Below are positions 1 to 64,000 of a stretch of DNA of 64,000 bases, piece by piece. The position numbers were made by a program, and so were the translations under genes. Positions within the stretch are counted from its first letter, which is position 1. Each line of letters starts with the position of its first letter. The notes under the pieces are model-generated. The model saw only the letters and a program-made list of their open reading frames with translations. It was not told the DNA's origin and made no database searches. The stretch lies in NCBI GenBank assembly GCA_018268355.1, contig JAFDWR010000003.1, positions 248,001 to 312,000 of the forward strand, written 5' to 3'. The DNA comes from Armatimonadota bacterium (GTDB lineage: Bacteria; Armatimonadota; Fimbriimonadia; Fimbriimonadales; Fimbriimonadaceae).

Positions 1-1
1 C

Positions 2-97
2 TCGATGGTGCCAACGGCCCTCCGCCAACTCGTGGCGCGGATGAACCGCGAAGGCATTTATTCACTCGGGGAACTCCGCGGGTCCGCACTCAGTTGA
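2..97 (+). CDS. C-terminal end of an unidentified protein (partial)
   Basis: An open frame enters from the left edge and stops with TGA at 95-97, giving about 31 residues ending in GELRGSALS. The piece is too short to assign to a family. It reads in the same direction as the rhomboid gene, which follows after 58 bases. Confidence 0.4.
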   Translation, partial: SMVPTALRQLVARMNREGIYSLGELRGSALS

Positions 98-155
98 TTT
101 CACGGAAGGTTGCGGCGACCTTCGCGAGCGTCCTTAGTACACTAGTCAGAAGCCC

Positions 156-839
156 ATGTTGCCGATTCGCGACGATCGCGCCCACCGAACAATCCCGTAT
201 GTGACGTGGGCACTCTTGGGTCTCAACCTCCTACTTTTCCTTTGGGACCGTCAAGGAAGGGTCTTCGGGCCAAACCTCATCTTCAGCGATCTCGCGATGC
301 GGCCGAGCGAGGTCGTCGGCGCGATCAAGGGTCCCGACCGCTTCGCGATCGTCACGATCTTCACGAGCATGTTCCTCCACGGAAGCCTGCTCCACCTCTT
401 CGGAAACGGCGTCTTCCTGATGGTCTTCGGGCCTTCGGTCGAGGCGGCGATGGGCTCCTGGCGGTTCGCCTTGTACTACCTGGGCTGGGGCATCTTCGCC
501 GCAATGACCCACACCTTTGTCGATCCCCACTCGATTGTCCCCACCATTGGGGCGAGCGGCGCGATTGGCGGTGTCCTTGGTGCCTACTTCCTTCTCTTTC
601 CCAGCAGCAAGATCGAGATCGTCATTCCCATCCTCGCCTTCCTTTCTTTTGAGGTCGCGGCGTACATTGTTCTCGGCCTCTGGTTCGCCTATCAGATCTT
701 CATCCCCCAGGAGGGCGTTGCGAATTGGGCCCATGCGGGCGGATTCCTCGCCGGGATGATCACCGTTCTGCTCATGGGTGGGCGAGCGGTCATACTTTTA
801 GGCCGAGAGCAGGAGTTCGAAGATGACGATGATGCGTAA
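156..839 (+). CDS. Rhomboid-family intramembrane serine protease
   Basis: A 227-residue polytopic membrane protein of the rhomboid family, which cleaves transmembrane substrates inside the bilayer. The serine motif GASG places the nucleophile at about S134, and the partner histidine lies in WAHAGG at about H193. The upstream HLFGN motif (H80, N84) fits the oxyanion region. Six hydrophobic segments are recognisable, and the tail is acidic (FEDDDDA). A TACACT hexamer at 138-143 ends 12 bases before the ATG with no clear Shine-Dalgarno site, so the mRNA may have almost no leader. The 3' end overlaps the DUF5693 gene by 17 bases. The substrate is unknown. Confidence 0.9.
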   Translation: MLPIRDDRAHRTIPYVTWALLGLNLLLFLWDRQGRVFGPNLIFSDLAMRPSEVVGAIKGPDRFAIVTIFTSMFLHGSLLHLFGNGVFLMVFGPSVEAAMGSWRFALYYLGWGIFAAMTHTFVDPHSIVPTIGASGAIGGVLGAYFLLFPSSKIEIVIPILAFLSFEVAAYIVLGLWFAYQIFIPQEGVANWAHAGGFLAGMITVLLMGGRAVILLGREQEFEDDDDA

Positions 840-2664
840 GGTTTTTGATGGCGGCTGGCCGCGATGGTTCATCGTGAGCGCCGCGCTCACGCTCCTGCTT
901 TGTGCCTTTTCCATCCAAAAGCGGGTTCGAGTCGAGCGCAACAACCGAGCCACTGCCCTTGCGGTGGACATGGATGTCATCGAAACCCTTGCCGCCTCGG
1001 ACGGCCGAACGCTTCCCGAAGCGCTGAAGGACCTCCGGGCCCAAGGCGTTTACGCCGCGGTCATCAGCGAAGAAACACTTGGCGAGGTCATCCAGCGAAA
1101 TGACGCCCACGTCGAAGGCGATATGCTCGCGATCCCGGCCTCGGGTCGCCTCACCGAGCGAATCAAGAAGGGCGTCCTCGCCCGATTCCCGAAGGCGGAT
1201 TTCAAGACCCTCGAAGACGGCGGCCTCGTGATCGTGGGCGTTCCGATGAGCGACCTCCGCACGACGAGCCTTGGCATCGACCCCGACCTCAGCCGGACCG
1301 CTCGCGCCGCCGGAATGACCGTCATCGGACGGCTCGGCAACCCCCTCGGCGCGACCCCTGAATACATCGACAAGACGATCGGTTGGATGCGCCAGATGGG
1401 CGCGAAGGTGTTTCTGCCCCTAGGCGAGCAAGTTCTCGGTCGGCGCGAAGCCCTGAAATCCACCGTCGAGGCGCTCCGCAAGTACGGCGTTCTCTACGCC
1501 ACCCCCGAATTCACCAAGATTGGTGGCGACGCCAACATCGTCGACAACGCGCCCGAACTGGTCGTTCGGCTCCACTCGGCCCAAGCCGCCGAGCTCGACA
1601 AATTGCCCTATGAAGAAGCGGTCGACAGGTATGCAAAGGCGAGCCGAGAGCGGAACATGCGCATCTTGCTCATCCGGCCGGTGAGCAACTCGGGCACAAG
1701 CGGTATCGCCTCTCTCGCCAAGTTTGCGAAGGACATCCACGATTCGATCGTCCACGATGGCGGCGCGGTCGGCTTCATGAAGCCTTATCCCGACTCGGAG
1801 GTTTCGAGCTGGCTCAAGCTCCTCATCGTCCTGAGCCTCATCCCCGCCCTCGTTCTAGCTGCAAAGCTCGTGACCCAGTCTGATGCGATCACGCTCGTCG
1901 CCGCCGTCCTCGGGCTGCTTCTGGCGGTGGCGGGTCTGAAGATCGGCTTTGGGCTTGCCGCCCTGCTCGCAACGCTCGTCTATCCGATCCTCGCGGTCTG
2001 CTGGCTGCGGGAGCGCGGCGGCGATCATCCCTTCCTCGACCTCCTCGTGATGTGCGGGATCTCGGTGATCGGAGGCTTCGTCGTCGCCGGACTCCTGAAC
2101 GGCCTTCCCTATTTCATCAAGGCAAGCGAGTTCCAGGGCATCAAGGTCGCGGTGTTCGTCCCCATCCTCGTCGGGACGTGGCTCCTGTGTAACCACTTCT
2201 TCGACCTCAAGGCGGCCCTTCGGCACCCGATGACCTGGGTCGGCGCCCTCACCGCGATCGGCATCCTCGCCGCGCTGATGTTCATGAACAGTCGCACGGG
2301 CAACGACAACGCCGCGGGAGTCAGCGACATGGAGCTCAAGTTCCGCAACCTGCTCGACACCTTCCTGCCGGTCCGACCCCGAACCAAGTCGTTCCTCATC
2401 GGGCATCCTGCCCTCTTTGTCGGGCTTTCGCTCCTCGCTTACTGCCGACGTGCGGACGTGAAGAAGTGGATTCCCGTCGCGGTGGTGCTGATCTCAGCGG
2501 GTCTGATTGGTCAGACCGACATCGTCAATACCTTCTGCCATTTGCACACGCCTTTCATGTTAAGCCTGCTCCGGAACGCCGTCGGACTCGTTTTAGGTGT
2601 TATCCTAGGAGCTGTGATTTGGCAAGTGTTGAGGCGGCGATTCGAAAACAAGGTGAGTGCATAG
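823..2664 (+). CDS. DUF5693-family multi-pass membrane protein
   Basis: A 613-residue protein with one N-terminal membrane anchor (about residues 15-30), a soluble region of roughly 300 residues, and then seven or eight hydrophobic helices from about residue 330 to the end. The layout and the position directly before csaB match the DUF5693 family as I remember it; the function is unknown. The neighbourhood suggests a role in cell-envelope polysaccharide or S-layer attachment, which is inference. It overlaps the rhomboid gene by 17 bases and nearly abuts csaB, so the three genes probably form one operon. Confidence 0.7.
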   Translation: MTMMRKVFDGGWPRWFIVSAALTLLLCAFSIQKRVRVERNNRATALAVDMDVIETLAASDGRTLPEALKDLRAQGVYAAVISEETLGEVIQRNDAHVEGDMLAIPASGRLTERIKKGVLARFPKADFKTLEDGGLVIVGVPMSDLRTTSLGIDPDLSRTARAAGMTVIGRLGNPLGATPEYIDKTIGWMRQMGAKVFLPLGEQVLGRREALKSTVEALRKYGVLYATPEFTKIGGDANIVDNAPELVVRLHSAQAAELDKLPYEEAVDRYAKASRERNMRILLIRPVSNSGTSGIASLAKFAKDIHDSIVHDGGAVGFMKPYPDSEVSSWLKLLIVLSLIPALVLAAKLVTQSDAITLVAAVLGLLLAVAGLKIGFGLAALLATLVYPILAVCWLRERGGDHPFLDLLVMCGISVIGGFVVAGLLNGLPYFIKASEFQGIKVAVFVPILVGTWLLCNHFFDLKAALRHPMTWVGALTAIGILAALMFMNSRTGNDNAAGVSDMELKFRNLLDTFLPVRPRTKSFLIGHPALFVGLSLLAYCRRADVKKWIPVAVVLISAGLIGQTDIVNTFCHLHTPFMLSLLRNAVGLVLGVILGAVIWQVLRRRFENKVSA

Positions 2665-2665
2665 G

Positions 2666-3754
2666 GTGCCGACTCGACTCCTTCTCGCGGGCTACTTCGG
2701 TTGTGGCAACCTCGGCGATGACGCCATCATGCTGGGCTACTCCCAGGGTTTCGACTCGAAGCAGTTCGATATCACGGCGCTGAGCGGCGCACCAGAAGAG
2801 ACCTTCCGCAACTACGGCATTCCCAGCGTCGGTCGAAAGGACTTCCCCAAGATCAAGGAAGCGATCAGCAAGTGCGACGCCCTCGTCCTCCCCGGCGGAA
2901 GCATCTTCCAGGACGTCACCTCGACCAGAAGCGCCTACTACTATTTGAACCTCGTTCGACAAGCCAAAAACAGCGGTAAGAAGGTCTTCCTGCTCGGCCA
3001 GGGCGTCGGCCCGGTGCGAAAGTTCTTTGGCCGAAGGTGGACGGCCCAGGCCTACAACATGGCCGACCTCATCACCGTCCGCGACCCTGCGTCGATGACC
3101 CTTTTGAAGGAGCTCGGCGTCACCAAGCCGATCCGCGTCACCGCCGACTCTGCGTTGCTGCTCGGCGCGCCGGTCGGCACGGAAGACTCCCAGGGCTTCG
3201 CGGTGGGCCAGATGAAGACGGTGGGCATCAGCGTCCGACCACACGGCAAGGGCGACACCGTCGTCAAGCTCTTCGCTGACCTTGCTCGGCTGCTGTTCCA
3301 GAACGGCTACATGCCGGTGATGATCGAAATGGACCGCAACGAGGACGGACCGATGATCCTTGAGGTCGCCCGTCTGAACGGCGGCAAGGTCCCCGACATC
3401 CGCAAGCTCCAGACGCCCCAACAGCTTCAGCAACGACTCTCGCGCATGGATGGCGTGATCGCGATGCGCCTCCACGCGGGAATTCTCGCTGCGTCGGTCG
3501 GTGTGACTCCGTTCATGGTCAGCTACGACCCCAAGGTCACCGCCTTCGGTCGACTCCTTGATGTCCCTGCGCCCGGATTCGAAGGAATGACCGCCCAGCG
3601 GCTGTACGAACAGTTTGTCGCCTTCCAGAAGCAGCGAGTCGGACGCGACGAGTTCACGATGAAGAAGGTCGATGAGCTCCGCGCCGCCGCCGCGATGAAC
3701 GTGACCTATACGCTCGAAGCCTGCGGCGTCCGAACGCCTGCCGGCGTCGCCTAA
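2666..3754 (+). CDS. csaB: Polysaccharide pyruvyl transferase CsaB
   Basis: CsaB transfers pyruvate to a wall-associated polysaccharide, creating the ketal that SLH-domain S-layer proteins bind. The N-terminus GYFGCGNLGDDAI is the typical GYxGxGNxGD(D/E)A start of the family, and a conserved MRLHAG motif lies near residue 270. The length (362 residues) is normal. Two GTG codons are possible (2657 and 2666). I prefer 2666 because it begins just after the DUF5693 stop at 2664 and places the conserved motif close to the N-terminus. The 3' end interlocks with the converging phosphoesterase gene (CTAA, 3751-3754). Confidence 0.85.
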   Translation: MPTRLLLAGYFGCGNLGDDAIMLGYSQGFDSKQFDITALSGAPEETFRNYGIPSVGRKDFPKIKEAISKCDALVLPGGSIFQDVTSTRSAYYYLNLVRQAKNSGKKVFLLGQGVGPVRKFFGRRWTAQAYNMADLITVRDPASMTLLKELGVTKPIRVTADSALLLGAPVGTEDSQGFAVGQMKTVGISVRPHGKGDTVVKLFADLARLLFQNGYMPVMIEMDRNEDGPMILEVARLNGGKVPDIRKLQTPQQLQQRLSRMDGVIAMRLHAGILAASVGVTPFMVSYDPKVTAFGRLLDVPAPGFEGMTAQRLYEQFVAFQKQRVGRDEFTMKKVDELRAAAAMNVTYTLEACGVRTPAGVA

Positions 3755-4584
3755 CCCGAACGAAGGGTGAGGATGCTCACCTCGGGCGGGCAAAAGAGTC
3801 TGAACTTGGGTCCCACGGTACCGATGCCACGCGACACGTAAAGCGGCACCGCCGCGCCCGAATAAAAGCCCTTAATGAAGTTGCGCGCGCCCTTCGGCGT
3901 GTGGACACTAAACCCGCCGGGGAGGCAGATCTGGCCCCCGTGCGAGTGACCGCTCAGTTGCAGGCTCACGTTCGATGAGTTCTGGTCCACGTAGTCCGGT
4001 TCGTGGACGAGGCTGATGTAGCTCTTCGAAGCGCCCGATTCGCGGACCACGCTCCAGTCCGGCTTGCCTCGAAGGGGGTCGTCCACGCCCGAGATCGTGA
4101 TGCCCTGCACCTCGACTCGCTTATTAACGAGCACATTCCAGCCCGTCGATTCGATGGTCGAAATCAGGTCTTTCTGGCCATAGGCGAGCTTGTCGTGGTT
4201 GCCGAGGATCGCAAGCTTGGGAATCGTCGTATCGCGCAGGGCCTCAAAGGCTTTCGAGATGAAAGGGTAGTAGTTGGCGAGGCCGGTGCTGGTGAAGTCG
4301 CCGAGGTGGACGAGGATGTCCGGCTTTTCCTTGAGCGCGAGCTCGACCGCCTGTTGAGTCAGCGCGACCACGCCTTCATCATCAAGATGGACGTCGGCGA
4401 GGACGGCAACCTTCACGCCGTCGGCATCCCATTGGGGCAGCCGAAGTTCGCGGCGCTCGACCTGGATTCGTCGGGAGTTCAAGTCGCCATAGCAAGCAAG
4501 GCCCAAACCCGCCAACGCGCCCATTCCGAGCACCTGGCGGCGACTGAGGGCTGGCTTGCGCCGATCTTGATCCACGGGAGTCAT
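3751..4584 (-). CDS. Tat-exported calcineurin-like metallophosphoesterase
   Basis: A 277-residue two-metal phosphoesterase of the YkuE/YaeI type. The ligand motifs occur in order: DVH at 64-66, GD at 95-96, GNHD at 128-131, and GHSHGG from 212. The N-terminus SRRQVLGMG followed by a hydrophobic stretch is a twin-arginine signal, with a Cys at residue 31 (LACYG) that might be lipid-modified, so the enzyme probably acts outside the cytoplasm. The frame is open further upstream, but that part overlaps glcF on the other strand; the ATG at 4584 puts the Tat motif at the right place. The substrate may be a lipid-linked phosphate as in YaeI, but this is not shown. Confidence 0.85.
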   Translation of the reverse strand: MTPVDQDRRKPALSRRQVLGMGALAGLGLACYGDLNSRRIQVERRELRLPQWDADGVKVAVLADVHLDDEGVVALTQQAVELALKEKPDILVHLGDFTSTGLANYYPFISKAFEALRDTTIPKLAILGNHDKLAYGQKDLISTIESTGWNVLVNKRVEVQGITISGVDDPLRGKPDWSVVRESGASKSYISLVHEPDYVDQNSSNVSLQLSGHSHGGQICLPGGFSVHTPKGARNFIKGFYSGAAVPLYVSRGIGTVGPKFRLFCPPEVSILTLRSG

Positions 4585-4641
4585 TGTGAACGCAAAACAG
4601 CGTAGCCGACCGTTTTGTTCCGGCTGAGTACACTCGAATTG

Positions 4642-5838
4642 ATGGGCCACCTGGGCGACCTTACAACGCAGTGCATCCGATGTGGATTCTGCTTGGAGTC
4701 CTGCCCCACCTTTGTCGAAACCGGGGACGAAACCGAATCGCCCCGAGGCCGAATCTATCTCGTCCGAAGCGTCGAAGAAGGCAAGCTGACCTGGGATGAC
4801 GCGCGTCCCCACCTCGACCTTTGCCTCGGATGCCGTGCGTGCGAAACTGCCTGCCCCAGTGGCGTGCAGTACGGCGAGATCTTGGAACTCGCCCGGGCGA
4901 AGCTGCCTCGGCGAAGCGGAGTCAAGCAGCTTCTCCACGGCCTCACCGACCCCGGCCGCGCTTCGCTCCAATTCAAGCTTGCCGGACTGCTTCCCGGTCG
5001 CAAGGTGCCGCCTTTTGTCCAGCGGATGCTCTCCGACGAGCCCGCCGAGGCCGCGATCCCGAAGCCGATGAAGCCGGTCGCGTTCCCGCCACTCGACGAG
5101 TCCAAGTTGCCGCCCATCAAGGGCGAGGTGGCGTTGCTCCTGGGTTGCGTGATGCGCGTTTTGCACGACCCCGTACACCAGGCGACGAAGCGACTGCTGC
5201 GCCGCGTCGGCTATCGCACCGTGGAGATCGAGGCACCCTGCTGCGGCTCGCTGCACTTCCACGCCGGGCAGATCGACGAAGGACTCGCCTCCGCAAGGTC
5301 GCTCGCGGGCTCGGTGCCGAGCGGTGTCCCCGTGATTGTCGATAGTGCGGGCTGCGGCAGCGCGATGAAGGAGTACGGCAAGTTCGATTCCGAGCTAGAT
5401 CCCCTCGCCAAGCGCGTCTTTGATGCCAGTGAGTTTCTGCACCGCGAAGGGCTCGCCGCGGTTCTCGCCCAGCTCCCGTCAAAAGCCCTGCGCGTCACCT
5501 ACCACGACGCTTGTCACCTCGCCCATGGCCAGCGGATCACCCAACAGCCGCGCGAGCTGCTCCGTGCGATCCCGGGCCTGAACCTCATTGAACTCGAGGA
5601 AGCTGACCGCTGCTGTGGCAGTGCAGGGATCTACAACGTGGTCCAACCGGGCATGGCGCGCAGGCTGCTCGATCGCAAGTGGGGATTCATCCGCGCGACG
5701 GGTGCCCAAACGGTGGTCACCGGCAACCCCGGCTGTTATGAGTGGATTGAGCAGGCCTCGCGGGAGCAGGGCCACCCCATCGAAGTCGTCCACACGATGT
5801 CCTTCCTTGAAGGACAATTCAGCCTACAGTCTGGCTAG
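4642..5838 (+). CDS. glcF: GlcF-like (Fe-S)-binding oxidoreductase subunit
   Basis: 398 residues. Two 4Fe-4S motifs near the N-terminus (C11-x2-C14-x2-C17-x3-C21-P and a second CLGCRACETACP) are followed by two CCG domains (APCCGS and DRCCGSAG), the heterodisulfide-reductase-type fold of the iron-sulfur subunit of glycolate or lactate oxidase. It would pass electrons from a flavin subunit to the quinone pool. No GlcD/GlcE partner is adjacent. An in-frame TTG lies at 4615, but the ATG at 4642 is preferred because a TACACT hexamer (4629-4634) ends 7 bases before it. Confidence 0.8.
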   Translation: MGHLGDLTTQCIRCGFCLESCPTFVETGDETESPRGRIYLVRSVEEGKLTWDDARPHLDLCLGCRACETACPSGVQYGEILELARAKLPRRSGVKQLLHGLTDPGRASLQFKLAGLLPGRKVPPFVQRMLSDEPAEAAIPKPMKPVAFPPLDESKLPPIKGEVALLLGCVMRVLHDPVHQATKRLLRRVGYRTVEIEAPCCGSLHFHAGQIDEGLASARSLAGSVPSGVPVIVDSAGCGSAMKEYGKFDSELDPLAKRVFDASEFLHREGLAAVLAQLPSKALRVTYHDACHLAHGQRITQQPRELLRAIPGLNLIELEEADRCCGSAGIYNVVQPGMARRLLDRKWGFIRATGAQTVVTGNPGCYEWIEQASREQGHPIEVVHTMSFLEGQFSLQSG

Positions 5839-5939
5839 GCAAAAGGCCCCACCATTGGGGGCCGCTGGATACCAGACCTGCTCCCGACCGTCAGACCCAT
5901 ACTTTGGCGCCAAAGGCGCAGAACAACAGGAGCAACAAC

Positions 5940-6488
5940 ATGATTCAAAACTGGATGAGCTGGGAAGGTGGCACCGACTTTGTCGCCAAGACTGACCCGA
6001 GCCTCGATCAATTCAATGTCCTCTTGCACTTCGGTCGCATGGTTCACACGCCGGTCGGAAGCGCACCGAGCGGAATGATCCTTTGGGCACCAAACGGCAT
6101 GGGTCCGGATGCCATCGTTGGCTATGTCAGCGAGGACCCCGTCGTCGGTGCCTATTTTGGCCCGAACGTCTTCGCAGGCACTCCCTTCGAATCGGCCCCC
6201 GTCCTGAACGGAAAGATTGAGATCACCGATATTGAAGGCGGAATGCGCACCCGGGTCGAGGTCGCCGGACACGTTTTTGAGTTCGACCTCACCGACCTTG
6301 GCCCGACCGAATTGATCCACCGCGGGATGGGAGAACCGATGCCGTTTGCTCAGCAGGGCCTTGAGGCCGCTGCGGGGAAAGCAAGTCTGCGAGTGAATGG
6401 CGAGGACGTAAAAATCCACGTGCTTGAGCACGGCATCGCCGGTAACAGCGGCGCGATCGTATCGCCTTGCGGCGTCTACGCCCGCTAG
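5940..6488 (+). CDS. Conserved-looking protein of unknown function
   Basis: 182 residues starting MIQNWMSWEGG. I do not recognise the family. It has no signal peptide or membrane segment. It is rich in Gly, Pro and Asp, alternating short beta-like stretches with turns, and ends SPCGVYAR. The start is set by a strong AGGAG about 9 bases before the ATG at 5940; an earlier in-frame ATG at 5904 has no ribosome site. It stands alone between glcF and the nitrilase gene. Codon use matches the neighbours. Confidence 0.65.
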   Translation: MIQNWMSWEGGTDFVAKTDPSLDQFNVLLHFGRMVHTPVGSAPSGMILWAPNGMGPDAIVGYVSEDPVVGAYFGPNVFAGTPFESAPVLNGKIEITDIEGGMRTRVEVAGHVFEFDLTDLGPTELIHRGMGEPMPFAQQGLEAAAGKASLRVNGEDVKIHVLEHGIAGNSGAIVSPCGVYAR

Positions 6489-6509
6489 TCTGCGCGGTAA
6501 CCTAACCTC

Positions 6510-7376
6510 GTGAGCTTTCTCGCCGCATGCGCCTCTTTTGCCCCTCGGAAGGCCGAGGTCGAAGCCAATTTGGCAAGGATCGGCGAGATCGCTCACCAAG
6601 CCAGCGCCGAGGGCGTCGAACTCCTCCTCTTTCCGGAGACGATCACAACCGGCTACTTCCTCGAAGGTGGCGTCCTGGAAGCGTCCCTTACCGAGGCCGA
6701 ACTCCTCAAGCGGCTGGACGGCCTCCTGGCGGGGATTCAACGCCCGATCGACCTCGTCATCGGCTTCTACATGCGAGAAGGGGGCGACCTCCACAACGCG
6801 GCGGGCTACTTCACCTGGGATGGAAGCCGCACCTCGACGGTTTCGATCTACCGCAAGATCTTCCTCCCGACCTACGGCGTCTTCGACGAGGAGCGATTCA
6901 TCTCGCGCGGGCAGGAACTCGCCGTTTTCGACACGCGGCTTGGCCGGATGGCGATCCTGATCTGCGAAGACGTTTGGCACAGCATCATGCCGACCCTTTG
7001 CGCGCTGAAGGGCGCGCAGGTGATCCTCGTCCCCGCTGCTTCACCCGGGCGCGGGTTCAAGGGTGAGACGGTCAGCAACCTCGACCGCTACCACCGTCTG
7101 GTCCAGGCGATCAGCGAGGAGCACGGCGTCTTCACCATGAATTGCCAACTCGTCGGCTTCGAAGGAGGCAAGGGGTTCATCGGCGGGTCGTCCATCGTCG
7201 ACCCCTTCGGCAACATGCTGAACCAGGGTCCGATGCTCGAAGAGCACCTCACGCTGGCCACCATCGACCTCGACGCGATTTCGCTCGCGCGGTCCCAGCA
7301 ACCGCTCCTTCCAGACCTTCAAAACGCCCTCGGAATTCTTCAAAGGTCGCTTACAGCCATCGACCCGTCACTTTAG
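6510..7376 (+). CDS. Carbon-nitrogen hydrolase (nitrilase superfamily)
   Basis: 288 residues with the Glu-Lys-Cys triad: E43 in LLFPET, K116 in YRKIFLPTYGVFDE and C152 in ILICEDVWH. The YGVFDE and CEDVW contexts resemble the glutaminase-like amidase domain of NAD synthetase and related omega-amidases more than true nitrilases. The substrate is therefore an amide or carbamoyl compound that I cannot name. It begins with GTG, and a TAACCT hexamer (6498-6503) ends 6 bases before it with no Shine-Dalgarno site. It is likely monocistronic. Confidence 0.85.
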   Translation: MSFLAACASFAPRKAEVEANLARIGEIAHQASAEGVELLLFPETITTGYFLEGGVLEASLTEAELLKRLDGLLAGIQRPIDLVIGFYMREGGDLHNAAGYFTWDGSRTSTVSIYRKIFLPTYGVFDEERFISRGQELAVFDTRLGRMAILICEDVWHSIMPTLCALKGAQVILVPAASPGRGFKGETVSNLDRYHRLVQAISEEHGVFTMNCQLVGFEGGKGFIGGSSIVDPFGNMLNQGPMLEEHLTLATIDLDAISLARSQQPLLPDLQNALGILQRSLTAIDPSL

Positions 7377-7408
7377 GACAGGTCTTTCTACTAGGTTTCG
7401 ACTCTGGA

Positions 7409-7430
7409 ACAAGAATTCCTACATTCTTGT
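7409..7430. repeat. 8-bp perfect inverted repeat after the hydrolase gene
   Basis: ACAAGAAT and ATTCTTGT are separated by 6 bases, followed a few bases later by a short T run. It could be a weak terminator for the hydrolase gene or an operator for the PEP-CTERM gene that starts at 7491. The AT-rich arms argue against a strong terminator. Confidence 0.4.
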
Positions 7431-7490
7431 GATAAGGTTTTTAGGCTAGCAAAGCTCTAGCTGTGTATCAGCTTGGGTTTATGACTGGGG

Positions 7491-8258
7491 ATGAAATTTA
7501 TGAAGGGAACTCTTTCGATTCTTGCTTTGGCCATCGTGGCCAGCAGTGCGATGGCTCAGGTCGTCGTTTATGACAATCTTTCGGCTCCGTCGGCAGCTGT
7601 CAGCGGCTTCACCACCTCGCTGACCAATACCGGCGCAACCGCTGGCTCGTTCATCGGCCAGATGACCGCTGACGACATCACGCCGATTTCGGGCTTCGGT
7701 GGCGCGATCATGTCGGAGTGGCAGTTCACGATGCTGAACACCGATACTGTCAACGCGGTTTCGGTTCGACCTCGTGTCCGAATCTACGACTCGACTGGCG
7801 CTGGCGGCGGACCTGGAACGGTACTCGCAGCCGTCTCGTTCAACCCGATTTCGATCGCCGCAAATAGCTACTCGATCGTCACCGGCAACATGACGCCCAA
7901 CAACATTGCCCTCCCGAGCGGAACGTTCTGGTTTGGCATCGTTTACGATTCGGTTGGTAGCGGCGGCGCCGGTAACACCGGTGCAACGGCAGCTCAGGTT
8001 GCTGGTATGGGTCAGGTCGTTTTCAACGGCGGCCCGACGATCGGTTCGAGCGCGAACCAGATCTTCACCACCACCGCTGCTGGTTCGGCGACGGTCTCCT
8101 TTGCTTCGAACAGCCCCGCCGGCACGATTGGCGGCTTCGTTGGCGGTTCGCCCGTCGCGAACATGGGCATCAAGATCACCGTCGTTCCCGAGCCGGCCAC
8201 GATGACCGCGCTCGCCCTTGGTGGCCTCGCCCTTCTTCGACGCAAGCGCGCGAAGTAA
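7491..8258 (+). CDS. PEP-CTERM sorted secreted protein
   Basis: 255 residues. A signal peptide ends near SAMA-Q (residue 22), a Ser/Thr/Gly-rich beta-type body follows, and the C-terminus has the PEP-CTERM tripartite signal: VPEPATM, a hydrophobic helix, then RRKRAK. Exosortase would remove this tag during delivery to the cell surface or biofilm matrix. No exosortase gene is in the window. The body carries no recognisable enzymatic motif. The ATG at 7491 and an in-frame ATG three codons later are both possible starts. It is followed by a clear terminator. Confidence 0.85.
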   Translation: MKFMKGTLSILALAIVASSAMAQVVVYDNLSAPSAAVSGFTTSLTNTGATAGSFIGQMTADDITPISGFGGAIMSEWQFTMLNTDTVNAVSVRPRVRIYDSTGAGGGPGTVLAAVSFNPISIAANSYSIVTGNMTPNNIALPSGTFWFGIVYDSVGSGGAGNTGATAAQVAGMGQVVFNGGPTIGSSANQIFTTTAAGSATVSFASNSPAGTIGGFVGGSPVANMGIKITVVPEPATMTALALGGLALLRRKRAK

Positions 8259-8282
8259 GCAAGCTCTTCCTCCAAGAAAATC

Positions 8283-8320
8283 GAGGCGGCTCTGCAGCAA
8301 TGCAGAGCCGCCTCTTGCTT
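8283..8320 (+). terminator. Rho-independent terminator after the PEP-CTERM gene
   Basis: A perfect 14-bp GC-rich stem (8283-8296 with 8301-8314), a GCAA tetraloop and a TTGCTTTG tail. It lies 25 bases after the stop codon and isolates gyrB. Confidence 0.85.
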
Positions 8321-8433
8321 TGTTTCCCGGGCATCCTTCCTGCGGGCAAACACGTCCTTACACCAGGTACAATTTAGGTTCAAATTAGGCGTCGAAACCA
8401 CCTCGGATTCCGCCGATTCACCCCACGACAATC

Positions 8434-10581
8434 ATGGCCAACCACGACCACTCTGACGAACTGCCCCTCGAGGGTCAGCCCTCCGATTCAAGCGATCAGC
8501 TTCAAGAGATTGATGAGCTGCTGAGCAAGGTTGAAGGCGACTACACGGCGGATCAAATCCAGGTCCTCGAAGGCCTTGAAGCGGTCCGAAAGCGCCCCGG
8601 CATGTACGTCGGTGACAACGGCAAGCGCGGCCTTCACCAGCTCTTCCGAGAAGTCATCGACAACGCGGTCGATGAAGCCCTCGCCGGCCACTGCGACCAC
8701 ATCATTGTCACCCTCCACGCCGACAACTCGTTGAGCGTCAGCGACAACGGCCGCGGCATCCCCGTCGACATCCACGCCAAGATGGGCGTCAGTGCCCTCC
8801 AGGTCGTCATGACCGTCCTCCACGCGGGCGGTAAGTTCGGCGGCGAAGACAGCGGCTATAAGACGTCAGGCGGCCTCCACGGCGTCGGTGTCAGCTGTAC
8901 CAACGCTCTTTCCGAATGGATGGAAACCACCGTCCGACGCAACAACAAGATTTATCGCCAGCGATACGAGCGTGGCATCCCGACCGGCCCGGTCCAAGAA
9001 ATCGGCGAGTACACCGAGGGACGAAGCGGCACTACCCAGCACTGGCTAGCCGACAGCACCGTCCTCACCGAGACCGAGTACGACATCCACATCTTCAAGA
9101 CGCGCATGCGCGAGCTCGCCTACCTGAACTCGAAGGTCAAATTTGAGTTCATTAGCGAGCAAGACCCCGAGTCGACGGAGACCTTCTACTACCAGCGCGG
9201 CATCCCGCAGCTCGTCGAAGATCTCAACGACGGCAAGAACTCGCTCCACAACGTCATCCACTTCCGCCGAATTAAGGACAACACAGAAGCCGAAGTCGCC
9301 CTGCAGTATCACGACAACTACAGCTCGACGATTCTCGCCTTCAGCAACAACATCCACAACCCGGATGGCGGCACCCACGTCAGCGGCTTCAACGCGGCTC
9401 TGACGCGAACGATCAACGCCTACGCCCGAAAGATGAACTTCCTCAAGGAGAAGGACAACAACCTCGGCGCGGACGACGTTGGCGAAGGCGTGACCGCGGT
9501 TATCTCGCTGCGACTGCCGAACCCGTCCTACAACTCGCAGGACAAGGTCAAGCTCGTCACCCCCGAAGTCCAAGGCATCACCAACTCGCTCGTCGGTGAA
9601 GGCCTGATGACCTTCTTCGAAGAGAACCCCAACGTCGCCCGCAAGATCGTCGAAAAGGGCATCACCGCCCAGCGCGCTCGCGAAGCGGCGCGAAAGGCAA
9701 TGGAGAGCGTCCGACGCGGCAACGCGATGGACAGCTTTGGCCTTCCCGGCAAGCTCAACGACTGCGTGAGCAAGAACCGCCAGGACTGCGAAATCTTCCT
9801 CGTGGAAGGCGACTCGGCAGGCGGTAGCGCCAAGGGTGCCCGCGACCGAATGACCCAGGCCGTCCTTGCCCTCCGAGGAAAGATCCTCAACGTGGAGCGA
9901 GCCCGCATCGACAAGGCCCTCGACAACGAGGAAATCAAGTCGATCATCGCCGCGCTTGGCACCGGTATCGACCTCACCCTCGGCCGTGGACGCGCCACCG
10001 AAGAAGAGGAAGAGCAGACCGAGCTCGACTTCGGCACCAACGGCAAGACCAAGCTCCACAACGGGAACGGCAACGGAAAGAAGGACAAGAAGGAACTCGA
10101 AATCGAGTTCGACTTGACCAAGCTCCGTTACGACAAGGTCGTCATCATGACCGACGCCGACGTTGACGGAGAGCACATCCGAACCCTTCTCCTCACGTTC
10201 TTCTATCGCTACATGAAGCCGCTCATCGAGAACGGGCACGTGTACCTGGCCCAGCCGCCTCTCTACGTCATCAAAGTCGGCAGCAGCGAGCGGCACTACG
10301 CCATGACGGCAAACGAGCGTGACGAGATCATCCGATCGCTGAAGAAGAAGAACTTCACCGTCCAGCGCTTCAAAGGTCTTGGCGAAATGAACGTGGACGA
10401 GCTTGAAGAGACCACGATGAATCCGGAACGGCGAAAGCTTGTCCAAGTCATCCTCGACAAGCAGTTCGAAATGGAGATCGAAGAGCTCTTCTCGAAGCTC
10501 ATGGGCGACAAGGTTGAGCCGCGACGACAATACATCGAGCGCCACGCCCGCGAAGCACTCAGTGCCGAGTGGGACTACTAA
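8434..10581 (+). CDS. gyrB: DNA gyrase subunit B
   Basis: The ATPase subunit of gyrase, which introduces negative supercoils with GyrA. 715 residues. The GHKL ATPase domain has the GGKFGG...SGGLHGVG motifs, and the TOPRIM domain has EGDSAGG at 458-464 and DADVDG at 574-579. The C-terminus carries the conserved QRFKGLGEM and PERR segments. Two oddities are visible: an acidic extension of about 40 residues before the usual N-terminus, and an insert of about 45 low-complexity residues (roughly 511-556, Glu-rich, then NGNGNG and Lys-rich) within TOPRIM between ALGTGI and the LRYDK strand. A TACAAT box lies at 8368-8373. It is followed by its own terminator. Confidence 0.97.
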   Translation: MANHDHSDELPLEGQPSDSSDQLQEIDELLSKVEGDYTADQIQVLEGLEAVRKRPGMYVGDNGKRGLHQLFREVIDNAVDEALAGHCDHIIVTLHADNSLSVSDNGRGIPVDIHAKMGVSALQVVMTVLHAGGKFGGEDSGYKTSGGLHGVGVSCTNALSEWMETTVRRNNKIYRQRYERGIPTGPVQEIGEYTEGRSGTTQHWLADSTVLTETEYDIHIFKTRMRELAYLNSKVKFEFISEQDPESTETFYYQRGIPQLVEDLNDGKNSLHNVIHFRRIKDNTEAEVALQYHDNYSSTILAFSNNIHNPDGGTHVSGFNAALTRTINAYARKMNFLKEKDNNLGADDVGEGVTAVISLRLPNPSYNSQDKVKLVTPEVQGITNSLVGEGLMTFFEENPNVARKIVEKGITAQRAREAARKAMESVRRGNAMDSFGLPGKLNDCVSKNRQDCEIFLVEGDSAGGSAKGARDRMTQAVLALRGKILNVERARIDKALDNEEIKSIIAALGTGIDLTLGRGRATEEEEEQTELDFGTNGKTKLHNGNGNGKKDKKELEIEFDLTKLRYDKVVIMTDADVDGEHIRTLLLTFFYRYMKPLIENGHVYLAQPPLYVIKVGSSERHYAMTANERDEIIRSLKKKNFTVQRFKGLGEMNVDELEETTMNPERRKLVQVILDKQFEMEIEELFSKLMGDKVEPRRQYIERHAREALSAEWDY

Positions 10582-10606
10582 GCCGCCCGTCCCGGTGAAA
10601 AAACCG

Positions 10607-10638
10607 AAGGCCGCCGAAGTTCTTTCGGCGGCCTTTTT
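10607..10638 (+). terminator. Rho-independent terminator after gyrB
   Basis: A 12-bp stem (10607-10618 with 10624-10635), a 5-base loop and a run of five T, located 25 bases after the gyrB stop. Confidence 0.9.
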
Positions 10639-10802
10639 GCCGCCAACCCTCATGGGTTGCTTTATGTTTTTGAGCCAAAAACCTTAACAAAAAGCGCAAG
10701 AATTCCGCCCTTCAAAGCCTCAAGCGTCCGCCGGGAACACCCGAAAAATTACTGGGGGATCCACCGCCAGGAAGTGGAACTCCTCCATTCGGAGATAGAC
10801 CC

Positions 10803-11510
10803 ATGGTCTTGCGGCGATTCATTTTTACAACCCTGGCAGTGCTTTCCACTGCGCTTTCGTTGGCCCGGTTCCAAGGTTCCGATCGATGTCTCGACGTCGT
10901 GAATAAGTACCTGGACAAAGCCCAAGCCTATGCAGCTGAGGGGCAGTGGGACCTGTCCGGTGCTTACACCGCGACGATCCTCATGGAGCGCACCTACCGG
11001 GTGTATGCCGAAGGCCTCGAAGGCGACCAATCCCGGCTCATCGCGTCGCGCGGCGTTGGGGTGTGGAATGAAGCCCTCCCCGGTGCGATCAACATCGAAT
11101 TTGTCGATAAGCCCGAGCTCGCCGACATCGTGATCAAGTATCAACCGAAGGTGCTCGTCGAAGGCGAGGACGTCTATGGCTACATCGATTGGACCCGGAC
11201 GATCGGGGTCCGTGATGGCCGCCTCGATGGCTGGGCCCAGGCGACGATCTCGGTCTCCACGATGGAAACGAGCCGACGAAAGGCCACCATGGATCGACTG
11301 ACCCATGTCACCGCCCATGAGCTGGGTCACTTCCTTGGCCTCGGCGACTGTGACCGCAAAGGCAGCTTGATGGGCCCCGCGCTGGCACGGCCGGTACTCA
11401 AGCCATCGTTTGAAGAAGTTGAGACTTTGCAAAACATGCGGGAAGAAGCACGAAGAATTCGTTGGCAAGCCGTCTTTGCCCAGATTTCCCGTAACCGGCG
11501 GAAGGTATAA
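10803..11510 (+). CDS. Secreted matrixin-like zinc metalloprotease
   Basis: 235 residues with an N-terminal signal segment (MVLRRFIFTTLAVLSTALS). The zinc site is HELGHFLGLGD at 172-182, so the third ligand is Asp rather than the His of classical matrixins, as in snapalysin-type HExxHxxGxxD proteases. A Met-turn candidate follows (SLMG, M190). An upstream half with the xxIxFVDKPELADIVIKY strand pattern fits the metzincin fold. A GGAG lies 8-12 bases before the ATG. The methyltransferase/MTHFR gene starts 7 bases after the stop, but a shared function is not obvious. Confidence 0.75.
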   Translation: MVLRRFIFTTLAVLSTALSLARFQGSDRCLDVVNKYLDKAQAYAAEGQWDLSGAYTATILMERTYRVYAEGLEGDQSRLIASRGVGVWNEALPGAINIEFVDKPELADIVIKYQPKVLVEGEDVYGYIDWTRTIGVRDGRLDGWAQATISVSTMETSRRKATMDRLTHVTAHELGHFLGLGDCDRKGSLMGPALARPVLKPSFEEVETLQNMREEARRIRWQAVFAQISRNRRKV

Positions 11511-11516
11511 GGCCAA

Positions 11517-13319
11517 GTGAGTTTCGTTCAGGCATTGCAGCAAGACGTGCTGCTCGGCGACGGTGCGAATGGCACTTGTCTCGCGGCGATGGGCTTCAAG
11601 AACCAGCCCTATGACCTCGCCAACATCCTTGCTCCGGAGCTAGTGCGCGCTGTTCACGCCCAGTACTTCGATGCGGGTGCCGACTTTGTCGAAACCAACA
11701 CCTATGCCGCCAACCGATTTCGACTCGAAGGCCTAAACGTCGATCCGAAGGCGATTAACCTCGCCGGTGCCAAGCTCGCCCGAGAAGCGGCAGGCTCGCG
11801 CCTCGTCCTTGGCGCGATTGGCCCCGCTGGTAAGCCGCTGGAACCGATTGGGCATATCCGCGCCGAAGAGTGGTTCAAGGCGGTTGCTGAGCAAGCCGAA
11901 GCCCTCGCCGAGGGCGGCGTCGATGGCATCATGCTCGAGACCTTCATCGACATGGAAGAGCTCACCCTCGCAGTGAACGCGGTGAAGTCGGTGACCGATC
12001 TTCCCATCGTCGTCAGCAAGGCCTACATCGAAGATGGCGAAATGCTCGCCGAAGGCCTTCCTGTGCGAACGGCGAAGGACATGGCCGACCTCCACGTCGT
12101 CGCTCTTGGTGCGAACTGCATCGTCGGCCCCCAGCGCATGCTCGACCTCGTGCGCCAGATCGCCGAGACGACTGAGCTGCCGATCATCGCTTTCCCGACC
12201 CCCGGCCTTCCCCAACTCGTGAAGGGGCAGATCATTTACGATCAGCGGCCCGAGTACTTTGCCAAGGCCACGATGCGCCTTGTTGAAGAGGGCGCGAAGA
12301 TCGTCGGCGGATGCTGCGGAACGACCCCCGACCACATCCGCGAGATCCGCAAGCTGGTGGGCAAGGGCGTCAAGACCAAGGCGCGAACCGGACTTTCGAT
12401 CACGACCAAGGAGCGCGCGCCGCTCCCTGAGACGGAGCCGAGCGAACTCGCCCAAAAGATCGGCCAGAAGTTCATCACCGCCGTCGAGCTCGACGTCCCG
12501 CGCGGCCTCAACCTCGACAAGCTGCTCGCCAGTTGCAAGGCGATGAAGATTGCCGGTGCCGACGTGATCAACATCAGCGACGGTGCGCGAGCGAGGCTCC
12601 GCTGTAACCCGGCCGCGGTCTGCTCGCTGATCCAGCGCCAAGTCGGCATCGAGACCACGATGCACTTTGCTTGTCGCGACCGCAACCTCCTCGCGATGCA
12701 AGCCGACCTTCTCGGTTGCCACGCGGTCGGCGTTCGAAACATCCTCGCCGTCACCGGCGACCCCGCGAACATCGGCGACTACCCGAGCGCGACTTCGGTC
12801 TTCGACATCGACGCGATCGGCCTCATCCGAATCCTTAACCGCTTCAACGAAGGTATCGACCTCGCGGGCTACTCGGTGGGCGTGAAGTGTGGCTTTACGA
12901 TCTGCGCGGCCTATAACCCGATGGCTCAAGACCAAGAGCTTGAAGATGACCGCCTTCGCCGCAAGGTTGAAGCCGGTGCGACGGTGGTCTACACGCAGCC
13001 CGTCTTCGAGATGAGCGGCGCAGACCGAACGGTCAAGATTTGTAACGAGCTGGGAGTGGCGGGCCTCCTTGGCCTCCTGCCGCTGCGCTCGGAGCGCCAT
13101 GCCGAGTTCATGCACAACGAGGTGCCCGGCATCGAAATCCCGGATTGGCTCCGCAAGAAGATCGCCGATGCGCCCGACGATGCCTCCGCGCTCGCAATTG
13201 GCGTTGAAGAGGCCTCGAACCTTGCGCGGGCAGTGAAGTCAGGCGTCCAGGGCATCTATTTGATGCCGCCGTTCGGTAGCGCAAAGATCGCCGCCGCCGT
13301 CATGCAAGCCTTGAACTAA
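11517..13319 (+). CDS. Homocysteine S-methyltransferase / methylenetetrahydrofolate reductase fusion
   Basis: A 600-residue two-domain enzyme of the YitJ/BHMT-MTHFR type. Residues 1 to about 285 are a Zn-dependent homocysteine S-methyltransferase barrel with the three zinc Cys at 201, 266 and 267 (GANC and GGCCGTTP). Residues from about 310 to 600 are a MetF-like 5,10-methylenetetrahydrofolate reductase, recognisable by NILAVTGDPANIGDYP and by the VYTQPVFE strand. Together these would make methionine without a separate MetE or MetH. The start is GTG, 7 bases after the protease gene. The stop interlocks with the converging pfkB-family gene (CTAA). Confidence 0.88.
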   Translation: MSFVQALQQDVLLGDGANGTCLAAMGFKNQPYDLANILAPELVRAVHAQYFDAGADFVETNTYAANRFRLEGLNVDPKAINLAGAKLAREAAGSRLVLGAIGPAGKPLEPIGHIRAEEWFKAVAEQAEALAEGGVDGIMLETFIDMEELTLAVNAVKSVTDLPIVVSKAYIEDGEMLAEGLPVRTAKDMADLHVVALGANCIVGPQRMLDLVRQIAETTELPIIAFPTPGLPQLVKGQIIYDQRPEYFAKATMRLVEEGAKIVGGCCGTTPDHIREIRKLVGKGVKTKARTGLSITTKERAPLPETEPSELAQKIGQKFITAVELDVPRGLNLDKLLASCKAMKIAGADVINISDGARARLRCNPAAVCSLIQRQVGIETTMHFACRDRNLLAMQADLLGCHAVGVRNILAVTGDPANIGDYPSATSVFDIDAIGLIRILNRFNEGIDLAGYSVGVKCGFTICAAYNPMAQDQELEDDRLRRKVEAGATVVYTQPVFEMSGADRTVKICNELGVAGLLGLLPLRSERHAEFMHNEVPGIEIPDWLRKKIADAPDDASALAIGVEEASNLARAVKSGVQGIYLMPPFGSAKIAAAVMQALN

Positions 13320-14191
13320 GCGTTCATCAATGCGCGGATTTCTACCTCGGTGGGGACGTAACTCGTCGCCCCGAGGTAGCCGCACTTAAGGGCCCCCGCC
13401 GCGCTCGCAAACGAGAGCGCCTCTTCGAAGGCATCGCCGACCGAAAGTCGCCAGATCATCGCGGCCCGGAACATGTCGCCCGCGCCCGTCGAGTCGATCA
13501 TGGTTTCTGCCTCAAACGGCTCATAGAAGGTCGCCACGCCGCCCGGACGCATCGCATAGAGGCCGCGCGCGCCATCCGTGAGGATCGTCGTGCAGCCGTG
13601 GGTTTGGGTCCAGTTGCGCACCCACGCCAGGTTCCGCTTGCCGTTGCCGACCTCGCCGACCCAGTCGGTGCTGCTCTGCCAAATGCTCCCCGCCGGAATC
13701 GAGTCGCTCGTCCGGAAGAAGTCCATCAGGTAGAGGTGCATCCCCGCTGCTTCTGCACGACGAACGACGTCGCGGGCGAGGTCTTCCAGGTTCGGGTCCG
13801 CGGTAAACCAATCGCCTTCGCGAAACGGAATCGCATCGAGCTCTTCGAGCGGAGGGTGGTGGCCAAAGCCCTTCCCAAACATCGTTCGGTTCGATTCTCG
13901 GTCAACAAAGACTTGGCAAACCGGCGTCGTTTGGGCCGCGATTCGGTTCGGAACCCGGAGTCCACGCTTCTGGAGTTGCGCCTCGAGCCAGTCGCCGTCG
14001 ACATCGCACCCGATCGGATTCCCGTGGAGCTCAACCGGCACGCCCCAAGTCGAGAGGGCGTTGGCGGTGTTCGCGGCCTCGCCGCCGAGAAAGGTCTCCT
14101 CGGACCTGATCTCCGTAAAGCCGCCGATTCCGGGCATCGCGTCGATCCGCATCACGCGGTCCACGCAGATCAGTCCAAAAACGAGAATCAC
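13316..14191 (-). CDS. PfkB-family carbohydrate kinase
   Basis: A 291-residue sugar or nucleoside kinase of the ribokinase superfamily. It has the early GG motif (LGGEAANTANALSTWG) and the C-terminal ATP-site signature DSTGAGDMF with catalytic Asp at about 239. The following residues are RAAMIW instead of the more usual xAGF. The substrate cannot be read from sequence. It starts with GTG, and a TACACT hexamer (14198-14203) ends 6 bases before the start, typical of a leaderless gene. Confidence 0.85.
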   Translation of the reverse strand: MILVFGLICVDRVMRIDAMPGIGGFTEIRSEETFLGGEAANTANALSTWGVPVELHGNPIGCDVDGDWLEAQLQKRGLRVPNRIAAQTTPVCQVFVDRESNRTMFGKGFGHHPPLEELDAIPFREGDWFTADPNLEDLARDVVRRAEAAGMHLYLMDFFRTSDSIPAGSIWQSSTDWVGEVGNGKRNLAWVRNWTQTHGCTTILTDGARGLYAMRPGGVATFYEPFEAETMIDSTGAGDMFRAAMIWRLSVGDAFEEALSFASAAGALKCGYLGATSYVPTEVEIRALMNA

Positions 14192-14225
14192 GCGCTGAGT
14201 GTATCTCCACCGGTATCCTAGTCAG

Positions 14226-14600
14226 GTGATGTTGGGCCTCGGCTTAATCAGCTTTGCGATCTGGGTCGCCTGGGGCGTCTGGTACAGCCGGCGGTCACTC
14301 CAGATCAAGGCCAAGATCGATCCGATGCCGAAAGGGGCCAAAGTTGCCTTTGGCGTCCTCTTCATGATCGGCGCGCTGATGATCCTCTTCGGTGGTGTCT
14401 TCTTCGCCGCCACGAGGTTCCAGTCCACCGATCCCAAGACGATGTCGATCATCGGCTGGGCCCTCGCCACCTTTGCCGGCCTCGTTTTCATCCACCTTCA
14501 GATGCTTGCCGTCATGATGCTCGTGAGTGCAAGCCTGAGCGAAACGCCGCTTCCACTCGAACCGTCTGACAAACCAGAACCTCCCGGGAATCCCTCATGA
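14226..14600 (+). CDS. Small three-helix membrane protein, unknown
   Basis: About 124 residues. Three hydrophobic helices are visible: LGLGLISFAIWVAWGVW, VAFGVLFMIGALMILFGGVFFA and IIGWALATFAGLVFIHLQMLAVMMLV. The tail is Pro/Glu-rich. Two adjacent starts are possible (GTG 14226, ATG 14229); a TATCCT box at 14214-14219 ends 6 bases before the GTG. The last four bases (ATGA) overlap the start of the next gene, so the two are co-translated. I do not recognise the family. Confidence 0.6.
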   Translation: MMLGLGLISFAIWVAWGVWYSRRSLQIKAKIDPMPKGAKVAFGVLFMIGALMILFGGVFFAATRFQSTDPKTMSIIGWALATFAGLVFIHLQMLAVMMLVSASLSETPLPLEPSDKPEPPGNPS

Positions 14601-15205
14601 AATCACGACTCCTTTGTTTGCTCGCCGTCATGGTCGCACTTTGTGCGCCTGCTATGGCCCAAAAGGTCACCAAGGAACAGGCCGAACACGCCGACCACAT
14701 CGAGTTCAAGATGCGCCAGGTGAACGTCCTCATCCGACTCACTCCGATCCTGATGACGAAGGCGCAGATCAACAAGCTCATGGGCGCGCTGGAGAAGGCC
14801 CGCACCAACCTTGAGAAGATTCAGACCGCCGAATACAACGCGATGAAGGCGATTGAGGCCGAGATCGACGAAGCGATCAAGGCTGGCCTGAACAACAACG
14901 AGGCGCCGGGAACGACGCTGATCAACAAGATCGGCAACATGGTCAACCGCATTTCAATCATCCGCGAGGCGGTCACCGGTGAAAACGTTGACCTCGTCCG
15001 CGAGGAGATGAAGAAGATCTTCACCCCGACCCAGATCAAGGTGATCGCGGGAACCTTCACCGCCGGCGAAATTGGCCCCGGAAGGAAGCCGGAAGAGATC
15101 AAGGAAGACACCAAGCTGAACTACTTCATCCGCCGCGTGCTCTTTGATCCCGTGGGCTACATGACGCTCAGCGACATGTTTAAGGCCGCCAAGCCGGGTA
15201 ACTAA
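14597..15205 (+). CDS. Secreted helical protein, unknown
   Basis: 202 residues with a clear signal peptide cleaved after CAPAMA (about residue 21). The mature part is almost entirely helical and charged (MTKAQINKLMGALEKARTN), like a periplasmic coiled-coil or Spy-like protein, but I cannot place it in a family. It overlaps the upstream membrane-protein gene by ATGA, which suggests a shared envelope role. Its stop interlocks (CTAA) with the DUF488 gene on the other strand. Confidence 0.65.
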   Translation: MKSRLLCLLAVMVALCAPAMAQKVTKEQAEHADHIEFKMRQVNVLIRLTPILMTKAQINKLMGALEKARTNLEKIQTAEYNAMKAIEAEIDEAIKAGLNNNEAPGTTLINKIGNMVNRISIIREAVTGENVDLVREEMKKIFTPTQIKVIAGTFTAGEIGPGRKPEEIKEDTKLNYFIRRVLFDPVGYMTLSDMFKAAKPGN

Positions 15206-15657
15206 AACAGGCTGCCCTGTTCGGGAAGTTGGGCTCGTTCAACCTCGTCGTGAGGCTGAGCGAGCCCGTTTTCCATGATGTGGAGCACCTCAACGCCCCT
15301 TTCCTCCAGCAGCGGGGCGAGATGCCGCCCTCGGTGGCAGCTCATCGGCCTCAGGCAGCCACACATCAGCGCGACCACCACGTCGGGCGTCTGGGAGGCC
15401 TTCACGACCTTATCTAGCCCCGTAGCCACTTTGGCCGCGTCCTCAAGCGCTTCTGCACCGAGGAACTCGCCGAGATCAACATAGCGAGGCACGCCGGTCG
15501 CGAACCGATGGGCGAGAGCCTCACGGTTGAAGTCGATCCAATACTTGGAGTAGGGCCGACTGCGAACGTCGACAAGGTGGGTAATCCCGTGGTCGCGGAC
15601 GAGGTCGAGGAACGCCTCCATCCCCCGCGCACCGTAGCCGACGGTCAGGACTCTCAC
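15202..15657 (-). CDS. DUF488 domain protein
   Basis: A 151-residue DUF488 protein with the family marks VGYGxRG, DVRSRPYSKY, and a central CGCLRPMSCHRGRHLA motif rich in Cys and His. The family function is not established. The GTG at 15657 overlaps the TGA of fabH (GTGA at 15654-15657), so it is probably translationally coupled to fabH. An upstream in-frame ATG at 15681 would lie inside fabH. Confidence 0.8.
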   Translation of the reverse strand: MRVLTVGYGARGMEAFLDLVRDHGITHLVDVRSRPYSKYWIDFNREALAHRFATGVPRYVDLGEFLGAEALEDAAKVATGLDKVVKASQTPDVVVALMCGCLRPMSCHRGRHLAPLLEERGVEVLHIMENGLAQPHDEVERAQLPEQGSLF

Positions 15658-16640
15658 CAGCGGATGATGTTTGCGCCCCAAACGAGGCCCGCGCCAAAAC
15701 CAACGGTGAGCACGGCGTCGCCCTTCTTCAGGCGACCTTCCTTTTCCGCTTCATAGAGCGCAAGAGGGATCGAGCCGCCGCTCGTGTTGCCGTACTTGTG
15801 AACGTTCACAAAGACCTTCTCTTCGGGCAGGCCGAGCTTCTCTGCGCTCGAATTGATGATGCGTAGGTTCGCTTGGTGGGGGACAAAGAGGTCGATATCG
15901 TCGATCGTCATGCCCGCCTGCGAAAGAACACTCAAACAGGCATCGCTCATCGCATTGACCGCGAATCGGTAAACCTCGCTGCCCGCCATGAAAAGCTTGT
16001 CGCGGTGGCCCTCGGCCTCCGGTGAGCCGGTGGGATAGCGGTTTCCGCCGACTTCGAGGTTGATGTGCTTGATGCCATCACCGTCGGACCGCAGCACGGT
16101 CTTGAGGACGCCGCGATCGGTGTTCTCCTCGCCCCGCAGGACGACCCCTGCGGCGGCGTCGCCAAAAAGGATGCAGGTGGAGCGGTCGGTATAGTCCAGC
16201 TGCTTGGAAAGGCAGTCCACGCCGAGGACAAGAATCGTCTTCGCCACGCCCGACTCGATCATCGCTGCGCCGACCTGGAGGCTATAGATGAAGCCTGCAC
16301 AAGCCGCGCTAATGTCGAATGCGCCCGCGTTCTTCGCGCCGATTTGATCCTGGACGTAGCAGGCGGTCGAGGGCCAAATGAATTCGCCGGTGACGGTGCC
16401 GACGATGACGAGGTCAAGCTCTTCGGCCGAGATGTTGGAGGCTTTGAGCGCTTCTTGGGCTGCTTGGACGGTGAGGCTTCCGGTTGACTCGCCGGGGGCG
16501 CAGACGCGTCGCTCCTTGATTCCAGTTCGCTGGACGATCCACTCGTCCGACGTCTCGACAAGCTTCTCGAGGTCAAAGTTTGTGAGAACCTTGGTGGGCA
16601 CCGCGTGCCCACAACCTTGAACGACCGCACGAATGGACAT
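15654..16640 (-). CDS. fabH: 3-oxoacyl-ACP synthase III
   Basis: FabH starts fatty-acid synthesis by condensing an acyl-CoA with malonyl-ACP. 328 residues with the Cys-His-Asn triad at C114 (SAACAGF), H255 (FVPHQAN) and N285 (YGNTSGG). It lies 24 bases downstream of plsX in the common yceD-plsX-fabH order, so one transcript probably carries both fatty-acid initiation and phospholipid acyl transfer. Confidence 0.96.
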   Translation of the reverse strand: MSIRAVVQGCGHAVPTKVLTNFDLEKLVETSDEWIVQRTGIKERRVCAPGESTGSLTVQAAQEALKASNISAEELDLVIVGTVTGEFIWPSTACYVQDQIGAKNAGAFDISAACAGFIYSLQVGAAMIESGVAKTILVLGVDCLSKQLDYTDRSTCILFGDAAAGVVLRGEENTDRGVLKTVLRSDGDGIKHINLEVGGNRYPTGSPEAEGHRDKLFMAGSEVYRFAVNAMSDACLSVLSQAGMTIDDIDLFVPHQANLRIINSSAEKLGLPEEKVFVNVHKYGNTSGGSIPLALYEAEKEGRLKKGDAVLTVGFGAGLVWGANIIRW

Positions 16641-16664
16641 CTCGTGCCTAGTAAACCCGATCCG

Positions 16665-17708
16665 TCAGTGGGCTGCTTCGCGAATTGAGTTCACGAGATT
16701 GGATTGGATCGCACGCTCGGCGACGAGGATCGCGTTTCGAATCGCCTTCGCGTTTGACCGTCCGTGGCAAATGATCGTGATCCCATTGAGGCCGAGCAAG
16801 GGGCTACCGCCGACCTCGGCGTAGTCCATTTTCTTGCGAAGTGGGCCGGTCACCTTCTTCACCGGCCAATACAAGATCCGCTTGAGCTTCGATTCGGGGA
16901 CTTCCTTGCGGATAAGGTCGATGATCAGCTCGGCCACGCCCTCCGCCGACTTGAGGACGATGTTGCCCACGAAAGCATCGCAGACAACGACGTCGCACTC
17001 CGAATGGAAGATGTCTTTGCCTTCGATGTTGCCCTTGAACCACTCGTACTTTTCGAGCAAGGTGAACGCTTGCTTGGCGAACGCGTTGCCCTTTCCAGGT
17101 TCCTCGCCGATGTTCAGGAGGTGGACCTTGGGGTTCTTGCGGCCGAGGACTCGCTCGGCATAGGCTCGGCCCATCACGGCGAACTCGACGAGGTGCTCGG
17201 GATCAACGTCGGGGCTCGCGCCCGCATCGAGGAGCAGGAATCCATCGTGCTTGTTCGGCATGAAGCTCGCGATCGCGGGTCGATGAATGCCGGGGATCTG
17301 TCGCCACACCAGCAGCGACGTCGAACTGCACGCGCCCGTGTTGCCCGCAGAGACAAAGGCACCTGCCTCGCCGTTCTCCACGAGGTTCACGCCGACCATG
17401 ATCGACGAGTTTTTCTTCTTGCGGAATGCTTCGAGCGGCTTTTCGTCCATTCCAACCGCCTCGCTCGCATGAACGATGTCGATGTTCGGCGGGATCGTGG
17501 CGGGAAGGTGCGAGCGAATCGTCGCCTCGTCGCCGACGAGAACGAGGCGGCCCTTCAGCAGCGGAGCCGCTTCTAGGGCCCCTTTGATGATCTCAACCGG
17601 AGCGTGGTCGCCTCCCATCGCATCGACTGCCACCACATTGGGCAAGACCAGGTGCGAAGCGCGCTCGCGGGCAATCTCACTCTTCTTCTGATGGCTTCCG
17701 TCACTCAA
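16665..17708 (-). CDS. plsX: Phosphate acyltransferase PlsX
   Basis: PlsX makes acyl-phosphate from acyl-ACP for glycerolipid synthesis. 347 residues with the family start VAVDAMGGDHAP, the SAGNTGA loop, and LLDAGA. An N-terminal hydrophilic extension of about 25 residues precedes the usual start. It sits between yceD (15 bases upstream) and fabH. The rpmF gene for ribosomal protein L32, which usually lies between yceD and plsX, is absent here. Confidence 0.95.
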   Translation of the reverse strand: MSDGSHQKKSEIARERASHLVLPNVVAVDAMGGDHAPVEIIKGALEAAPLLKGRLVLVGDEATIRSHLPATIPPNIDIVHASEAVGMDEKPLEAFRKKKNSSIMVGVNLVENGEAGAFVSAGNTGACSSTSLLVWRQIPGIHRPAIASFMPNKHDGFLLLDAGASPDVDPEHLVEFAVMGRAYAERVLGRKNPKVHLLNIGEEPGKGNAFAKQAFTLLEKYEWFKGNIEGKDIFHSECDVVVCDAFVGNIVLKSAEGVAELIIDLIRKEVPESKLKRILYWPVKKVTGPLRKKMDYAEVGGSPLLGLNGITIICHGRSNAKAIRNAILVAERAIQSNLVNSIREAAH

Positions 17709-17723
17709 AAGCTGATTCGTCTC

Positions 17724-18245
17724 CTAGGATTCTTCCGGCTTGATCAAGTTGCTGAGCTGATCAAACGGATTGTTCGCTCCCGGCTTGGCGGAAGGGTTGA
17801 GATCGCGCGGGCAGGGCAGTTCCCACCCGAACTCGCAGAGCGGTTGCATAGGAAGTTCGAGGAGCAGGGCCTGACGGACAAACGGCTCGACCATGAGCTG
17901 GTTGCCGTCAAAAAGCTCATACGGCTCATCGGAAACCACGCGGGCGAAATCGGTCTGGCTGAGGCTGCTCGGCACGCCTTCGACTTGGAATTGCTCGTCG
18001 ATGGAAAATTCGACATCGACTTCAAGCGGTGAGGTGCACCGAGCGCACTCAACAACCGCCCTCGTCTTGAACTCACCCTTGATCATCAAAATGTTGCCGG
18101 TGGAGACGCACTCAAGGAAACCTTCGAGCGGTTTGACCAGGTCGAGGTCCTCCTCTTCGGGCAATTCGGTCTGAATATCGACCGCCAGCTCGCGTCCAGG
18201 ATGTTGCAATATGTCGTTCAGATCAAGTAGGTCATCCCGTTTCAC
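17724..18245 (-). CDS. yceD: YceD/DUF177 family protein
   Basis: 173 residues with the DUF177 pattern: a start like LLDLNDILQHPG, a central VVECARCTSPLEV with paired Cys, and a late LELPMQPLC. The family is linked to 23S rRNA or L32 accumulation in other bacteria. GTG at 18245 is chosen because it places the conserved N-terminus correctly and a TACACT box (18256-18261) ends 10 bases before it. It is the first gene of the yceD-plsX-fabH-DUF488 group. Confidence 0.85.
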   Translation of the reverse strand: MKRDDLLDLNDILQHPGRELAVDIQTELPEEEDLDLVKPLEGFLECVSTGNILMIKGEFKTRAVVECARCTSPLEVDVEFSIDEQFQVEGVPSSLSQTDFARVVSDEPYELFDGNQLMVEPFVRQALLLELPMQPLCEFGWELPCPRDLNPSAKPGANNPFDQLSNLIKPEES

Positions 18246-18362
18246 AGCGCGCGGGAGTGTACCCCCGAGCGAATTTCTCCCTTGAGCGTGATAGAATCTT
18301 GCGAATCGTAGAAACAAATCGCTTCCTTCAATCCGTCACACGGTTTGGCGACGCGATGTTGC

Positions 18363-18368
18363 TATACT
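18363..18368 (+). promoter_or_regulatory. Candidate -10 box (TATACT) for the lipoprotein/proteasome operon
   Basis: TATACT lies 47 bases before the TTG start at 18416 and upstream of an AGGAG ribosome site at about 18402-18406. I cannot find a convincing -35 element at 17 bases. If real, this promoter could drive the lipoprotein and, through the 4-base gap, dop-pup-prcB. Confidence 0.4.
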
Positions 18369-18415
18369 TGCACGCATTCATTGGCCGCAAGGCGAATAAT
18401 TAGGAGAATCCGGTT

Positions 18416-19744
18416 TTGAAGAATTGGGCATGGGCACTCGCTCTTGGAACGTTGATTGCTGTTGGCTGCGGTGGCGGCGGCAGTGGCAACGGCAATGGTA
18501 ACGGTAACGGCAACGGAAACGGGAATGGCAACGGTGGAAACGCCGGCAACCCGTACCCGACCGTGAATCTTTCCTCGACTCCTCGAGCGCAATTCACAGT
18601 TTTGACGGGCGCAGGTCGCGCCATTGGTGATCCGATCACCGCGGTTTTCAATCGCGTCTACCTGCGGGACCCGAACACGGGCGACCTGTATTCGACGATT
18701 CTGAACCCGGCTCGAACGGTTCGACTCGACAACTACACGACTCAGGCCATCCCGCTCCAGCTGGATCCTGCCGTCGTTGGCAACGGTCTGACCTTCACCG
18801 AAGTTCCGATTGAAATCCAGTCGCTCACCGTTCAGTCGCAGACTGGAACGCTGAACTTCTCGAACCCCGGCAACGCCTGGGTCACCGATTCCATCAACCC
18901 GGCCGAGATTCGCGTTCTCCCCGGACGAACCACCAACATCACCCTCAAGCTGAACAACACGATGTTCCAAGAGGATGACGGCGTGGGCGGCAACGGTACC
19001 TACGCTTGGATTCCGCAGTCGTTCTACGATGCCAACATCCCCGTCGCGGGAACCTTCCAGGGTGAGTTCGCCGACTACGTGATGTTCGACATCTCGGGCG
19101 TCGCGACCCGACCGCTTCTCCCGCAGGCCGGCACCCCCGCCTCGCGACTCTACGTGAGCGGTGATCGCATCGCACTCAGCACGGCTTCGCCCGGCGAATT
19201 CAGCGTCCTTAACGACGACACCGGCACCGTCGGCCTCGAGTACATCGCTGGCACCTGGACGAACCCGCAAGGATCGACGCCTGGTCAGTATCGACTCAAC
19301 CAGCCCGACCCCTCGCAGCCGATCCCGAACCCGACGATCACGATCGACACCATTGTCGGTACGTGGACGCCTCGAACGACGGTCCTCACGAGCGGAACCT
19401 CGAACTTTGAGTTCGTGACCTTCCCGCAGTCGTCGGACAGCAACGTTCAGGCTTGCGTCGCCTACGTTCGAAATGGCACGTCGATCACGAACATGTACGT
19501 CGGTGAGGTCAACCTCCTGAACGGCACCCTCGTGATCATCCCGGTCGGCGACCTCAACCCGGCGACCACGGCAAACGGCATCGTGGGTACGGTTTCGAAC
19601 TTCGTGGACTCGACGGGCACGACGGTGAGCAACCCGAACACCCAGTCCGCCTACGCTTCGATCCGACGAGGCTCGTTCACCCTTTCGGGAACGCTGCCGA
19701 CCGGATTCAGCAGCAGCGGCACCTTCGTCGTCTTCCGAAAGTAG
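18416..19744 (+). CDS. Lipoprotein with Gly-Asn repeat linker, upstream of dop
   Basis: 442 residues. The N-terminus MKNWAWALALGTLIAVGC is a lipoprotein signal with Cys at 18, followed by GGGGS and eight consecutive Gly-Asn pairs. The rest is beta-rich and Thr/Ser/Asn-rich without catalytic motifs, probably a surface-exposed domain. It starts with TTG after AGGAG. Only 4 bases separate its stop from the dop ATG, so it may share a transcript with the proteasome genes. A functional link is not evident. I do not recognise the family. Confidence 0.75.
   Translation: MKNWAWALALGTLIAVGCGGGGSGNGNGNGNGNGNGNGNGGNAGNPYPTVNLSSTPRAQFTVLTGAGRAIGDPITAVFNRVYLRDPNTGDLYSTILNPARTVRLDNYTTQAIPLQLDPAVVGNGLTFTEVPIEIQSLTVQSQTGTLNFSNPGNAWVTDSINPAEIRVLPGRTTNITLKLNNTMFQEDDGVGGNGTYAWIPQSFYDANIPVAGTFQGEFADYVMFDISGVATRPLLPQAGTPASRLYVSGDRIALSTASPGEFSVLNDDTGTVGLEYIAGTWTNPQGSTPGQYRLNQPDPSQPIPNPTITIDTIVGTWTPRTTVLTSGTSNFEFVTFPQSSDSNVQACVAYVRNGTSITNMYVGEVNLLNGTLVIIPVGDLNPATTANGIVGTVSNFVDSTGTTVSNPNTQSAYASIRRGSFTLSGTLPTGFSSSGTFVVFRK
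18485..18532 (+). repeat. (GGN AAY)8 hexanucleotide coding repeat
   Basis: Eight tandem 6-base units encode Gly-Asn pairs after the lipobox. Third positions vary among the units, so selection is on the protein linker, and recent slippage is unlikely. Confidence 0.85.
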
Positions 19745-19748
19745 CCTT

Positions 19749-21197
19749 ATGGACCGCGTTCTTTGCGGGATCGAGACCGAATACGGGATCGCCCTCGAAG
19801 GACGCGGAGCTTCCACCCAAATCGAGGATTCTAAGCACTTCGTCCGGAGCTATCCGGGCGAAGTGCTTTCTCTTTGGGATTACCGTCATGAGTCGCCCCG
19901 GAACGATCTGCGCGGCTTTCGGCTCGACCAACTCGCCTTTGATCCCGTCGATGCCAAGTTCGACGCGGGCGAGGTGCGGGGCCTGGATAGCGAAACCCGA
20001 AGCGACCGCATCCTGACCAATGGCGCACGGTTCTACAACGACCACGGCCACCCCGAATACTCAACCCCGGAGGCATGGTGCGCAGCGGGTCTCACCCGCG
20101 AGGACGCTTTGGGTGAACAGATCCTGCTCGAGACCGCCCGTGCCTACGCCGAGTCAACCGGTCTTCGAACCCAGGTCTACAAGAACAACACGGACTTCCA
20201 CGGCGCGAGCTACGGCACCCACGAGAGCTACCTTTGCCCGCGCGAGCTCGGCTTTGATCGACTCTTCGCCGCTGTGACCCCGATTCTCGTCGCGAGGATC
20301 GCCTACACCGGCGCGGGAAAGGCAGGCGCCGAGGAAGGGGCGGCGATTCCCTTCCAAACCAGCCAGCGGGCCGATTTCTTCGTCGAAGCGGCCAATGCGG
20401 AGACCCTTTACCGACGCCCCGTCTTCAACACCCGCGACGAGCCGCATGCCGACCCCGCCCATTGGATTCGCCTCCACGTCATCGCGGGCGACGCAAACAT
20501 GAACCCCTGGTCGACCTGGCTGAAGGTCAGCCTCGTCCAAATCGCGATCCAGCTCGAAAAGATCGGCCGGATGCCTCGCTATGCGATCAAGGACCCGGTC
20601 CGTGCCGCCAAGCAGGTCAGCCGCTCGCTGGAGTCCGATGCCCGAATTGAGCTCGACGGCGGACGCTGGACGACGGCGGATGCCATCTTGGACTCGACCC
20701 TCGGAGCGGCCAGCCAATTCCTCGGCGGCGAGTTCGCCGACGTCATCGAGTTTTGGAGCGACCTCCGGGGCGACCTCCGCGCCGACTGGACCCGCGCCAT
20801 CGACCGCGTTGACTGGTGCGCCAAGCGGTACGTGATTGAGTCCGCCGAACCCGAGTCGATCCCCGCTGCCCAAGCCATCGACCTCGAGTACTGCAACATC
20901 GACCCCGAGGAAGGCCTTTACCACGCCCTCGAACAGATGGGCGAGATCCGGCCCTTCACCCCCGAACCCGTCTCTGGCCTCACCCGCGCCGCCCTCCGGG
21001 GCTATGCCGCCAAGCACTTCCCCAGCCACCTCGTCGCCGCCTGCTGGCGATCGCTTACCTTTCGGCGCGAGCAAGGGACCCTGGAGATCGAATTGCGCCC
21101 CGACGTCGAAGTTCCTCCGTCCATCTTTGAGATTCTCGACGTAGAATCCTTTATCGAGACCCTTCTGGAACTCAACTCATGGAACCCGACCGACTAA
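19749..21197 (+). CDS. dop: Pup deamidase/depupylase-like protein (Dop type)
   Basis: A 482-residue member of the Dop/PafA carboxylate-amine ligase fold, which processes or ligates the small protein modifier. The N-terminus has GIETEYG (Glu 9 and 11, Mg/ATP site), and the catalytic Asp lies in NGARFYNDHGHPEYSTPE (about D98). The segment WDYRHESPRNDLRGF followed by an acidic stretch corresponds to the Dop loop, which PafA lacks, so this is the deamidase/deconjugase rather than the ligase. KNNTDFHGASYGTHESYL and NTRDEPHAD are further family marks. The last 19 bases overlap the modifier gene. No PafA-like ligase is in the window. Confidence 0.92.
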   Translation: MDRVLCGIETEYGIALEGRGASTQIEDSKHFVRSYPGEVLSLWDYRHESPRNDLRGFRLDQLAFDPVDAKFDAGEVRGLDSETRSDRILTNGARFYNDHGHPEYSTPEAWCAAGLTREDALGEQILLETARAYAESTGLRTQVYKNNTDFHGASYGTHESYLCPRELGFDRLFAAVTPILVARIAYTGAGKAGAEEGAAIPFQTSQRADFFVEAANAETLYRRPVFNTRDEPHADPAHWIRLHVIAGDANMNPWSTWLKVSLVQIAIQLEKIGRMPRYAIKDPVRAAKQVSRSLESDARIELDGGRWTTADAILDSTLGAASQFLGGEFADVIEFWSDLRGDLRADWTRAIDRVDWCAKRYVIESAEPESIPAAQAIDLEYCNIDPEEGLYHALEQMGEIRPFTPEPVSGLTRAALRGYAAKHFPSHLVAACWRSLTFRREQGTLEIELRPDVEVPPSIFEILDVESFIETLLELNSWNPTD

Positions 21198-21358
21198 ATC
21201 GACCGATCTCACGCCCCGGCGAGAGAAAGCTTGGCGACGAATCTGGACCCAGCGGTCCCGAGGTCAACAAACCCAAGTCAGACAACGAACTGATGCGACG
21301 GCTTAAGAAGGTTGATCCTGACCGAGCCAAGAACTATCGCCAGCGGTCGGGCCAATGA
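21179..21358 (+). CDS. Pup/UBact-type small protein modifier
   Basis: A 59-residue, highly charged and probably disordered protein beginning MEPDRLNRP and ending AKNYRQRSGQ. The terminal SGQ matches the R(T/S)G(E/Q) end described for UBact in Gram-negative lineages and parallels the GGQ of actinobacterial Pup. A C-terminal Gln must be deamidated to Glu before ligation, which is the job of Dop. The gene overlaps dop by 19 bases at its start and prcB by ATGA (21355-21358), so all three are translationally coupled. The middle section LMRRLKKVDPDRAKN is the probable Dop/ATPase-binding helix. The call rests on the C-terminus, composition and gene order. Confidence 0.9.
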   Translation: MEPDRLNRPISRPGERKLGDESGPSGPEVNKPKSDNELMRRLKKVDPDRAKNYRQRSGQ

Positions 21359-22107
21359 ACGTAGCCCCTCCCAAGACCTTCGCCGAGCTGGTGAGCTTCA
21401 ACCTGCCCGCAAGCACGCCCGAAGAGACTCACGGCACCACCGTCCTCGCGGTTCGATATAAGGAAGGCGTTCTCACCCTCGCCGACCGCCGCGCGACCGC
21501 CGGAAACCTGATCATGTATGACCAGGCGGAGAAGGTCATGCCGCTTGATGACAGCACGGTGATCGCAATCAGCGGCGCCTTTGCCCGGTCCATCGAGGTC
21601 TGCCGGTTCCTGAAGCACTCGTTCAAGTACTACCGGCGCATCTCCCTCACCGAGCTCAGCGTCGAAGGCAAGCTCGCCGAGATCAGCCGAGCCCTCTCCC
21701 AAAACGCAGCGGGCGCGATGCAAGGCGTGGGCGTTTTCATCCCCATCGCGGGACTGTATGACAAGAAGAAGGACCACTTTGGCGTCTACTTCTTCGACAT
21801 CGCCGGTGCGCGCTTCCAGAGCGGCGGCTTTGCGGCGGCGGGTTCAGGCTCCGAGCGCATCCGCGGCATCTTCGACTACTTGGTCCGCGACAAAGGCCCG
21901 TTTGAAGAGCGGCCCCTCAAGGAAGTGCTTGAAGACGCCCTGACGATGCTCGACATTGCCGCCGAGCTCGACTCGGCGACCGGGGGCTTCGAACGATTTT
22001 TGCCGATCGCGAACGTGCTCGACCGAGATGGCACCCGGCCGCTCGACCCCAAGTTGCTCTCGACGACCGCAGATAAGGTGCTTAAGGCGTCGGTGCGGCG
22101 ACCTTAA
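21355..22107 (+). CDS. prcB: 20S proteasome beta subunit
   Basis: A 250-residue N-terminal-nucleophile hydrolase forming the catalytic rings of the bacterial proteasome. A 27-residue propeptide ends HG, and T28 would be the mature Thr1. D44 and K60 then fall exactly at mature positions 17 and 33, completing the catalytic set, so it should be active after autocleavage. It starts at the ATGA overlap with the modifier gene. The alpha subunit (prcA) that normally follows is not here; the next gene is an unrelated BON protein converging from the other strand with a 26-base overlap. Confidence 0.93.
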   Translation: MNVAPPKTFAELVSFNLPASTPEETHGTTVLAVRYKEGVLTLADRRATAGNLIMYDQAEKVMPLDDSTVIAISGAFARSIEVCRFLKHSFKYYRRISLTELSVEGKLAEISRALSQNAAGAMQGVGVFIPIAGLYDKKKDHFGVYFFDIAGARFQSGGFAAAGSGSERIRGIFDYLVRDKGPFEERPLKEVLEDALTMLDIAAELDSATGGFERFLPIANVLDRDGTRPLDPKLLSTTADKVLKASVRRP

Positions 22108-22441
22108 TCTCGTCGACGACCTTCTCCACGCCTTCCACGTTATTCGCAAGGTCAAGGATCAGCTTCTTTTGAGCGGCATCCTTGGCCGTTCCCTTGATCG
22201 TCACCACCGAACCCGCTGAGGAGACTTCCAAGTCGCCTCCGCTGATGCCCTTGCGCCAGCTGAGGACGGCCTTCACCTTCCCCGCAACCGAGAAGTTGCC
22301 GGCGGCTTCCTTGGTGCGGGTCCACATCGTGGTAGCCGACTTCTCCAGTTCCGAAGCTTCCTTCTTGTTGATTCCCATTCGGCCGGCGATGATCATGCCG
22401 CCGACACCCAGGATGGCGAGGAGAGCTGCCCACTTCAACAT
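22082..22441 (-). CDS. Membrane-anchored BON-domain protein
   Basis: 119 residues. An N-terminal hydrophobic anchor (MLKWAALLAILGVGGMIIAG) precedes a single BON domain of about 70 residues (KVKAVLSW...SAGSVVTIKGTAKDAAQKKLILDLANNVEGVEKVVDEI). BON domains bind phospholipid or peptidoglycan-related surfaces in periplasmic proteins such as OsmY. The ATG at 22441 is chosen because it starts the hydrophobic anchor. The 3' end overlaps prcB by 26 bases in convergent orientation. Confidence 0.8.
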   Translation of the reverse strand: MLKWAALLAILGVGGMIIAGRMGINKKEASELEKSATTMWTRTKEAAGNFSVAGKVKAVLSWRKGISGGDLEVSSAGSVVTIKGTAKDAAQKKLILDLANNVEGVEKVVDEIKVAAPTP

Positions 22442-22456
22442 GGACCTAGGATACAG

Positions 22457-22483
22457 CAAAAGGTCCCACGGACCGTGGGACCT
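22457..22483 (-). terminator. Rho-independent terminator after flagellin
   Basis: A near-perfect palindrome (AGGTCCCACG and its complement around 3 bases) followed on the minus strand by TTTT. It lies 25 bases beyond the flagellin stop. Confidence 0.8.
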
Positions 22484-22508
22484 CTGTGCCTCATGGAGTG
22501 AGGAGAAC

Positions 22509-23966
22509 TTACTGCCGCAGAAGCTGGAGGACTTGCTGCGGAAGCTGGTTCGCCTGGGCAAGAACGGACATGCCACTCTGCTGAAGGATCTGCATTCGCG
22601 TGTAGGAGGTGATTTCCTCGGCCATGTCCGCGTCTCGGATCGAGCTTTCGGTGGCGGTGAGGTTCTCCTTGGCGATGTCGAGCGATCGCGAGGTTGACTC
22701 GAGGAAGTTCTTTTGGAACGAGCCGAGTTCGCCGCGCATCCGGGCCAGCTGGGTGATGGCGTCGTCGATGATCTTCATCGCGTTCTGCGCACCCGTTTGG
22801 GTCGTGACGTCGAGCGTCTCGATCGAGTCGCCCGGCACCGAGTTCACACCCAGCCGGTTGGCATAGACCGTCGGCAGGCCGAAGCTCACACTCTGGTCGC
22901 TGAAGGCGCCGATCTGGAATCGGACTTGGCCTTCGGTAATCATGCCGATCTGGGTCGCTGCCGCAACGTTGTTGCCGTTCTCGGTCAGCGTGAAGCTATT
23001 GCCGTAAGTATCCGTCAGCTTCAGACCCGACTCGTTCGGACCTCGGCCACCCGTGAAGAGGGCGGTTCGGATCGGCGGATTGCCATTGGTCGTCGCCTGG
23101 ACGGAATAGACCGCGTCGGCACCCGTGCTCTGCGCCGAAGGCGTCGAGTTGAGAAGACCGGTCGCGTCGAAGAAGTCGATCTTGTGCTGAGCACCGTAGG
23201 TCGTCTGCGAGAGCTGGATGCTCACGTTCGGACCGGCGGCAACGATGTCAGCGCTGACGCCCGTGGTGTTCGAGGCCGCGTTGATCTTGTTGACAATGCT
23301 CTGCAGCGTATCGCTCGACGAGGTCGAGAACGAGTAACCGTTGACCACGAACGAACCGTTCGCACCCACCACCGAGTTCGCAGTGGCGAAGGTTCGGTCA
23401 AGGGTGACCTGGGCTCGGGTCGCCGCACTCACACGAGTAACGGTCATCGGACCGCTGGCGATTGACTCGCCGGCAAAGGTGCCACCCATGTAGATGCTGT
23501 TGACGTTGGCCGAACTGGTCACGTTGGCGAGAACGCCTGCCGTGCCGTCGAGAAGCTTCTTCGTACCAAACTGGGTCTGCTCAGCAATTCGGTTGATCGA
23601 GGCGATGCTCGAGCGGATCTGCGACTGGTTCGCTTGCAGCGTGTTGCTGTCGACGACGGCCGTGTTCGCGCTGTTCACCGCAAGGGCTCGCATGTCGTTG
23701 AGCAGTCGCTGCACTTCGTTCAGTGCTCCTTCGGCCGTCTTCGACATATTGATCGCGTCTTGCGAGTTTCGCATCGCTTGGTTGATGCCAGCAATTTGCG
23801 CTCGCATCCCTTCGCTGATGATCAATCCCGCCGGATCGTCGGCCGCCGTATTGATCCGCATGCCCGAACTTAGTCGAGAGATGCTCTGTTGGTATCCCGT
23901 AGCGTTCGTCTGCAGGTTTCGCAGCGCGGTCAGTGCGGGGATGTTGGTGTTGATCCTTAGGCTCAC
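22509..23966 (-). CDS. fliC: Flagellin
   Basis: The flagellar filament protein, 485 residues. The conserved N-terminal D0/D1 helices (SLRINTNIPALTALRNL to about residue 140) and C-terminal D1/D0 helices (from about residue 390, ending QANQLPQQVLQLLRQ) surround a variable Thr/Ser/Asn-rich centre. The D1 stretch reads LNDMRALAV where TLR5-active flagellins have LQRVRELAV, so two of the contact positions are changed. It starts with GTG after GGAG. No other flagellar genes are in the window. A sigma-28-like promoter lies upstream. Confidence 0.96.
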   Translation of the reverse strand: MSLRINTNIPALTALRNLQTNATGYQQSISRLSSGMRINTAADDPAGLIISEGMRAQIAGINQAMRNSQDAINMSKTAEGALNEVQRLLNDMRALAVNSANTAVVDSNTLQANQSQIRSSIASINRIAEQTQFGTKKLLDGTAGVLANVTSSANVNSIYMGGTFAGESIASGPMTVTRVSAATRAQVTLDRTFATANSVVGANGSFVVNGYSFSTSSSDTLQSIVNKINAASNTTGVSADIVAAGPNVSIQLSQTTYGAQHKIDFFDATGLLNSTPSAQSTGADAVYSVQATTNGNPPIRTALFTGGRGPNESGLKLTDTYGNSFTLTENGNNVAAATQIGMITEGQVRFQIGAFSDQSVSFGLPTVYANRLGVNSVPGDSIETLDVTTQTGAQNAMKIIDDAITQLARMRGELGSFQKNFLESTSRSLDIAKENLTATESSIRDADMAEEITSYTRMQILQQSGMSVLAQANQLPQQVLQLLRQ

Positions 23967-24032
23967 GTTTCCGACTCCAATTTTCCATCGCGAAGCACTT
24001 TTTTTCGAAATTTGTGCGTTCGCTGTGTGAAA

Positions 24033-24059
24033 TCCTCGGACGGATGTGGAATTTCTTTA
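24033..24059 (-). promoter_or_regulatory. Candidate sigma-28 promoter of flagellin
   Basis: On the minus strand TAAAGAAA (24052-24059), an 11-base spacer, and TCCGAGGA (24033-24040) match the flagellar sigma layout TAAA...N11...GCCGATAA, with 5 of 8 matches in the -10. The site lies 67 bases before the flagellin start. Confidence 0.5.
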
Positions 24060-24198
24060 GTTTGGTTTGTTGTTTTCTTTAGAAGCGGGGTGAGATTTTC
24101 GCCGCGCAAACCTAACAGGAATGCAGAATCTTTCACTCACGGGAACCGGAGAGGCCGTTCGGAGGTTGATTTCTTCGAGAGGTACACTCGCGCCGCCC

Positions 24199-24762
24199 AT
24201 GCTCTTCGGGAAACGCGCCCAACGGGACGCATTTGAAAGGCAAGCTGAGCGAGTTTTCCCCTCCGTCTTTGGGACCGCGCTCCGGCTCACTCGTTCACGC
24301 GAGGAAGCCGAGGACCTGGCCCAAGAGGCGATGGTCCGGGCATACGAGGCCTTTGATCGGTTCGATGGAACGAACTTCAAGGCATGGATGCTCCGGATCG
24401 TAACGAACCTTTACATCAACAAGTACCGACAGCGACAGCGCGGGCCCCAAATGGGTTCCTTGGAAGAGGACAACATCCTCGAACCCATGGCGGAAGCCGC
24501 CGAACTGCCCGACCGACAAGTCTTTGACGAGATGGTTGGGGCAGAGGTCGAAGAAGCCCTCGGCAAGTTGCCTGAGGACTTCCGAGTCGCCGTCCTCTTG
24601 AGTGATGTGGAAGGTTTGGCCTATCAGGAGATCGCAGAGATCACCGATGTTCCGATTGGAACGGTGAGATCGAGGATCGCCCGAGGCCGAGCTTTATTGA
24701 GAAAGTTTTTGTTGGACTATGCACTGATGGAAGGCTACGTTAAGCCAGGTAACCAAGAATGA
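24199..24762 (+). CDS. ECF RNA polymerase sigma factor
   Basis: 187 residues with sigma region 2 (ALRLTRSREEAEDLAQEAMVRAYEAFDRFDG...AWMLRIVTNLYIN) and region 4 (LPEDFRVAVLLSDVEGLAYQEIAEITDVPIGTVRSRIARGRALLR). The ATG at 24199 is preferred over one at 24121 because a TACACT box (24183-24188) ends 10 bases before it and region 2 then starts at normal distance. Its stop overlaps the next gene by ATGA; that gene encodes the likely anti-sigma factor. Confidence 0.92.
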   Translation: MLFGKRAQRDAFERQAERVFPSVFGTALRLTRSREEAEDLAQEAMVRAYEAFDRFDGTNFKAWMLRIVTNLYINKYRQRQRGPQMGSLEEDNILEPMAEAAELPDRQVFDEMVGAEVEEALGKLPEDFRVAVLLSDVEGLAYQEIAEITDVPIGTVRSRIARGRALLRKFLLDYALMEGYVKPGNQE

Positions 24763-25475
24763 TCGACGTCGAACTGCTTCATGCCTATGTCGACGGCGAA
24801 CTCACCGCTGATGAGCGGGCCCAAGTTGAGGCTGCCGTGCGCACCCAACCGAGCCTTGCCCTTCAGATCGACGCCATCCGCCGTCAAAAGGAACTTCTCG
24901 GGCGTCTTCCCGAAGTGGAGTGCGCTGATTCCTGGGCCGCCTGCCGCGCTCGATTCACCGAGATCGACAAGACAAAGCGAATTGAGGGCTTTGTTGGCCG
25001 CTACGCCTGGGCGATGTGCGCCTTCGTACTTTGCACCATCTTTGTCGGCGCCATGCTCCGACGCGCCAACCCCAACGCCGTCCGCACCGGCCAAGTCGCC
25101 GCCGCCGTCTCTGGCCTGAGCTTCCCGTTCCCCTCCGCTGACAGCAAGCGCGCGCTCGCCAATAGCCAAGTGCCCGAAGAGCGCAACGTCGCCACGCTCG
25201 GCCAAATCGCGATTGTCGGCATGGCCGAACTTGAGTCCGATGGCAAGCTGATGCGCTGCGTCAAGCTCCGCGACGCGGTCGGGACCTTCGACTTTGTCAT
25301 CGTCTATGGCGCGGCAAAGATCGAAGCGGAGAACACCGCCGAGGACGGCTACCTTCGAGGTCAAGCCAACAGCCAGAACTGCATCGCCTGGTGGCGCGAA
25401 GGCGCAGCCTTCTTCCTCATGGCTCCCAACCGGACCCACGAAGAACTCATTGCCATCGCGGGCATGATCCACTAA
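24759..25475 (+). CDS. Putative membrane anti-sigma factor
   Basis: 238 residues. The N-terminal helix pair (LLHAYVDGELTADERAQVEAAVRTQPSLA) has the usual anti-sigma layout, but the HxxxCxxC zinc motif is missing. A single membrane helix (about residues 82-99, YAWAMCAFVLCTIFVGAM) is followed by a C-terminal domain of about 130 residues, probably the extracytoplasmic sensor. Coupling by ATGA overlap to the sigma gene is the main support for the assignment. Confidence 0.75.
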   Translation: MIDVELLHAYVDGELTADERAQVEAAVRTQPSLALQIDAIRRQKELLGRLPEVECADSWAACRARFTEIDKTKRIEGFVGRYAWAMCAFVLCTIFVGAMLRRANPNAVRTGQVAAAVSGLSFPFPSADSKRALANSQVPEERNVATLGQIAIVGMAELESDGKLMRCVKLRDAVGTFDFVIVYGAAKIEAENTAEDGYLRGQANSQNCIAWWREGAAFFLMAPNRTHEELIAIAGMIH

Positions 25476-25484
25476 GCTGATCGC

Positions 25485-25775
25485 GTGGACTGGTATCTCA
25501 TTCGGCTCACCCCGCCGCGGCCAACCTTTGCCGACGACAGCACGGAGGCGGAGGCCGCCATCATCGGCGCGCACTTCGCCTACCTGAAGGGCCTCGAAGC
25601 GGCTGGTCGCCTCAAGCTCGCGGGCCGAACGGCAGGAGCCGAAGTGGGAATCGCCCTCATCCTCGCCGAAAGCCTGGAAGATGCGCAGGCGATGCTCGCG
25701 GACGATCCTGCGATTCGAGCGGGCGTCTTTACCGGCGTCGTCCACCGGTTCTTTCCGGCCATCGGCTCGATTTAG
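25485..25775 (+). CDS. YciI-like protein
   Basis: 96 residues with the small ferredoxin-like YciI pattern: WYLIRLTPPRPTF, HFAYLKGLEAAGRLKLAGR, and a late DDPAIRAGVFTGVVHRF. The conserved His and Asp of the family (H at about 30, DDP at about 74) are present. Family function is mostly unknown. The GTG start has a TAAGCT box (25473-25478) ending 6 bases upstream, so it may be transcribed separately from the anti-sigma gene. Confidence 0.8.
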   Translation: MDWYLIRLTPPRPTFADDSTEAEAAIIGAHFAYLKGLEAAGRLKLAGRTAGAEVGIALILAESLEDAQAMLADDPAIRAGVFTGVVHRFFPAIGSI

Positions 25776-25802
25776 GCCACCCCAAAGCGACACAATAGAG
25801 GC

Positions 25803-27302
25803 ATGAATGCCTCGCTCGACCGATCCTTGGGCCTGATCCCCAATCTAGACCAGTTCCTCGGTTCCGATCTGCCCGTGACCAGCCCAGTCGATGGCTCCGT
25901 GCTCGCCACCCTGCGCATCGACACCGCTGCCGAGATCGACGCCAAGATCGCGAAGAGCCAAGAAGCCTTCCACGCCTGGCGCGAAGTGCCGGGTCCCATC
26001 CGGGGTGAACTCGTCCGGCGCTACGGCGAGAAGCTGCGCAGCGTGAAGGAAGAGCTTGCCCGGCTCGTCACCCTCGAGTGCGGCAAGATCCTCGAAGAGG
26101 GCCGTGGGGAAGTGCAGGAGATGATCGACATCTGCGACTTCGCGGTTGGCCTCAGCCGCCAGCTTTATGGCCTCACCATCGCAAGCGAGCGACCCAACCA
26201 CATCATGCAGGAGAACTGGCTCCCGCTTGGCCCGGTTGGCATCATCAGCGCGTTCAACTTCCCGGTCGCGGTCTGGGCATGGAATTCCGCCCTTGGTCTC
26301 GTCTGCGGCGATTCGTGCCTTTGGAAGCCGAGCGAGAAGACCCCGCTCACCGCGCTCGCTTGCCAGGCCCTCCTCGAAGACGTCATCAAGGACTTCCCAC
26401 AGGCACCCGCCGGACTCAGCCAGGTCATCATCGGCGCGCTCGATGCCGGAAAGCAGCTCGTCGACGACCCGCGCGTGCCCCTCATCAGCGCGACCGGCAG
26501 CACCCGAATGGGCAAGGACGTTGGCCAGCGCGTTGCCGCGCGGTTCGGTCGCTCGCTCCTCGAGCTCGGCGGCAACAACGCGATGATCATTACGCCCTCC
26601 GCCGACCTTGGCATCGCAATCCCTTCGATCCTCTTCGGTGCGGTCGGCACGGCAGGCCAGCGATGCACCTCCACTCGGCGCGTCATCGTTCACCGCAGCC
26701 TCTTTGACCAGGTCTACAACACCCTCGCGACCGCCTATGGACAGATTTGGGAGTCGAAGATCGGTTCGCCGCTCGAATCGACCACCCTCGTCGGTCCGCT
26801 CATTGACGAGGCCGCGTTTGACCTCATGCAAGCGGCGATTGAGCGCATTCGACCCGTGGCTGCCGAAGTCCTCGGTGGTGAGCGCGTGGATCGACCGGGC
26901 GTTTACGTTCGCCCCGCTCTCGTGAAGCTCAGCGCCGACTCGCGGCTCATCGACAACGAGACCTTCGCGCCGCTCACCTACGTGATCCCTTACGACACGC
27001 TGGAAGAGGCGCTCGCCATCCACAATGCGGTGCCCCAGGGCCTCAGTTCGGCGATCATGACCACCGACGTCCGCGAAGCCGAGTACTTCAAGCGACACAG
27101 CGACTGCGGCATTGCCAACGTCAACATCGGCACGAGCGGCGCGGAGATCGGCGGCGCCTTCGGCGGTGAGAAGGAGACCGGCGGCGGTCGCGAGTCGGGT
27201 TCCGACTCCTGGAAGGCGTACATGCGACGTCAGACCAGCACGACGTACTTTGGCTATCAGCGACCGGCACTCGCCCAGGGCATCCGGTTCGACATCGACT
27301 AA
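25803..27302 (+). CDS. ALDH7-type aldehyde dehydrogenase
   Basis: A 499-residue NAD(P)-dependent aldehyde dehydrogenase. The catalytic Cys is C288 (GTAGQRCTST) and the general base is E254 (LELGGNN). The C-terminal NIGTSGAEIGGAFGGEKETGGGRESGSDSWK block is typical of the ALDH7A1/AmaB group, which oxidises alpha-aminoadipate semialdehyde in lysine breakdown. That substrate is inferred from family resemblance. It stands alone; no other lysine-catabolism gene is near. Its stop interlocks (CTAA) with the next gene on the minus strand. Confidence 0.9.
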   Translation: MNASLDRSLGLIPNLDQFLGSDLPVTSPVDGSVLATLRIDTAAEIDAKIAKSQEAFHAWREVPGPIRGELVRRYGEKLRSVKEELARLVTLECGKILEEGRGEVQEMIDICDFAVGLSRQLYGLTIASERPNHIMQENWLPLGPVGIISAFNFPVAVWAWNSALGLVCGDSCLWKPSEKTPLTALACQALLEDVIKDFPQAPAGLSQVIIGALDAGKQLVDDPRVPLISATGSTRMGKDVGQRVAARFGRSLLELGGNNAMIITPSADLGIAIPSILFGAVGTAGQRCTSTRRVIVHRSLFDQVYNTLATAYGQIWESKIGSPLESTTLVGPLIDEAAFDLMQAAIERIRPVAAEVLGGERVDRPGVYVRPALVKLSADSRLIDNETFAPLTYVIPYDTLEEALAIHNAVPQGLSSAIMTTDVREAEYFKRHSDCGIANVNIGTSGAEIGGAFGGEKETGGGRESGSDSWKAYMRRQTSTTYFGYQRPALAQGIRFDID

Positions 27303-28108
27303 GACGATTGTCCGAGGTCGTTGGCCTGGTCGGACTCACTTCCGGCGGTAGGGCTGACGACCTCGATCGTTTTTGGATAGAGCCCGAGGTCCAACTCGTC
27401 GAGGGCGGAGTTGATCGCCTGCATCTGGAGCTTGGCTTCTGCGAGGGTGGTGAGGAGTTCGGCACTCGCCATTTGCGGCGAACGCCCGGCGAGACGCATC
27501 CCCAGGAGGCGAATGCGAAGGGTATCGACCGTCGTTTTGAAGACCTCGGCTTGGGCCTCTGCCTGTTGAACACCCGCCATCACCGCCGAATAGTGCTGTC
27601 GATACTCGGCGAGGTTCTTGTCTGCAATGCGATAGAGCTCGGTTGACTGAGGGTCGTGAGAAACCGAGAGCCGGGGCGGCATCGCATGGGAAATCCCACG
27701 TTCCGACTTCAGGATTTCGAAGGTGACCTGGTCGGCCCGGCGGAGGGCGGCATACACCGACTCGGAGGTCCTTGCGAGCGTGCGCGGGAGTTCTTCGAGC
27801 TCGACGATCTTGTCCTTACGGACGCGCGCCATCACCTCGTCGAACCGCTTCATCCGGTCCTTGCACTGCAGCCACATGTCGCGCAGGCGCGGCGAATGAA
27901 ACTGCTTTGCCTTCGCTTCGCCCATCGTGACATAGAGCCAGATTCCCACCAGCGAGGCAAAGAAGAGCAGCTTGGCGGGGCTGAATCCGGGGCTAAAGCC
28001 GGGGAAGACCGCGATACAGGCCGCAATGAGCACACAAACCAGGAGCCGAGCAGGATTGAGTAGCTCCCGGATGAATAAGGCCCGATCTAAACGGCGGATT
28101 TCTTCCAA
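27299..28108 (-). CDS. Membrane-anchored coiled-coil protein, unknown
   Basis: 269 residues. Two adjacent hydrophobic segments (about residues 21-37 and 46-62) form a hairpin anchor, and the remaining 200 residues are helical and charged, probably coiled coil. The C-terminus is acidic and disordered. I do not recognise a domain. It lies 12 bases downstream of gatA on the same strand and may share its transcript. Confidence 0.65.
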   Translation of the reverse strand: MEEIRRLDRALFIRELLNPARLLVCVLIAACIAVFPGFSPGFSPAKLLFFASLVGIWLYVTMGEAKAKQFHSPRLRDMWLQCKDRMKRFDEVMARVRKDKIVELEELPRTLARTSESVYAALRRADQVTFEILKSERGISHAMPPRLSVSHDPQSTELYRIADKNLAEYRQHYSAVMAGVQQAEAQAEVFKTTVDTLRIRLLGMRLAGRSPQMASAELLTTLAEAKLQMQAINSALDELDLGLYPKTIEVVSPTAGSESDQANDLGQSS

Positions 28109-28120
28109 TGGACTCTTATC

Positions 28121-29575
28121 TTACGGAATCGGCCAATGGGCTGGCGGGCCGCCTAGGGCTTTTTCCACACCACTTGCGATTCCGAGAAGTCGCTCGTCGG
28201 CCAAAGCCGGACCCAAAAGCTGGACGCCAACCGGCAGTCCCGCCGTCACTCCCGCGTTCAGCGAGATGCCAGGGAAGCCGCCCATGTTCGCGGGGATCGT
28301 GCAAAGGTCCAAGAGCTTGAGCGCCATCGGGTCGGCGTTCAGCTCCCCGAGCTTGAAGGCAGGAATCGGGCTGGTGGGACTGAGAATCGCGTCCACCGAC
28401 TGGTACGCGAGTTCAAATTCGCGGCGCATCGCGCTTCGGACCTGCTGCGCTCGGATGTAGTAGGCGTCGTAGTAGCCCGCGCTAAGAGCATAGGTGCCGA
28501 TCATGATTCGGCTCTTGACTTCGCGTCCAAAGCCTTCGGCGCGGGTTCGTTCGACGAGGCCGATGTGGCCAGTGCCTTCGGCGCGGGGACCGTAGCGAAT
28601 GCCGTCGAACCGGGCCAGGTTCGAGCTTGCCTCGGCGGGGGCAATGATGTAATAGGTCGTCACGCCGTACTCAATCGACGGCAGCGAGATGTCCTTGAAC
28701 TCGACGCCTTCGAGGGTGAGCTGGTTGATTGCGGCCTCGAGAACCTCGCGAACCGCCGGGTCGATGGCCTCGCCGAAGAGCTCCCTCGGAAGGCCGATCT
28801 TGATGCTGCGAAGGTCATCTTGCTTCACCGAGTCGCGGGAGATCGGAGGATGGGCGAGGCTGGTGCTATCGAGCGGATCGTGACCCGAAATCGCCTCAGC
28901 GAGGGCCGCGCAATCCGCGACGGAGCGGGCGAACGGCCCGATCTGGTCGAGGGACGAACCAAACGCGACCAAGCCATACCGCGAGACTCGGCCATAGGTC
29001 GGCTTATAGCCGACAAGTCCGCAAAGCGAGGCCGGCATTCGGATCGAGCCACCCGTATCTGAACCCAGCGAAAGCGGTGCCATGCACGCGGCGACCGCGG
29101 CGGCCGAGCCGCTCGAGCTACCCCCAGGGACACGTTCAAGGTCCCACGGATTGCGGGTGGGGCCGGATGCGCTGTTCTCGCCCGAGGTGCCCATCGCAAA
29201 TTCGTCGAGGTTGGCCTTGCCGAGAAGCGTCGCTCCCGCTGCCTTCAGGTTCGCCACGACGGTCGCATCGTAAGGCGGGACATAACCCGATAAGATCTTG
29301 CTCGCGCAGGTCGTCTCGACGCCATCGGTCGAGATGTTGTCCTTCAGGACGACGGGCACTCCGGTGAGCGCGCCGCCCTCGCCGCGATCAAGGAGTTCTT
29401 GGGCCTTGCGGGCAGACTGGAGCGTCCAGTCCTCGTCCACCTTCAGGAAGGCGTTGATCTGGCCGTCGAGGGCTCGGATGCGGGCGAGGTGGGCCTCTGC
29501 GACTTCAACGGCAGAGACTTCGCGCTTCTTCAGTCGGTCGGCAAGTTCGAGGGCAGAAAGTCGGTGCAATTCCAC
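28121..29575 (-). CDS. gatA: Asp/Glu-tRNA amidotransferase subunit A
   Basis: The glutaminase subunit of GatCAB, which releases ammonia for amidation of Glu-tRNA(Gln) or Asp-tRNA(Asn). 484 residues with the amidase Lys-cisSer-Ser triad at K78 (PVVLKDN), S153 (GGSSSGSAAA) and S177 (GSDTGGSIR). It is separated from gatC by 7 bases. gatB is about 20 kb away in this window, so the set is split. Confidence 0.96.
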   Translation of the reverse strand: MELHRLSALELADRLKKREVSAVEVAEAHLARIRALDGQINAFLKVDEDWTLQSARKAQELLDRGEGGALTGVPVVLKDNISTDGVETTCASKILSGYVPPYDATVVANLKAAGATLLGKANLDEFAMGTSGENSASGPTRNPWDLERVPGGSSSGSAAAVAACMAPLSLGSDTGGSIRMPASLCGLVGYKPTYGRVSRYGLVAFGSSLDQIGPFARSVADCAALAEAISGHDPLDSTSLAHPPISRDSVKQDDLRSIKIGLPRELFGEAIDPAVREVLEAAINQLTLEGVEFKDISLPSIEYGVTTYYIIAPAEASSNLARFDGIRYGPRAEGTGHIGLVERTRAEGFGREVKSRIMIGTYALSAGYYDAYYIRAQQVRSAMRREFELAYQSVDAILSPTSPIPAFKLGELNADPMALKLLDLCTIPANMGGFPGISLNAGVTAGLPVGVQLLGPALADERLLGIASGVEKALGGPPAHWPIP

Positions 29576-29582
29576 GGCTGGC

Positions 29583-29873
29583 TCACTCCTCGATGATCTG
29601 GGGCACGATGAAAAGGCCCGCCTTGGTCATGGCCGAGGATCGCAGGGCCAAATCGCGAGAGATGCCGGGGTGGGAGAGGTCGTCCGCCCAGACGTTTTGG
29701 ACTTCAACGGCGTGGGACTGCGGACCGATTCCGGTGACGTCGACACGCTGGATGTCCTCGAAGTGATCGATCAGGGCGTTGAGGTCGCCTTGCAAGGACA
29801 TGAGCTCGGCGTCGCTGAGGTCCAGACGAGCTAACTGCGCCACATGACGCACTTCCTCAATCGAGATCGACAT
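29583..29873 (-). CDS. gatC: Asp/Glu-tRNA amidotransferase subunit C
   Basis: A 96-residue GatC, which stabilises GatA-GatB. Typical features are the start IEEVRHVAQLARLDLSD and the middle FEDIQRVDVTGI. The HAVEVQNVWADDL stretch corresponds to the usual P-x-N-V-x-R-x-D segment. It is the first gene of the gatCA pair. Confidence 0.93.
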   Translation of the reverse strand: MSISIEEVRHVAQLARLDLSDAELMSLQGDLNALIDHFEDIQRVDVTGIGPQSHAVEVQNVWADDLSHPGISRDLALRSSAMTKAGLFIVPQIIEE

Positions 29874-29931
29874 AGGGAAATAGGTTACCCCGCCAACGCT
29901 TTGTCTCCCAATCGACCTAAAATAGGTTCAC

Positions 29932-31965
29932 ATGCAGCGGCCAAGCTTTATCGTGGTCACCGGGATTGTTTCCGCCTTGGCCGGGTTTGCCTTCGTCGCT
30001 CGGATTCTCAGCAGCTACGTCGAAAAGCCCGTCAATCCGATCCTGGCTTCCAGCCCGATGGGGTTCTTGCGCCAGGCCGCGACCCAATCGATTGACTGGC
30101 GACCCTTTGACCCCAAAGAGCTCGCCAAGGCACGATCGCTCAATCGTCCTATCCTCCTCGTGGTGGGTTCAGCCGCCAGCGGGTTCGGCCGCATGCTCGA
30201 CAACACCGATTTTGAGGCCAAAGAGGTGCAAGCCCTCCTGAAGGCCAAGTTCGTGACGATCCGCGTGGACAAGGACGACGACCCCCGTTGGGGGAATGCG
30301 ATCCTGCCGCTCCGGCGAGTCACGAGTCCACTTTCTGGCGATACCTATGTCGCCGCCCTCGATGGCGACGGTCGCGTGCTTGGCACCCTCTTTCCAAGTG
30401 GACCGCGCGAAATCATCGACCCGCGCACCTTCGTCCGATTCCTCAACCAGATCGAAAGCTCGTTCGGCAACAAGGTGAGCCTCAACCAAGGCAAGCCCAA
30501 CCAAGATCAGGAGCAAGACCTCAACAACCTCGGCCTCCGGACCGACGCGCTCCCCGATTTCGAAGGCTACTATGCCTCGACCTATGCCCTTGCCAAGTCG
30601 GCGGTCGGCGGATTCCCGATCGGCGGCATCCAAGAGGTGAGGCCGTCGCTCTGGCGCGGCATGTTGGTCGCGGGACGGGTTGATGCGTTCCGCCAGAGCA
30701 TCGATCCTTTCCTCGTTTCGCCCACCCTCAGCCTCATGGACGGGGTGGCCTTTCGCCGCAGCCACGCGACCGATTGGAGCGACCCCGAATTCGACGTTTC
30801 CAGCGTCATGAATGCCGACCTCGCGACCACCCTCGCGATGGGGTCAGTGCTTTCGGGCCAGACGTGGTACGCCGACCTTTCCCGGCGACTTTGGACCGGG
30901 CTTCGCGCCGAATGCACCGACGGAAACGGCCTCATCGCGGGATTTGCGGTCGGAAAGGAGTTTGGCGACCGCCGTCACCCGCGCTACAGCCTCAATGTCC
31001 GCCAGATTCGCAACCGCGTGCCGGACAACAACGAGCGCGATTGGGTTCACGAGCACTTCAACCTTCGGCCCGGAGTCAGCCCGTCGATGGTGCCTCACCT
31101 TGTCAATCCCGCCGACCTTTCGGACCAGAAGGACATGGTCAATCGAATGCTCACGAAGCTGAGTGAATCTCCTCGGCCGAGGCCCGAGTTCGGCGCCCAG
31201 AGCTATCTCGACGTGAACGCCTCGGTTTGCCTGCGCGCGATCGAGACCTCCGAAATCCTTGGTGACGACGAGCTGAAATCGTGGGCCCTGAACCTTGCCG
31301 CTCGGATCGATGCGGTGCGGACCGAAGACGACGTCGTCCACGACGTGAACAACCCCGAGTCCAACCGTTTCCTGACCGACTACCTCGCCTATGCCGAGCT
31401 GCAGTGGATCCTCTTTCGCACCGACGGCCGATTGCCGCCGTTCCGGGCTGGCCTAAGGGTCCTGAACCGTGCGCTGGACCTGTTCGACGATCCCGATACC
31501 GGACTGCTTCACCTTGCCCCCGCCACCGAAGGCTTGCCGGCTTGGTTGAATCCCCCCGAGATCTTGGACACCCAGCGCGAGTCGGCGATGGCGACCGCGA
31601 CCCGAGTGGCTTGGCTTTATGGGATCACGCTCGGCGGCCCGGAGGGCGACGCCCTGGTTCGCCGCGCCCAAGGGTGGGGCAAGCGGGTGGGTCCGTTCAT
31701 CGGTGGCGGCCCGAGCGTGGCCGCTTGGGTGACCAGCGCAAGGCGCGTTTCCGACAACCTTTTTCTGGTTTGCGTGGGGAAGGATCAGCTCGACCAGATT
31801 CGCCGGATTCGGTCTCGGCGCCCCGACCTCGTGGTGTTTCCGTCGTTTGCGAACCTGCGCCCCGACCTAAAGAACGCTCCTGCCGGAGTCTATGTGTTCC
31901 TCGGCAGCCGCCGCGACGGCCCCTTTTCCGCCGACCAGGCGCTCGCCTCTGTGCCCGCCCCCTAG
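29932..31965 (+). CDS. Degenerate DUF255/thioredoxin-domain protein
   Basis: 677 residues. An N-terminal membrane anchor precedes a region aligning with the DUF255 thioredoxin fold of YyaL-type proteins (PILLVVGSA...DTDFEAKEVQALLKAKFVTIRVDKDDDP, about residues 71-120). The usual CHWC redox site is replaced by ASGF, so no disulfide chemistry is expected there. The rest resembles the (alpha/alpha)6-barrel of the family. Function is unknown. A TAAAAT box (29918-29923) ends 8 bases before the ATG. Confidence 0.7.
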   Translation: MQRPSFIVVTGIVSALAGFAFVARILSSYVEKPVNPILASSPMGFLRQAATQSIDWRPFDPKELAKARSLNRPILLVVGSAASGFGRMLDNTDFEAKEVQALLKAKFVTIRVDKDDDPRWGNAILPLRRVTSPLSGDTYVAALDGDGRVLGTLFPSGPREIIDPRTFVRFLNQIESSFGNKVSLNQGKPNQDQEQDLNNLGLRTDALPDFEGYYASTYALAKSAVGGFPIGGIQEVRPSLWRGMLVAGRVDAFRQSIDPFLVSPTLSLMDGVAFRRSHATDWSDPEFDVSSVMNADLATTLAMGSVLSGQTWYADLSRRLWTGLRAECTDGNGLIAGFAVGKEFGDRRHPRYSLNVRQIRNRVPDNNERDWVHEHFNLRPGVSPSMVPHLVNPADLSDQKDMVNRMLTKLSESPRPRPEFGAQSYLDVNASVCLRAIETSEILGDDELKSWALNLAARIDAVRTEDDVVHDVNNPESNRFLTDYLAYAELQWILFRTDGRLPPFRAGLRVLNRALDLFDDPDTGLLHLAPATEGLPAWLNPPEILDTQRESAMATATRVAWLYGITLGGPEGDALVRRAQGWGKRVGPFIGGGPSVAAWVTSARRVSDNLFLVCVGKDQLDQIRRIRSRRPDLVVFPSFANLRPDLKNAPAGVYVFLGSRRDGPFSADQALASVPAP

Positions 31966-31999
31966 ACAATTTTTCCCTCGTTTGGGTTAAATCGTCGGT

Positions 32000-32087
<88 letters not shown>

Positions 32088-32152
32088 CTCCTCTTTCTAG
32101 GGCGACCTCCTAGGTCCCCGATGGTCTTCCGCTCGAATTCTCTGCTGCGCCG

Positions 32153-32461
32153 CTACGCGTTGCCCGAATCACCACCAACGGCTGTCCTCTCCACCACCCC
32201 CACCGCATCCGCGCACCATTCGCCGCGGCGGTTCCGCCGGACCTCGACCACCAGCTCAACCATCCCGTCCTCACCCGGCACCGACGTCAGTTCCAGCGTC
32301 CCCTTCTCGCCCGGTTTTCGGAAGTGCCAGTGCCGACCCGTCGGCACCGAAGCCAGCCCCAACTCTCGCCCATCAAGCCCATAACCCTCCAAGGCAGCGA
32401 GAACTCGGTCCAACCCCTCCGAAGGGACCACGAACCGCAATCGAGTGACATCTTCATCCAC
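32153..32461 (-). CDS. Small protein of unknown function
   Basis: A 102-residue reading frame starting with GTG and encoding a mixed alpha/beta protein (VTRLRFVVPSEGLDRVLAALEGYG...ELVVEVRRN). It has no signal, membrane segment or known motif. It diverges from the CNNM gene 44 bases away. Composition matches genuine genes, but evidence for expression is only the intact frame. Confidence 0.45.
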   Translation of the reverse strand: MDEDVTRLRFVVPSEGLDRVLAALEGYGLDGRELGLASVPTGRHWHFRKPGEKGTLELTSVPGEDGMVELVVEVRRNRRGEWCADAVGVVERTAVGGDSGNA

Positions 32462-32505
32462 TCCCGTATAATCTCACGATAAGCATGGTGGAGCAACTTT
32501 AGGCC

Positions 32506-33795
32506 TTGGGTGCGATCCTCGGCATCATCCTTCTGCTGGCGAGCATCTTCTTCGTCGCTGCCGAATACGCGGTGGTCTCCGCGAGGCGGGCGAAGGTCGA
32601 ATCACTCGCCAAGCGCGGAAACAAGTCCGCCAAAGAGCTCCTCAAGGTTCTCGACAACCTGGGGCCGCCCGTCGCCGCCTGCCAAATCGGCATCACGATG
32701 ATCGGCATCGGCATGGGTTCGGTCGTCGAACCGTCGATCACCGAGGCGATCGCTGACCTCATCGGCAAGCGGGTGAACCACGGCTTCTCGATGGCGATCA
32801 GCCTGCTGCTCGTCACGTTTGTGCTCGTTTCGTTTGGCGAGCTCTTTCCCAAGTACCTCGCCCTGCGCCGCGCCGAGCCGCTGGCACTCCTGCTCTACCG
32901 GCCGCTCCGCTTCTTTTCCACCATCTTCTTCCCGCTGAGCTGGCTCATGCAGCGCACGTCGGCGGTCTTGCTGCGCCCGTTCGGCATCAAGATGGACGAG
33001 GATCACCAACAGGCGATCCCGCGCGAAGAACTGGTCGTCATGGTCCAATCAGGAAGCGAAGAAGGCTCGATCGACAAGGCCCACGCCGAATTCGTCACCC
33101 GCGCGCTCAAGCTCGACTCGCTCACCGCGCGCGACATCATGGTCCACCGCTTCGACGTGAAGTGGCTGGATATCAACCTCACCGAGGCGGAGGTGTTCTC
33201 GAAGGTGAAGGTGCTGCCGTTTACCCGGCTGCTCGTTTGTCGCGGTGACATCGACGACCTCGTCGGAGTGGTCTATCTCCACGACATCGTGAAGAACATG
33301 GGCCGCGAAGGCTTCAGCCTCGAATCCATCCTCCGCCCTGCCGTCTTTGTGCCCGAAAGCCTGACCCTCGAAAGGATCGTAGGCACCATGCGGTCGGAAA
33401 AGAGCCAGCTCCTCGTCGTCGCCGACGAATATGGCGGAACCGCGGGGATCCTCACGCTCGAAGACGTGGTGGAAGAGGTCTTCGGTGAACTTGAGGACCG
33501 CCTGGAGAGCGACCGACCCACGATCGAGGTCTTCCCCGGGGGGCGAATCTCTGCTCGCGCCGACGTCCGCATCGACGAGATCATCAGCCGACTCCGGCTG
33601 CCGCTCGACGACGACAACACCGACACCCTCGCCCAAACCATCATTGATGCCCTCGAACGGGTGCCGCGCCCCGGCGATAGCGTCGATACGCCCTATGGAA
33701 AGATGCGGGTGGAGAACATGGCCCGCCGAAGGATCACGCGAGTGTCGCTTCAGCTCGCGTCGGGACTGCTGTCAGACGACGGCGACGGCGAGTGA
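32506..33795 (+). CDS. CNNM/CBS/CorC_HlyC-domain membrane protein
   Basis: 429 residues. The N-terminal CNNM (DUF21) membrane domain has about four helices and the motif GITMIGIGMGSVVEP. A CBS-domain pair covers about residues 200-325 (IMVHRFDVKWLD, ADEYGGTAGILTLEDVVEEVFGE) and a CorC_HlyC domain lies at the end. Relatives handle Mg2+ or other divalent cations; direct transport is debated. It starts with TTG, with GGAG about 14 bases upstream. The 3' end overlaps the converging phoU by 46 bases, so each may reduce expression of the other. Confidence 0.88.
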   Translation: MGAILGIILLLASIFFVAAEYAVVSARRAKVESLAKRGNKSAKELLKVLDNLGPPVAACQIGITMIGIGMGSVVEPSITEAIADLIGKRVNHGFSMAISLLLVTFVLVSFGELFPKYLALRRAEPLALLLYRPLRFFSTIFFPLSWLMQRTSAVLLRPFGIKMDEDHQQAIPREELVVMVQSGSEEGSIDKAHAEFVTRALKLDSLTARDIMVHRFDVKWLDINLTEAEVFSKVKVLPFTRLLVCRGDIDDLVGVVYLHDIVKNMGREGFSLESILRPAVFVPESLTLERIVGTMRSEKSQLLVVADEYGGTAGILTLEDVVEEVFGELEDRLESDRPTIEVFPGGRISARADVRIDEIISRLRLPLDDDNTDTLAQTIIDALERVPRPGDSVDTPYGKMRVENMARRRITRVSLQLASGLLSDDGDGE

Positions 33796-34421
33796 AGCAT
33801 CTGCATCCGCTCGGCAATCGCCACGACCTGGTCACCAACGTGCTCTAGCGTGTGGAGCGCCTCGAGGGCGACGAGGTAGCGCTCGATCTGGTCGGGGTCG
33901 CGCTGAATCATCTCCTGGACCAACTGGCGACACTCGCGATAGGCGTTGTCGATCAAGTCGTCGGCGTGGATAAGCTCCTCGACCGTCGTTGCGCTGTACT
34001 CGGTGTAAAGGCGAATCGTCGCCGCGAGCGCGCCTCGGCTCATGTCGCCGAGCTCCTTCAGCCGCACCTTGATTTCGGCCGGGAGCCTCCCTGCCAGCTT
34101 CGGCACCTTCCGCGCCAGCTTCACCGCCTTGTCGGCGGCCTTTTCAAGTTCACCGATGACGCCGAGGGTGGTGATGAGGAACCGCAGATCGCCCGCCACC
34201 GGGGCCTCTTTGAGCACGACGAGGACAGTTTGTTCAAGCGCATTGCGCTCCATCGCGTCCACTTCGTCGTCCATCTCGACGACCCTTTGGGCAAGGCCGG
34301 TGTCGTCCGTGATCGCCGCATCGACCGCCAACCGGACCATTTCAACAACGCGGCCGCCCATGTGGACGACCTCGTCTCGAATGGCATCGAGGGTTTCTTG
34401 GAAGTGGCGGCGTGATTGCAC
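33750..34421 (-). CDS. phoU: PhoU-family phosphate regulator
   Basis: A 223-residue all-helical protein with two PhoU repeats; the E/DxxxD metal motifs are visible (DDEVDAMERNA and DDLIDNAYRECRQL). PhoU links the Pst transporter to the PhoR kinase. No pst or pho genes are adjacent. The start is GTG. The 3' end overlaps the CNNM gene by 46 bases. The C-terminal tail is Ser/Pro/Asp-rich. Confidence 0.9.
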   Translation of the reverse strand: MQSRRHFQETLDAIRDEVVHMGGRVVEMVRLAVDAAITDDTGLAQRVVEMDDEVDAMERNALEQTVLVVLKEAPVAGDLRFLITTLGVIGELEKAADKAVKLARKVPKLAGRLPAEIKVRLKELGDMSRGALAATIRLYTEYSATTVEELIHADDLIDNAYRECRQLVQEMIQRDPDQIERYLVALEALHTLEHVGDQVVAIAERMQMLHSPSPSSDSSPDAS

Positions 34422-34496
34422 GGCTTTTAACAGTGTTAAGAACTGGACGCCCAGGACCTTGGGAAAGCCTCAGGCGTTTACGAGTATCCTCCCCCT

Positions 34497-35120
34497 GTGA
34501 CTGCCCGCTCCAGGTTCCTCTACGCCGCCACGATGATCTGCACGATGGTGAATTCGGCATGGGCAGACCGCCTGATCGAAGTCCCCATTGGTCGCCGACT
34601 GCCTCTTGGCGAGCTGCGATTTGAATGGACGCAGGAGCGAGGGGCCTTCCGGACCCGCCGGTTCTATCTCGGCACCGGACTGACGAAGAACATCGACCTT
34701 GAGCTGCGATCCGAGCGCATCGGGGCGACCGATTTCGGCACCGCCGACATCAGCTACAACTTCCAACCGCCCATCGTTGACCTCGGCCCCGGGATCAGCG
34801 TCGGATTCCTCGACGTTGCTAACCGCAGCGCGCTCGGCCGCCGCGCCTATCTCGCTCTCACCTTCCGCAACGGGCTGGAAACCGAGGCCCTGAACACCTT
34901 TGCCGACTTCACCATCGGCGTTAGCCAGGGACGCGACACGCTGCCGTTCCTCGCCTTCCGAATGCCGATCATCGGCGAAGACTTCCGGGTCATCGGCGAA
35001 TTGGACGGCAAGACGCTCCGCGCGGGCCTCGAATTCAAGCAAAGCCGCGCCCTCACCGTGCGGATTGTCTTTGAACAGAACCGGGTCCTCTTGACCGGTC
35101 AGACGCTCTTCAAGTTCTGA
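34497..35120 (+). CDS. Secreted beta-rich protein, possible small outer-membrane barrel
   Basis: 207 residues with a signal peptide ending NSAWA (about residue 23). The mature part alternates hydrophobic and polar residues in repeated strands (GELRFEWTQ, TRRFYLGTGL, IDLELRSERIG, AYLALTFRNG, LTVRIVFEQ) and ends TGQTLFKF. A terminal aromatic residue is typical of outer-membrane barrels. I infer a YjbH-like or other small barrel. A TATCCT box (34485-34490) ends 6 bases before the GTG start. Confidence 0.6.
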   Translation: MTARSRFLYAATMICTMVNSAWADRLIEVPIGRRLPLGELRFEWTQERGAFRTRRFYLGTGLTKNIDLELRSERIGATDFGTADISYNFQPPIVDLGPGISVGFLDVANRSALGRRAYLALTFRNGLETEALNTFADFTIGVSQGRDTLPFLAFRMPIIGEDFRVIGELDGKTLRAGLEFKQSRALTVRIVFEQNRVLLTGQTLFKF

Positions 35121-35791
35121 GGCGGCAGCAGCTCCACGCCTTGGGTCGCCGCCAATTGGCAGATTCGGTTCGCGATCTCGGCCATGAACCGCTCGCGGGT
35201 GCCCTTGTCGTTGCCCTCGCCCACAAAGTCGGAATAGCGAATCGGCTCACCGACGACGAGAGTGATCTTGTGGCGCTTCATCTTCTTCGCCCCTTTCGGA
35301 AGGGCCTTGTCCGTCCCCAGAATCGCGACGGGAAGGACTGGCGCACCCGAACGCTTCGCCATCATCGCGACGCCGGGGTTGGTCGGGAGCATCTGGTGGC
35401 CGTCGCCGCGAGTCCCCTCGGGAAAAATGAGGAGCGCCTCGCCCGAGGCGAGCAGGTCAAGCGAGGTCCGGATGGCCTCGGAGTCGCCTTCGCCCCGACG
35501 AACCGGAAATGCCCCGAGCGAAAGAAGTAGCTTGCCGAACAGCCCGCGAAAGAGCTCTTCCTTGGACATAAAGCTCAGCCGGCGAGGCAATCCGCACGAC
35601 ATCCCGGGCGGGTCGAGGTGGCTGGCGTGGTTCCCACAGATGATGACCGGACCGGTCTTCGGGACGTTTTCCGCGCCGATCGTCTTGATCCCGCCGAGGC
35701 GAAGCTGATAGACGAACAGCCTTACCGTTCCCCGAACGAAGGCATACCAGGTGGGATGTTTGCCCGGACGCATCTTTCCGAGGCTACCCAA
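35099..35791 (-). CDS. plsC: 1-acyl-sn-glycerol-3-phosphate acyltransferase
   Basis: 230 residues of the PlsC family, which makes phosphatidic acid. It has the catalytic H-x4-D motif NHASHLD (H55, D60) and the glycerophosphate-binding FPEGTR at 123-128. A basic hydrophobic N-terminus would associate with the membrane. This is one of two plsC-like genes in the window. It overlaps the converging secreted-protein gene by 22 bases. Confidence 0.9.
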   Translation of the reverse strand: MGSLGKMRPGKHPTWYAFVRGTVRLFVYQLRLGGIKTIGAENVPKTGPVIICGNHASHLDPPGMSCGLPRRLSFMSKEELFRGLFGKLLLSLGAFPVRRGEGDSEAIRTSLDLLASGEALLIFPEGTRGDGHQMLPTNPGVAMMAKRSGAPVLPVAILGTDKALPKGAKKMKRHKITLVVGEPIRYSDFVGEGNDKGTRERFMAEIANRICQLAATQGVELLPPQNLKSV

Positions 35792-35808
35792 CCGTAGAAT
35801 GGATGCAC

Positions 35809-37044
35809 ATGAACGCCGAGATTGTCTCCGTCGGGTCGGAACTCCTGCTCGGCCAGATTGTCGACACCCACGCCGCGACGATGGCCCAGGTCCTTGCAGA
35901 ATGCGGACTGACTTGCCAGCGGAGGTCGACGGTGGGCGACCACATGGAGCGGATCGTTGCCACGCTGAAGGAAGCGTTCTCGCGGGCAGACATCGTCATC
36001 ACGATTGGCGGTCTCGGCCCGACGAGCGATGACCTCACCCGCGACGCGCTCGCTGAAGCGATGGGCCTTCCCCTTGTCCTTGATCGGGATGTCGAGAGCC
36101 ACCTCCGCGAGATCTTCGCGGTTCGTCGCATCGCTTGGCTGCCCGTACTCGGACGTCAGGCCGAAAAGCCCGCGGGAGCCGAGATCATCCCCAACGCCAA
36201 CGGCACCGCCCCCGGCCTTTGGGTGGAGGCGAATGGCAAAATCGGGATCGCGCTCCCGGGTCCCAAGTCCGAATTCCTGCCCATGGCCCGGGGCGAAGTG
36301 CGCGACCGCCTGGGACGCCTCACGCGAGGCGCGGTTATCCTCTCGCGAACCCTGCGCATTGCCGGCCTTGGGGAAAGCCGGGTCGAAGCCCTCCTCGGCG
36401 ACATCCTCGCGAGTAGCAACCCCACCGTCGCACCCTATGCCCAACCGGCGGAGGTTCATCTACGGCTCACCGCCTCGGCGGAAGACAAGATGCAAGCCGA
36501 AAAGCTCCTCGGTCCGCTAGAGGCCGACATCCGCCACATCCTCGGCAACGCAGTCTACGGTGCCGACGACGACACTCTCGAAAAGGCGGTCCTGGACCTC
36601 GCGGTCGCCTTCGGAGCGTCGGTTTCGGTCGCGGAGTCGATGACGGGCGGGCTCGTTGCCCAGCGGCTCACCTCGGTGCCGGGCGCCTCAGAGTGTTTTA
36701 AGGGCGGCATCGTCAGCTATGCCGCCGAGGCCAAGGCGTCTCTGCTGGGCGTCTCTGAGGCGACCCTCGCCGCCCACACGCCGGTCAGCGCCGAAGTTGC
36801 CATGGAAATGGCGACCGGCGTTCGCGAGCGGCTCGGCACGGATTGGGGCATCGCGGTCACCGGCAACGCGGGACCGACGAGCGACGCAGGTGGGCGACCG
36901 GTCGGGCTGACCTACATCGCGGTCGCAGGACCGGACGGGGTCAGCGTGCATGAGCACCAGCTTCGCGGATCACGTGAGGACGTCCGCCAACGCGCCTCCC
37001 AGTGGGCGCTCCTTGCGTGGCGAAACGCCATGATTGAGTCATAA
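35809..37044 (+). CDS. cinA: CinA-family protein
   Basis: 411 residues with an N-terminal molybdopterin-binding-like (COG1058) domain (EIVSVGSELLLGQIVDTHA, TIGGLGPTSDDLTRDA) and a C-terminal CinA/PncC domain (VAESMTGGLVAQRL...FKGGIVSYA, GIAVTGNAGP) that deamidates nicotinamide mononucleotide in other species. Of two ATG codons (35803, 35809) the second is preferred because a TAGAAT box (35795-35800) ends 8 bases before it. Confidence 0.93.
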   Translation: MNAEIVSVGSELLLGQIVDTHAATMAQVLAECGLTCQRRSTVGDHMERIVATLKEAFSRADIVITIGGLGPTSDDLTRDALAEAMGLPLVLDRDVESHLREIFAVRRIAWLPVLGRQAEKPAGAEIIPNANGTAPGLWVEANGKIGIALPGPKSEFLPMARGEVRDRLGRLTRGAVILSRTLRIAGLGESRVEALLGDILASSNPTVAPYAQPAEVHLRLTASAEDKMQAEKLLGPLEADIRHILGNAVYGADDDTLEKAVLDLAVAFGASVSVAESMTGGLVAQRLTSVPGASECFKGGIVSYAAEAKASLLGVSEATLAAHTPVSAEVAMEMATGVRERLGTDWGIAVTGNAGPTSDAGGRPVGLTYIAVAGPDGVSVHEHQLRGSREDVRQRASQWALLAWRNAMIES

Positions 37045-37080
37045 GAAAGGCCCGGTCAACCGCAAAGGGATGACCGGGCC
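37045..37080 (-). terminator. Rho-independent terminator after metK
   Basis: A 10-bp GC-rich stem (37049-37058 with 37071-37080) around a 12-base loop, followed on the minus strand by TTTCTTAT. It lies between the converging cinA and metK genes. Confidence 0.8.
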
Positions 37081-37094
37081 CGATTCTCAGGCGA

Positions 37095-38219
37095 TTAGCC
37101 GCGGAGCGAAGCCGCTGCGTTCGTCTGCTCCCAGGGGAAGCTCGCGTTGCCAAAGTGACCGTTCTTGGCGGTCTGGTAGTAGCGGAACTTTCGAAGACCA
37201 AGCGTGTTGGCGATTCCCTTCGGCGACATGTCGAAGGTGTCTCGGACGCGCTTTTCGATCGTCTCGAGGCTCACGTGCTCGGTGCCAAAGGTCTCGATGT
37301 TGATCGAAACCGGCTGGGCAACGCCGATTGCATAAGCAAGGGCGACGACGCATCGGTCGGCGAGGTCTGCCGCAACGATGTTCTTGGCCACGTAGCGAGC
37401 CATGTATGCCGCCGATCGGTCGACCTTCGTCGGGTCCTTACCGGAGAACGCACCGCCACCGTGGGGGCACATGCCGCCGTAGGTGTCGACGATGATCTTT
37501 CGACCCGTCACGCCGGTGTCGCCTTGCGGTCCACCGATGGTGAAGATGCCGGTCGGGTTGATGTGGAAGGTGATTTCGTCGTTGACGTACTGCTTGTACT
37601 GCTCGAGCACGGGGTTGATGATGTGCTCGCGAACGATCGCCCGGACTTCTTCTTGGGTCTGATCTTCGTGGTGCTGTTGGCTAACAACGACGGTTTCGAT
37701 GCTTCGCGGGCCCTTCTCGTCATAGATGACCGAGACCTGGCTCTTCGCGTCGGGTCGGAGCTTGAGGCTGGGGTTCGACTTTCGGACCGAAGCGCTGCGG
37801 GCCATCATGGCGTGGGCAATCGCAATCGGAAGCGGCATGAGCTCCGGCGTTTCCTTGGTCGCCATGCCAAACATCATGCCTTGGTCGCCTGCGCCACCGG
37901 TGTCAACGCCAGCGGCGATGTCAGGCGACTGACCCTGGATCGCCACCATGACGCCGCACGTCGCGCCATCAAGGCCGAGAGCGTGGTCGGTGTAACCCAC
38001 TTCGTTGATCGTGTTTCGCACGATGTCCGCAACTTCGATATAGCCGTCGACGGTGACTTCGCCCGCCACAACGGCAAGGCCACGAGTGAGAAGAGTTTCG
38101 ATCGCAACGCGAGCAAATTCGTCCTTTTCAAGGCACGCATCAAGCAAGGCATCGGAGATCTGATCGGCCAGCTTGTCCGGATGGCCCTCGCTCACCGACT
38201 CAGAGGTGTAAATTCTCAT
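37095..38219 (-). CDS. metK: S-adenosylmethionine synthetase
   Basis: 374 residues. MetK makes SAM from methionine and ATP. It starts MRIYTSESVSEGHPDK, and has GAGDQG, GGAFSGKDPTKVDRSAAY and the C-terminal domain. The ATG at 38219 is chosen for the conserved N-terminus and because a TACACT box (38233-38238) ends 13 bases before it. The upstream gap of 78 bases is too short for a SAM riboswitch. A probable methyltransferase gene diverges from it. Confidence 0.97.
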   Translation of the reverse strand: MRIYTSESVSEGHPDKLADQISDALLDACLEKDEFARVAIETLLTRGLAVVAGEVTVDGYIEVADIVRNTINEVGYTDHALGLDGATCGVMVAIQGQSPDIAAGVDTGGAGDQGMMFGMATKETPELMPLPIAIAHAMMARSASVRKSNPSLKLRPDAKSQVSVIYDEKGPRSIETVVVSQQHHEDQTQEEVRAIVREHIINPVLEQYKQYVNDEITFHINPTGIFTIGGPQGDTGVTGRKIIVDTYGGMCPHGGGAFSGKDPTKVDRSAAYMARYVAKNIVAADLADRCVVALAYAIGVAQPVSINIETFGTEHVSLETIEKRVRDTFDMSPKGIANTLGLRKFRYYQTAKNGHFGNASFPWEQTNAAASLRG

Positions 38220-38297
38220 GGTTCCAGGGGGGAGTGTACCAGCCAGTTCTGTGCCAATCTCCCCCAAGGAACTGACAGGTTACGGTTCGATTTTGTG

Positions 38298-38966
38298 ATG
38301 AAACCAAGGCTTAATGAAAGTATCTTGTGGAACGCCGGGCCCCACGAACAATTGGGGAGCGTGTGGATTCCGTGGGAGGAGGCTCCGCGCAGAATCGCCG
38401 AGTTTCCCCCGCCTGGCAGCGAGCTCGCCCTGGTTTCTGGTGCCCTTGACGAAGCTCGCGCTTGGGCTGCGAGCCGTTGGAAGCTCGTTGAGGCGGTGCA
38501 GTCGGATGCGGGCGGCCCCTTGAGGCTCTGGAAGCCATCGGCGGCGGCACGGTGGATCGCGGAGCATGCCCCTTCTCGGGTGGTCGACCTTGGGTGCGGC
38601 CAAGGTCGGGACGCCGTCTTTCTCGCCGACCTCGGTTGGGAGGTTGTTGCCATCGACCACCTGTCGGAGTGCCGGGAATTGGTCGAGAACCTACGACTGC
38701 GCTATGCCCCCGAGGGCAGGATTCAGGTTCGAATCGGCGACGTGAAGGACCTCCTTTTGGCTGAACCCTACCCGTACGTCCTCGCTTCTCGGTTGCACCT
38801 GAAAGGCCTCCTTGAGGTGCTCCAGCCCTGGACTGAGTTTGAGGGCTTCGCCGCGATTGAAGTCGCCCCCAACAAGCAAGGCCCCGAGTCGAACTCGGCT
38901 TGGGAGATAACCCCCCTTTCCGACGGGCTATGGGCCGCCCAATTACTGGGTTTTTGCGGGGGTTAA
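38298..38966 (+). CDS. SAM-dependent class I methyltransferase
   Basis: 222 residues. Motif I VVDLGCGQGRDAVFLADLGWEVVAID lies at about residue 95 onwards, like TehB/tellurite-type methyltransferases. The first 90 residues form an extra domain containing an Ala/Arg/Trp-rich rhodanese-like stretch (LALVSGALDEARAWAASRW). The substrate is unknown. The frame is open far upstream inside metK, but the ATG at 38298 is the first start outside that gene. Confidence 0.75.
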   Translation: MKPRLNESILWNAGPHEQLGSVWIPWEEAPRRIAEFPPPGSELALVSGALDEARAWAASRWKLVEAVQSDAGGPLRLWKPSAAARWIAEHAPSRVVDLGCGQGRDAVFLADLGWEVVAIDHLSECRELVENLRLRYAPEGRIQVRIGDVKDLLLAEPYPYVLASRLHLKGLLEVLQPWTEFEGFAAIEVAPNKQGPESNSAWEITPLSDGLWAAQLLGFCGG

Positions 38967-39045
38967 CCCGCGATTCACGAAGACCTTCGCTACACTACGT
39001 CTCACTCCTGCGAGTTTCTTGCACTCGCGAGTTGGTGTTGCTTTG

Positions 39046-40257
39046 ATGAAGAAGATTAGATTGGCCCTGATGGGCCTGGCGACGATTGGACTGGCCGGAC
39101 TCACCTCGAACGCCCTGGCCGTTGATGTGTTTCTCGATTGGTCGGCCGCAGACCCGATCTTTGCCACCGCTTGGGCACCGACCGGACTGAGCGCGCTCAC
39201 CACCACCGAGATCGCTCAAATCAAGGCTGACGTGAGGACCAACCTGGCGTCGATCTACAACGGTTTCACCCTGAACTTCACCACGACGAGCAGCGGCGCG
39301 AGCCCTTCGCTGATCTACCGATCAACAACCACGGCCGGCCTCTATGGCGAGGCTCAGTCTGTCGACTGGCGCAACATCCGACCCAACGAGTCGGCCGACG
39401 TTTACATCAACAACTTTGCCGACCACGTCGGTAGCTCGTTCACGCGATCGCAGAACCTCACCCGACTCACCAACGGCCTGACCGGCACGAGCGCACACGA
39501 GCTCGGCCACACCTTCGGCCTCGAGCACTACGATGCCTATGGTTTCTCGAGCCTCGTCTATGGCGGTGGCTCGGCAGGAACGACGGCCTATTCCGGGATC
39601 ACGGGTCAGCAGAACGCCCACATCATGGCGACCGGCGCGAGCGGAGCGAGCATCGCCACCCGGACGGTTCCTCGAACCTTCAACCCGTGGGAGCTGCTCA
39701 AGCTGGAATTCGCCGCTGGGGTCGCCCCGACCCTTGGCCTCACGATCAACGAATCGGGCGTCGCCCACGGCACGATCGGGACCGCCCAGGCCATCGTCGG
39801 ACAGGCTCAGCCGATCTCGGGGCTGACTGCGATCAACGTCAACGGATCGACTGCCGCCGGTGAAAACGACTTCTATTCGTTCACCGCGACCGCGGGCAAC
39901 AAGATCTCCGTGCTCGTAAACGCACCCGCCGATCGAAACCTTGCTTCGATCGATACGACGATTGCGATCTTCGACGGCACGGGAACGCAAGTCGCCTTCA
40001 ACGACGACATTCGGTTTAGCGGCAACAACTTCGGCGGCACCTCGACGTCGCTCTATGACGACAACTCGCTGATCCTGAACTACGTTGCCCCGACGACGGG
40101 CACGTTCACCGTCCGCGTGGGCGCGTTTAGCGCGACCACCGGCCTGAGCAACTACAACCTGCTCATCTCCGGCCTTAACCCGGTGCCCGAGCCTGCGACG
40201 ATGGTCGCCCTCGGCCTGGGTGCCACCGCCCTCCTGCGACGACGCCGAAAGTCGTAA
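39046..40257 (+). CDS. PEP-CTERM secreted metalloprotease with PPC domain
   Basis: 403 residues. Signal peptide to about residue 26 (NALA-VD). The zinc site HELGHTFGLEH spans 151-161, a full HExxHxxGxxH metzincin motif, with a Met-turn candidate IMATGAS about 50 residues later. A bacterial pre-peptidase C-terminal beta domain follows (ENDFYSFTATAGNKISV to TFTVRVGA), then the PEP-CTERM tag VPEPATM, a helix, and RRRRKS. It is therefore exported and sorted by exosortase. A TACACT box lies at 38991-38996, and a small hairpin (39010-39028) sits in the leader. Confidence 0.88.
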   Translation: MKKIRLALMGLATIGLAGLTSNALAVDVFLDWSAADPIFATAWAPTGLSALTTTEIAQIKADVRTNLASIYNGFTLNFTTTSSGASPSLIYRSTTTAGLYGEAQSVDWRNIRPNESADVYINNFADHVGSSFTRSQNLTRLTNGLTGTSAHELGHTFGLEHYDAYGFSSLVYGGGSAGTTAYSGITGQQNAHIMATGASGASIATRTVPRTFNPWELLKLEFAAGVAPTLGLTINESGVAHGTIGTAQAIVGQAQPISGLTAINVNGSTAAGENDFYSFTATAGNKISVLVNAPADRNLASIDTTIAIFDGTGTQVAFNDDIRFSGNNFGGTSTSLYDDNSLILNYVAPTTGTFTVRVGAFSATTGLSNYNLLISGLNPVPEPATMVALGLGATALLRRRRKS

Positions 40258-40270
40258 GGGTAAAAGCTGA

Positions 40271-40307
40271 GCGGGGCGAGGATAACCATCCTCGCCCCGC
40301 TTCTGTT
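40271..40307. terminator. Bidirectional terminator between two PEP-CTERM genes
   Basis: A 13-bp GC-rich perfect stem (40271-40283 with 40288-40300) with loop AACC, a T-rich tail on the plus strand and a shorter one on the minus strand. It serves both converging genes. Confidence 0.8.
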
Positions 40308-40322
40308 TGCTTAGCCAGAGGT

Positions 40323-41243
40323 TCAGCGCGACTTACGTCGCCGAACCAAGAAGGCGAGTCCGCCGCCGAGCAGCGCGAGCGTCCCCGGCTCAGGAACCGG
40401 CGTGATGAACCGGAAGCTGTTTGCGGTCGTGCCCGTCCACATGTCGGTGTGGGTCTGGGTCGTCGGGTCGTAGCGGACCACGCGCGTGCCCGAGGCGTAA
40501 AGGATCATGCCGTTCCCCAGTCGGGCGATGCCACGTCCACCAAGCGTCGAGCTGATGTACTGCAGCTGGTTCCCGTTCAGGTCGTAGCTGAAGAGGCCCG
40601 GCAGCGGGTTCGGCACGCCACCCGAAAGAGGTCCACCACTGAAGCCAGCAATGAGAAGGTTCGCACCGTCTTGGACGATCTGCTGCGGGAAGAACATGCC
40701 CGTCGCGCCGCCACCGGTCACGTTCCACTGACCCTGGACCACGCCGTTGAGGTCCAGCTTCGTGATCGAGTTGTCCGTCGAGTTCGAGACGAGGATGTCG
40801 TTACCCTTGAAGAAGATGTCCCACGGGCTTTGAGCGAGGTTCGAGAACACCGTGCGGTTGGTGCCGTCGGCATTGAACCGCAGGATCGAGTTCAAGCCGC
40901 CGCTCGCCACATAAAGAAAGCCGTTGTTGATCGTGATGCCGCGGATGTTCGATTCGCCGCTGACGATCGTGTTGAGGAACTGTCCGCCGTAGCTGTATTC
41001 GAGGACCGCGTTGTTCACCTGGTCGCTGATGTAGTAGCTGCCTCGGCCGCTGTCGATCAGCTTGATCGGGGTCGCAAGCCGGTTGTTGGCGTCATCGACG
41101 ATCACGTTGTCCGAAATGAACGTTCCGTCAAACGAGCTGAACGACCAGACGCGCTCGACCGTGCCGGAATCGACGATCAGAACTTGGGCAGAGCCCACGG
41201 CAGCAAGGGCCGCCAAAATCGAAATAGAAAAAACCCTCTTCAT
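40323..41243 (-). CDS. PEP-CTERM beta-propeller protein
   Basis: 306 residues from the preferred ATG at 41243, which follows AGGAGAGG. Signal peptide MKRVFSISILAALAAVGSA. The body contains about six NHL-like repeats (INNGFLYVASGGLNSILRFNADG, FKGNDILVSNSTDNSITKLDLNG), typical of a beta propeller. It ends VPEPGTLALLGGGLAFLVRRRKSR, a PEP-CTERM tag. It is probably a surface binding protein without enzymatic activity. Confidence 0.85.
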   Translation of the reverse strand: MKRVFSISILAALAAVGSAQVLIVDSGTVERVWSFSSFDGTFISDNVIVDDANNRLATPIKLIDSGRGSYYISDQVNNAVLEYSYGGQFLNTIVSGESNIRGITINNGFLYVASGGLNSILRFNADGTNRTVFSNLAQSPWDIFFKGNDILVSNSTDNSITKLDLNGVVQGQWNVTGGGATGMFFPQQIVQDGANLLIAGFSGGPLSGGVPNPLPGLFSYDLNGNQLQYISSTLGGRGIARLGNGMILYASGTRVVRYDPTTQTHTDMWTGTTANSFRFITPVPEPGTLALLGGGLAFLVRRRKSR

Positions 41244-41321
41244 ATCCTCTCCTCTCAATCTTTACACAAACCTCGTCAAGTGAGAAACCTTCACCAGCTA
41301 TGATGACGGAATATCAGTATC

Positions 41322-42644
41322 GTGAAGTGGACCGCAATTCCCCTGTTAGGCTTACTAGCTTCGGCCGTCCAGGCTCAACTTTCTGACCTGGACTCGAACC
41401 GTGCCGTCCTCGTTCGGGACAAATCCACACTAGATCTCTACGAAGGCGCACCGCTTCGGCGTGTCCGGTCGATCAAGTCGGATGGTCCGGTTAGCGCCGT
41501 TGCATTGCGAGGCGAGACGATCGCCTACGTTAGCACCGGTCCTGAGGGTCCAAGGCTTAATCTTTGCGAAGGTGAGCAGATCTCGAGCATGGTGATTCCC
41601 ACCAGCTCGGTCAGCAGCATTCGCCGCGCAGGAACCGGCTGGCTCGCCTCCAACAAGTGGGGCGCGTGGTGGGTGCGAGGCAACTCGATCACGCCGATTC
41701 GCCAAGCCCTTCCGCCCAGCTGGCAAGCCGATTTTGGTTCGCCCTACGTGGCCACCGCCGAGAACTTTGTCCTCCTCGCCCGGCCCTATGCCGTCGGCCT
41801 AGACTCCAAGCCGATCTGCCAAGTCAGTGCGTTCGACCTCACGGATGACCAGGTTCGTCCCCTCGGCAGCTTCATGACCAAGGCCCCCGAGATCCAGATC
41901 ACCGGTGGCTATTCGCTCGACGACCGCGGACGATTTGGCCGCACGCCAAGCTGGAAGATGGTCAACCCCCGCTTCGACCTGAGTGGCGGCAAGGCCACCT
42001 TCTTTGAGGGTGATGACCGCGTGCTCGTCGATTTTCGCGCCCAGAATTGGTCCCCCACCCGACTTGAAGCGAAGGACGCCCCTGGCGAGTCGAAGGTGAA
42101 GTGGCAAAGCGGTCGGCTGATCACCAAGGACGGCTCGCGGGAATTTGCGATCCTGGATAAGACCGGCGGACCCGTGACCGGCGTCTTTGACCTCGGTGGC
42201 CAGCCCTACCGCACCAAGGACGACCTCCTGCTGCCTTTCCAGCCTGGCGAAGATGTCCTCCGCGTTCCCCTCGGCGTCGAAACCCAGCAACCGCCCACCG
42301 ACCGCGCCCGCGCGATCTGGGAAGAGGCCCAGGCCTGGTTCGGAACGCCCTATCTTTGGGGCGGCACGAGCCGCAGCGGCGTCGACTGCTCGGGCTTCGT
42401 GATGAGCATCTACAAGAAGGCGGGGATCAACCTCCCGCGGACCTCGGCCGAAATGGGCGAGAGCCGCCGCGGTCGCCGCGTGACTGATGAGCTACGATGG
42501 GGCGACCTGCTGGTCTGGAAAGGCCACGTGGCGATGTACATCGGCGACGGGCGCACGGTCGAATCCCGCTCCTCGAGCGGCGTTGGCATCAGCTCGATCT
42601 GGAACCGGCCCGGCTTCAAGGTCATGCGCTTCCTGAGCGACTAG
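41322..42644 (+). CDS. Secreted NlpC/P60 cell-wall peptidase
   Basis: 440 residues with signal peptide MKWTAIPLLGLLASAVQA. The first 300 mature residues form an unrecognised beta-rich domain. The C-terminal NlpC/P60 domain has the catalytic Cys at 356 (GVDCSGFVMS) and His at 402 (GHVAMYIGDG), so it would cut gamma-D-Glu-diamino acid or similar wall peptide bonds. The stop interlocks (CTAG) with the Y-family polymerase gene. Confidence 0.9.
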   Translation: MKWTAIPLLGLLASAVQAQLSDLDSNRAVLVRDKSTLDLYEGAPLRRVRSIKSDGPVSAVALRGETIAYVSTGPEGPRLNLCEGEQISSMVIPTSSVSSIRRAGTGWLASNKWGAWWVRGNSITPIRQALPPSWQADFGSPYVATAENFVLLARPYAVGLDSKPICQVSAFDLTDDQVRPLGSFMTKAPEIQITGGYSLDDRGRFGRTPSWKMVNPRFDLSGGKATFFEGDDRVLVDFRAQNWSPTRLEAKDAPGESKVKWQSGRLITKDGSREFAILDKTGGPVTGVFDLGGQPYRTKDDLLLPFQPGEDVLRVPLGVETQQPPTDRARAIWEEAQAWFGTPYLWGGTSRSGVDCSGFVMSIYKKAGINLPRTSAEMGESRRGRRVTDELRWGDLLVWKGHVAMYIGDGRTVESRSSSGVGISSIWNRPGFKVMRFLSD

Positions 42645-43933
42645 TTGTCCATCGTCCGGATGCCGCGAAAGGTGTCGAAGATCACGTTGTCGCCGAGCCC
42701 CTCGGAGAACAGCGCGGTCTTCTGGAAGGCGATCTTCTCCTTCGCGGTGTCCTTCGACCGGTGGGTCGAGGCGAGGTAAACCGAGTTCTTCCCGAACTTC
42801 CGGTTCATCGAGTCGATTGCATGGCTGAGTTCGGTTTGAGCGGTCTGGTCGTCGTCGTCAAACAGCGACGGGGTGACCGCGCCTTTCTCGATGAGTCCGG
42901 TGAACGTCACGCCGACCGACCGTGGCCGAATGAAGTCAGCCCTGGGCCAAAGGCGGTGGAACGAATCCAAGAACGACTGGGTGGCCTGGGTCGAGTCGAA
43001 TCGCTCATGGCCTTCCCAGCTCTTTTCGAATCCGGTGACGTGGAACGAAACGCCCGATGCAAAGAGGCCCTCAGCCCGTAAGCGTGCTGCGGCTTTGTTG
43101 AGGAGCCGGACGAGGACCTCTTTGCATCCTTGTTCGTGGCGAAACTCGGGGGCGAGGACGTGGGAGTGGCCAAGCGTCCGCCGCTGGGTCTTCTTTCGCG
43201 GGGCCTCATAACCCCGAAGCATGTAGAACCACTCTTCGCCCATCACCGACCCAAAGGCGAGCCGGAGATCTCGTGCACTGGCCGCGCAGAGATCGGCGGC
43301 GGTGAAGATGCCGTGCGCCTCGAGCCGTGCGCGCATCCGCTTGTTGATCCCGGTGAAGCCCATCAGCGGCAATTCAAGGAGCCGACCCGGCAGGTCCTTC
43401 GCCTCCAGCATGACGAGGCCGTTGGGCTTTTCGAGCTCGGTCGCGATTTTAGCCAGGAACGGGTTGGGGGCGATGCCGACCGACGCGGTGATGCACTCGC
43501 CGACCTCATCGCGCAACACGTCCTTCATCCGAAGCGCGATCTCGCGGGCACGTTCGGGTTGGCACTCTTCGCCGAGGAGCCGGAATCGCATCTCATCGAT
43601 GCTGCAGACCTCTTCGATTGGCAGGACGCCTTCCAGGGCGCGCTTCACCGCCTCGTGGTAGGCAACGTAGTTCGAGAAGCCCGCTGGCAAGAGCTGAATG
43701 TCCGGGCAGAGCCGCTTCGCCTCGCCGATCTGGGTGCCGGTCTTCACGCCAAAGGCCTTCGCCTCATAGCTCGCGGCGACAATGAACGACGAATCTGCCA
43801 TCACCGGACAAACGCCAACCGGCTTGCCCCGCAGTTCGGGGTTCTCCTGTTGCTCCACCGAGGCGAAGTACGAGTTCAGATCGAGGAACACGTAGCGAAG
43901 CCGCCGGTCTTGACGCTCAAAAGGTAGATTCAC
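42641..43933 (-). CDS. Y-family DNA polymerase (DinB/Pol IV type)
   Basis: A 430-residue translesion polymerase. Catalytic acidic residues are D18 (FLDLNSYFASVEQQ) and D113-E114 (CSIDEMRF); the helix-hairpin-helix and little-finger domains follow. The first metal motif has Asn-Ser where DinB has Asp-Ala, which is closer to the UmuC/SAMHD-type branches, so the exact subfamily is uncertain. The GTG start at 43933 is placed directly beside a palindromic candidate operator with the TACAAT box, with no Shine-Dalgarno site, so the mRNA is likely leaderless. Confidence 0.88.
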   Translation of the reverse strand: MNLPFERQDRRLRYVFLDLNSYFASVEQQENPELRGKPVGVCPVMADSSFIVAASYEAKAFGVKTGTQIGEAKRLCPDIQLLPAGFSNYVAYHEAVKRALEGVLPIEEVCSIDEMRFRLLGEECQPERAREIALRMKDVLRDEVGECITASVGIAPNPFLAKIATELEKPNGLVMLEAKDLPGRLLELPLMGFTGINKRMRARLEAHGIFTAADLCAASARDLRLAFGSVMGEEWFYMLRGYEAPRKKTQRRTLGHSHVLAPEFRHEQGCKEVLVRLLNKAAARLRAEGLFASGVSFHVTGFEKSWEGHERFDSTQATQSFLDSFHRLWPRADFIRPRSVGVTFTGLIEKGAVTPSLFDDDDQTAQTELSHAIDSMNRKFGKNSVYLASTHRSKDTAKEKIAFQKTALFSEGLGDNVIFDTFRGIRTMDN

Positions 43934-43953
43934 GTCTACTATTATTGTAGACG
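43933..43953 (-). promoter_or_regulatory. Palindromic candidate operator over the polymerase -10 box
   Basis: Perfect 7-bp arms CGTCTAC and GTAGACG are separated by 7 AT-only bases. On the minus strand TACAAT (43944-43949) lies inside the palindrome and ends 10 bases before the GTG start. A repressor bound here would block RNA polymerase; LexA is the obvious candidate for a translesion polymerase, but the motif is not a standard LexA box. Confidence 0.55.
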
Positions 43954-43981
43954 ACCTTTCACCGATTTTGGAAGGGCTTTT

Positions 43982-44911
43982 TTACGCGCGAATCGCGGCA
44001 ACTGCCGCTTCGAGCGAATCGAGATCGTTCACCTTGAGCGACTTTGCCTCGCGATCGATGCGCTTCAGCAATCCCGAGAGCACATCGCCGACGCCGCACT
44101 CGATGAAGACGCGGACGCCCTCGTTGCGCATGTTCTCGACCGACTCCGTCCATCGCACCGAGCTTCGAAGCTGCTCTTCGAGCAAGGCGGGCCAGCGTTC
44201 GGCCTGAACGACCGGCTGGGAAGTGACATTCGAGAACACACGGCCACCAGCGGTGAACTTCACCTCGCTGAGCGCGCTCGCCATCGCCTTCGACGACTCC
44301 TCCATCAGCGGGCTATGGAACGCACCGCTCACGTTGAGCGGCAAAACTCGCTTCGCCCCGCGCGCCGAGGCCAGTTCGCCCGCCTTTCCAACCGCGGCAA
44401 CCTCGCCGGAGATGACGAGCTGGCCCGGACAGTTGTCATTCGCGATGACCACGATCCCGTCGACCTCTGCACAAACCTTTTCCAATTCCTCGCGATCCAG
44501 GCCGAGCACCGCCGCCATCGTGCCGGGGTGGGCGAGGCCTGCGTCCGCCATCAGCTGTCCGCGTCGCTGGACGAGCCGAGCGCCGTCCTCGAGCGAGAGC
44601 GTTCCGCTCGCGACCAAGGCCGCGTACTCGCCGATGCTGTGACCGGCAAAGGCGTCGATCGACATCGCACCTTCGAGGTGGGCAGCAAACACTCGATAGG
44701 CCGCCACGCCGACCGTAAAGAGCGCGATCTGGGCGTTCTGGGTCTGGCGGAGAGTGTCCTCGTCAGTCTCGAAACAAAGCGCCTCAAGGTTTTGGCCGGT
44801 GACGGCACCTACCGTGGCAAAGACAGCGCGAGCCTCGGCCCGAAGGTCATAGAGCTCTTTGCCCATGCCCGGCTTCTGGGAGCCTTGGCCCGGAAAAACG
44901 GCAGCGATCAT
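43982..44911 (-). CDS. fabD: Malonyl-CoA:ACP transacylase
   Basis: 309 residues. FabD loads malonyl units onto ACP. The nucleophile S92 lies in GHSIGEY and the catalytic H199 in SGAFHS. FPGQGSQ at the N-terminus is characteristic. A TATCCT box (44918-44923) ends 6 bases before the ATG, although fabI lies just upstream on the same strand, so it may have its own promoter. Confidence 0.96.
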   Translation of the reverse strand: MIAAVFPGQGSQKPGMGKELYDLRAEARAVFATVGAVTGQNLEALCFETDEDTLRQTQNAQIALFTVGVAAYRVFAAHLEGAMSIDAFAGHSIGEYAALVASGTLSLEDGARLVQRRGQLMADAGLAHPGTMAAVLGLDREELEKVCAEVDGIVVIANDNCPGQLVISGEVAAVGKAGELASARGAKRVLPLNVSGAFHSPLMEESSKAMASALSEVKFTAGGRVFSNVTSQPVVQAERWPALLEEQLRSSVRWTESVENMRNEGVRVFIECGVGDVLSGLLKRIDREAKSLKVNDLDSLEAAVAAIRA

Positions 44912-44928
44912 AGGTTCAGGATACCGGC

Positions 44929-45696
44929 CTACAGCGCGACCACGTTGTAACCGCTATCAACGTAGATCACCTGGCCCGTGACTCCCGACGAAAGGTCGGA
45001 AAGAAGGTAGACCGACGTTCGTCCGACATCCTCTTGGGTCGCCGCCCGCTTCAGCGGGGAGATGTCGCCCACGTGGGTGATCATATCGAGGAGGCCTTTC
45101 ACGCCGCGCGCGGCGACCGTGTTCATCGGCCCCGGCGAAACGGTGTTGACTCGGATTCCGCGCGGCCCGAGGTCAACCGCGAGGTACCGAACCGCCGATT
45201 CAAGCGCGGCCTTCGCGACGCCCATGACATTGTAGTTCGCACAGGCGCGGACCGATCCGAGATAGCTCATCGTGATGATGCTTGCTCCGTCGTTCATGAC
45301 CGGTTCGAGGGCCTTGCACATCCGAACCAGCGAGTAGCAGGAGACTTCAAGCGCGGTGTTGAACGCCTCGCGGCTGGTGTCGATGAACTGACCCTGGAGC
45401 GCTTCGCGGGGGGCAAAGGCGGCCGAGTGGACAAAGAAGTCGAGCGCGCCATAGTCGCGGCGCACGGCCTCAACGAGGGCCTCGATGTCGGACTCGATGC
45501 CGAAGTCGATCTGGTGGGCAAACATGCGCTCGGGCTTCGAGGCCGCAAGCTCGCCGACATTCTTCATCATGCGCTCGCTTTGACCGCCGATTCCGACCGT
45601 GGCACCGGCGCGCCAAGCCTCATCCGCGACCGACCAGCCGATACTTTTCTCGTTCGTAACGTTGAGGACGAGACCTTTCTTTCCAGCGAGCAACAT
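44929..45696 (-). CDS. fabI: Enoyl-ACP reductase FabI
   Basis: A 255-residue short-chain reductase of the FabI type. The catalytic residues Y145, Y155 and K162 (SYLGSVRACANYNVMGVAK) have the Escherichia coli spacing, so it is FabI, not FabV or FabK. It performs the last reduction step of elongation. The CATAAT box (45703-45708) ends 6 bases before the ATG. fabD lies 17 bases downstream. Confidence 0.95.
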   Translation of the reverse strand: MLLAGKKGLVLNVTNEKSIGWSVADEAWRAGATVGIGGQSERMMKNVGELAASKPERMFAHQIDFGIESDIEALVEAVRRDYGALDFFVHSAAFAPREALQGQFIDTSREAFNTALEVSCYSLVRMCKALEPVMNDGASIITMSYLGSVRACANYNVMGVAKAALESAVRYLAVDLGPRGIRVNTVSPGPMNTVAARGVKGLLDMITHVGDISPLKRAATQEDVGRTSVYLLSDLSSGVTGQVIYVDSGYNVVAL

Positions 45697-45703
45697 GGTC
45701 GGA

Positions 45704-47755
45704 TTATGGCCTCAGTGCGCCGTAGAAAAACTCCAGCATACGGTCCATGTTGAGGCCAGAGTGGCCTTGGTCCGGGCCCGCTTGCAGCTCAAAGTTCTTC
45801 CGGGCCCGCTGGAGCGCGGCGATCAGTTGCATCGTGTTCGAGGGGTGGACGTTGTTGTCTGCCGTGCCGAAAAAGAGCATCATTCGTCCCTTCAGCTGGT
45901 CGGCGTACTTCATCGCGCTCCCTGCCTCGTAACCGGCGAGGTTGTCGCCGAGAAGGCCCATGTAGCGCTCGGTATAGATCGAGTCGTAGTTGCGGAAGTC
46001 GGTGACCGAGCTGCTGCAGCTTGCCGCCGCGAAAACGTCAGGATAGCGAAGCAGGGCCATCGCGGAGGCGTAGCCGCCATAGCTCGTGCCGAAGATGCCG
46101 ACTCGCTTGAGGTCGATGTACGACCGGTTGGCCAGCGATCGGACACCTGCCGCCTGGTCGTCGATCTCGACGATGCCCAACTTGCCATAGACCGCGTCCT
46201 TGAACGCCTTTCCACGGCCCTGAGTGCCGCGACCGTCAAAGCTCGCGATGATGTAGCCGTGCTCAGCGAGGTTGCTCGGCATCTGGAATCGCTCGAATCC
46301 GCCCGCCGAATCGGGGCCCGCATAAACCGAAACGAGGACGGGATAGCTCTTGCCGGGATCAAAGTCGCTCGGGAAGCTGAGTTCGCCATAGCACTTGGTC
46401 GCGCCGTCGGCGGCGGTGAACTCGATCCGCTCGACCGGGCGCAGGCCGATCTGCTTGAACTTGGTGAGGTCCGATTCGTTGAGCTTGAGCTTTTCCTTTC
46501 CGTTCCGGTCACGCAGCGTCGTCACTGGCGGAAGTTCGGTGGTCTCGGCGGTGTCGATGAAGAAGTCGCCCCGCGCGGAGAGGTTGATCGTGTGGCTGAA
46601 GTTCGGATCGGTGAGCCGAACATCGTCGGTGCCATCGAGGCGGACACGGTGGAGCTGTCGAAGCGACGGTCGAGCGCCATCGCGAGCGGTGTACCAAACG
46701 ATCCCCGCCTTTTCGTCGACTTTCACCACCCGTTCGACCTCTGCGTTCAGGTTGGTGACCGTGCTCAGCTTCTTGCCCTGGAAGTCGTATTGCTCAAGGT
46801 TGCGGAAGCCGCTGCGCTCGGTGATGATGAGGAATCGGTCCTGGCCCAACCAGGTGACCTCGGGATGGTTGTCGACCCAGCTGCCGGGTCGCACTTCGCG
46901 GTGGATGATGCGGCAAGTCCCGTTTTGGGGATTCGCGGCGCACCATTCGCGAGTGTTTTGCTTGCGGTTGGTGCGGACAAAGAGGAGTTCGTCACCCTTG
47001 GGCGACCACGAGACATCGTAGAGGTAGTGCGCGAGGTCGTCAGTTTTGCCCGCGCCGAACTCGGCTTGCACGCGGGTGGTGGTGCCATTGAGCAGGCTGT
47101 AAACAAAGATTTGAACGCTAGGGTTTGGCGCGCCGACCTTTGGGTAGGCCTCGATGTCGAGCGAGCTTTGCAGCTTGCGCTGGTCGAGGGCGAGATAGTA
47201 GTCGGGCACCTTGCTTTCGTCAAACCGGTAGTAGGCGAGGTACTTGCCGTCGGGCGAGAACCACATCGCCTCGCGAACATCGAGTTCTTCGCCGTAGACC
47301 CAGCTCGCAACCCCGTTCTTGATTCGGTTGGGAACCGATCCATCCTTCGTGATCGGGTAGGCGTTCTCGCCGTTGGGTCCCGAGATGAAGACGTTACGGT
47401 CCTTGCACTCCGCGCGCTTGTCCCCCTTCGGCGTATAGACCACCGAGAACTGCCGGCCTCGGTCTGGGCGATTGCGCCGGGGGCCAGGGCGATCGGCTGG
47501 TTCGGGGAGTTTGCCGTCGCTCATGCGGAACGTCGCGAGGTCAACGATCACGTCCTTGCCCCGGATGCTCATGCTGACCGCGCGGCCGTCGTCACCCCAA
47601 GTCACGCTGCTGACAGTGCCGCGCACGACCGAACCCGCCGCCGCACTCGCCATCTCACGCGCCCGCGCCGTGCGTGGATAGGTCGGGAGAAGATCCTGCG
47701 CGAAGACAAGGCCAGAAAGGGAGCACGCGAGGGCAAGAGCGATGATTCGGGACAT
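45704..47755 (-). CDS. Secreted S9-family dipeptidyl peptidase (DPP-IV-like)
   Basis: 683 residues with signal peptide MSRIIALALACSLSGLVFA. An N-terminal beta-propeller (DPPIV_N type) is followed by the alpha/beta-hydrolase domain with nucleophile motif GTSYGGY, acid loop GTADNNVHP and histidine GHSG. It would remove dipeptides from periplasmic or external peptides. The ATG at 47755 is chosen for the signal peptide. A TAGGGT box lies 7 bases before it. Confidence 0.9.
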   Translation of the reverse strand: MSRIIALALACSLSGLVFAQDLLPTYPRTARAREMASAAAGSVVRGTVSSVTWGDDGRAVSMSIRGKDVIVDLATFRMSDGKLPEPADRPGPRRNRPDRGRQFSVVYTPKGDKRAECKDRNVFISGPNGENAYPITKDGSVPNRIKNGVASWVYGEELDVREAMWFSPDGKYLAYYRFDESKVPDYYLALDQRKLQSSLDIEAYPKVGAPNPSVQIFVYSLLNGTTTRVQAEFGAGKTDDLAHYLYDVSWSPKGDELLFVRTNRKQNTREWCAANPQNGTCRIIHREVRPGSWVDNHPEVTWLGQDRFLIITERSGFRNLEQYDFQGKKLSTVTNLNAEVERVVKVDEKAGIVWYTARDGARPSLRQLHRVRLDGTDDVRLTDPNFSHTINLSARGDFFIDTAETTELPPVTTLRDRNGKEKLKLNESDLTKFKQIGLRPVERIEFTAADGATKCYGELSFPSDFDPGKSYPVLVSVYAGPDSAGGFERFQMPSNLAEHGYIIASFDGRGTQGRGKAFKDAVYGKLGIVEIDDQAAGVRSLANRSYIDLKRVGIFGTSYGGYASAMALLRYPDVFAAASCSSSVTDFRNYDSIYTERYMGLLGDNLAGYEAGSAMKYADQLKGRMMLFFGTADNNVHPSNTMQLIAALQRARKNFELQAGPDQGHSGLNMDRMLEFFYGALRP

Positions 47756-47801
47756 CACTCTCACCCTAGCCGGAAATGGCAGAGTTTGTAAACTGTCGAG
47801 C

Positions 47802-48692
47802 ATGCTCACCCGAGGCATTTACGCCGCGTCCGTCACCGCCCTGGATACCGAGGGCCGTCGCGACCCGAGTGGACAGGCGAGGTTGCTCGCCCATTTCGCC
47901 GCGTCGGGCCTGCAGGGCGTGGTGCTGGGCGGGACGAACGGTGAGGGGCCGTCGCTCTCTGCGGTGGACAAGCGCGACCTTGTCCGTGAGTCGATTGCGG
48001 GCGCGGCGGGGCTGCGGCTGATCGCGGGTCTCGCGAGCAACTCCCTTTCCGAGGCGATTTGGCTCAGCCAACAGGCGGCGAAGTCGGGGGCGGCGGCCTG
48101 CCTCTCGACCGCGCCGGGCTACTTCCGTGAGGCAAGCCTCATCGGCGTGCGGGATTGGTTTTTGCGACTGATGGATGCCTCTCCGCTCCCGGTGCTGGTT
48201 TACAACTTCCCGAAGCGGGTGGGGATTGAGCTTGACGCTTCCTTTTTGGCCGGCCTCGCCGACCATCCGAAGTTCGCGGGGGCGAAGGACTCCTCGGGCC
48301 AAGCCGAGAACCTGGCGAGCTACCGGGAGGCGGTAGGCCGGGATCCACTTCTCTTTGTCGGGGATGAGACGCTGCTGGAGGCGGCCTTTGATGCGGGGTG
48401 GAGCGGCTCGATCTCGGGGGCGGCGAACAGCGTCGCACCGTGGCTGGCTTCGGCCTGGGCAGGCTTTGAATCGGGCGACCCCGCCGCTCGGGTCCGCTTT
48501 GCACTGTTGCGGGAGGTGATTCAAGGCCTTCGCGGACTACCAAACCCAGGGGTCCACAAGGCGGTGCTGCATGGCCTAGGCGTCCTTCCCTCGCCGACGC
48601 TCGCCCTTCCGCTCATGCCGCCGACTGACGAGCAGGTGGGTACCGCGTGGACCGCGCTGGGACGCATCGGCATTCGGCCAGTTACAGGGTGA
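47802..48692 (+). CDS. DapA-family aldolase/lyase
   Basis: A 296-residue class I aldolase of the DHDPS/NAL family with GGTNGEGPSLS, the Tyr at 134 (YNFP) and the Schiff-base Lys at 162 (AKDSSGQ). The substrate is either aspartate semialdehyde or a keto acid; the residues that distinguish them are not decisive. A TAAACT box (47789-47794) ends 7 bases before the ATG, supporting this start. It lies just before the intron-containing tRNA on the other strand. Confidence 0.85.
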   Translation: MLTRGIYAASVTALDTEGRRDPSGQARLLAHFAASGLQGVVLGGTNGEGPSLSAVDKRDLVRESIAGAAGLRLIAGLASNSLSEAIWLSQQAAKSGAAACLSTAPGYFREASLIGVRDWFLRLMDASPLPVLVYNFPKRVGIELDASFLAGLADHPKFAGAKDSSGQAENLASYREAVGRDPLLFVGDETLLEAAFDAGWSGSISGAANSVAPWLASAWAGFESGDPAARVRFALLREVIQGLRGLPNPGVHKAVLHGLGVLPSPTLALPLMPPTDEQVGTAWTALGRIGIRPVTG

Positions 48693-48694
48693 TT

Positions 48695-49037
48695 TGGCCC
48701 GCCCGAAAGGAATCGAACCTTCGACCGACCGCTTAGCTTCCCCTCTACGGCTTGCGCCGCCCAATGCTTGGGCAAAGGTTTGTGGGCTGGATCATCCCTT
48801 GACCATTTCGCCGGTGAGAGCGAGGCAGGTCCCCGCCGTCTGATCTCTACACCTTTCGACTTCAACTGAAATCGACTTGGCTCGGGATTACCACCGCGCT
48901 CGGCGGGGCTTCCCCGAATTTGACGGGTTCTACGCTGCAACTTTCGCTGCAGGCACTCCTAATATGCGGTTTTCTGGCTTGCCCGAAAACACCAACATGA
49001 CTGAAGGCGGTTGCTCTATCCGCTGAGCTACGGGCGG
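48695..49037 (-). tRNA. tRNA-Arg(UCU) split by a group I intron
   Basis: Exon 1 (49004-49037) runs from the acceptor strand CCGCCCG to U34; exon 2 (48695-48736) runs from C35 to the encoded CCA. Joined, they give 76 nt with anticodon stem ACCGC/GCGGT, loop CTTCTAA (anticodon TCT), variable loop of 5, T arm GAAGG-TTCGATT-CCTTT and acceptor CGGGCGG with discriminator G. The mature form resembles typical tRNA-Arg(UCU). The spliced anticodon follows only if the 267-nt insert is removed. Confidence 0.9.
48737..49003 (-). ncRNA. Group I intron (IC3-like) in the tRNA-Arg anticodon loop
   Basis: A 267-nt insertion after U34, ending in G as group I introns do. Core segments strongly resemble the cyanobacterial tRNA-Leu intron: GGTAATCCCGAGCCAAG... 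(minus strand, 48873-48892) and GTCGAAAGGTGTAGAGATCA... (48836-48860). The P7 partner is GATCA with TGATC. A likely P1 pairs exon CTT with an intron GAG, with a hairpin (GTTTTC/GAAAAC) inserted in its loop. P2 is CTGCA/TGCAG. It carries no homing endonuclease. Confidence 0.9.
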
Positions 49038-49097
49038 GCTTTTCGTCAAGAATTCTACCTTGAGCCTTTGGGCACCGCCCAAAAGTTCAAGGGTGGC

Positions 49098-49358
49098 TTA
49101 CGCCGCGCGAAGTCTGGATAGCGAGAGGAGGACTCGGCGGGGCACCTGGTGCAGCCCCAACTCCTCCGCCACGAGCAGGCGGACCATCCGCTCGGACCAG
49201 TTCGAATCATCCGAGACCACGAGGTCGGCGACGAAAGTCTCCTCGTCCCAATAGCACTCGATTTCGAGCACGCCGGGCTGCAACCGAAGAAACTTCTCGG
49301 TTAACTTGGCATCGACTGCATCGGTCCAGGGGCCGCCCATATTGGAAATCGTCGGCAC
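49098..49358 (-). CDS. Small hypothetical protein
   Basis: An intact frame of 86 residues (GTG start; an ATG six codons later is possible) encoding an alpha/beta protein (KFLRLQPGVLEIECYWDEETFVADLVVSDDSNWSERMVRLLVAEELGL). It has no known motif. It lies between the tRNA and the divergent gatB. It is supported only by the open frame and ordinary codon use. Confidence 0.45.
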   Translation of the reverse strand: MPTISNMGGPWTDAVDAKLTEKFLRLQPGVLEIECYWDEETFVADLVVSDDSNWSERMVRLLVAEELGLHQVPRRVLLSLSRLRAA

Positions 49359-49409
49359 CGGGACCGGCTCTCCTCACCCTGAACAGCGTGAAGTACACTC
49401 ATTCCTGGC

Positions 49410-50849
49410 ATGGCTACGATGATCACCAGCGTCGGAATGGAGGTTCACGCCGAACTCGCCACAGACTCGAAGATGTTCTGTCGATGTCCGGTTGGCTTCG
49501 GTGGCGAACCCAATACTCGGGTTTGTCCGGTCTGCCTTGGGCTCCCCGGCACCCTTCCCGTGCCGAACAAGCTCGCCGTTGAGATGGTGATCCGAACCGC
49601 GCTCGCCTTGAACTGCCAGATCAACCTCGGCTCGGCCTTTCAGCGCAAGAACTACTTCTATCCCGACCTTCCCAAGGGCTACCAGATCAGCCAGTACCAG
49701 GCCCCCTTTGGCCACAGCGGCTACCTGGAGATCCCGACCGGCGACGGTGGGACCAAGCGAATCGGCATCCGGCGGGTCCACCTCGAAGAGGACACCGGCA
49801 AGCTCATGCACCTTCCTTCGGGTGGCAGCGGCATCGACTACAACCGCGCCGGCGTTCCCCTCATGGAGATCGTCACCGATTTTCCGCCCGACATCAACCA
49901 CCCCGACGAAGCCAAGGAGTACCTGGTCCAGCTTCGCAACATCCTCCTCTACCTGGGCGTCTGCGACGGCAAGATGGAGCAGGGCAGCCTCCGCTGCGAG
50001 CCGAACATCTCGGTCCGGCCCGAGGGAAGCGACACATTTGGCACAAAGACGGAGCTGAAGAACCTTAACTCGTTCCGCAGCGTCCAGCTTGGCGTCGTCT
50101 ACGAGTCCAAGCGACAGGCCGAAGTGATCGCCAGCGGTGGACAGGTCCTGCAGGAAACTCGCGGGTGGAACGAAGCCGCCGAGGAGAGCTACCTGATGCG
50201 AATCAAGGAGACCGAGAACGACTATCGGTACTTCACCGACCCCGACCTCGCGCCCTTCCAGATTGACGCGGGCTGGGTCGAAGAACTCCGCACAGGACTC
50301 CCCGAATTGCCCCTCGCCAAGAGCCTGCGATACCAGAACGACCTCGGGCTGAGCACTTACGACGCAGGCGTTCTCACCTCGGAGCTTGCCTGGGCAACCT
50401 TCTTTGAGGAGTGCCTCGCCCTCGGCGGTGAAGCCAAGGCGATCTGCAACCAGATGACCCAAGACTTCGCAGCGACGCTGAAAGAGAAGGGCTGGGAGAT
50501 CGACGAGAGCCCGGTTCGACCCAAGCACCTGGTTGATCTCACCCAGCTCGTTTCGAGCGGCAAGATCAGCTCGAAGATGGGGAAGGACGTCCTCGCGGAG
50601 GCCTTCAAGACGGGCGACCTCCCGAGCGACATCGTCGCGCGGTCGGGAATGTCGCAGATCTCGGACGAATCCGAACTTCGCGCCATTGTTGAAGGCGTCT
50701 GTCAAGCAAATGCGGGTGTTGTCGAGAAGTACAAGTCAGGTCAGGTCTCGGTGAAGGGATTCTTCGTCGGGCAGGTCATGAAGCAAACCCAGGGGCGGGC
50801 TAACCCCGACCTGGTCCAGCGCCTCGTGACCGAGGTCTTGGAATCATGA
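49410..50849 (+). CDS. gatB: Asp/Glu-tRNA amidotransferase subunit B
   Basis: 479 residues. GatB activates and amidates the misacylated tRNA and acts with GatC and GatA. It has the zinc-ligand region [11 protein letters not shown]...[28 protein letters not shown], and HLEEDTGKL, with the helical YqeY-like tail. A TACACT box (49394-49399) ends 10 bases before the ATG. Its stop overlaps the next gene by ATGA. It is unlinked to gatCA. Confidence 0.96.
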
Positions 50850-51412
50850 AGGTCCGCCTCGCCTGGGTCCTCGTCCTCGCGGGACTCACGAGTCTCGTCC
50901 GGGCAGGCGATTCGCCCCGCGTCCAAGAGGCGATGCGAGCGATGTTCATGAGGATCGAGGCCCAAAACGACCGCTGGTACAAGGACGGCGACTTCCCGAG
51001 AATCGTCCAGGCCCTGCGGTTCCAGAGCGATCTCTATCCCGAGTCCGAGGACGTCCTGACCAACCTCGGCTGGATGCTGTCCAACATCGAGCGCGACCCA
51101 GAGACGATCCTCGTCTACGCGGCTTATCGACGGCGATTCCCGAACAACCCCAACTCACCGTATCCCGAGGCCAATCACTACTTCCTAAAGAAGGCCTACG
51201 ACCGGATTCCGGCCCTCCTGGAGCCGTCGCTCAAGCTCAAGGAAAAGCCCCATCCCAACAGCTACCGCATCCTTGCCCACGCTTACGACCGCCTCGGTCT
51301 CCTCGCCGATTCCGAGCGAGTGTGGATGGAGTATCTCAAGCTCCTGCCCAACGATGCGCCCGCCAAGCTGAACCTCGAAAAGGTTCGTCGCAAGCGAGCG
51401 GGTGGCAAGTGA
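50846..51412 (+). CDS. Secreted TPR-like protein
   Basis: 188 residues with signal peptide ending RAG (about residue 21). The mature part shows two or three tetratricopeptide-like helix pairs ([63 protein letters not shown]). It is coupled to gatB and to the esterase by 4-base overlaps. Its role is unknown; binding of other envelope proteins is typical for TPRs. Confidence 0.7.
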
Positions 51413-51978
51413 AGACGCACGTTCTTCACCCAGAACTCGAACCCACCCTCATCTACCTGCACGGTCGGGGAGAATCGGGCGTTGATGGCGAGAACCTGCG
51501 CCACGGCCTCTTTCTCGCGATGGAGCGGCACCCCGAACGTTGGCCGTTTCGCGTGATCGGCTTCCAAAAGCCAGCGATGGACGTGCTTTGGCCCGCCCAC
51601 CTCGACGAAATCAATGCCGCGCTCGCCGAAATCCCGCACCGCGAAGGGCAGCGTGTGGTCCTGACCGGACTCAGCCAAGGCGGGCACGGGACGATGGCCC
51701 TATGCCGACGGCTGATTTGGCCCGTTGACGTGATCGCGCCCATCTGTGGCTGGTCCGAGGACCCCGTCGCCACGGCAGAGGCTATTCGCGGCCTCGACGC
51801 CTGGTTCTTCCACGGCCTCGCGGATGACGTCGTCCCGCCGACGGGTTCGACCGACGTCTCGTCGCTGTTGCCGGATGCTCGCGTTACCCTCTATGAAGGG
51901 GTGGGCCACAACTCGTGGGACCTCGCCTACGGTGACCCCGAACTGGCAAATTGGCTCCTTGGTTCGCCAAAAGAGTAG
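51409..51978 (+). CDS. Alpha/beta hydrolase of the phospholipase/carboxylesterase type
   Basis: 189 residues with YLHGRGESG, nucleophile motif GLSQGGHG, Asp in HGLADDVVPP, and His in GVGHNSWD. GTG at 51409 overlaps the previous stop (GTGA), giving a typical cytoplasmic esterase length. Earlier in-frame ATGs lie inside the TPR gene. It has no signal peptide. Confidence 0.85.
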   Translation: MKTHVLHPELEPTLIYLHGRGESGVDGENLRHGLFLAMERHPERWPFRVIGFQKPAMDVLWPAHLDEINAALAEIPHREGQRVVLTGLSQGGHGTMALCRRLIWPVDVIAPICGWSEDPVATAEAIRGLDAWFFHGLADDVVPPTGSTDVSSLLPDARVTLYEGVGHNSWDLAYGDPELANWLLGSPKE

Positions 51979-51999
51979 ACATTCGGCTATATTTAGGAC

Positions 52000-52587
52000 A
52001 TGATTGCGCGCCTGAACGGCCGAGTCGTCGAAAATGACGGTTCCACCCTGCTCGTGGACGTTCACGGCGTGGGCTATGAGGTCCTTGTTCCCGCGACGGT
52101 GGCGATTGAACTGCCGGTCAGCGAAGAGACCATCATCCTCTGGATTCGACAGGTGTTTCGCGAGGACGATGTCTCGCTCTATGGCTTTTCCACCCTCAGC
52201 CAGCGCCGACTCTTCGACCTCCTCCGTGAAGTAAAGGGCTGCGGTCCCAAGATTGGGCTTGCCGTGATCGGCCAACTGGGCGAAGAGGTGGCAACCTCCG
52301 CGCTCATCAACCAAGATGCGAAGACCCTTGCACGGGCGAGCGGAGTTGGGCCGCGCCTCGCCGAGCGCATGGTGCTGGAGCTCAAGGACAAGGTCGGCCG
52401 TGAGGCGTTCCTCGCCAAGGTCACCACGGCGGCCAAGCCGAGCAGCGCGCCGGATGAGCTGGTCGATGCCCTCATGGGTCTCGGCTACCGGCGTCCCGAG
52501 GCCGAGCGCGCCGCCGAAGAGGCGCGACAGCAAGCCACCGGCCTTGACCAACAGCTGCGGGTCGCCTTGAAGGTGCTCCAACGATGA
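52000..52587 (+). CDS. ruvA: Holliday junction DNA helicase RuvA
   Basis: 195 residues. RuvA binds four-way junctions and recruits RuvB. N-terminal OB fold ([11 protein letters not shown]...GVGYEVLVP), tandem HhH motifs ([15 protein letters not shown] and [16 protein letters not shown]), and a C-terminal UBA-like domain. A TATATT box (51988-51993) ends 6 bases before the ATG. The end overlaps ruvB by ATGA. Confidence 0.96.
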
Positions 52588-53612
52588 GAAAGGACGACAT
52601 GCTCGACCCCACCGCCAGCCTTGAAGATCAGGTCGAGGTCAGCCTTCGTCCGCGCAAGCTGAACGAGTTCATCGGCCAGCCGAAGCTCCGCGCCAACCTG
52701 GAGGTCTTCCTACGTGCCGCCCAGGATCGGTCGGAGCCGCTCGACCACACCTTGTTCTTTGGCCCGCCCGGGCTGGGCAAGACCACTCTGGCGAACATCA
52801 TCGCCCAGGAGATGTCTTCGGTGCTCCACGTGACATCGGGACCGGCGATTGTTCGCCCCGGCGACCTCGTCGGCATCCTTACCAACCTTGAACCGAACGC
52901 GGTCCTCTTTATCGACGAAATCCACCGCCTCGCCCGCCCCGTCGAGGAGATCCTTTATCCGGCGATGGAGGACCGAAAGGTGGACGTCATGATTGGCCAG
53001 GGCCCCGCGGCACGGTCGATCCGGCTTGATGTCCCCGCGTTCACCGTGGTCGCCGCGACCACCCGCCAGGGCCTCCTCACCGGCCCGCTCCGAGACCGAT
53101 TTGGCATCATCGCCCACCTGGAGTATTACGACGTCGCCTCACTCCGCGCGATCATCGAGCGCAGCGCGGCGATCTTTGGCTATGGCATCTCGGACGGCGG
53201 TTGCGACGCGCTCGCCTCACGCTCCCGAGGCACCCCCCGCATTGCCAACCGGCTCCTGCGCCGGGTCCGCGACTTCGCGCAGGTCCACGGGAAAGCCGCG
53301 ATCGACGAAGAGATCGTTGACATCGCCTGCACCGCGCTCGAAGTGGATTCGACCGGCCTCGACCGCATCGACCGCGCCCTCCTGCGAACAATCATCTCGA
53401 AGTACGACGGCGGTCCGGTTGGCCTCGAAACCCTCGCCGCGAGCCTGGGCGAAGACGCGGGAACGTTGGAAGACGTCTATGAGCCGTACCTCTTGCAGCT
53501 CGGCTTCCTTTCCCGAACGCCGCGTGGTCGACAGGCCACCGCCCTCGCCTACGAGCACCTTGGCCTTACCCCGCCCCCACGCAAGCCAAGCCTGTTCGAC
53601 CCCGAGGCTTAA
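52584..53612 (+). CDS. ruvB: Holliday junction branch migration ATPase RuvB
   Basis: A 342-residue AAA+ ATPase with Walker [10 protein letters not shown], Walker B FIDEIHRL, sensor [11 protein letters not shown], arginine finger region LRDRFG, and a winged-helix C-terminus. It is co-translated with ruvA; ruvC is absent from the window. A bidirectional terminator follows. Confidence 0.97.
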
Positions 53613-53632
53613 GCCAGACCCTAAGACACAAA

Positions 53633-53668
53633 AAAGAGAGCGAGTCCCCTTCGGGCCTCGCTCTCTTT
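53633..53668. terminator. Bidirectional terminator between ruvB and the TlpA-like gene
   Basis: A 12-bp stem (53633-53644 with 53657-53668) with an A run on one side and a T run on the other, and an inner C-rich/G-rich loop closed by TTCG. It fits both converging genes. Confidence 0.85.
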
Positions 53669-53682
53669 ACGTGTCAAGAACC

Positions 53683-54756
53683 TTAGTTCGAATTGGCAGC
53701 CTTGGCTGCGTCTTCGCGCTTCTTGTTGAAGAGGGCCTTGACCTGGTCGTTGTCCTTGTAGGGCGAGTTCGGCACGAGCTTCAGAACCTGGTCGTAGTAG
53801 GGCAGAGCCTTCTTCGCCTGATTGAGAGCCATGTAGGCTTCGCCAGCAAAGTAGTTGTGGAGAATGTCGTTGGCATCGACCTTAGTGATTGCCTTCGCAA
53901 CCGCGTCAGCAGCGAAACCGGCGGTTTCCGGCTTGGCGGCCCACTGGGTCGACATCGACAGGATCATCTGAACGCCACTCTTGGCCTTGACGATGTCGTC
54001 AACGATCTTGAGAGCCGCAGGCTTGTCGATCGAAATCAACGCGCTGAGCTTGGCCTGATCGACCTGGCCCTTCAGTTCGGGGTTACCCTTGGCAATCGCG
54101 TCGAGCTTGGCAATTCCGGCATCCTTTTGACCGTCCTTGATCATCTTGACGGCGGCGGCGATCTCCTTTCGAGCAGCCGCAGCGGCCTTTTCGCCGGCGA
54201 TTTCCTTGTCAAAAGCGGCTCGCGCCTTCTTGACGTCAAACGTGCCAGCCTTAACTTCGGCGAGGGGGCCTTCCATCGTCATCGGGTGACCGATCCACTG
54301 GATCCGACCGCCCTTGATGATGAATGCCGCAGGAATGCCGTTCTGATTTGCAGCCTGCATCCACGACATCGCCATGTCCTTGTCTTCGGTGTCGAGGGCG
54401 ATGTTGTAGTCCATCTTGTCGCCCATCTCCTGGACGAACTTCTGGACGAGATCCTTTCGCTCAGCACCCTTCGGTCGCTCCCAAACGCTGACGCCGATAA
54501 ACGTGACGTCCTTGTTTTCCTTGGCAAGCTTGGTGATGTGGGGAATCGACGTTCGGCACGGACCGCACCAGGTGGCCCAGAACTCAACGACGTAAACCTT
54601 GTTGGGGTCAAAGGACGAGACCGGAGCACCTTTAACGAACTCTTGCACCTTAAGCGCAGGAGCCATTTCTCCGGGAGCAAGGTCAACTGCCTTCGCGGTC
54701 ACCGAGAGGACCATTCCAGCAAGACCGAGCACTGCAACACGCAGAATGCTTCGCAT
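53683..54756 (-). CDS. Secreted TlpA-like thioredoxin with helical C-terminal domain
   Basis: 357 residues. Signal peptide MRSILRVAVLGLAGMVLSVTAKA. The thioredoxin domain has WCGPC (C64, C67) in the TlpA/ResA arrangement, suggesting reduction of envelope disulfides or cytochrome c maturation. A helical Ala/Lys-rich region of about 180 residues with TPR-like end (NYFAGEAYMALNQAKKALPYYDQVL) follows. The ATG at 54756 is preferred: a TATAAT box with a -35 sits just upstream, and the extra N-terminal frame lacks a signal peptide. Confidence 0.85.
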   Translation of the reverse strand: MRSILRVAVLGLAGMVLSVTAKAVDLAPGEMAPALKVQEFVKGAPVSSFDPNKVYVVEFWATWCGPCRTSIPHITKLAKENKDVTFIGVSVWERPKGAERKDLVQKFVQEMGDKMDYNIALDTEDKDMAMSWMQAANQNGIPAAFIIKGGRIQWIGHPMTMEGPLAEVKAGTFDVKKARAAFDKEIAGEKAAAAARKEIAAAVKMIKDGQKDAGIAKLDAIAKGNPELKGQVDQAKLSALISIDKPAALKIVDDIVKAKSGVQMILSMSTQWAAKPETAGFAADAVAKAITKVDANDILHNYFAGEAYMALNQAKKALPYYDQVLKLVPNSPYKDNDQVKALFNKKREDAAKAANSN

Positions 54757-54765
54757 AGCACCCCC

Positions 54766-54794
54766 ATTATAGACACGGCTCCGAGCAAAAACAA
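54766..54794 (-). promoter_or_regulatory. Promoter of the TlpA-like gene
   Basis: On the minus strand TTGTTT (54789-54794), exactly 17 bases, then TATAAT (54766-54771), which ends 9 bases before the ATG. This is the best-matching sigma-70-type promoter in the window and would give a nearly leaderless mRNA. Confidence 0.75.
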
Positions 54795-54824
54795 CACGAA
54801 TCGGTCCAAGGTAGCCTCGAACGA

Positions 54825-55391
54825 ATGGCAGCGGTGATCGGAATCCTTGTTGGACCGAAGAGTTCGGGGTCAAACATGGCCGCGATCATTCGTGCCTGCC
54901 AGTCGGGGAATCTCGAGGCCCAGGTTGGCGTCGTCGTCGCTCCGAGGGACGATGCTCCCGCCCGGACCAATGCTGAATCCCTCGGCGTCCCGACCGTAGT
55001 TATCGAACCTGGCGAAGCCTATGGCGAGCGCCTTCTCGTGCCGCTAAATGGATGTGACGTGGTCTGCCTCGCGGGTTACCTTAGACTCTTGCCCGACGAG
55101 GTGCTGCGCGCGTTCCCGGGCCGCGTGCTGAACATCCATCCCGCCCTTTTGCCGCGGCATGGCGGCCAAGGCATGTATGGCATCAAGGTCCACGAGGCGG
55201 TCCTTCGCGACGGCGATAAAGAGTCCGGCTGCACCGTCCACCGCGTGACGAGCGAGTACGACAAGGGCGAAATCCTGCTCCAGCGCCGCTGTCCCGTCTT
55301 CACCGGCGACACGCCCGAGACCCTCGCCCAGCGAGTCCTCATCGAGGAGCACCTCGCCTACGTTGAAGCCCTTAGAATGGTGTTGCCATGA
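54825..55391 (+). CDS. purN: Phosphoribosylglycinamide formyltransferase
   Basis: 188 residues. PurN formylates GAR in purine synthesis. Catalytic N103, H105 (NIHPALLP) and D146 (SEYDKGEI) are present, and the start VIGILVGPKSSGSN matches the family. A TAGCCT box (54812-54817) ends 7 bases before the ATG. It diverges from the TlpA-like gene and overlaps plsC2 by ATGA. Confidence 0.94.
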   Translation: MAAVIGILVGPKSSGSNMAAIIRACQSGNLEAQVGVVVAPRDDAPARTNAESLGVPTVVIEPGEAYGERLLVPLNGCDVVCLAGYLRLLPDEVLRAFPGRVLNIHPALLPRHGGQGMYGIKVHEAVLRDGDKESGCTVHRVTSEYDKGEILLQRRCPVFTGDTPETLAQRVLIEEHLAYVEALRMVLP

Positions 55392-56050
55392 GCGACTTCG
55401 ATGTCAGCCCCCACGACGCCTACCACCGATGGGTTCGATTGCCTCTCGCTAAGGCGTTCAGCTGGGTCCTGTTCACCCTCTTCGGCCCCACGCTCGTCTT
55501 TGGGCGCGGCAAGGTGCCGAAGAAGGGCGGCGTGCTCATTCTCGCCAACCACCAGGCTGACGTTGATCCAATCCTCGTGCAGATCGCCTGTCGACGGCCA
55601 ATCCACTTCATGGCCAAGTCCGAACTCTTCGAAATGGGCCTTCTCGGCAAGGTGATCCGGAAGTTTCGCGCCTTTCCCGTCAAGCGGGGCGAGCCCGATC
55701 GGACCTCGCTCAAGCACGCGATCAACCTGCTCCATGCGGGCGAGGTCGTGAGCGTCTTCCCCGAAGGCGAACTTTCGCCCACCGGTGAGATCCTCGACCT
55801 GAAGAAAGGGGTTTCGCTGATGATTCGCTCGGGGGGCGTGCCCGTCATCTGCGTCGGCCTACACAACACCCGGCGGATGATGCCTTACGGCAAGCTCACG
55901 CCGAGGCCTGCGTTTGCGCTCATTACCGCGCGTTGGGGCGAGCCGAAAACCTTCGACAAGTCTTCTGACGCCGATGAGATCATGGCCTGGGTCGAAGCGG
56001 AGTTGATCCGGCTCTCGGGCTATCCCAAGGTGCCTTCTCAGCCGAGCTGA
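55388..56050 (+). CDS. PlsC-family acyltransferase, second copy
   Basis: 220 residues with NHQADVDP (the H-x4-D catalytic motif), FPVKRG and FPEGELSPTGE. The usual EGTR motif reads EGEL, so substrate binding may differ from the first plsC. It is translationally coupled to purN. The 3' end overlaps ribH by 13 bases. Confidence 0.85.
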   Translation: MSDFDVSPHDAYHRWVRLPLAKAFSWVLFTLFGPTLVFGRGKVPKKGGVLILANHQADVDPILVQIACRRPIHFMAKSELFEMGLLGKVIRKFRAFPVKRGEPDRTSLKHAINLLHAGEVVSVFPEGELSPTGEILDLKKGVSLMIRSGGVPVICVGLHNTRRMMPYGKLTPRPAFALITARWGEPKTFDKSSDADEIMAWVEAELIRLSGYPKVPSQPS

Positions 56051-56499
56051 TCGAGCACGCTCATCATTTCGACGACAGCACCCATCGCCTCGCGGCCCTT
56101 GTTGCCGTGCTTGGCCCCGCTACGATCGAGCGCTTGCTCCAGCGTGTCGGGGGTAAGGATCCCCCAGCTGATCGGCTTCTTTGACTCGGTTTGCAGGGTC
56201 ATGAGCGCACCGCCCACATCCGCGCTGAGCAGCTGGGCATGGGTGGTCTGACCTTGGAGGATGCAGCCCAAGGCGACGATCGCATCGGGCGGCTCCTTCG
56301 AGGCGAGGAGGGCAGAAACGACGACCGGAATCTCCCACGTCCCCGGCACGTGAATCACATGACTTGGTGCCCCGCCATAGCGGGCCAGTTCGTCAATCGC
56401 CCCTTCCAAGAGAGCCTTGGTCACGAGTTCATTCCATCGACTCACGACGATGGCAACTCGCCGCCCTTCGGCGGACATCTTTCCGGTGACGACCTTCAC
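56038..56499 (-). CDS. ribH: 6,7-dimethyl-8-ribityllumazine synthase
   Basis: 153 residues. RibH makes the direct precursor of riboflavin. It has VSRWNELVTKALLEGA, HVPGTWEIPVV, and the GCILQGQTTH catalytic stretch. A CATAAT box (56507-56512) ends 7 bases before the GTG start. No other rib genes are nearby. Confidence 0.94.
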   Translation of the reverse strand: MKVVTGKMSAEGRRVAIVVSRWNELVTKALLEGAIDELARYGGAPSHVIHVPGTWEIPVVVSALLASKEPPDAIVALGCILQGQTTHAQLLSADVGGALMTLQTESKKPISWGILTPDTLEQALDRSGAKHGNKGREAMGAVVEMMSVLDQLG

Positions 56500-56527
56500 A
56501 GAACCTATTATGAGCCTTCGTGACCCC

Positions 56528-58564
56528 TTACTTCAGGAAGCGATCCCACCAAGCGAGGATTTCGCCGAGTCGGTGCAATCGAAGATCGGGCGGTCCCGAT
56601 CGGCTCATACCGTGCGACGTCGTCGACGGGTAGCGGACAAACCTCGACTCCACGCCTTGCTGTTGGAGCGCGCAGAACACCGATTCGCCTTGCTCGACGT
56701 TGCATCGAAGGTCGCCTTCGCTGTGGATGATCAGCATCGGCGTCGTCACCTTGTCAAAGTAGGCAATCGGCGACTGTCGCCAAAGCTCGCGGATCGACTC
56801 GAGGTCGCCCCACGCCACGCCCTTGAAGTAGCCGTCCTTGTTGAACGGGAAGTCGCTGTTCATCGCCATGCTGACCATGTTCGACACGCAGCGGTCGGTG
56901 ATCGCCGCCTTGTAATCGTTGCAATGGCCCACCACCCAGTTCGTCATGTAGCCGCCATAGCTGCCGCCCATGACGCCCATCTGGCCGGGGTGAATGTAAG
57001 TCTGTGCCTGCATCCAGCGGGTCACCGATTCGATGTCTTCCCAATCCTTGTGGCCCCAGTCGCCTTGGATCTCGCGGCAATGCGCTTCGCCGTAACCCTT
57101 CGAACCGCGCGGATTGGTGTAGACGACGACGTAGCCGCTCGCAGCGAGGAGCTGCATCTCGTGGAAGAACGTCCAGCCGTACTGCGCGTGGGGGCCGCCG
57201 TGAATCTGGAGCACGGCCGGGTAGCGGCGCGGGGGCAAGTAGCCCACCGGCTTCATGACCCAACCATGGACGCGGCTCGGCGATCCATCCTTGTTGGGGG
57301 TGCCGTCGATCCAGAACTCCTCGGGCTCAACGAACTCGACCTCGTCGGCAAAGTCGCCGTTGAAGTGGGTGAGCACCTTGGGGACCCAACGACCGGTGCC
57401 GAGCTCCTGCTCCACCGTCGCGACCTCGCCGAGCATCGTCGCATGGCCATAGCAGGCAGCGACGCGACCCGTGGCGGCGTGAACCGAGCCATAGGAGATC
57501 GTGTGGTTGCCCTCGGTAAGGACTTCGACCTCGCCATCGAGCGTCGCCCGAAGAATCTGTGCGGAGCCCTGCCAACCGAAGGCGGCGATGATCGTCCGCG
57601 AGTCGAGCAACCAGTCGAGGCTGGAGCCAAACGAGGCGTCCTTGGTGTCGCTCAGCGTCGATGCCCCGAGGTCATAGTCCACCGACTCAAAGAGGTTCTT
57701 TGGCGTCCCGCCATCGGCAGAGACGACCCAAAGCCGCGTGTTTCGGGTGCCCCAGGGGTCGTTCTCATCCACGTCGCCCGCATAGGCGATCCACTTGCCG
57801 TCCGGCGACCATCGCACCGACGACTTTTCGCCCTTCGGCAGTCCGGGAATCATGTACGACTGGCCGTCGAGGTCGACGCGGAAGATCTGGTCGTTCGGTG
57901 GCTCGGCGAAGGGCCGCTTTTGCGTGTTGATCACAATCGCGAGCTCCTTTGAGTTCGGTGCCCAATCGAACGAGTAGTTGTCCTGCGCGGGGTTCTTCAG
58001 GATCGTCTTGGCCTCACCCGTCGCCGCGTCCACGAGCATGACTTCGTAGCGCTGCTCCATGAAGTAGCCGTCGCCGTCCAGCCGGTACCAAACCGACTCC
58101 GTGACGAGGGGCGGGGTGCTGCCGTGAGCGGCTTCGCGCGCCTTCTTGGCCGCCGAAGTCGTTTCGGGAAGGGCGGGGCGGAAGGTGATCGCGAGCCAGC
58201 GGCTGTCGGGCGACCACTTCATCTCGCCAATCGAGCCTTCGGGCAGGTTCGTGAGGGCCTTGGCTTCGCCTCCGCTCGTCGGCAAGAGGTGAATCTGCGC
58301 GGCCACGCCCTCTCGCTTGGAGATGAAGGCAATCGACGAGCCATCGGGGGCCCAGCGACCTTGCGCCGCGCCGCTCTCGCCTTGGGTCAGCTCGACCACG
58401 TGCCCTTGCGAATCCACCACGCAAAGCTGGGTGACCGCCTTGTTCTTTTCCTGACTTAGGCGCTTCCTGGAAAACAGGACGCGCTGACCGTCGGGCGAGA
58501 ACTGGGCGTCGCCGACGAAGGTGATTCGAAAGAGGTCATCGGCTCGGATCGGGCGCTTGGGCAT
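56528..58564 (-). CDS. S9-family peptidase (acylaminoacyl-peptidase-like)
   Basis: 678 residues without a signal peptide, so cytoplasmic. The N-terminal beta-propeller has WDxD/TolB-like repeats (FSPDGQRVLFSRKR, WSPDGKWIAYAGD). The hydrolase domain has nucleophile motif GGSYGGYMT, Asp in HSEGDLRC, and His in TTSHGMSRSG. It is distinct from the secreted DPP-IV-like copy at 45.7 kb. A TAATCT box (58571-58576) ends 6 bases before the ATG. Confidence 0.9.
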   Translation of the reverse strand: MPKRPIRADDLFRITFVGDAQFSPDGQRVLFSRKRLSQEKNKAVTQLCVVDSQGHVVELTQGESGAAQGRWAPDGSSIAFISKREGVAAQIHLLPTSGGEAKALTNLPEGSIGEMKWSPDSRWLAITFRPALPETTSAAKKAREAAHGSTPPLVTESVWYRLDGDGYFMEQRYEVMLVDAATGEAKTILKNPAQDNYSFDWAPNSKELAIVINTQKRPFAEPPNDQIFRVDLDGQSYMIPGLPKGEKSSVRWSPDGKWIAYAGDVDENDPWGTRNTRLWVVSADGGTPKNLFESVDYDLGASTLSDTKDASFGSSLDWLLDSRTIIAAFGWQGSAQILRATLDGEVEVLTEGNHTISYGSVHAATGRVAACYGHATMLGEVATVEQELGTGRWVPKVLTHFNGDFADEVEFVEPEEFWIDGTPNKDGSPSRVHGWVMKPVGYLPPRRYPAVLQIHGGPHAQYGWTFFHEMQLLAASGYVVVYTNPRGSKGYGEAHCREIQGDWGHKDWEDIESVTRWMQAQTYIHPGQMGVMGGSYGGYMTNWVVGHCNDYKAAITDRCVSNMVSMAMNSDFPFNKDGYFKGVAWGDLESIRELWRQSPIAYFDKVTTPMLIIHSEGDLRCNVEQGESVFCALQQQGVESRFVRYPSTTSHGMSRSGPPDLRLHRLGEILAWWDRFLK

Positions 58565-58590
58565 AGCGCCAGATTACCGCCGAGAACGGC

Positions 58591-59100
58591 TTAGGCCGTC
58601 AATCCCGGCATTGATTCTCGCGCGATGATCAGCCCCGCTTGCATGGCCTCAAACTCAGCACCCAGGCGGCGGAAAAGGGCGGCCTCTTCGTCAAACGGCG
58701 GATGATCGAAGCTGCTGACGATCAGATAGCTGGTCTGACCCTGAACGACCGGGTTCACAAAGCGATCGACGCCGCCAAACTTGTGCTCCGGAAACATGCC
58801 CGACCAAAAGAGCAGGAAGTCGCCGATGTGGCGGTGGACCTGCCGCTCGCGCTCGAACGAATTCGCCTTGAGGCGAACGTCGCCTTCTTCCAGCATCCTG
58901 GCCACCGATTCCACGCGGTAGCCAAACTCGTCGGTGACGGAATAGACGCCGTTGCGGTGCATGAAGCGCATGAGAAGGTCGACCAAGTATTGGTCAACCG
59001 GAGGACGGTCGGACAGTCCTAGCCGGCCATACAAAGCCTCGGAGACGACGTCCTCGACAAACGTGCGAAATGAGCCATCGGAATGAATCAGATCAGCCAT
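58591..59100 (-). CDS. Conserved-looking protein of unknown function
   Basis: 169 residues, mostly helical with a charged N-terminal half (FRTFVEDVVSEALYGRLG...YLVDLLMRFMHRNGVY) and a His-rich region RERQVHRHIGDFLLFWSGMFPEHKFGG. No signal, membrane segment or family I can name. It lies just downstream of its divergent neighbour and before the S9 gene. Confidence 0.6.
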   Translation of the reverse strand: MADLIHSDGSFRTFVEDVVSEALYGRLGLSDRPPVDQYLVDLLMRFMHRNGVYSVTDEFGYRVESVARMLEEGDVRLKANSFERERQVHRHIGDFLLFWSGMFPEHKFGGVDRFVNPVVQGQTSYLIVSSFDHPPFDEEAALFRRLGAEFEAMQAGLIIARESMPGLTA

Positions 59101-59185
59101 GGTGCCTTACTTCGGGTTTTCCACAAATCCCTTGTTTTCAATTGACGCAAGACGAATTCCGAAGGTTCTGCTGAATAATGTTCAC

Positions 59186-60049
59186 ATGAGCCATTGCGGG
59201 CGTTGTGGACAAGGATTGCCACCGGGAGTGCCACCTCCTGACATGAGCGCACCGTTTTGCACCCATTGCGGGCGCGCAAAGTCCAACTCGAAGAACAAGT
59301 GGATCTTTGGCATCATGATCGCCCTCGGCGCGTGTGCGGCCACCCTGGGCGCCCTCACCGTGACCGGAGTGCTTCGCTTCAATTCGGGCGGACCCGGACC
59401 GTCCGTCCTCAGCCAGCGGTCCTCGAGCGGACCCGCCGTGCTCCAAGCCACCGCCGAGCCTCCCAAGCCGGTGTTCGAGAAGACGGTGAAGGGGATGCCC
59501 GACAACATCCGGCAGTACCTTGAGTTCGTTGAGAAGACGGAGAAGAAAAAGGTCGACCTGACCAACAACATGCTCGCAGTGGCGATGAGGATGCTCGCGG
59601 GCGGCGGAATCGGGATGCAGCTCGGCCAAATCGAGAACCTCTCCGACCCCGATGCGCCGAGCGTCGGCCCGAACGGCAAGGCGCCCGTCGTGGAGGATGC
59701 GTCGGCTGAGATTCAGAAGGCGGTCCAGAACTTCGAGGACCTCGCCAAGGAGTTCGACGCGGTCACGCCGCCGCCCGAATGCTCTGCCCTCGCCACCTAC
59801 TTCTCGCGCGGACTCAATGAGATCCCCGGGCAGGCGAAGGACATCCTCGGCATGATCGGCAATTCCCAAGGCGGCGACGTCACCGAACTCCAAAAGGCCC
59901 GCGGCAAGAGCGGAGCGACGATCGACCGCTACTTCGGGGAGGCCGACGCCGAACTTGGCCGCATCTGCGACCACTACGAAACCCGGAAGTGGTTCTCGAT
60001 CGCCAAGGACATCGGCGGCGATTCGAAGCTGATGATCCCCGGCTTTTAG
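59186..60049 (+). CDS. Zinc-ribbon membrane protein, unknown
   Basis: 287 residues. The N-terminal zinc ribbon has two CxxC pairs (CGRCG at 4-8 and CTHCG near 25), followed by one membrane helix (about residues 39-60) and a long soluble region without known motifs. An AATAAT sequence ends 6 bases before the ATG at 59186. Upstream reading in this frame has no start suited to the ribbon. The stop interlocks (TTAG) with rimO. Confidence 0.65.
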   Translation: MSHCGRCGQGLPPGVPPPDMSAPFCTHCGRAKSNSKNKWIFGIMIALGACAATLGALTVTGVLRFNSGGPGPSVLSQRSSSGPAVLQATAEPPKPVFEKTVKGMPDNIRQYLEFVEKTEKKKVDLTNNMLAVAMRMLAGGGIGMQLGQIENLSDPDAPSVGPNGKAPVVEDASAEIQKAVQNFEDLAKEFDAVTPPPECSALATYFSRGLNEIPGQAKDILGMIGNSQGGDVTELQKARGKSGATIDRYFGEADAELGRICDHYETRKWFSIAKDIGGDSKLMIPGF

Positions 60050-61434
60050 AGCGGCTTGCTCGGCGCGGCCATCCGCAGCGGAGACAGCTTCGGTGCCCGC
60101 GTTGAACCACCCACAAGCTCGGCATAAAGGTCGTAGGGCTCGGCCTGGGTGACCGTCGCGCGCAGGATTGAACCCTTATCGAGCGTTCCCGGAATGAAGA
60201 CAAGGCCGTCGATCTCGGGAGCGTCGCGATGCGAGCGGCCAATCGACCAACCGTCCTTGTGCTCTTCGACCAAGACGTCGAGCTCCTTGCCGACCCAGGT
60301 CTGGTTCTTGGCAAGCGACATCCGCTGTTGCAGCTTCATCAGCTTGTCATAGCGGTCGCGCTTGACTCGGAACGGGACTTGATCCGGCATGTCGTAGCTC
60401 GGCGTGCCCGGTTCTCGCGAGAACAAGAACGCACCGACGCGGTCGAGGTCGGCGTCGCGGACAAACTGCATAAGGGTCTCAAATTCGGCCTGGGTCTCGC
60501 CCGGGAAGCCGACGATGAAGGTGGTTCGAATCGAAACGTTCGGCATTGCCGCGCGCACCTTCTCGAAGAGCTTCAGGTAGCGCTCGCCATCCCAGGGGCG
60601 TCGCATCCGCTTGAGGGTCTCGGGGTGGGCGTGCTGCAAGGGGATGTCGATGTAGTGCAAGACCTTGGGCAACGTCGCCATCGCCTCGATGACCTCGTCG
60701 GTCAGTCGGTTCGGATAGAAGTAGAGGATCCGAATCCACTCGATGCCGTCCACCGCGTTCAGCTCGCGAAGGAGGGTCGGAAGCATCTGCTTTTGGTAAA
60801 GGTCGTTGCCGTATTGGGTCACGTCCTGGGCGATCAGGTTGATCTCCCGCACGCCGGTCGCGGCGAGGTGACGGGCTTCTTCGAGGATCCGTTCCAGTGG
60901 CTTGGATTGGTGGCCGCCCCGGAAGCTTGGGATCGTGCAGAACGTGCATCGGTGGTCACAGCCTTCGCTGACCTTTAGGTACGCGCTCCACGGATGACCG
61001 GTGCGGGCGCGGGTGGCAACTTCCGCCCAGCGGTGGTGGGGCGGGGTGACGTCGAAAAGCTGGTCGCGGGTGGTCAGCGTGGTCTGGACGATCTCGCCAA
61101 AGCGGCCCATCTGGCCGACGCCGACGTAGGCATCCGCCCCCGGCGCGAGGGTCATCAACTCATTACCCAGCCGCTGCGCGAGGCACCCCGCCACGATCAC
61201 CTTTCCCGTTTTGCCCGTCTTTTTGGCGCGAACGGCAGCCTTGATTGCCTCGATCGACTCCTGCTTGCTCGATTCCAAAAAGCCGCAGGTGTTGATGATC
61301 GTCACATCGGACTTGGACGACGTCCCGTCGACCTGATAGCCCTCGGCGCTGAGGACGCCCGCGATCTCCTCGCTATCGACGTCGTTCTTCGCGCACCCGA
61401 GGGTCACGATCTTCACGGACTTGGAATCTGGCAT
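60046..61434 (-). CDS. rimO: Ribosomal protein S12 methylthiotransferase
   Basis: A 462-residue radical-SAM methylthiotransferase. The UPF0004 domain has Cys in LGCAKN, NTCGF and AGCLAQR; the radical-SAM motif is CDHRCTFC; a TRAM domain ends the protein. The HRCTFCTIPSFRGG pattern fits RimO rather than MiaB. The ATG at 61434 is preferred over 61446 because a CATAAT box (61445-61450) ends 10 bases before it. Confidence 0.92.
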   Translation of the reverse strand: MPDSKSVKIVTLGCAKNDVDSEEIAGVLSAEGYQVDGTSSKSDVTIINTCGFLESSKQESIEAIKAAVRAKKTGKTGKVIVAGCLAQRLGNELMTLAPGADAYVGVGQMGRFGEIVQTTLTTRDQLFDVTPPHHRWAEVATRARTGHPWSAYLKVSEGCDHRCTFCTIPSFRGGHQSKPLERILEEARHLAATGVREINLIAQDVTQYGNDLYQKQMLPTLLRELNAVDGIEWIRILYFYPNRLTDEVIEAMATLPKVLHYIDIPLQHAHPETLKRMRRPWDGERYLKLFEKVRAAMPNVSIRTTFIVGFPGETQAEFETLMQFVRDADLDRVGAFLFSREPGTPSYDMPDQVPFRVKRDRYDKLMKLQQRMSLAKNQTWVGKELDVLVEEHKDGWSIGRSHRDAPEIDGLVFIPGTLDKGSILRATVTQAEPYDLYAELVGGSTRAPKLSPLRMAAPSKPL

Positions 61435-61530
61435 GGGAAGCCCCATTATGAAGCTTCTCGCCGTATCATCGAAACGTTAGGACAACTGGGAACCATCCGA
61501 TTCGCTCGATCATTTCAACTCCCGATCACG

Positions 61531-62049
61531 ATGACCGCAGCCCTCGACCACAAAAAAGCCTCGGTTGGCGACGTTCTCGAAGCCGAGTTGGCGCTCCTTC
61601 TCCGCGTCGCCCGTCGACTGTCTGGGAACGAGACGGACGCCGAGGACCTCGTGGGCCAGGTCATTGTCAAAGCCATTCAAGCCTGGGATTCGTTCGACGG
61701 GCGTTATCCGCGGAGCTGGCTCATTCGCATCCTCAATAACGAGTGGCTGCAGACGATCCGCAAGCGCAAGGTGCGCCAAGAAGTCAGCCAACCCGAAGAC
61801 GAAGAGATCAGCGACGACGGCTTTTGGAAAGGAATCGATGCCCAGCTCGAAGCCACGTCGATCCTGAAGGCCCTCGACCGCATTCCCGAGGAGTACCGAA
61901 TCGCGGTCACCCTCTGTGACATCGAAGAGATGTCCTATGAAGAGGCCGCTCTCACCCTCGATGTCCCCCTGGGAACGATCCGATCACGACTTTTTCGCGG
62001 GCGAAAGATGCTCCGCGCACGACTCACTGGAATGGAGAACACTCGATGA
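61531..62049 (+). CDS. ECF RNA polymerase sigma factor, second
   Basis: 172 residues with region 2 (LRVARRLSGNETDAEDLVGQVIVKAIQAWDSFDG...SWLIRILNNEWLQTIRKRK) and region 4 (IPEEYRIAVTLCDIEEMSYEEAALTLDVPLGTIRSRLFRGRKMLR). The frame is open far upstream into rimO, but the ATG at 61531 gives normal length. It overlaps the small zinc protein gene by ATGA. Confidence 0.9.
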   Translation: MTAALDHKKASVGDVLEAELALLLRVARRLSGNETDAEDLVGQVIVKAIQAWDSFDGRYPRSWLIRILNNEWLQTIRKRKVRQEVSQPEDEEISDDGFWKGIDAQLEATSILKALDRIPEEYRIAVTLCDIEEMSYEEAALTLDVPLGTIRSRLFRGRKMLRARLTGMENTR

Positions 62050-62303
62050 AGCTACACACCCACGACGAAGGCGCCCCTTGCCGAAACATGGAGAACTTGC
62101 TCCAAGGCGTTGCTGATGGCTCCGTTCGCGGAGTCAAGAAAGCCTATGCGTTGTGGCATGCAAGTCAGTGCCACCACTGCGGCAACTTCCTGATCCGGCT
62201 CCGGCTCACTCTCGACGCTCTTCGGTCCAGCCGAGAACGCGAAACCTCGGCCGAGTCCATGGAACGACTCAAGTCGAAGATTCGCGAGCTCAGCCCGCAC
62301 TAG
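62046..62303 (+). CDS. Small zinc-binding anti-sigma factor candidate
   Basis: 85 residues with the zinc anti-sigma motif HASQCHHC (HxxxCxxC, about residues 38-45), placed as in ZAS-type anti-sigma factors. It has no membrane helix, so it would be a soluble anti-sigma, perhaps redox- or metal-responsive. Support is the motif plus translational coupling to the sigma gene. The stop interlocks (CTAG) with the barrel gene on the minus strand. Confidence 0.75.
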   Translation: MKLHTHDEGAPCRNMENLLQGVADGSVRGVKKAYALWHASQCHHCGNFLIRLRLTLDALRSSRERETSAESMERLKSKIRELSPH

Positions 62304-64000
62304 AATCCGCGGCCGAGGGTCAGATAGAGCGTTCTTTGCCCGCCGTCGCCGAGGCTGCCGCCAAGGAACACTGGGCCGAGGATCGTCTCAACCAGAAAGC
62401 CACCGTTCGTGGACGTCCTCAGCTTCAGTCCCGCCCGGGCAGGACCGACAAAGGCGAGCTCTTGCCAGAGCGCAAGGTAGGTCCTGCCCCCGATCACATC
62501 GGGCAGCTTTGCGAGTCCGCGAAGTCCGCCGAAGGCGAGATAGCCATAGTTGTCGGCCCGAAGCTGTCCGAGACCATAGGCACCCATCCGGAACGGTCCG
62601 CCAAGCGAGAACTGCTCCAGCGGGGGAGCGTTCACGCCAAAAGTCGAACCACCCTCGAAGATGCCAAACACGCTCGTTGCGCGAGAGATCTTCACGAAGT
62701 CCGAGAACCTCACTGCCGCCTGGAGGAACTGGCGCTTGGCACCGGGAGCCTCAAGGACCCACCGGATGTCTGAGTCGGTGCGCAGACCCTTCGTTGGGAA
62801 GTAGTCGCCGTCCTGCTTGTCATAGCGATAGCGGAATCGGAATTGGTTGAGTACGCCCGAACCGACGTTGATGGACGGCTGGCCCACCGCGACCGTGTTG
62901 TTCCGGCGGCCAAACTCGTAGCCGAAGCGAACCTCGCCGTCGCGACCAATCGGGGCGAGGAAGTCCACGCCGATGCCGTAAACCTCGCTGCGGTAGTTCA
63001 CGAGCTCGCTGCTGGAGTTGAAGATGCTCTCGGTGCCACGGCTATAGAACGCACGCGGGGCGAGGAACAGCTTTCGACCCGATAGGGGTCGCAGAAACTC
63101 GTAGCCGATGGAGTTGCGCGCGCCAAAGCCGATGTCGAGCCGTGCCTCACTGCCAAACCCCCAGGGGTTGACGAAGGTCACGCGGCCCCGCATCGAAAGG
63201 CGGGTGTTGTTGTTGTCAAAGGTCGAGATGTCCGCGCCGAAGTTAGCAAACGGCGGCGCGTAGCTCTTCTCTTTCGCCCGGATCAGCAGTTCCTGGCGGC
63301 CTTGGCCATCGACCACCATCTCGTAGGCAAGGTTTTCGTATTGCCCCTCGCCAACGATCTTGTTGAGCTCTTGTTCGAATTCGCTGAGAATCGCGTTGTC
63401 GAGCAGGTTCATGCCGAGGAATCGGGAAAGTCGATTCGCGAGGTCCGGCGCGTCCTCTTCGACGAGCTTGATCCAGGGTTCGCCGGGTCGCCTTCGTCCC
63501 GATCGATCGTCTTGCACGACCCTCGTCGCCACCGCGCGGATCGACCGAGGCACCGGCAGATTGTTGAGCTTGGCCCGCTTAGCCTTGCGCGCCGCCATGT
63601 AGGCCTCCCAGTCGGCATCCGAAAGGCGAAAAGCGTCCAGCTTGCCAAAGTAGCCCGCATCAAACGCGCGCTTCGTTTCTTCGTAGCCGCGCTTCACGAG
63701 CTCTTCGGACCGGGCGTAGTCAGTGCCAGAGAATTCAGCCAGGTTGGGCGTGAACAGGATGTCGGGCTTGGAGTTCTTTCTGTCGAGCTGCGCGTCACCC
63801 GCAACGCCAATCGAGCGGGTCAAGATCTCGGAGAGCGTCTCCTGACCATAAAACGGGGTTTGTAGGCCGCTCAGCTTCACCGCAAAGACGAACTCGGGGT
63901 CAAACGCCCGCTTGGCGACGTCCACCGGGACGTTGTTGAGCAGTCCGCCGTCGACCAGGACTTCGCTCTGCATCACGTCGTTGCCATCGCGGTCCACGGT
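62300..64000 (-). CDS. Patatin-like phospholipase with Omp85-type barrel (partial)
   Basis: The visible 566 or so residues run off the right edge; the N-terminus is missing. VDGGLLNNVPVDVA near the edge is the C-terminal Asp motif of a patatin active site; its Ser motif lies outside. After a POTRA-like region (about residues 225-290) the protein is a beta barrel ending TLYLTLGRGF, with terminal Phe typical of outer-membrane proteins. This is the PlpD/FplA (type Vd) plan: a lipase joined to its own outer-membrane barrel. Confidence 0.85.
   Translation of the reverse strand, partial: TVDRDGNDVMQSEVLVDGGLLNNVPVDVAKRAFDPEFVFAVKLSGLQTPFYGQETLSEILTRSIGVAGDAQLDRKNSKPDILFTPNLAEFSGTDYARSEELVKRGYEETKRAFDAGYFGKLDAFRLSDADWEAYMAARKAKRAKLNNLPVPRSIRAVATRVVQDDRSGRRRPGEPWIKLVEEDAPDLANRLSRFLGMNLLDNAILSEFEQELNKIVGEGQYENLAYEMVVDGQGRQELLIRAKEKSYAPPFANFGADISTFDNNNTRLSMRGRVTFVNPWGFGSEARLDIGFGARNSIGYEFLRPLSGRKLFLAPRAFYSRGTESIFNSSSELVNYRSEVYGIGVDFLAPIGRDGEVRFGYEFGRRNNTVAVGQPSINVGSGVLNQFRFRYRYDKQDGDYFPTKGLRTDSDIRWVLEAPGAKRQFLQAAVRFSDFVKISRATSVFGIFEGGSTFGVNAPPLEQFSLGGPFRMGAYGLGQLRADNYGYLAFGGLRGLAKLPDVIGGRTYLALWQELAFVGPARAGLKLRTSTNGGFLVETILGPVFLGGSLGDGGQRTLYLTLGRGF

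Follow-up and report, generated by a model that had tools for sequence, protein, structure and literature searches.

The experimental studies of such systems that were consulted here concern Actinobacteria, and in the Pup-proteasome system of those bacteria the C-terminal Gln of the modifier is deamidated by Dop (PMC12288473). The UBact conjugation-proteasome system of Gram-negative bacteria is also already known (Lehmann et al., 2017, BBRC 483:946, as cited in PMC12751074), and G[EQ]-ended, Pup-like proteins from outside the Actinobacteria were listed as Pup in 2008 (PMC2588565). The locus described here lies in a window of 64,000 nucleotides, the whole stretch of DNA analyzed, taken from contig 3 of a genome of 2.70 Mb in 7 contigs. 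It shares its chemistry and enzyme families with the actinobacterial system, and it has in common with the UBact system the modifier family, the R-S-G-[E/Q] end, the dop/pafA paralogs, PrcA/PrcB and ARC. We consider it very probable that dop, UBact and prcB here form the core of a conjugation-proteasome system of the UBact (Pup-like) type in a Fimbriimonadia-group armatimonadete, and that its dop carries a selected, probably attenuating hairpin. The relatives used for comparison are Fimbriimonadaceae, Fimbriimonas, Chthonomonas or Armatimonadetes records, most of the genomes being MAGs, and start codons are assumed throughout.

Three open reading frames on the forward strand make up the locus: dop (19749..21197; 482 aa; PF03136, 376.7 bits), predicted to encode a Dop-type deamidase/depupylase; the gene of a 59-aa putative UBact modifier with the C-terminus YRQRSGQ (21179..21358); and prcB (21355..22107; 250 aa; PF00227, 86.7 bits), for a 20S proteasome beta subunit with a 27-residue propeptide and Thr1 at 21436-21438. 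The frames, their ends and their overlaps are as an earlier, sequence-only reading of this DNA had claimed, with dop and the modifier gene sharing 19 nt and the modifier gene and prcB sharing ATGA (4 nt). The 59-codon modifier gene that it proposed has been borne out as well, both frame and tail being kept in 100/100 class members having the gene. The order dop-UBact-prcB was found in 92 of 100 class loci, in 13 of which prcA, or prcA plus pafA, comes next. In L105 and L107 (genomes G065 and G064), ~2.1 kb lie between dop and UBact, and the overlap of the two genes is broken there. Upstream, 4 nt separate the dop start from the end of a lipoprotein-like gene (18416..19744, forward strand), an ORF call of 442 aa with a TTG start, a lipobox-like IAVGC and a Gly/Asn-rich N-terminus; it had no Pfam match. 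Downstream, a BON-domain gene on the reverse strand (22082-22576) converges on prcB, the two tails overlapping by 26 nt, and if its long start is used it also overlaps a flagellin gene (22509-23966, reverse strand); because of these overlaps, the region is very tightly packed. A search of 18200-22400 for sigma-70 promoters found 0, compared to 0.8 expected.

The small gene was named by profile search. Its product matched NF033388 (NCBIfam; 65.7 bits, cut-off 35) and PF20513 (Pfam; 68 bits, cut-off 27.8), with E values of 3e-18 and 6e-19 over both curated models, while Pup models gave no match at E <= 0.1 in Pfam or NCBIfam and a search against the PDB returned nothing. Its RSGQ terminus fits R-[S/T]-G-[E/Q], and the gene adjoins a Dop/PafA-family gene and a proteasome subunit gene. 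The sequence-only reading had called for such a profile check of its UBact/Pup-type modifier, and the UBact models match well above their cut-offs with no match to Pup. It had also named what would speak against the modifier, namely the lack of a profile match or an unconserved end and frame in relatives; instead, RSG[QE] and the frame are retained in 100/100 class members. By both curated models the modifier is thus a UBact, and the matches lie far outside what chance would give. The remark that such small genes are easily missed by gene callers is dated, as NCBIfam and Pfam now carry models.

The dop product scored higher against the Dop model (TIGR03688, 322 bits) than against the PafA model (TIGR03686, 217 bits), and its PDB matches were likewise stronger for Dop (4b0r, 9.6e-69) than for PafA (4b0t, 3e-35). 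The score of 322 bits is below the TIGR03688 equivalog cut-off of 492 bits, a value that may reflect actinobacterial sequences. E11, R94, D98, H99 and NTRDE are conserved, with D98 aligned to the Dop Asp that precedes HxHPEYSTPE. A Dop-loop, a feature described in PMC8599861 and PMC9556782, had been reported from the letters alone and was recovered in alignment: the stretch W43-DYRHESPRNDLRGF could be aligned with this loop in A. cellulolyticus Dop, and the Trp that opens it is the one described there as W47 (PMC8599861). By alignment with 4b0r/5lrt, the loop covers approximately residues 43-83 (19875..19997, forward strand), starting WDYRHESPRNDLRGF, and W43, E48, P50, D53, R55 and G56 are each kept in 95/98 relatives. 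The sequence evidence thus supports a dop that encodes Dop rather than PafA.

The C-terminal residue of the modifier proved to be variable in a restricted way. In class UBact tails YRQRSG is invariant (100/100), and the last residue is Q in 67 and E in 33. On a Dop+PrcB tree the Q/E label changes 21 times, at least 17 of these changes being forced by well-supported branches, compared to 27.3 for shuffled labels. Outside the Q/E position, UBact is under strong purifying selection, with dN/dS about 0.05 (pairwise value 0.047 for the last 45 codons, 54 close pairs). L063 and L065 differ by 11 synonymous changes and 1 nonsynonymous change, the latter being the Q/E codon, and the same holds for L044 and L045 (18 synonymous, 1 nonsynonymous). 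Either Gln or Glu, and no other residue, is kept at the end of the modifier, and the residues before it stay fixed. When Dop and PrcB were searched for residues tracking Gln/Glu, 0/480 columns did so at p < 0.05 (independent pairs). Across the phylum, 98 genomes carry the exact tail motif with a final Q and about 69 carry it with a final E; reversed-pattern controls gave counts close to zero. The data are consistent with the claim that Gln ends need Dop, a PF03136 gene being present in all 98 phylum genomes with the Gln-ended motif. Nearly all E genomes, too, have Dop within or close to the UBact locus; in one of them (G004, 86% complete) a PafA-like gene only was found. Since genomes with a Glu end keep Dop just as those with a Gln end do, tag removal, not deamidation, is the likelier selected role of Dop. 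Its retention with Glu ends agrees with the statement that depupylation is probably Dop's primary function when the modifier is synthesized with a Glu end (PMC12288473). The repeated switches, at least 17 within one class, amount to a natural experiment on the role of Dop.

PrcB contains Thr1 (residue 28, after HG), Asp17 and Lys33, as had been claimed, and all three are invariant in 94/94 relatives; the GSGS and DSATGG motifs are also kept. Its score against TIGR03690 was 120.6 bits, under the cut-off of 191.9, and its best PDB match was a Rhodococcus beta subunit. The locus is without the whole system, prcA, pafA and ARC being on other contigs and the components spread over four. A second PF03136 protein, PafA-like, is encoded on contig 2 (L001); it scores slightly higher against PafA models (292 bits) than against Dop models (273 bits), and its best PDB match is Dop. 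Contig 6 (L005:1423-3096) encodes an ARC/Mpa-like proteasomal ATPase (TIGR03689, pup_AAA, 449 bits, cut-off 505; best PDB match Mpa, 1e-100), and contig 4 (L004) a divergent PrcA (TIGR03691, 60 bits, 2e-16, cut-off 139; PDB 1q5q_A, 6e-10). Every one of Dop, PafA, PrcB, PrcA and ARC is below its NCBIfam equivalog cut-off. Because PafA-like, ARC/Mpa-like and PrcA proteins are encoded elsewhere in the genome, the system is complete by gene content. To this extent the "working modifier-proteasome system" of the sequence-only reading stands; that the system works is presumed from its genes. By homology, Dop would convert the terminal Gln of UBact into Glu by deamidation and, at a later stage, strip UBact from substrates, PafA would link the gamma-carboxylate of UBact to substrate lysines, and ARC would unfold the tagged proteins into the PrcA/PrcB barrel. 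The 19-nt and 4-nt overlaps could, through translational coupling, keep Dop, UBact and PrcB together.

The ARC of this genome ends in FIRRNVL and is without the penultimate Tyr of the GQYL end that M. tuberculosis Mpa requires (PMC8142254). A GQYL end was found in none of the 30 class ARC tails or the sister-class tails read (L219-L277 among the loci). Nearly all of the class tails finish in a hydrophobic pair (e.g., RKNVI, RKAIV); in the sister class, the last two residues are II, IL or VI in almost every complete tail (e.g., RRNII). Since the Armatimonadota ARC is without the GQYL/HbYX tyrosine, gate opening must presumably differ in detail.

UBact was found in 100 of 113 class genomes (84/88 good ones), PF03136 in 109, ARC in 104, and proteasome-fold proteins in 108, a count that takes in HslV-like ones. 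Two 1.5-Mb, 97%-complete genomes of genus g24 in the same family (G067 and G068) are without UBact, Dop/PafA, proteasome subunits and ARC, which is a case of concerted loss with genome reduction. In the sister class, ARC, Dop, UBact and PafA occur within a few kb of each other (e.g., at 2610960, 2612406, 2614149 and 2615812, respectively, in G157 C1). Since the sister-class parts sit so close together, a longer ancestral operon is inferred, of which the compact dop-UBact-prcB locus is probably a remnant. Elsewhere in the phylum, G211, G213, G222 and G269 have weaker-scoring PF03136 homologs and are without the UBact tail motif, possibly reflecting other uses of the ligase fold. A Fimbriimonadaceae-type UBact operon filed under "Methanoregulaceae archaeon isolate SJ84" (L171, JADZEW010000030.1) is apparently on the same contig as G064:C30 and is probably from a mislabelled MAG.

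Two other interpretations of the locus deserve consideration. The small gene might be a true Pup and not UBact, since its neighborhood and G[EQ] end are of the same kind as Pup's and PMC2588565 called such non-actinobacterial proteins Pup; however, both profile libraries give UBact models only, and we regard this as extremely improbable. The naming is partly a matter of convention. Alternatively, the locus might be a vestigial or repurposed Pup-like system that has lost protein degradation. The scatter of its parts over four contigs, an ARC without the gate-opening GQYL motif (PMC8142254) and the divergence of PrcA, at less than half the TIGR03691 cut-off, could all be read in this way. The strong purifying selection on UBact, the invariance of PrcB's catalytic residues and near-invariance of Dop's, and the presence or concerted loss of all parts argue against it, and we consider loss of the degradative function very unlikely.

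A terminator scan flagged 19833-19868, inside dop, as AAGCACTTCGTCCGG-AGCTAT-CCGGGCGAAGTGCTT. This RNA hairpin lies on the forward strand within dop codons 29-40 and has 16 pairs (15 Watson-Crick, 1 G.U) and a 4-nt loop; with its flanks, it gave a folding energy of -34.6 kcal/mol (z -6.3). The main hairpin occurs in 37 of 73 dops of the window's own family and not outside that family. When this site was compared in 90 relatives that have the loop Trp, the number of inner Watson-Crick pairs proved bimodal, 37 having at least 9/14 and most others 2-7. When 1.15 Mb of class loci were scanned for strong hairpins (at least 12 pairs, G.U allowed), 42 of 124 fell in one 60-nt dop bin, the next bins (7 and 6) being the end of prcB. 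A strict Watson-Crick scan gave only 6 dop-site hairpins and missed the signal. With a covariance model (R1), the dop site was the only strong match in the window and in the 2.7-Mb genome, and Rfam (4227 models) searched against 18300-22400 gave no match up to E = 1. The window holds two more perfect 14-bp hairpins (8283-8314 and 40270-40301), and simulated sequence of the same dinucleotide make-up held none. A dispersed palindromic element was considered and rejected, given the single match in the genome and a mostly constant spacing from the dop start to the loop Trp (42 codons in 26/29), due to which nothing seems to have been inserted at the site.

The pairing exceeds what the protein requires. 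Codon resampling with the protein kept predicted 7.1/14 pairs compared to 11.9 observed, and the observed pairing was unreached by any resample in 24 of the 37 hairpin-bearing dops. A resampling z > 3 was obtained for 47% of dops at the hairpin window and for 0-8% in 20 other dop windows. Departures from Watson-Crick pairing in the stem comprised 69 G.U and 2 A.C, compared to 97 and 36 under resampling; since G.U is tolerated and A.C nearly absent, this points to selection on the sense RNA. Two-sided changes were seen in 12 of 17 pairs (77 cells), and the covariation score was 0.42, compared to <= 0.13 when partners were slid and 0.24 when they were shuffled, with 0/500 shuffles reaching the observed value; pair counts are inflated by sequence kinship. 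Columns 9/34 pair the third position of an Ala codon, which may be A, G or C, with the first position of a Cys/Arg/Gly codon, and the two vary together (AU 14, CG 10, GC 7); RNA pairing and protein sequence are therefore tied. On a tree built on Dop itself, the main hairpin changes 11 times, at least 6 of them forced, compared to 28.6 for shuffled labels. Seven dops without the main stem (L126, L128, L131, L134, L135, L069 and L100) have a different hairpin, of other sequence and register, at the same site (p <= 0.013 each by resampling), which suggests replacement of the structure and not just its loss. There is good support for the hairpin being an RNA structure that is under selection and carried by codon choice.

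The hairpin lies ~85 nt past the upstream lipoprotein-like gene, whose stop codon, at the dop start, is ~125 nt before the loop Trp codon. A homolog of that gene directly precedes dop in 69 of 73 family dops, including 37/37 with the hairpin, and in 0 outside the family. A terminator-like, T-rich stretch at and after the stem end (19866..19875, forward strand) is enriched in T over synonymous resampling: hairpin-bearing dops have 177 T after the hairpin compared to 122 expected (z 12.8), and dops without the main hairpin also show enrichment (z 4.2). The window's own stem is followed by TCTCTTT. The element thus has the form of an intrinsic terminator, a G+C-rich stem-loop and then a T-tract, and about half of the ten best off-site R1 matches, when read, were ordinary hairpin plus T-run terminators (L298-L301, L307). 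The tract is short, however, with 2-6 T in 8 nt across relatives, and weaker than in the clade's true terminators.

Most simply, the upstream lipoprotein gene would have its terminator within the coding sequence of the gene that follows. We lean modestly toward the hairpin being an intrinsic terminator/attenuator, with translation-gated read-through as the favored mechanism. It would end transcripts of the upstream gene and limit read-through into dop-UBact-prcB unless dop is being translated, ribosomes on dop melting the hairpin; since dop starts upstream of the hairpin, dop-UBact-prcB transcripts from any upstream promoter must pass it. Counting against this reading, half of the family's dops are without the main hairpin. 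In its fullest form, in which dop codons 29-40 are dual-coding for protein and a terminating or attenuating hairpin, dop translation gates the supply of Dop, UBact and PrcB, and pairing decides some residues (Cys/Arg/Gly), we judge the idea an even call.

The main rival holds that the element acts post-transcriptionally, as a site for processing by RNase III/RNase E or for control of stability, reducing dop mRNA relative to UBact-prcB, or as a ribosome pause just before the Dop-loop codons. A very stable stem of 14-17 pairs, the U-rich single strand after it and the G.U tolerance that marks RNA-level selection on the sense strand would all suit such a role. However, 14-17 pairs are short for RNase III, and both the co-occurrence with a specific upstream gene ending ~85 nt earlier and the likeness to the clade's terminators fit termination better; a post-transcriptional role is conceivable but rather doubtful. 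The palindrome could otherwise be driven by the protein, as LVR-xx-P(G/D)E is self-complementary, or arise by quasipalindrome correction in a dispensable segment. The peptide does ease pairing, CTC GTC CGG and CCG GAC GAG being reverse complements, and resampled codons still form half of the inner pairs. But the observed pairing goes well beyond this in most hairpin-bearing dops, 2 A.C against 69 G.U is not predicted by a DNA-level process, the Ala third base covaries with the Cys/Arg/Gly first base, and other hairpins, in different registers, have arisen there. We consider such an origin improbable, and its protein-driven form was rejected on codon resampling and the G.U/A.C asymmetry, which largely refute it.

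Since the UBact system was known already, the window's locus is a further instance of it, and the many E/Q end swaps are what our comparison adds. The hairpin in dop appears not to have been pointed out before: no description of it turned up for the UBact system or in searches of the literature on attenuation and internal termination, a weak indication that it is new. As a covarying hairpin within coding sequence, it offers a specific, cheap and testable hypothesis for operon regulation and illustrates codon use in the service of RNA structure throughout a family. In gene layout, only dop-UBact-prcB are linked in this family, whereas in the sister class and related families more parts are linked (composite ARC-dop-UBact-prcB-prcA-pafA). 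Compared with the actinobacterial Pup-proteasome system, the modifier family differs, the ARC tail is without GQYL and the genes are arranged differently. The closest parallels to the hairpin are cases of ORF-internal termination and attenuation (PMC7815308, E. coli; PMC4191407, ribosome-mediated), in which a terminator-like hairpin likewise lies inside or at the start of a frame and can respond to translation. Unlike those cases, the structure described here is without an Rfam family match, occupies codons 29-40 of a conserved enzyme, is kept across a bacterial family, and has amino acids that vary in step with its base pairing.

Follow-up and report, generated by a model that had tools for sequence, protein, structure and literature searches.

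A probable self-splicing group I intron of the tRNA-Leu type after U34 of tRNA-Arg(UCU) in an Armatimonadota genome

The window (the whole 64,000-nucleotide stretch of DNA analysed) carries a tRNA-Arg(UCU) gene with an encoded CCA end on its minus strand (49037..48695), and the halves of this gene lie 267 bases apart. The two halves, already noticed in a sequence-only reading of this DNA, were located at 49037..49004 and 48736..48695 (minus strand). ARAGORN missed the gene at its default settings; when introns were permitted, the program called tRNA-Arg(tct), interrupted at position 35 by an intron of 267 nt. The locus is composed as follows.

49004..49037, minus strand: 5' exon, tRNA-Arg(UCU) positions 1-34, ending in C32 U33 U34; sequence CCGCCCGTAGCTCAGCGGATAGAGCAACCGCCTT
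48737..49003, minus strand: group I intron, 267 nt, with terminal G; own covariance model 107.1 bits, Rfam RF00028 30.6 bits
48695..48736, minus strand: 3' exon, tRNA-Arg(UCU) positions 35-76 with encoded CCA; sequence CTAAGCGGTCGGTCGAAGGTTCGATTCCTTTCGGGCGGGCCA

The boundary after U34, the insertion site named in the earlier reading, was the only one that gave a 7-nt anticodon loop, a 5' exon ending in U and an intron ending in G. A boundary after U33, which would create the anticodon GCU (Ser), was rejected, as the intron would then lack its terminal G and the tRNA has no long variable arm. The joined exons formed a cloverleaf with a UCU anticodon and were identical to the intronless tRNA-Arg(UCU) of a relative (L043) at 68 of 76 positions, with agreement around the junction. 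Among relatives of the same family and order, tRNA-Arg(UCU) was uninterrupted at 27 of the 29 loci examined. A promoter scan gave no match. Directly upstream of the gene on the tRNA strand lies a strong inverted repeat, CTTGAACTTTTGGGC / GCCCAAAGGCTCAAG (49055-49096), and an 80-codon small ORF was spotted by eye upstream of the gene at 49098-49340 (minus strand).

Within the intron, P1 to P10 and the terminal G were all found, at the following positions.

48956..48958, minus strand: internal guide sequence GAG, pairing with exon C32 U33 U34 (P1, U.G at the splice site)
48959..48962, minus strand: P10 strand UUAG, 4 pairs with CUAA of the 3' exon
48959..49003, minus strand: P1 loop, 45 nt, with hairpin GUUUUC/GAAAAC; its 3' half is a near match to the P1 loop of L205/L208, a tRNA-Arg(UCG) intron
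48935..48952, minus strand: P2 hairpin CUGCAGC-GAAA-GUUGCAG, 7 of 7 pairs
48832..48927, minus strand: P3 outer span, CCCGUC (48927-48922) with GGCGGG (48837-48832); P4-P6 and the 5' P7 strand lie inside it
48882..48917, minus strand: P4 UCGGGG/UCCCGA, with P5 inside
48856..48875, minus strand: P6a UCGAUUUC/GAAGUCGA, 8 pairs
48790..48845, minus strand: P7, GAUCA (48845-48841) with UGAUC (48794-48790); third pair U-A in place of C-G, a compensatory change private to the window
48801..48831, minus strand: P8 GACC/GGUC
48742..48778, minus strand: P9 CCUUU/AGAGG, P9a GCCCAA/UUGGGC and P9b GGC-GCAA-GCC (P9b read from the alignment)

The group I core helices P3, P4, P5, P6, P7 and P8 form, J8/7 (AAGGGA) is present, and P2, P6a, P9 and P9a also form in the window sequence. 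An alternative guide at GGG within the P1-loop hairpin was dropped; GAG at intron positions 46-48 aligns with the internal guide sequence of all U34 introns.

To score the intron, we used a covariance model of our own, made of 22 core sequences of tRNA introns from other genomes with the window left out; its structure was written from the alignment of those 22 introns. The model matched the window intron end to end with 107.1 bits (E 2.8e-23), which, together with the core helices, bears out the earlier assignment to group I, and this was the single match at E<=1 across the 64 kb. Because a model built without the window gives such a score, a chance match is excluded. The covariance-model hit that the sequence-only reading asked for was obtained: the intron lies far above chance with our own model, and Rfam RF00028 (Intron_gpI) matched the P3-P7 part alone with 30.6 bits (E 5.6e-6) and did not reach its curated cut-off of 50 bits, which is a database threshold. 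This shortfall says little, since the tRNA-Leu(UAA) introns L075 (49.2) and L076 (45.1) of the same family fall short too. Matches to TB11Cs4H1 snoRNA and Gl_U1 from the Rfam search were set aside as chance matches.

When 80 introns were aligned to our model, 96.4% of the structure cells paired, compared with 71.1% after shuffling and no more than 46.0% when partners were slid. Double changes occurred in 27 of 33 pairs, and covariation was 0.554, compared with 0.135 after shuffling and a maximum of 0.081 after sliding. These counts lean towards structure, as the alignment was fitted to it and shuffling leaves the relatedness among the introns in place; the margin is nevertheless wide. The third pair of P7, a helix whose pairs are not part of our model, was C-G in 76 introns and U-A in the window alone (among the 80). 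The pair in P7 that we take, as established knowledge, to bind guanosine was G-C in the window, as in all 78 scorable introns. Thermodynamic folding of the intron was only mildly unusual (z -2.1), as expected because the ribozyme is pseudoknotted. Finally, the intron aligned over its full length with tRNA-Leu(UAA) introns and had the same peripheral plan, as is expected of the IC3 type; with the U34 site and the GAG guide also shared, the kinship with tRNA-Leu(UAA) introns proposed earlier held. Sequence comparison thus confirmed the element as a complete, tRNA-Leu-type group I intron, from which splicing would be expected.

The genome assembly comprises 2.7 Mb in 7 contigs and is 97.7% complete, so that about 2% may be absent. 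A second tRNA-Arg(UCU) was not found among the 41 other tRNA genes detected by Rfam in this 97.7% complete genome, and the intron-bearing gene had one match in the genome; the second intact copy that would have told against the earlier reading was thus not found. AGA codons occurred, though rarely, at 3 of the 3137 codons of nine window genes. The tRNA-Leu(UAA), Arg(UCG), Lys(UUU) and Thr(UGU) genes, which also have CUU at positions 32-34, were uninterrupted in the window genome.

The intron could instead be decayed, or the gene a tRNA pseudogene, while another locus supplies the working tRNA-Arg(UCU). Another copy might be missing from the incomplete assembly and the Rfam score is below the cut-off, but the helices are all intact, P7 carries its private compensatory pair, the exons are conserved and no further tRNA-Arg(UCU) copy was found. 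We consider this explanation very improbable: decay of the intron-bearing gene is unlikely because no other tRNA-Arg(UCU) was found and the joined tRNA is 68/76 like that of the intronless relative.

Three further observations concern the tRNA set. One tRNA gene skipped by ARAGORN reads as Leu(UAG). tRNA-Gly(UCC) was absent from the 41 tRNA matches and from a loose pattern search of the window genome (G000); nine window genes nevertheless contain 33 GGA codons, and the missing tRNA would reflect an assembly gap or an unusual arrangement. In addition, a tRNA-Arg with the anticodon GCG occurs in the window genome (L017) and in G004 (L069), where most bacteria have ACG.

In the splicing pathway that we propose, transcription of the tRNA-Arg(UCU) gene would yield a pre-tRNA that excises its own intron. 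The pre-tRNA(Arg) transcript would fold with its anticodon stem paired, and the intron guide GAG would pair with C32 U33 U34 to form P1. Guanosine held at P7 would then attack after U34, and the freed U34 would attack after the terminal G of the intron while P10 (UUAG:CUAA) holds the 3' exon; the joined anticodon loop CUUCUAA would give tRNA-Arg(UCU). With the complete anatomy, the covariation, the sole copy found, the intact exons and the empty sites in relatives observed directly, and with catalysis and in vivo splicing as what we infer, the element is very probably a working group I intron that removes itself from the tRNA-Arg(UCU) precursor. This strong confidence concerns the nature and working of the element; the accounts of its origin are graded separately below.

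All U34-type introns examined had the guide GAG opposite exon CUU. P10, formed by the four bases 5' of the guide, tended to fit the 3' exon of its own host, and in the window UUAG:CUAA paired at 4 of 4 positions. Across 24 distinct P10/host combinations, with Arg(UCU), Arg(UCG), Leu, Lys and Thr tRNAs as hosts, 53 of 72 first-three P10 pairs were formed as opposed to 37.3 with the hosts shuffled, and 0 of 20000 shuffles reached as high, a count inflated somewhat by the relatedness of the sequences.

We surveyed 85 genomes of the family and found introns of the tRNA-Leu type in 6: Leu(UAA) introns in 2, Arg(UCG) introns in 3 and an Arg(UCU) intron in the window genome only. One of the Arg(UCG) introns (L205/L208) belongs to a MAG deposited as Chthonomonas sp. 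UBA1950 (DDEQ01000010.1), and the same intron was present in G065 of the same family. A pattern scan of a species-genome collection (84,980 species) returned at least 117 stretches. Among the matches listed, at least 13 other tRNA-Arg(UCU) introns follow U34, with hosts that include Acetobacteraceae, Rhodobacteraceae, Halothiobacillus, Shewanella, Fibrisoma, Fibrella, Saprospiraceae, Paludibacteraceae and Cytophagales. At least about two dozen tRNA-Arg(UCU) introns among those listed follow U36, in Vibrionaceae, Colwellia, Psychromonas, Shewanella, Rhodothermales and one Chloroflexi MAG; these have the guide GGG for exon UCU. Introns were also present in Thr(UGU), Lys(UUU) and CAU tRNAs among the matches listed. 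Because many tRNA-Arg(UCU) introns, at U34 and at U36, were among these matches, the class is broad; it is already reported, and the window adds one clear further example to it. The suggestion of an overlooked class therefore survives in part: examples are many and standard tools skip such genes, but the class itself had been reported.

The scan also revealed U36 as a second insertion site in tRNA-Arg(UCU) (L102, L106, L109, L113, L114, L124, L142, L168, L190 and others). tRNA-Lys(UUU) introns lie after U35 (L104, L116, L139, L148, L160, L181, L185, L196 and L204), mostly in proteobacterial MAGs, and several of these genes are labelled Thr, SeC, Glu or Arg by ARAGORN. In relatives of the window genome, Rfam group I matches outside tRNA genes were seen at L073 (G014), L074 (G099) and L079-L090; L073 reads as 23S rRNA sequence, and L074 and L079-L090 perhaps do likewise.

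We infer that the window intron arose by lateral or ectopic insertion. Trees of 75-78 introns, from which cyanobacterial reference introns were left out, were weakly resolved. In the best tree the window intron paired with L183, an Arg(UCU) intron of a Cytophagales MAG (Bacteroidota), with support of 98/79.7 (unstarred). The first tree placed L208, an Arg(UCG) intron, as sister to this pair (91 UFBoot, 75.5 aLRT). In AU tests, p was 0.19 for a clade of the window intron with both family Leu introns, 0.43 for the window intron with L208 alone and 0.07 for all family introns together, so that none of these groupings was rejected; a single clade of all U34 Arg(UCU) introns including the window was rejected (p 0.012). 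Outside the core, the stretch AAGCCAGAAAACCGCATATT within the window P1 loop aligned with AAGCGGCAGAAAACTGCATATT, which makes up almost the whole P1 loop (23 nt) of L208 (AAGC--CAGAAAACCGCATATT in the window and AAGCGGCAGAAAACTGCATATT in the Arg(UCG) intron); the alignment scored 31 as opposed to 18 for the runner-up in the set, with a set-wide shuffle p of 0.003.

The earlier reading had suggested a host shift from tRNA-Leu, for which the tree gave neither support nor rejection. A recent shift from tRNA-Leu(UAA) to tRNA-Arg(UCU) within the family would fit the two family genomes that carry tRNA-Leu(UAA) introns at the U34 site with a GAG guide, and the clade with both Leu introns was not rejected (p 0.19). 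However, the best trees grouped the window intron with Arg introns, not with Leu introns, and its P1 loop is like that of the Arg(UCG) intron and unlike those of the Leu introns; we regard such a shift as improbable. The P1 loop likeness, though one short stretch, favours common descent of the two Arg introns over a Leu origin. Because the window P1 loop nearly matches that of the family's tRNA-Arg(UCG) intron, a shift between Arg isoacceptors is a better lead than a host shift from tRNA-Leu(UAA).

Under an isoacceptor shift, the window intron would have a recent common ancestor with the Arg(UCG) intron carried by the Chthonomonas sp. UBA1950 MAG. The P1 loop match, the sister position of L208 in the first tree and the AU result for the window intron with L208 all agree with this, but the Bacteroidota intron L183 is nearer to the window intron in the tree, L212 and L213, the family's remaining Arg(UCG) introns, group elsewhere, and the P1 loop match is a single short stretch compared after the sequences were seen; such a shift is a plausible, though far from assured, origin. 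Lateral transfer from another phylum, with an Arg(UCU) intron arriving directly at the homologous site, would account for the pairing with L183 and for the presence of U34 Arg(UCU) introns in several phyla, but the branch is long and unstarred and the U34 Arg(UCU) introns are not one clade (p 0.012); we judge it rather unlikely. More broadly, we tentatively suggest that one GAG-guided lineage may jump among tRNAs with C32 U33 U34 (Leu UAA, Arg UCU, Arg UCG, Thr UGU and Lys UUU) with P10 refitted, and that the window intron may be a recent jump between Arg isoacceptors. Reverse splicing is a proposed route for such movement, without direct proof (PMC3984707). A blastn search of phage and plasmid records gave no match.

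The locus marks a blind spot, in that default ARAGORN and the Rfam cut-off both miss the gene and an AGA-reading tRNA would be called absent. Skipping of intron-bearing genes by tRNA finders has been noted for fMet and Ile2 (PMC8450103). Host change of group I introns also becomes testable, because one family has same-site introns in three tRNAs, with the guide kept and P10 mostly matched to the host.

Among known systems, the tRNA-Leu(UAA) introns of cyanobacteria and plastids, and of Armatimonadota (L045 and L075), share with the window intron the U34 site, the GAG guide for CUU and the core helices, but differ in host tRNA and P10 strand; the P1 loop is 45 nt in the window and far shorter in the two Armatimonadota Leu introns. 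The Azoarcus tRNA-Ile(CAU) and proteobacterial tRNA-Arg(CCU) introns are also of the IC3 type in the anticodon loop, but in other tRNAs and at another loop position. The Azoarcus intron is also covered in a review (PMC3984707). The sequence-only reading had placed the known bacterial tRNA-Arg introns in the CCU isoacceptor, which is outdated: PMC4853749, citing MacGregor et al. 2013, describes tRNA-Arg-TCT introns from Beggiatoa 'BOGUAY' and Ca. Thiomargarita nelsonii. There, the same tRNA gene as in the window carries a putative group I intron, the interrupted tRNA-Arg-TCT gene of Thiomargarita has 324 bases, and tRNA-Leu-TAA introns also occur; unlike the window organism these are Gammaproteobacteria, and the likeness is one of gene and intron class taken from the description (PMC4853749). 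The tRNA-Arg(UCG) intron L205/L208, from Armatimonadota of the same family, has the U34 site, the GAG guide and a near-identical P1 loop stretch, but resides in another isoacceptor, is 226 nt long and sits on long tree branches. The U34 tRNA-Arg(UCU) introns L095, L107, L110, L112, L130, L143, L156, L183 and others share gene, site, guide and core with the window intron, and differ from it in belonging to other phyla (Pseudomonadota and Bacteroidota).
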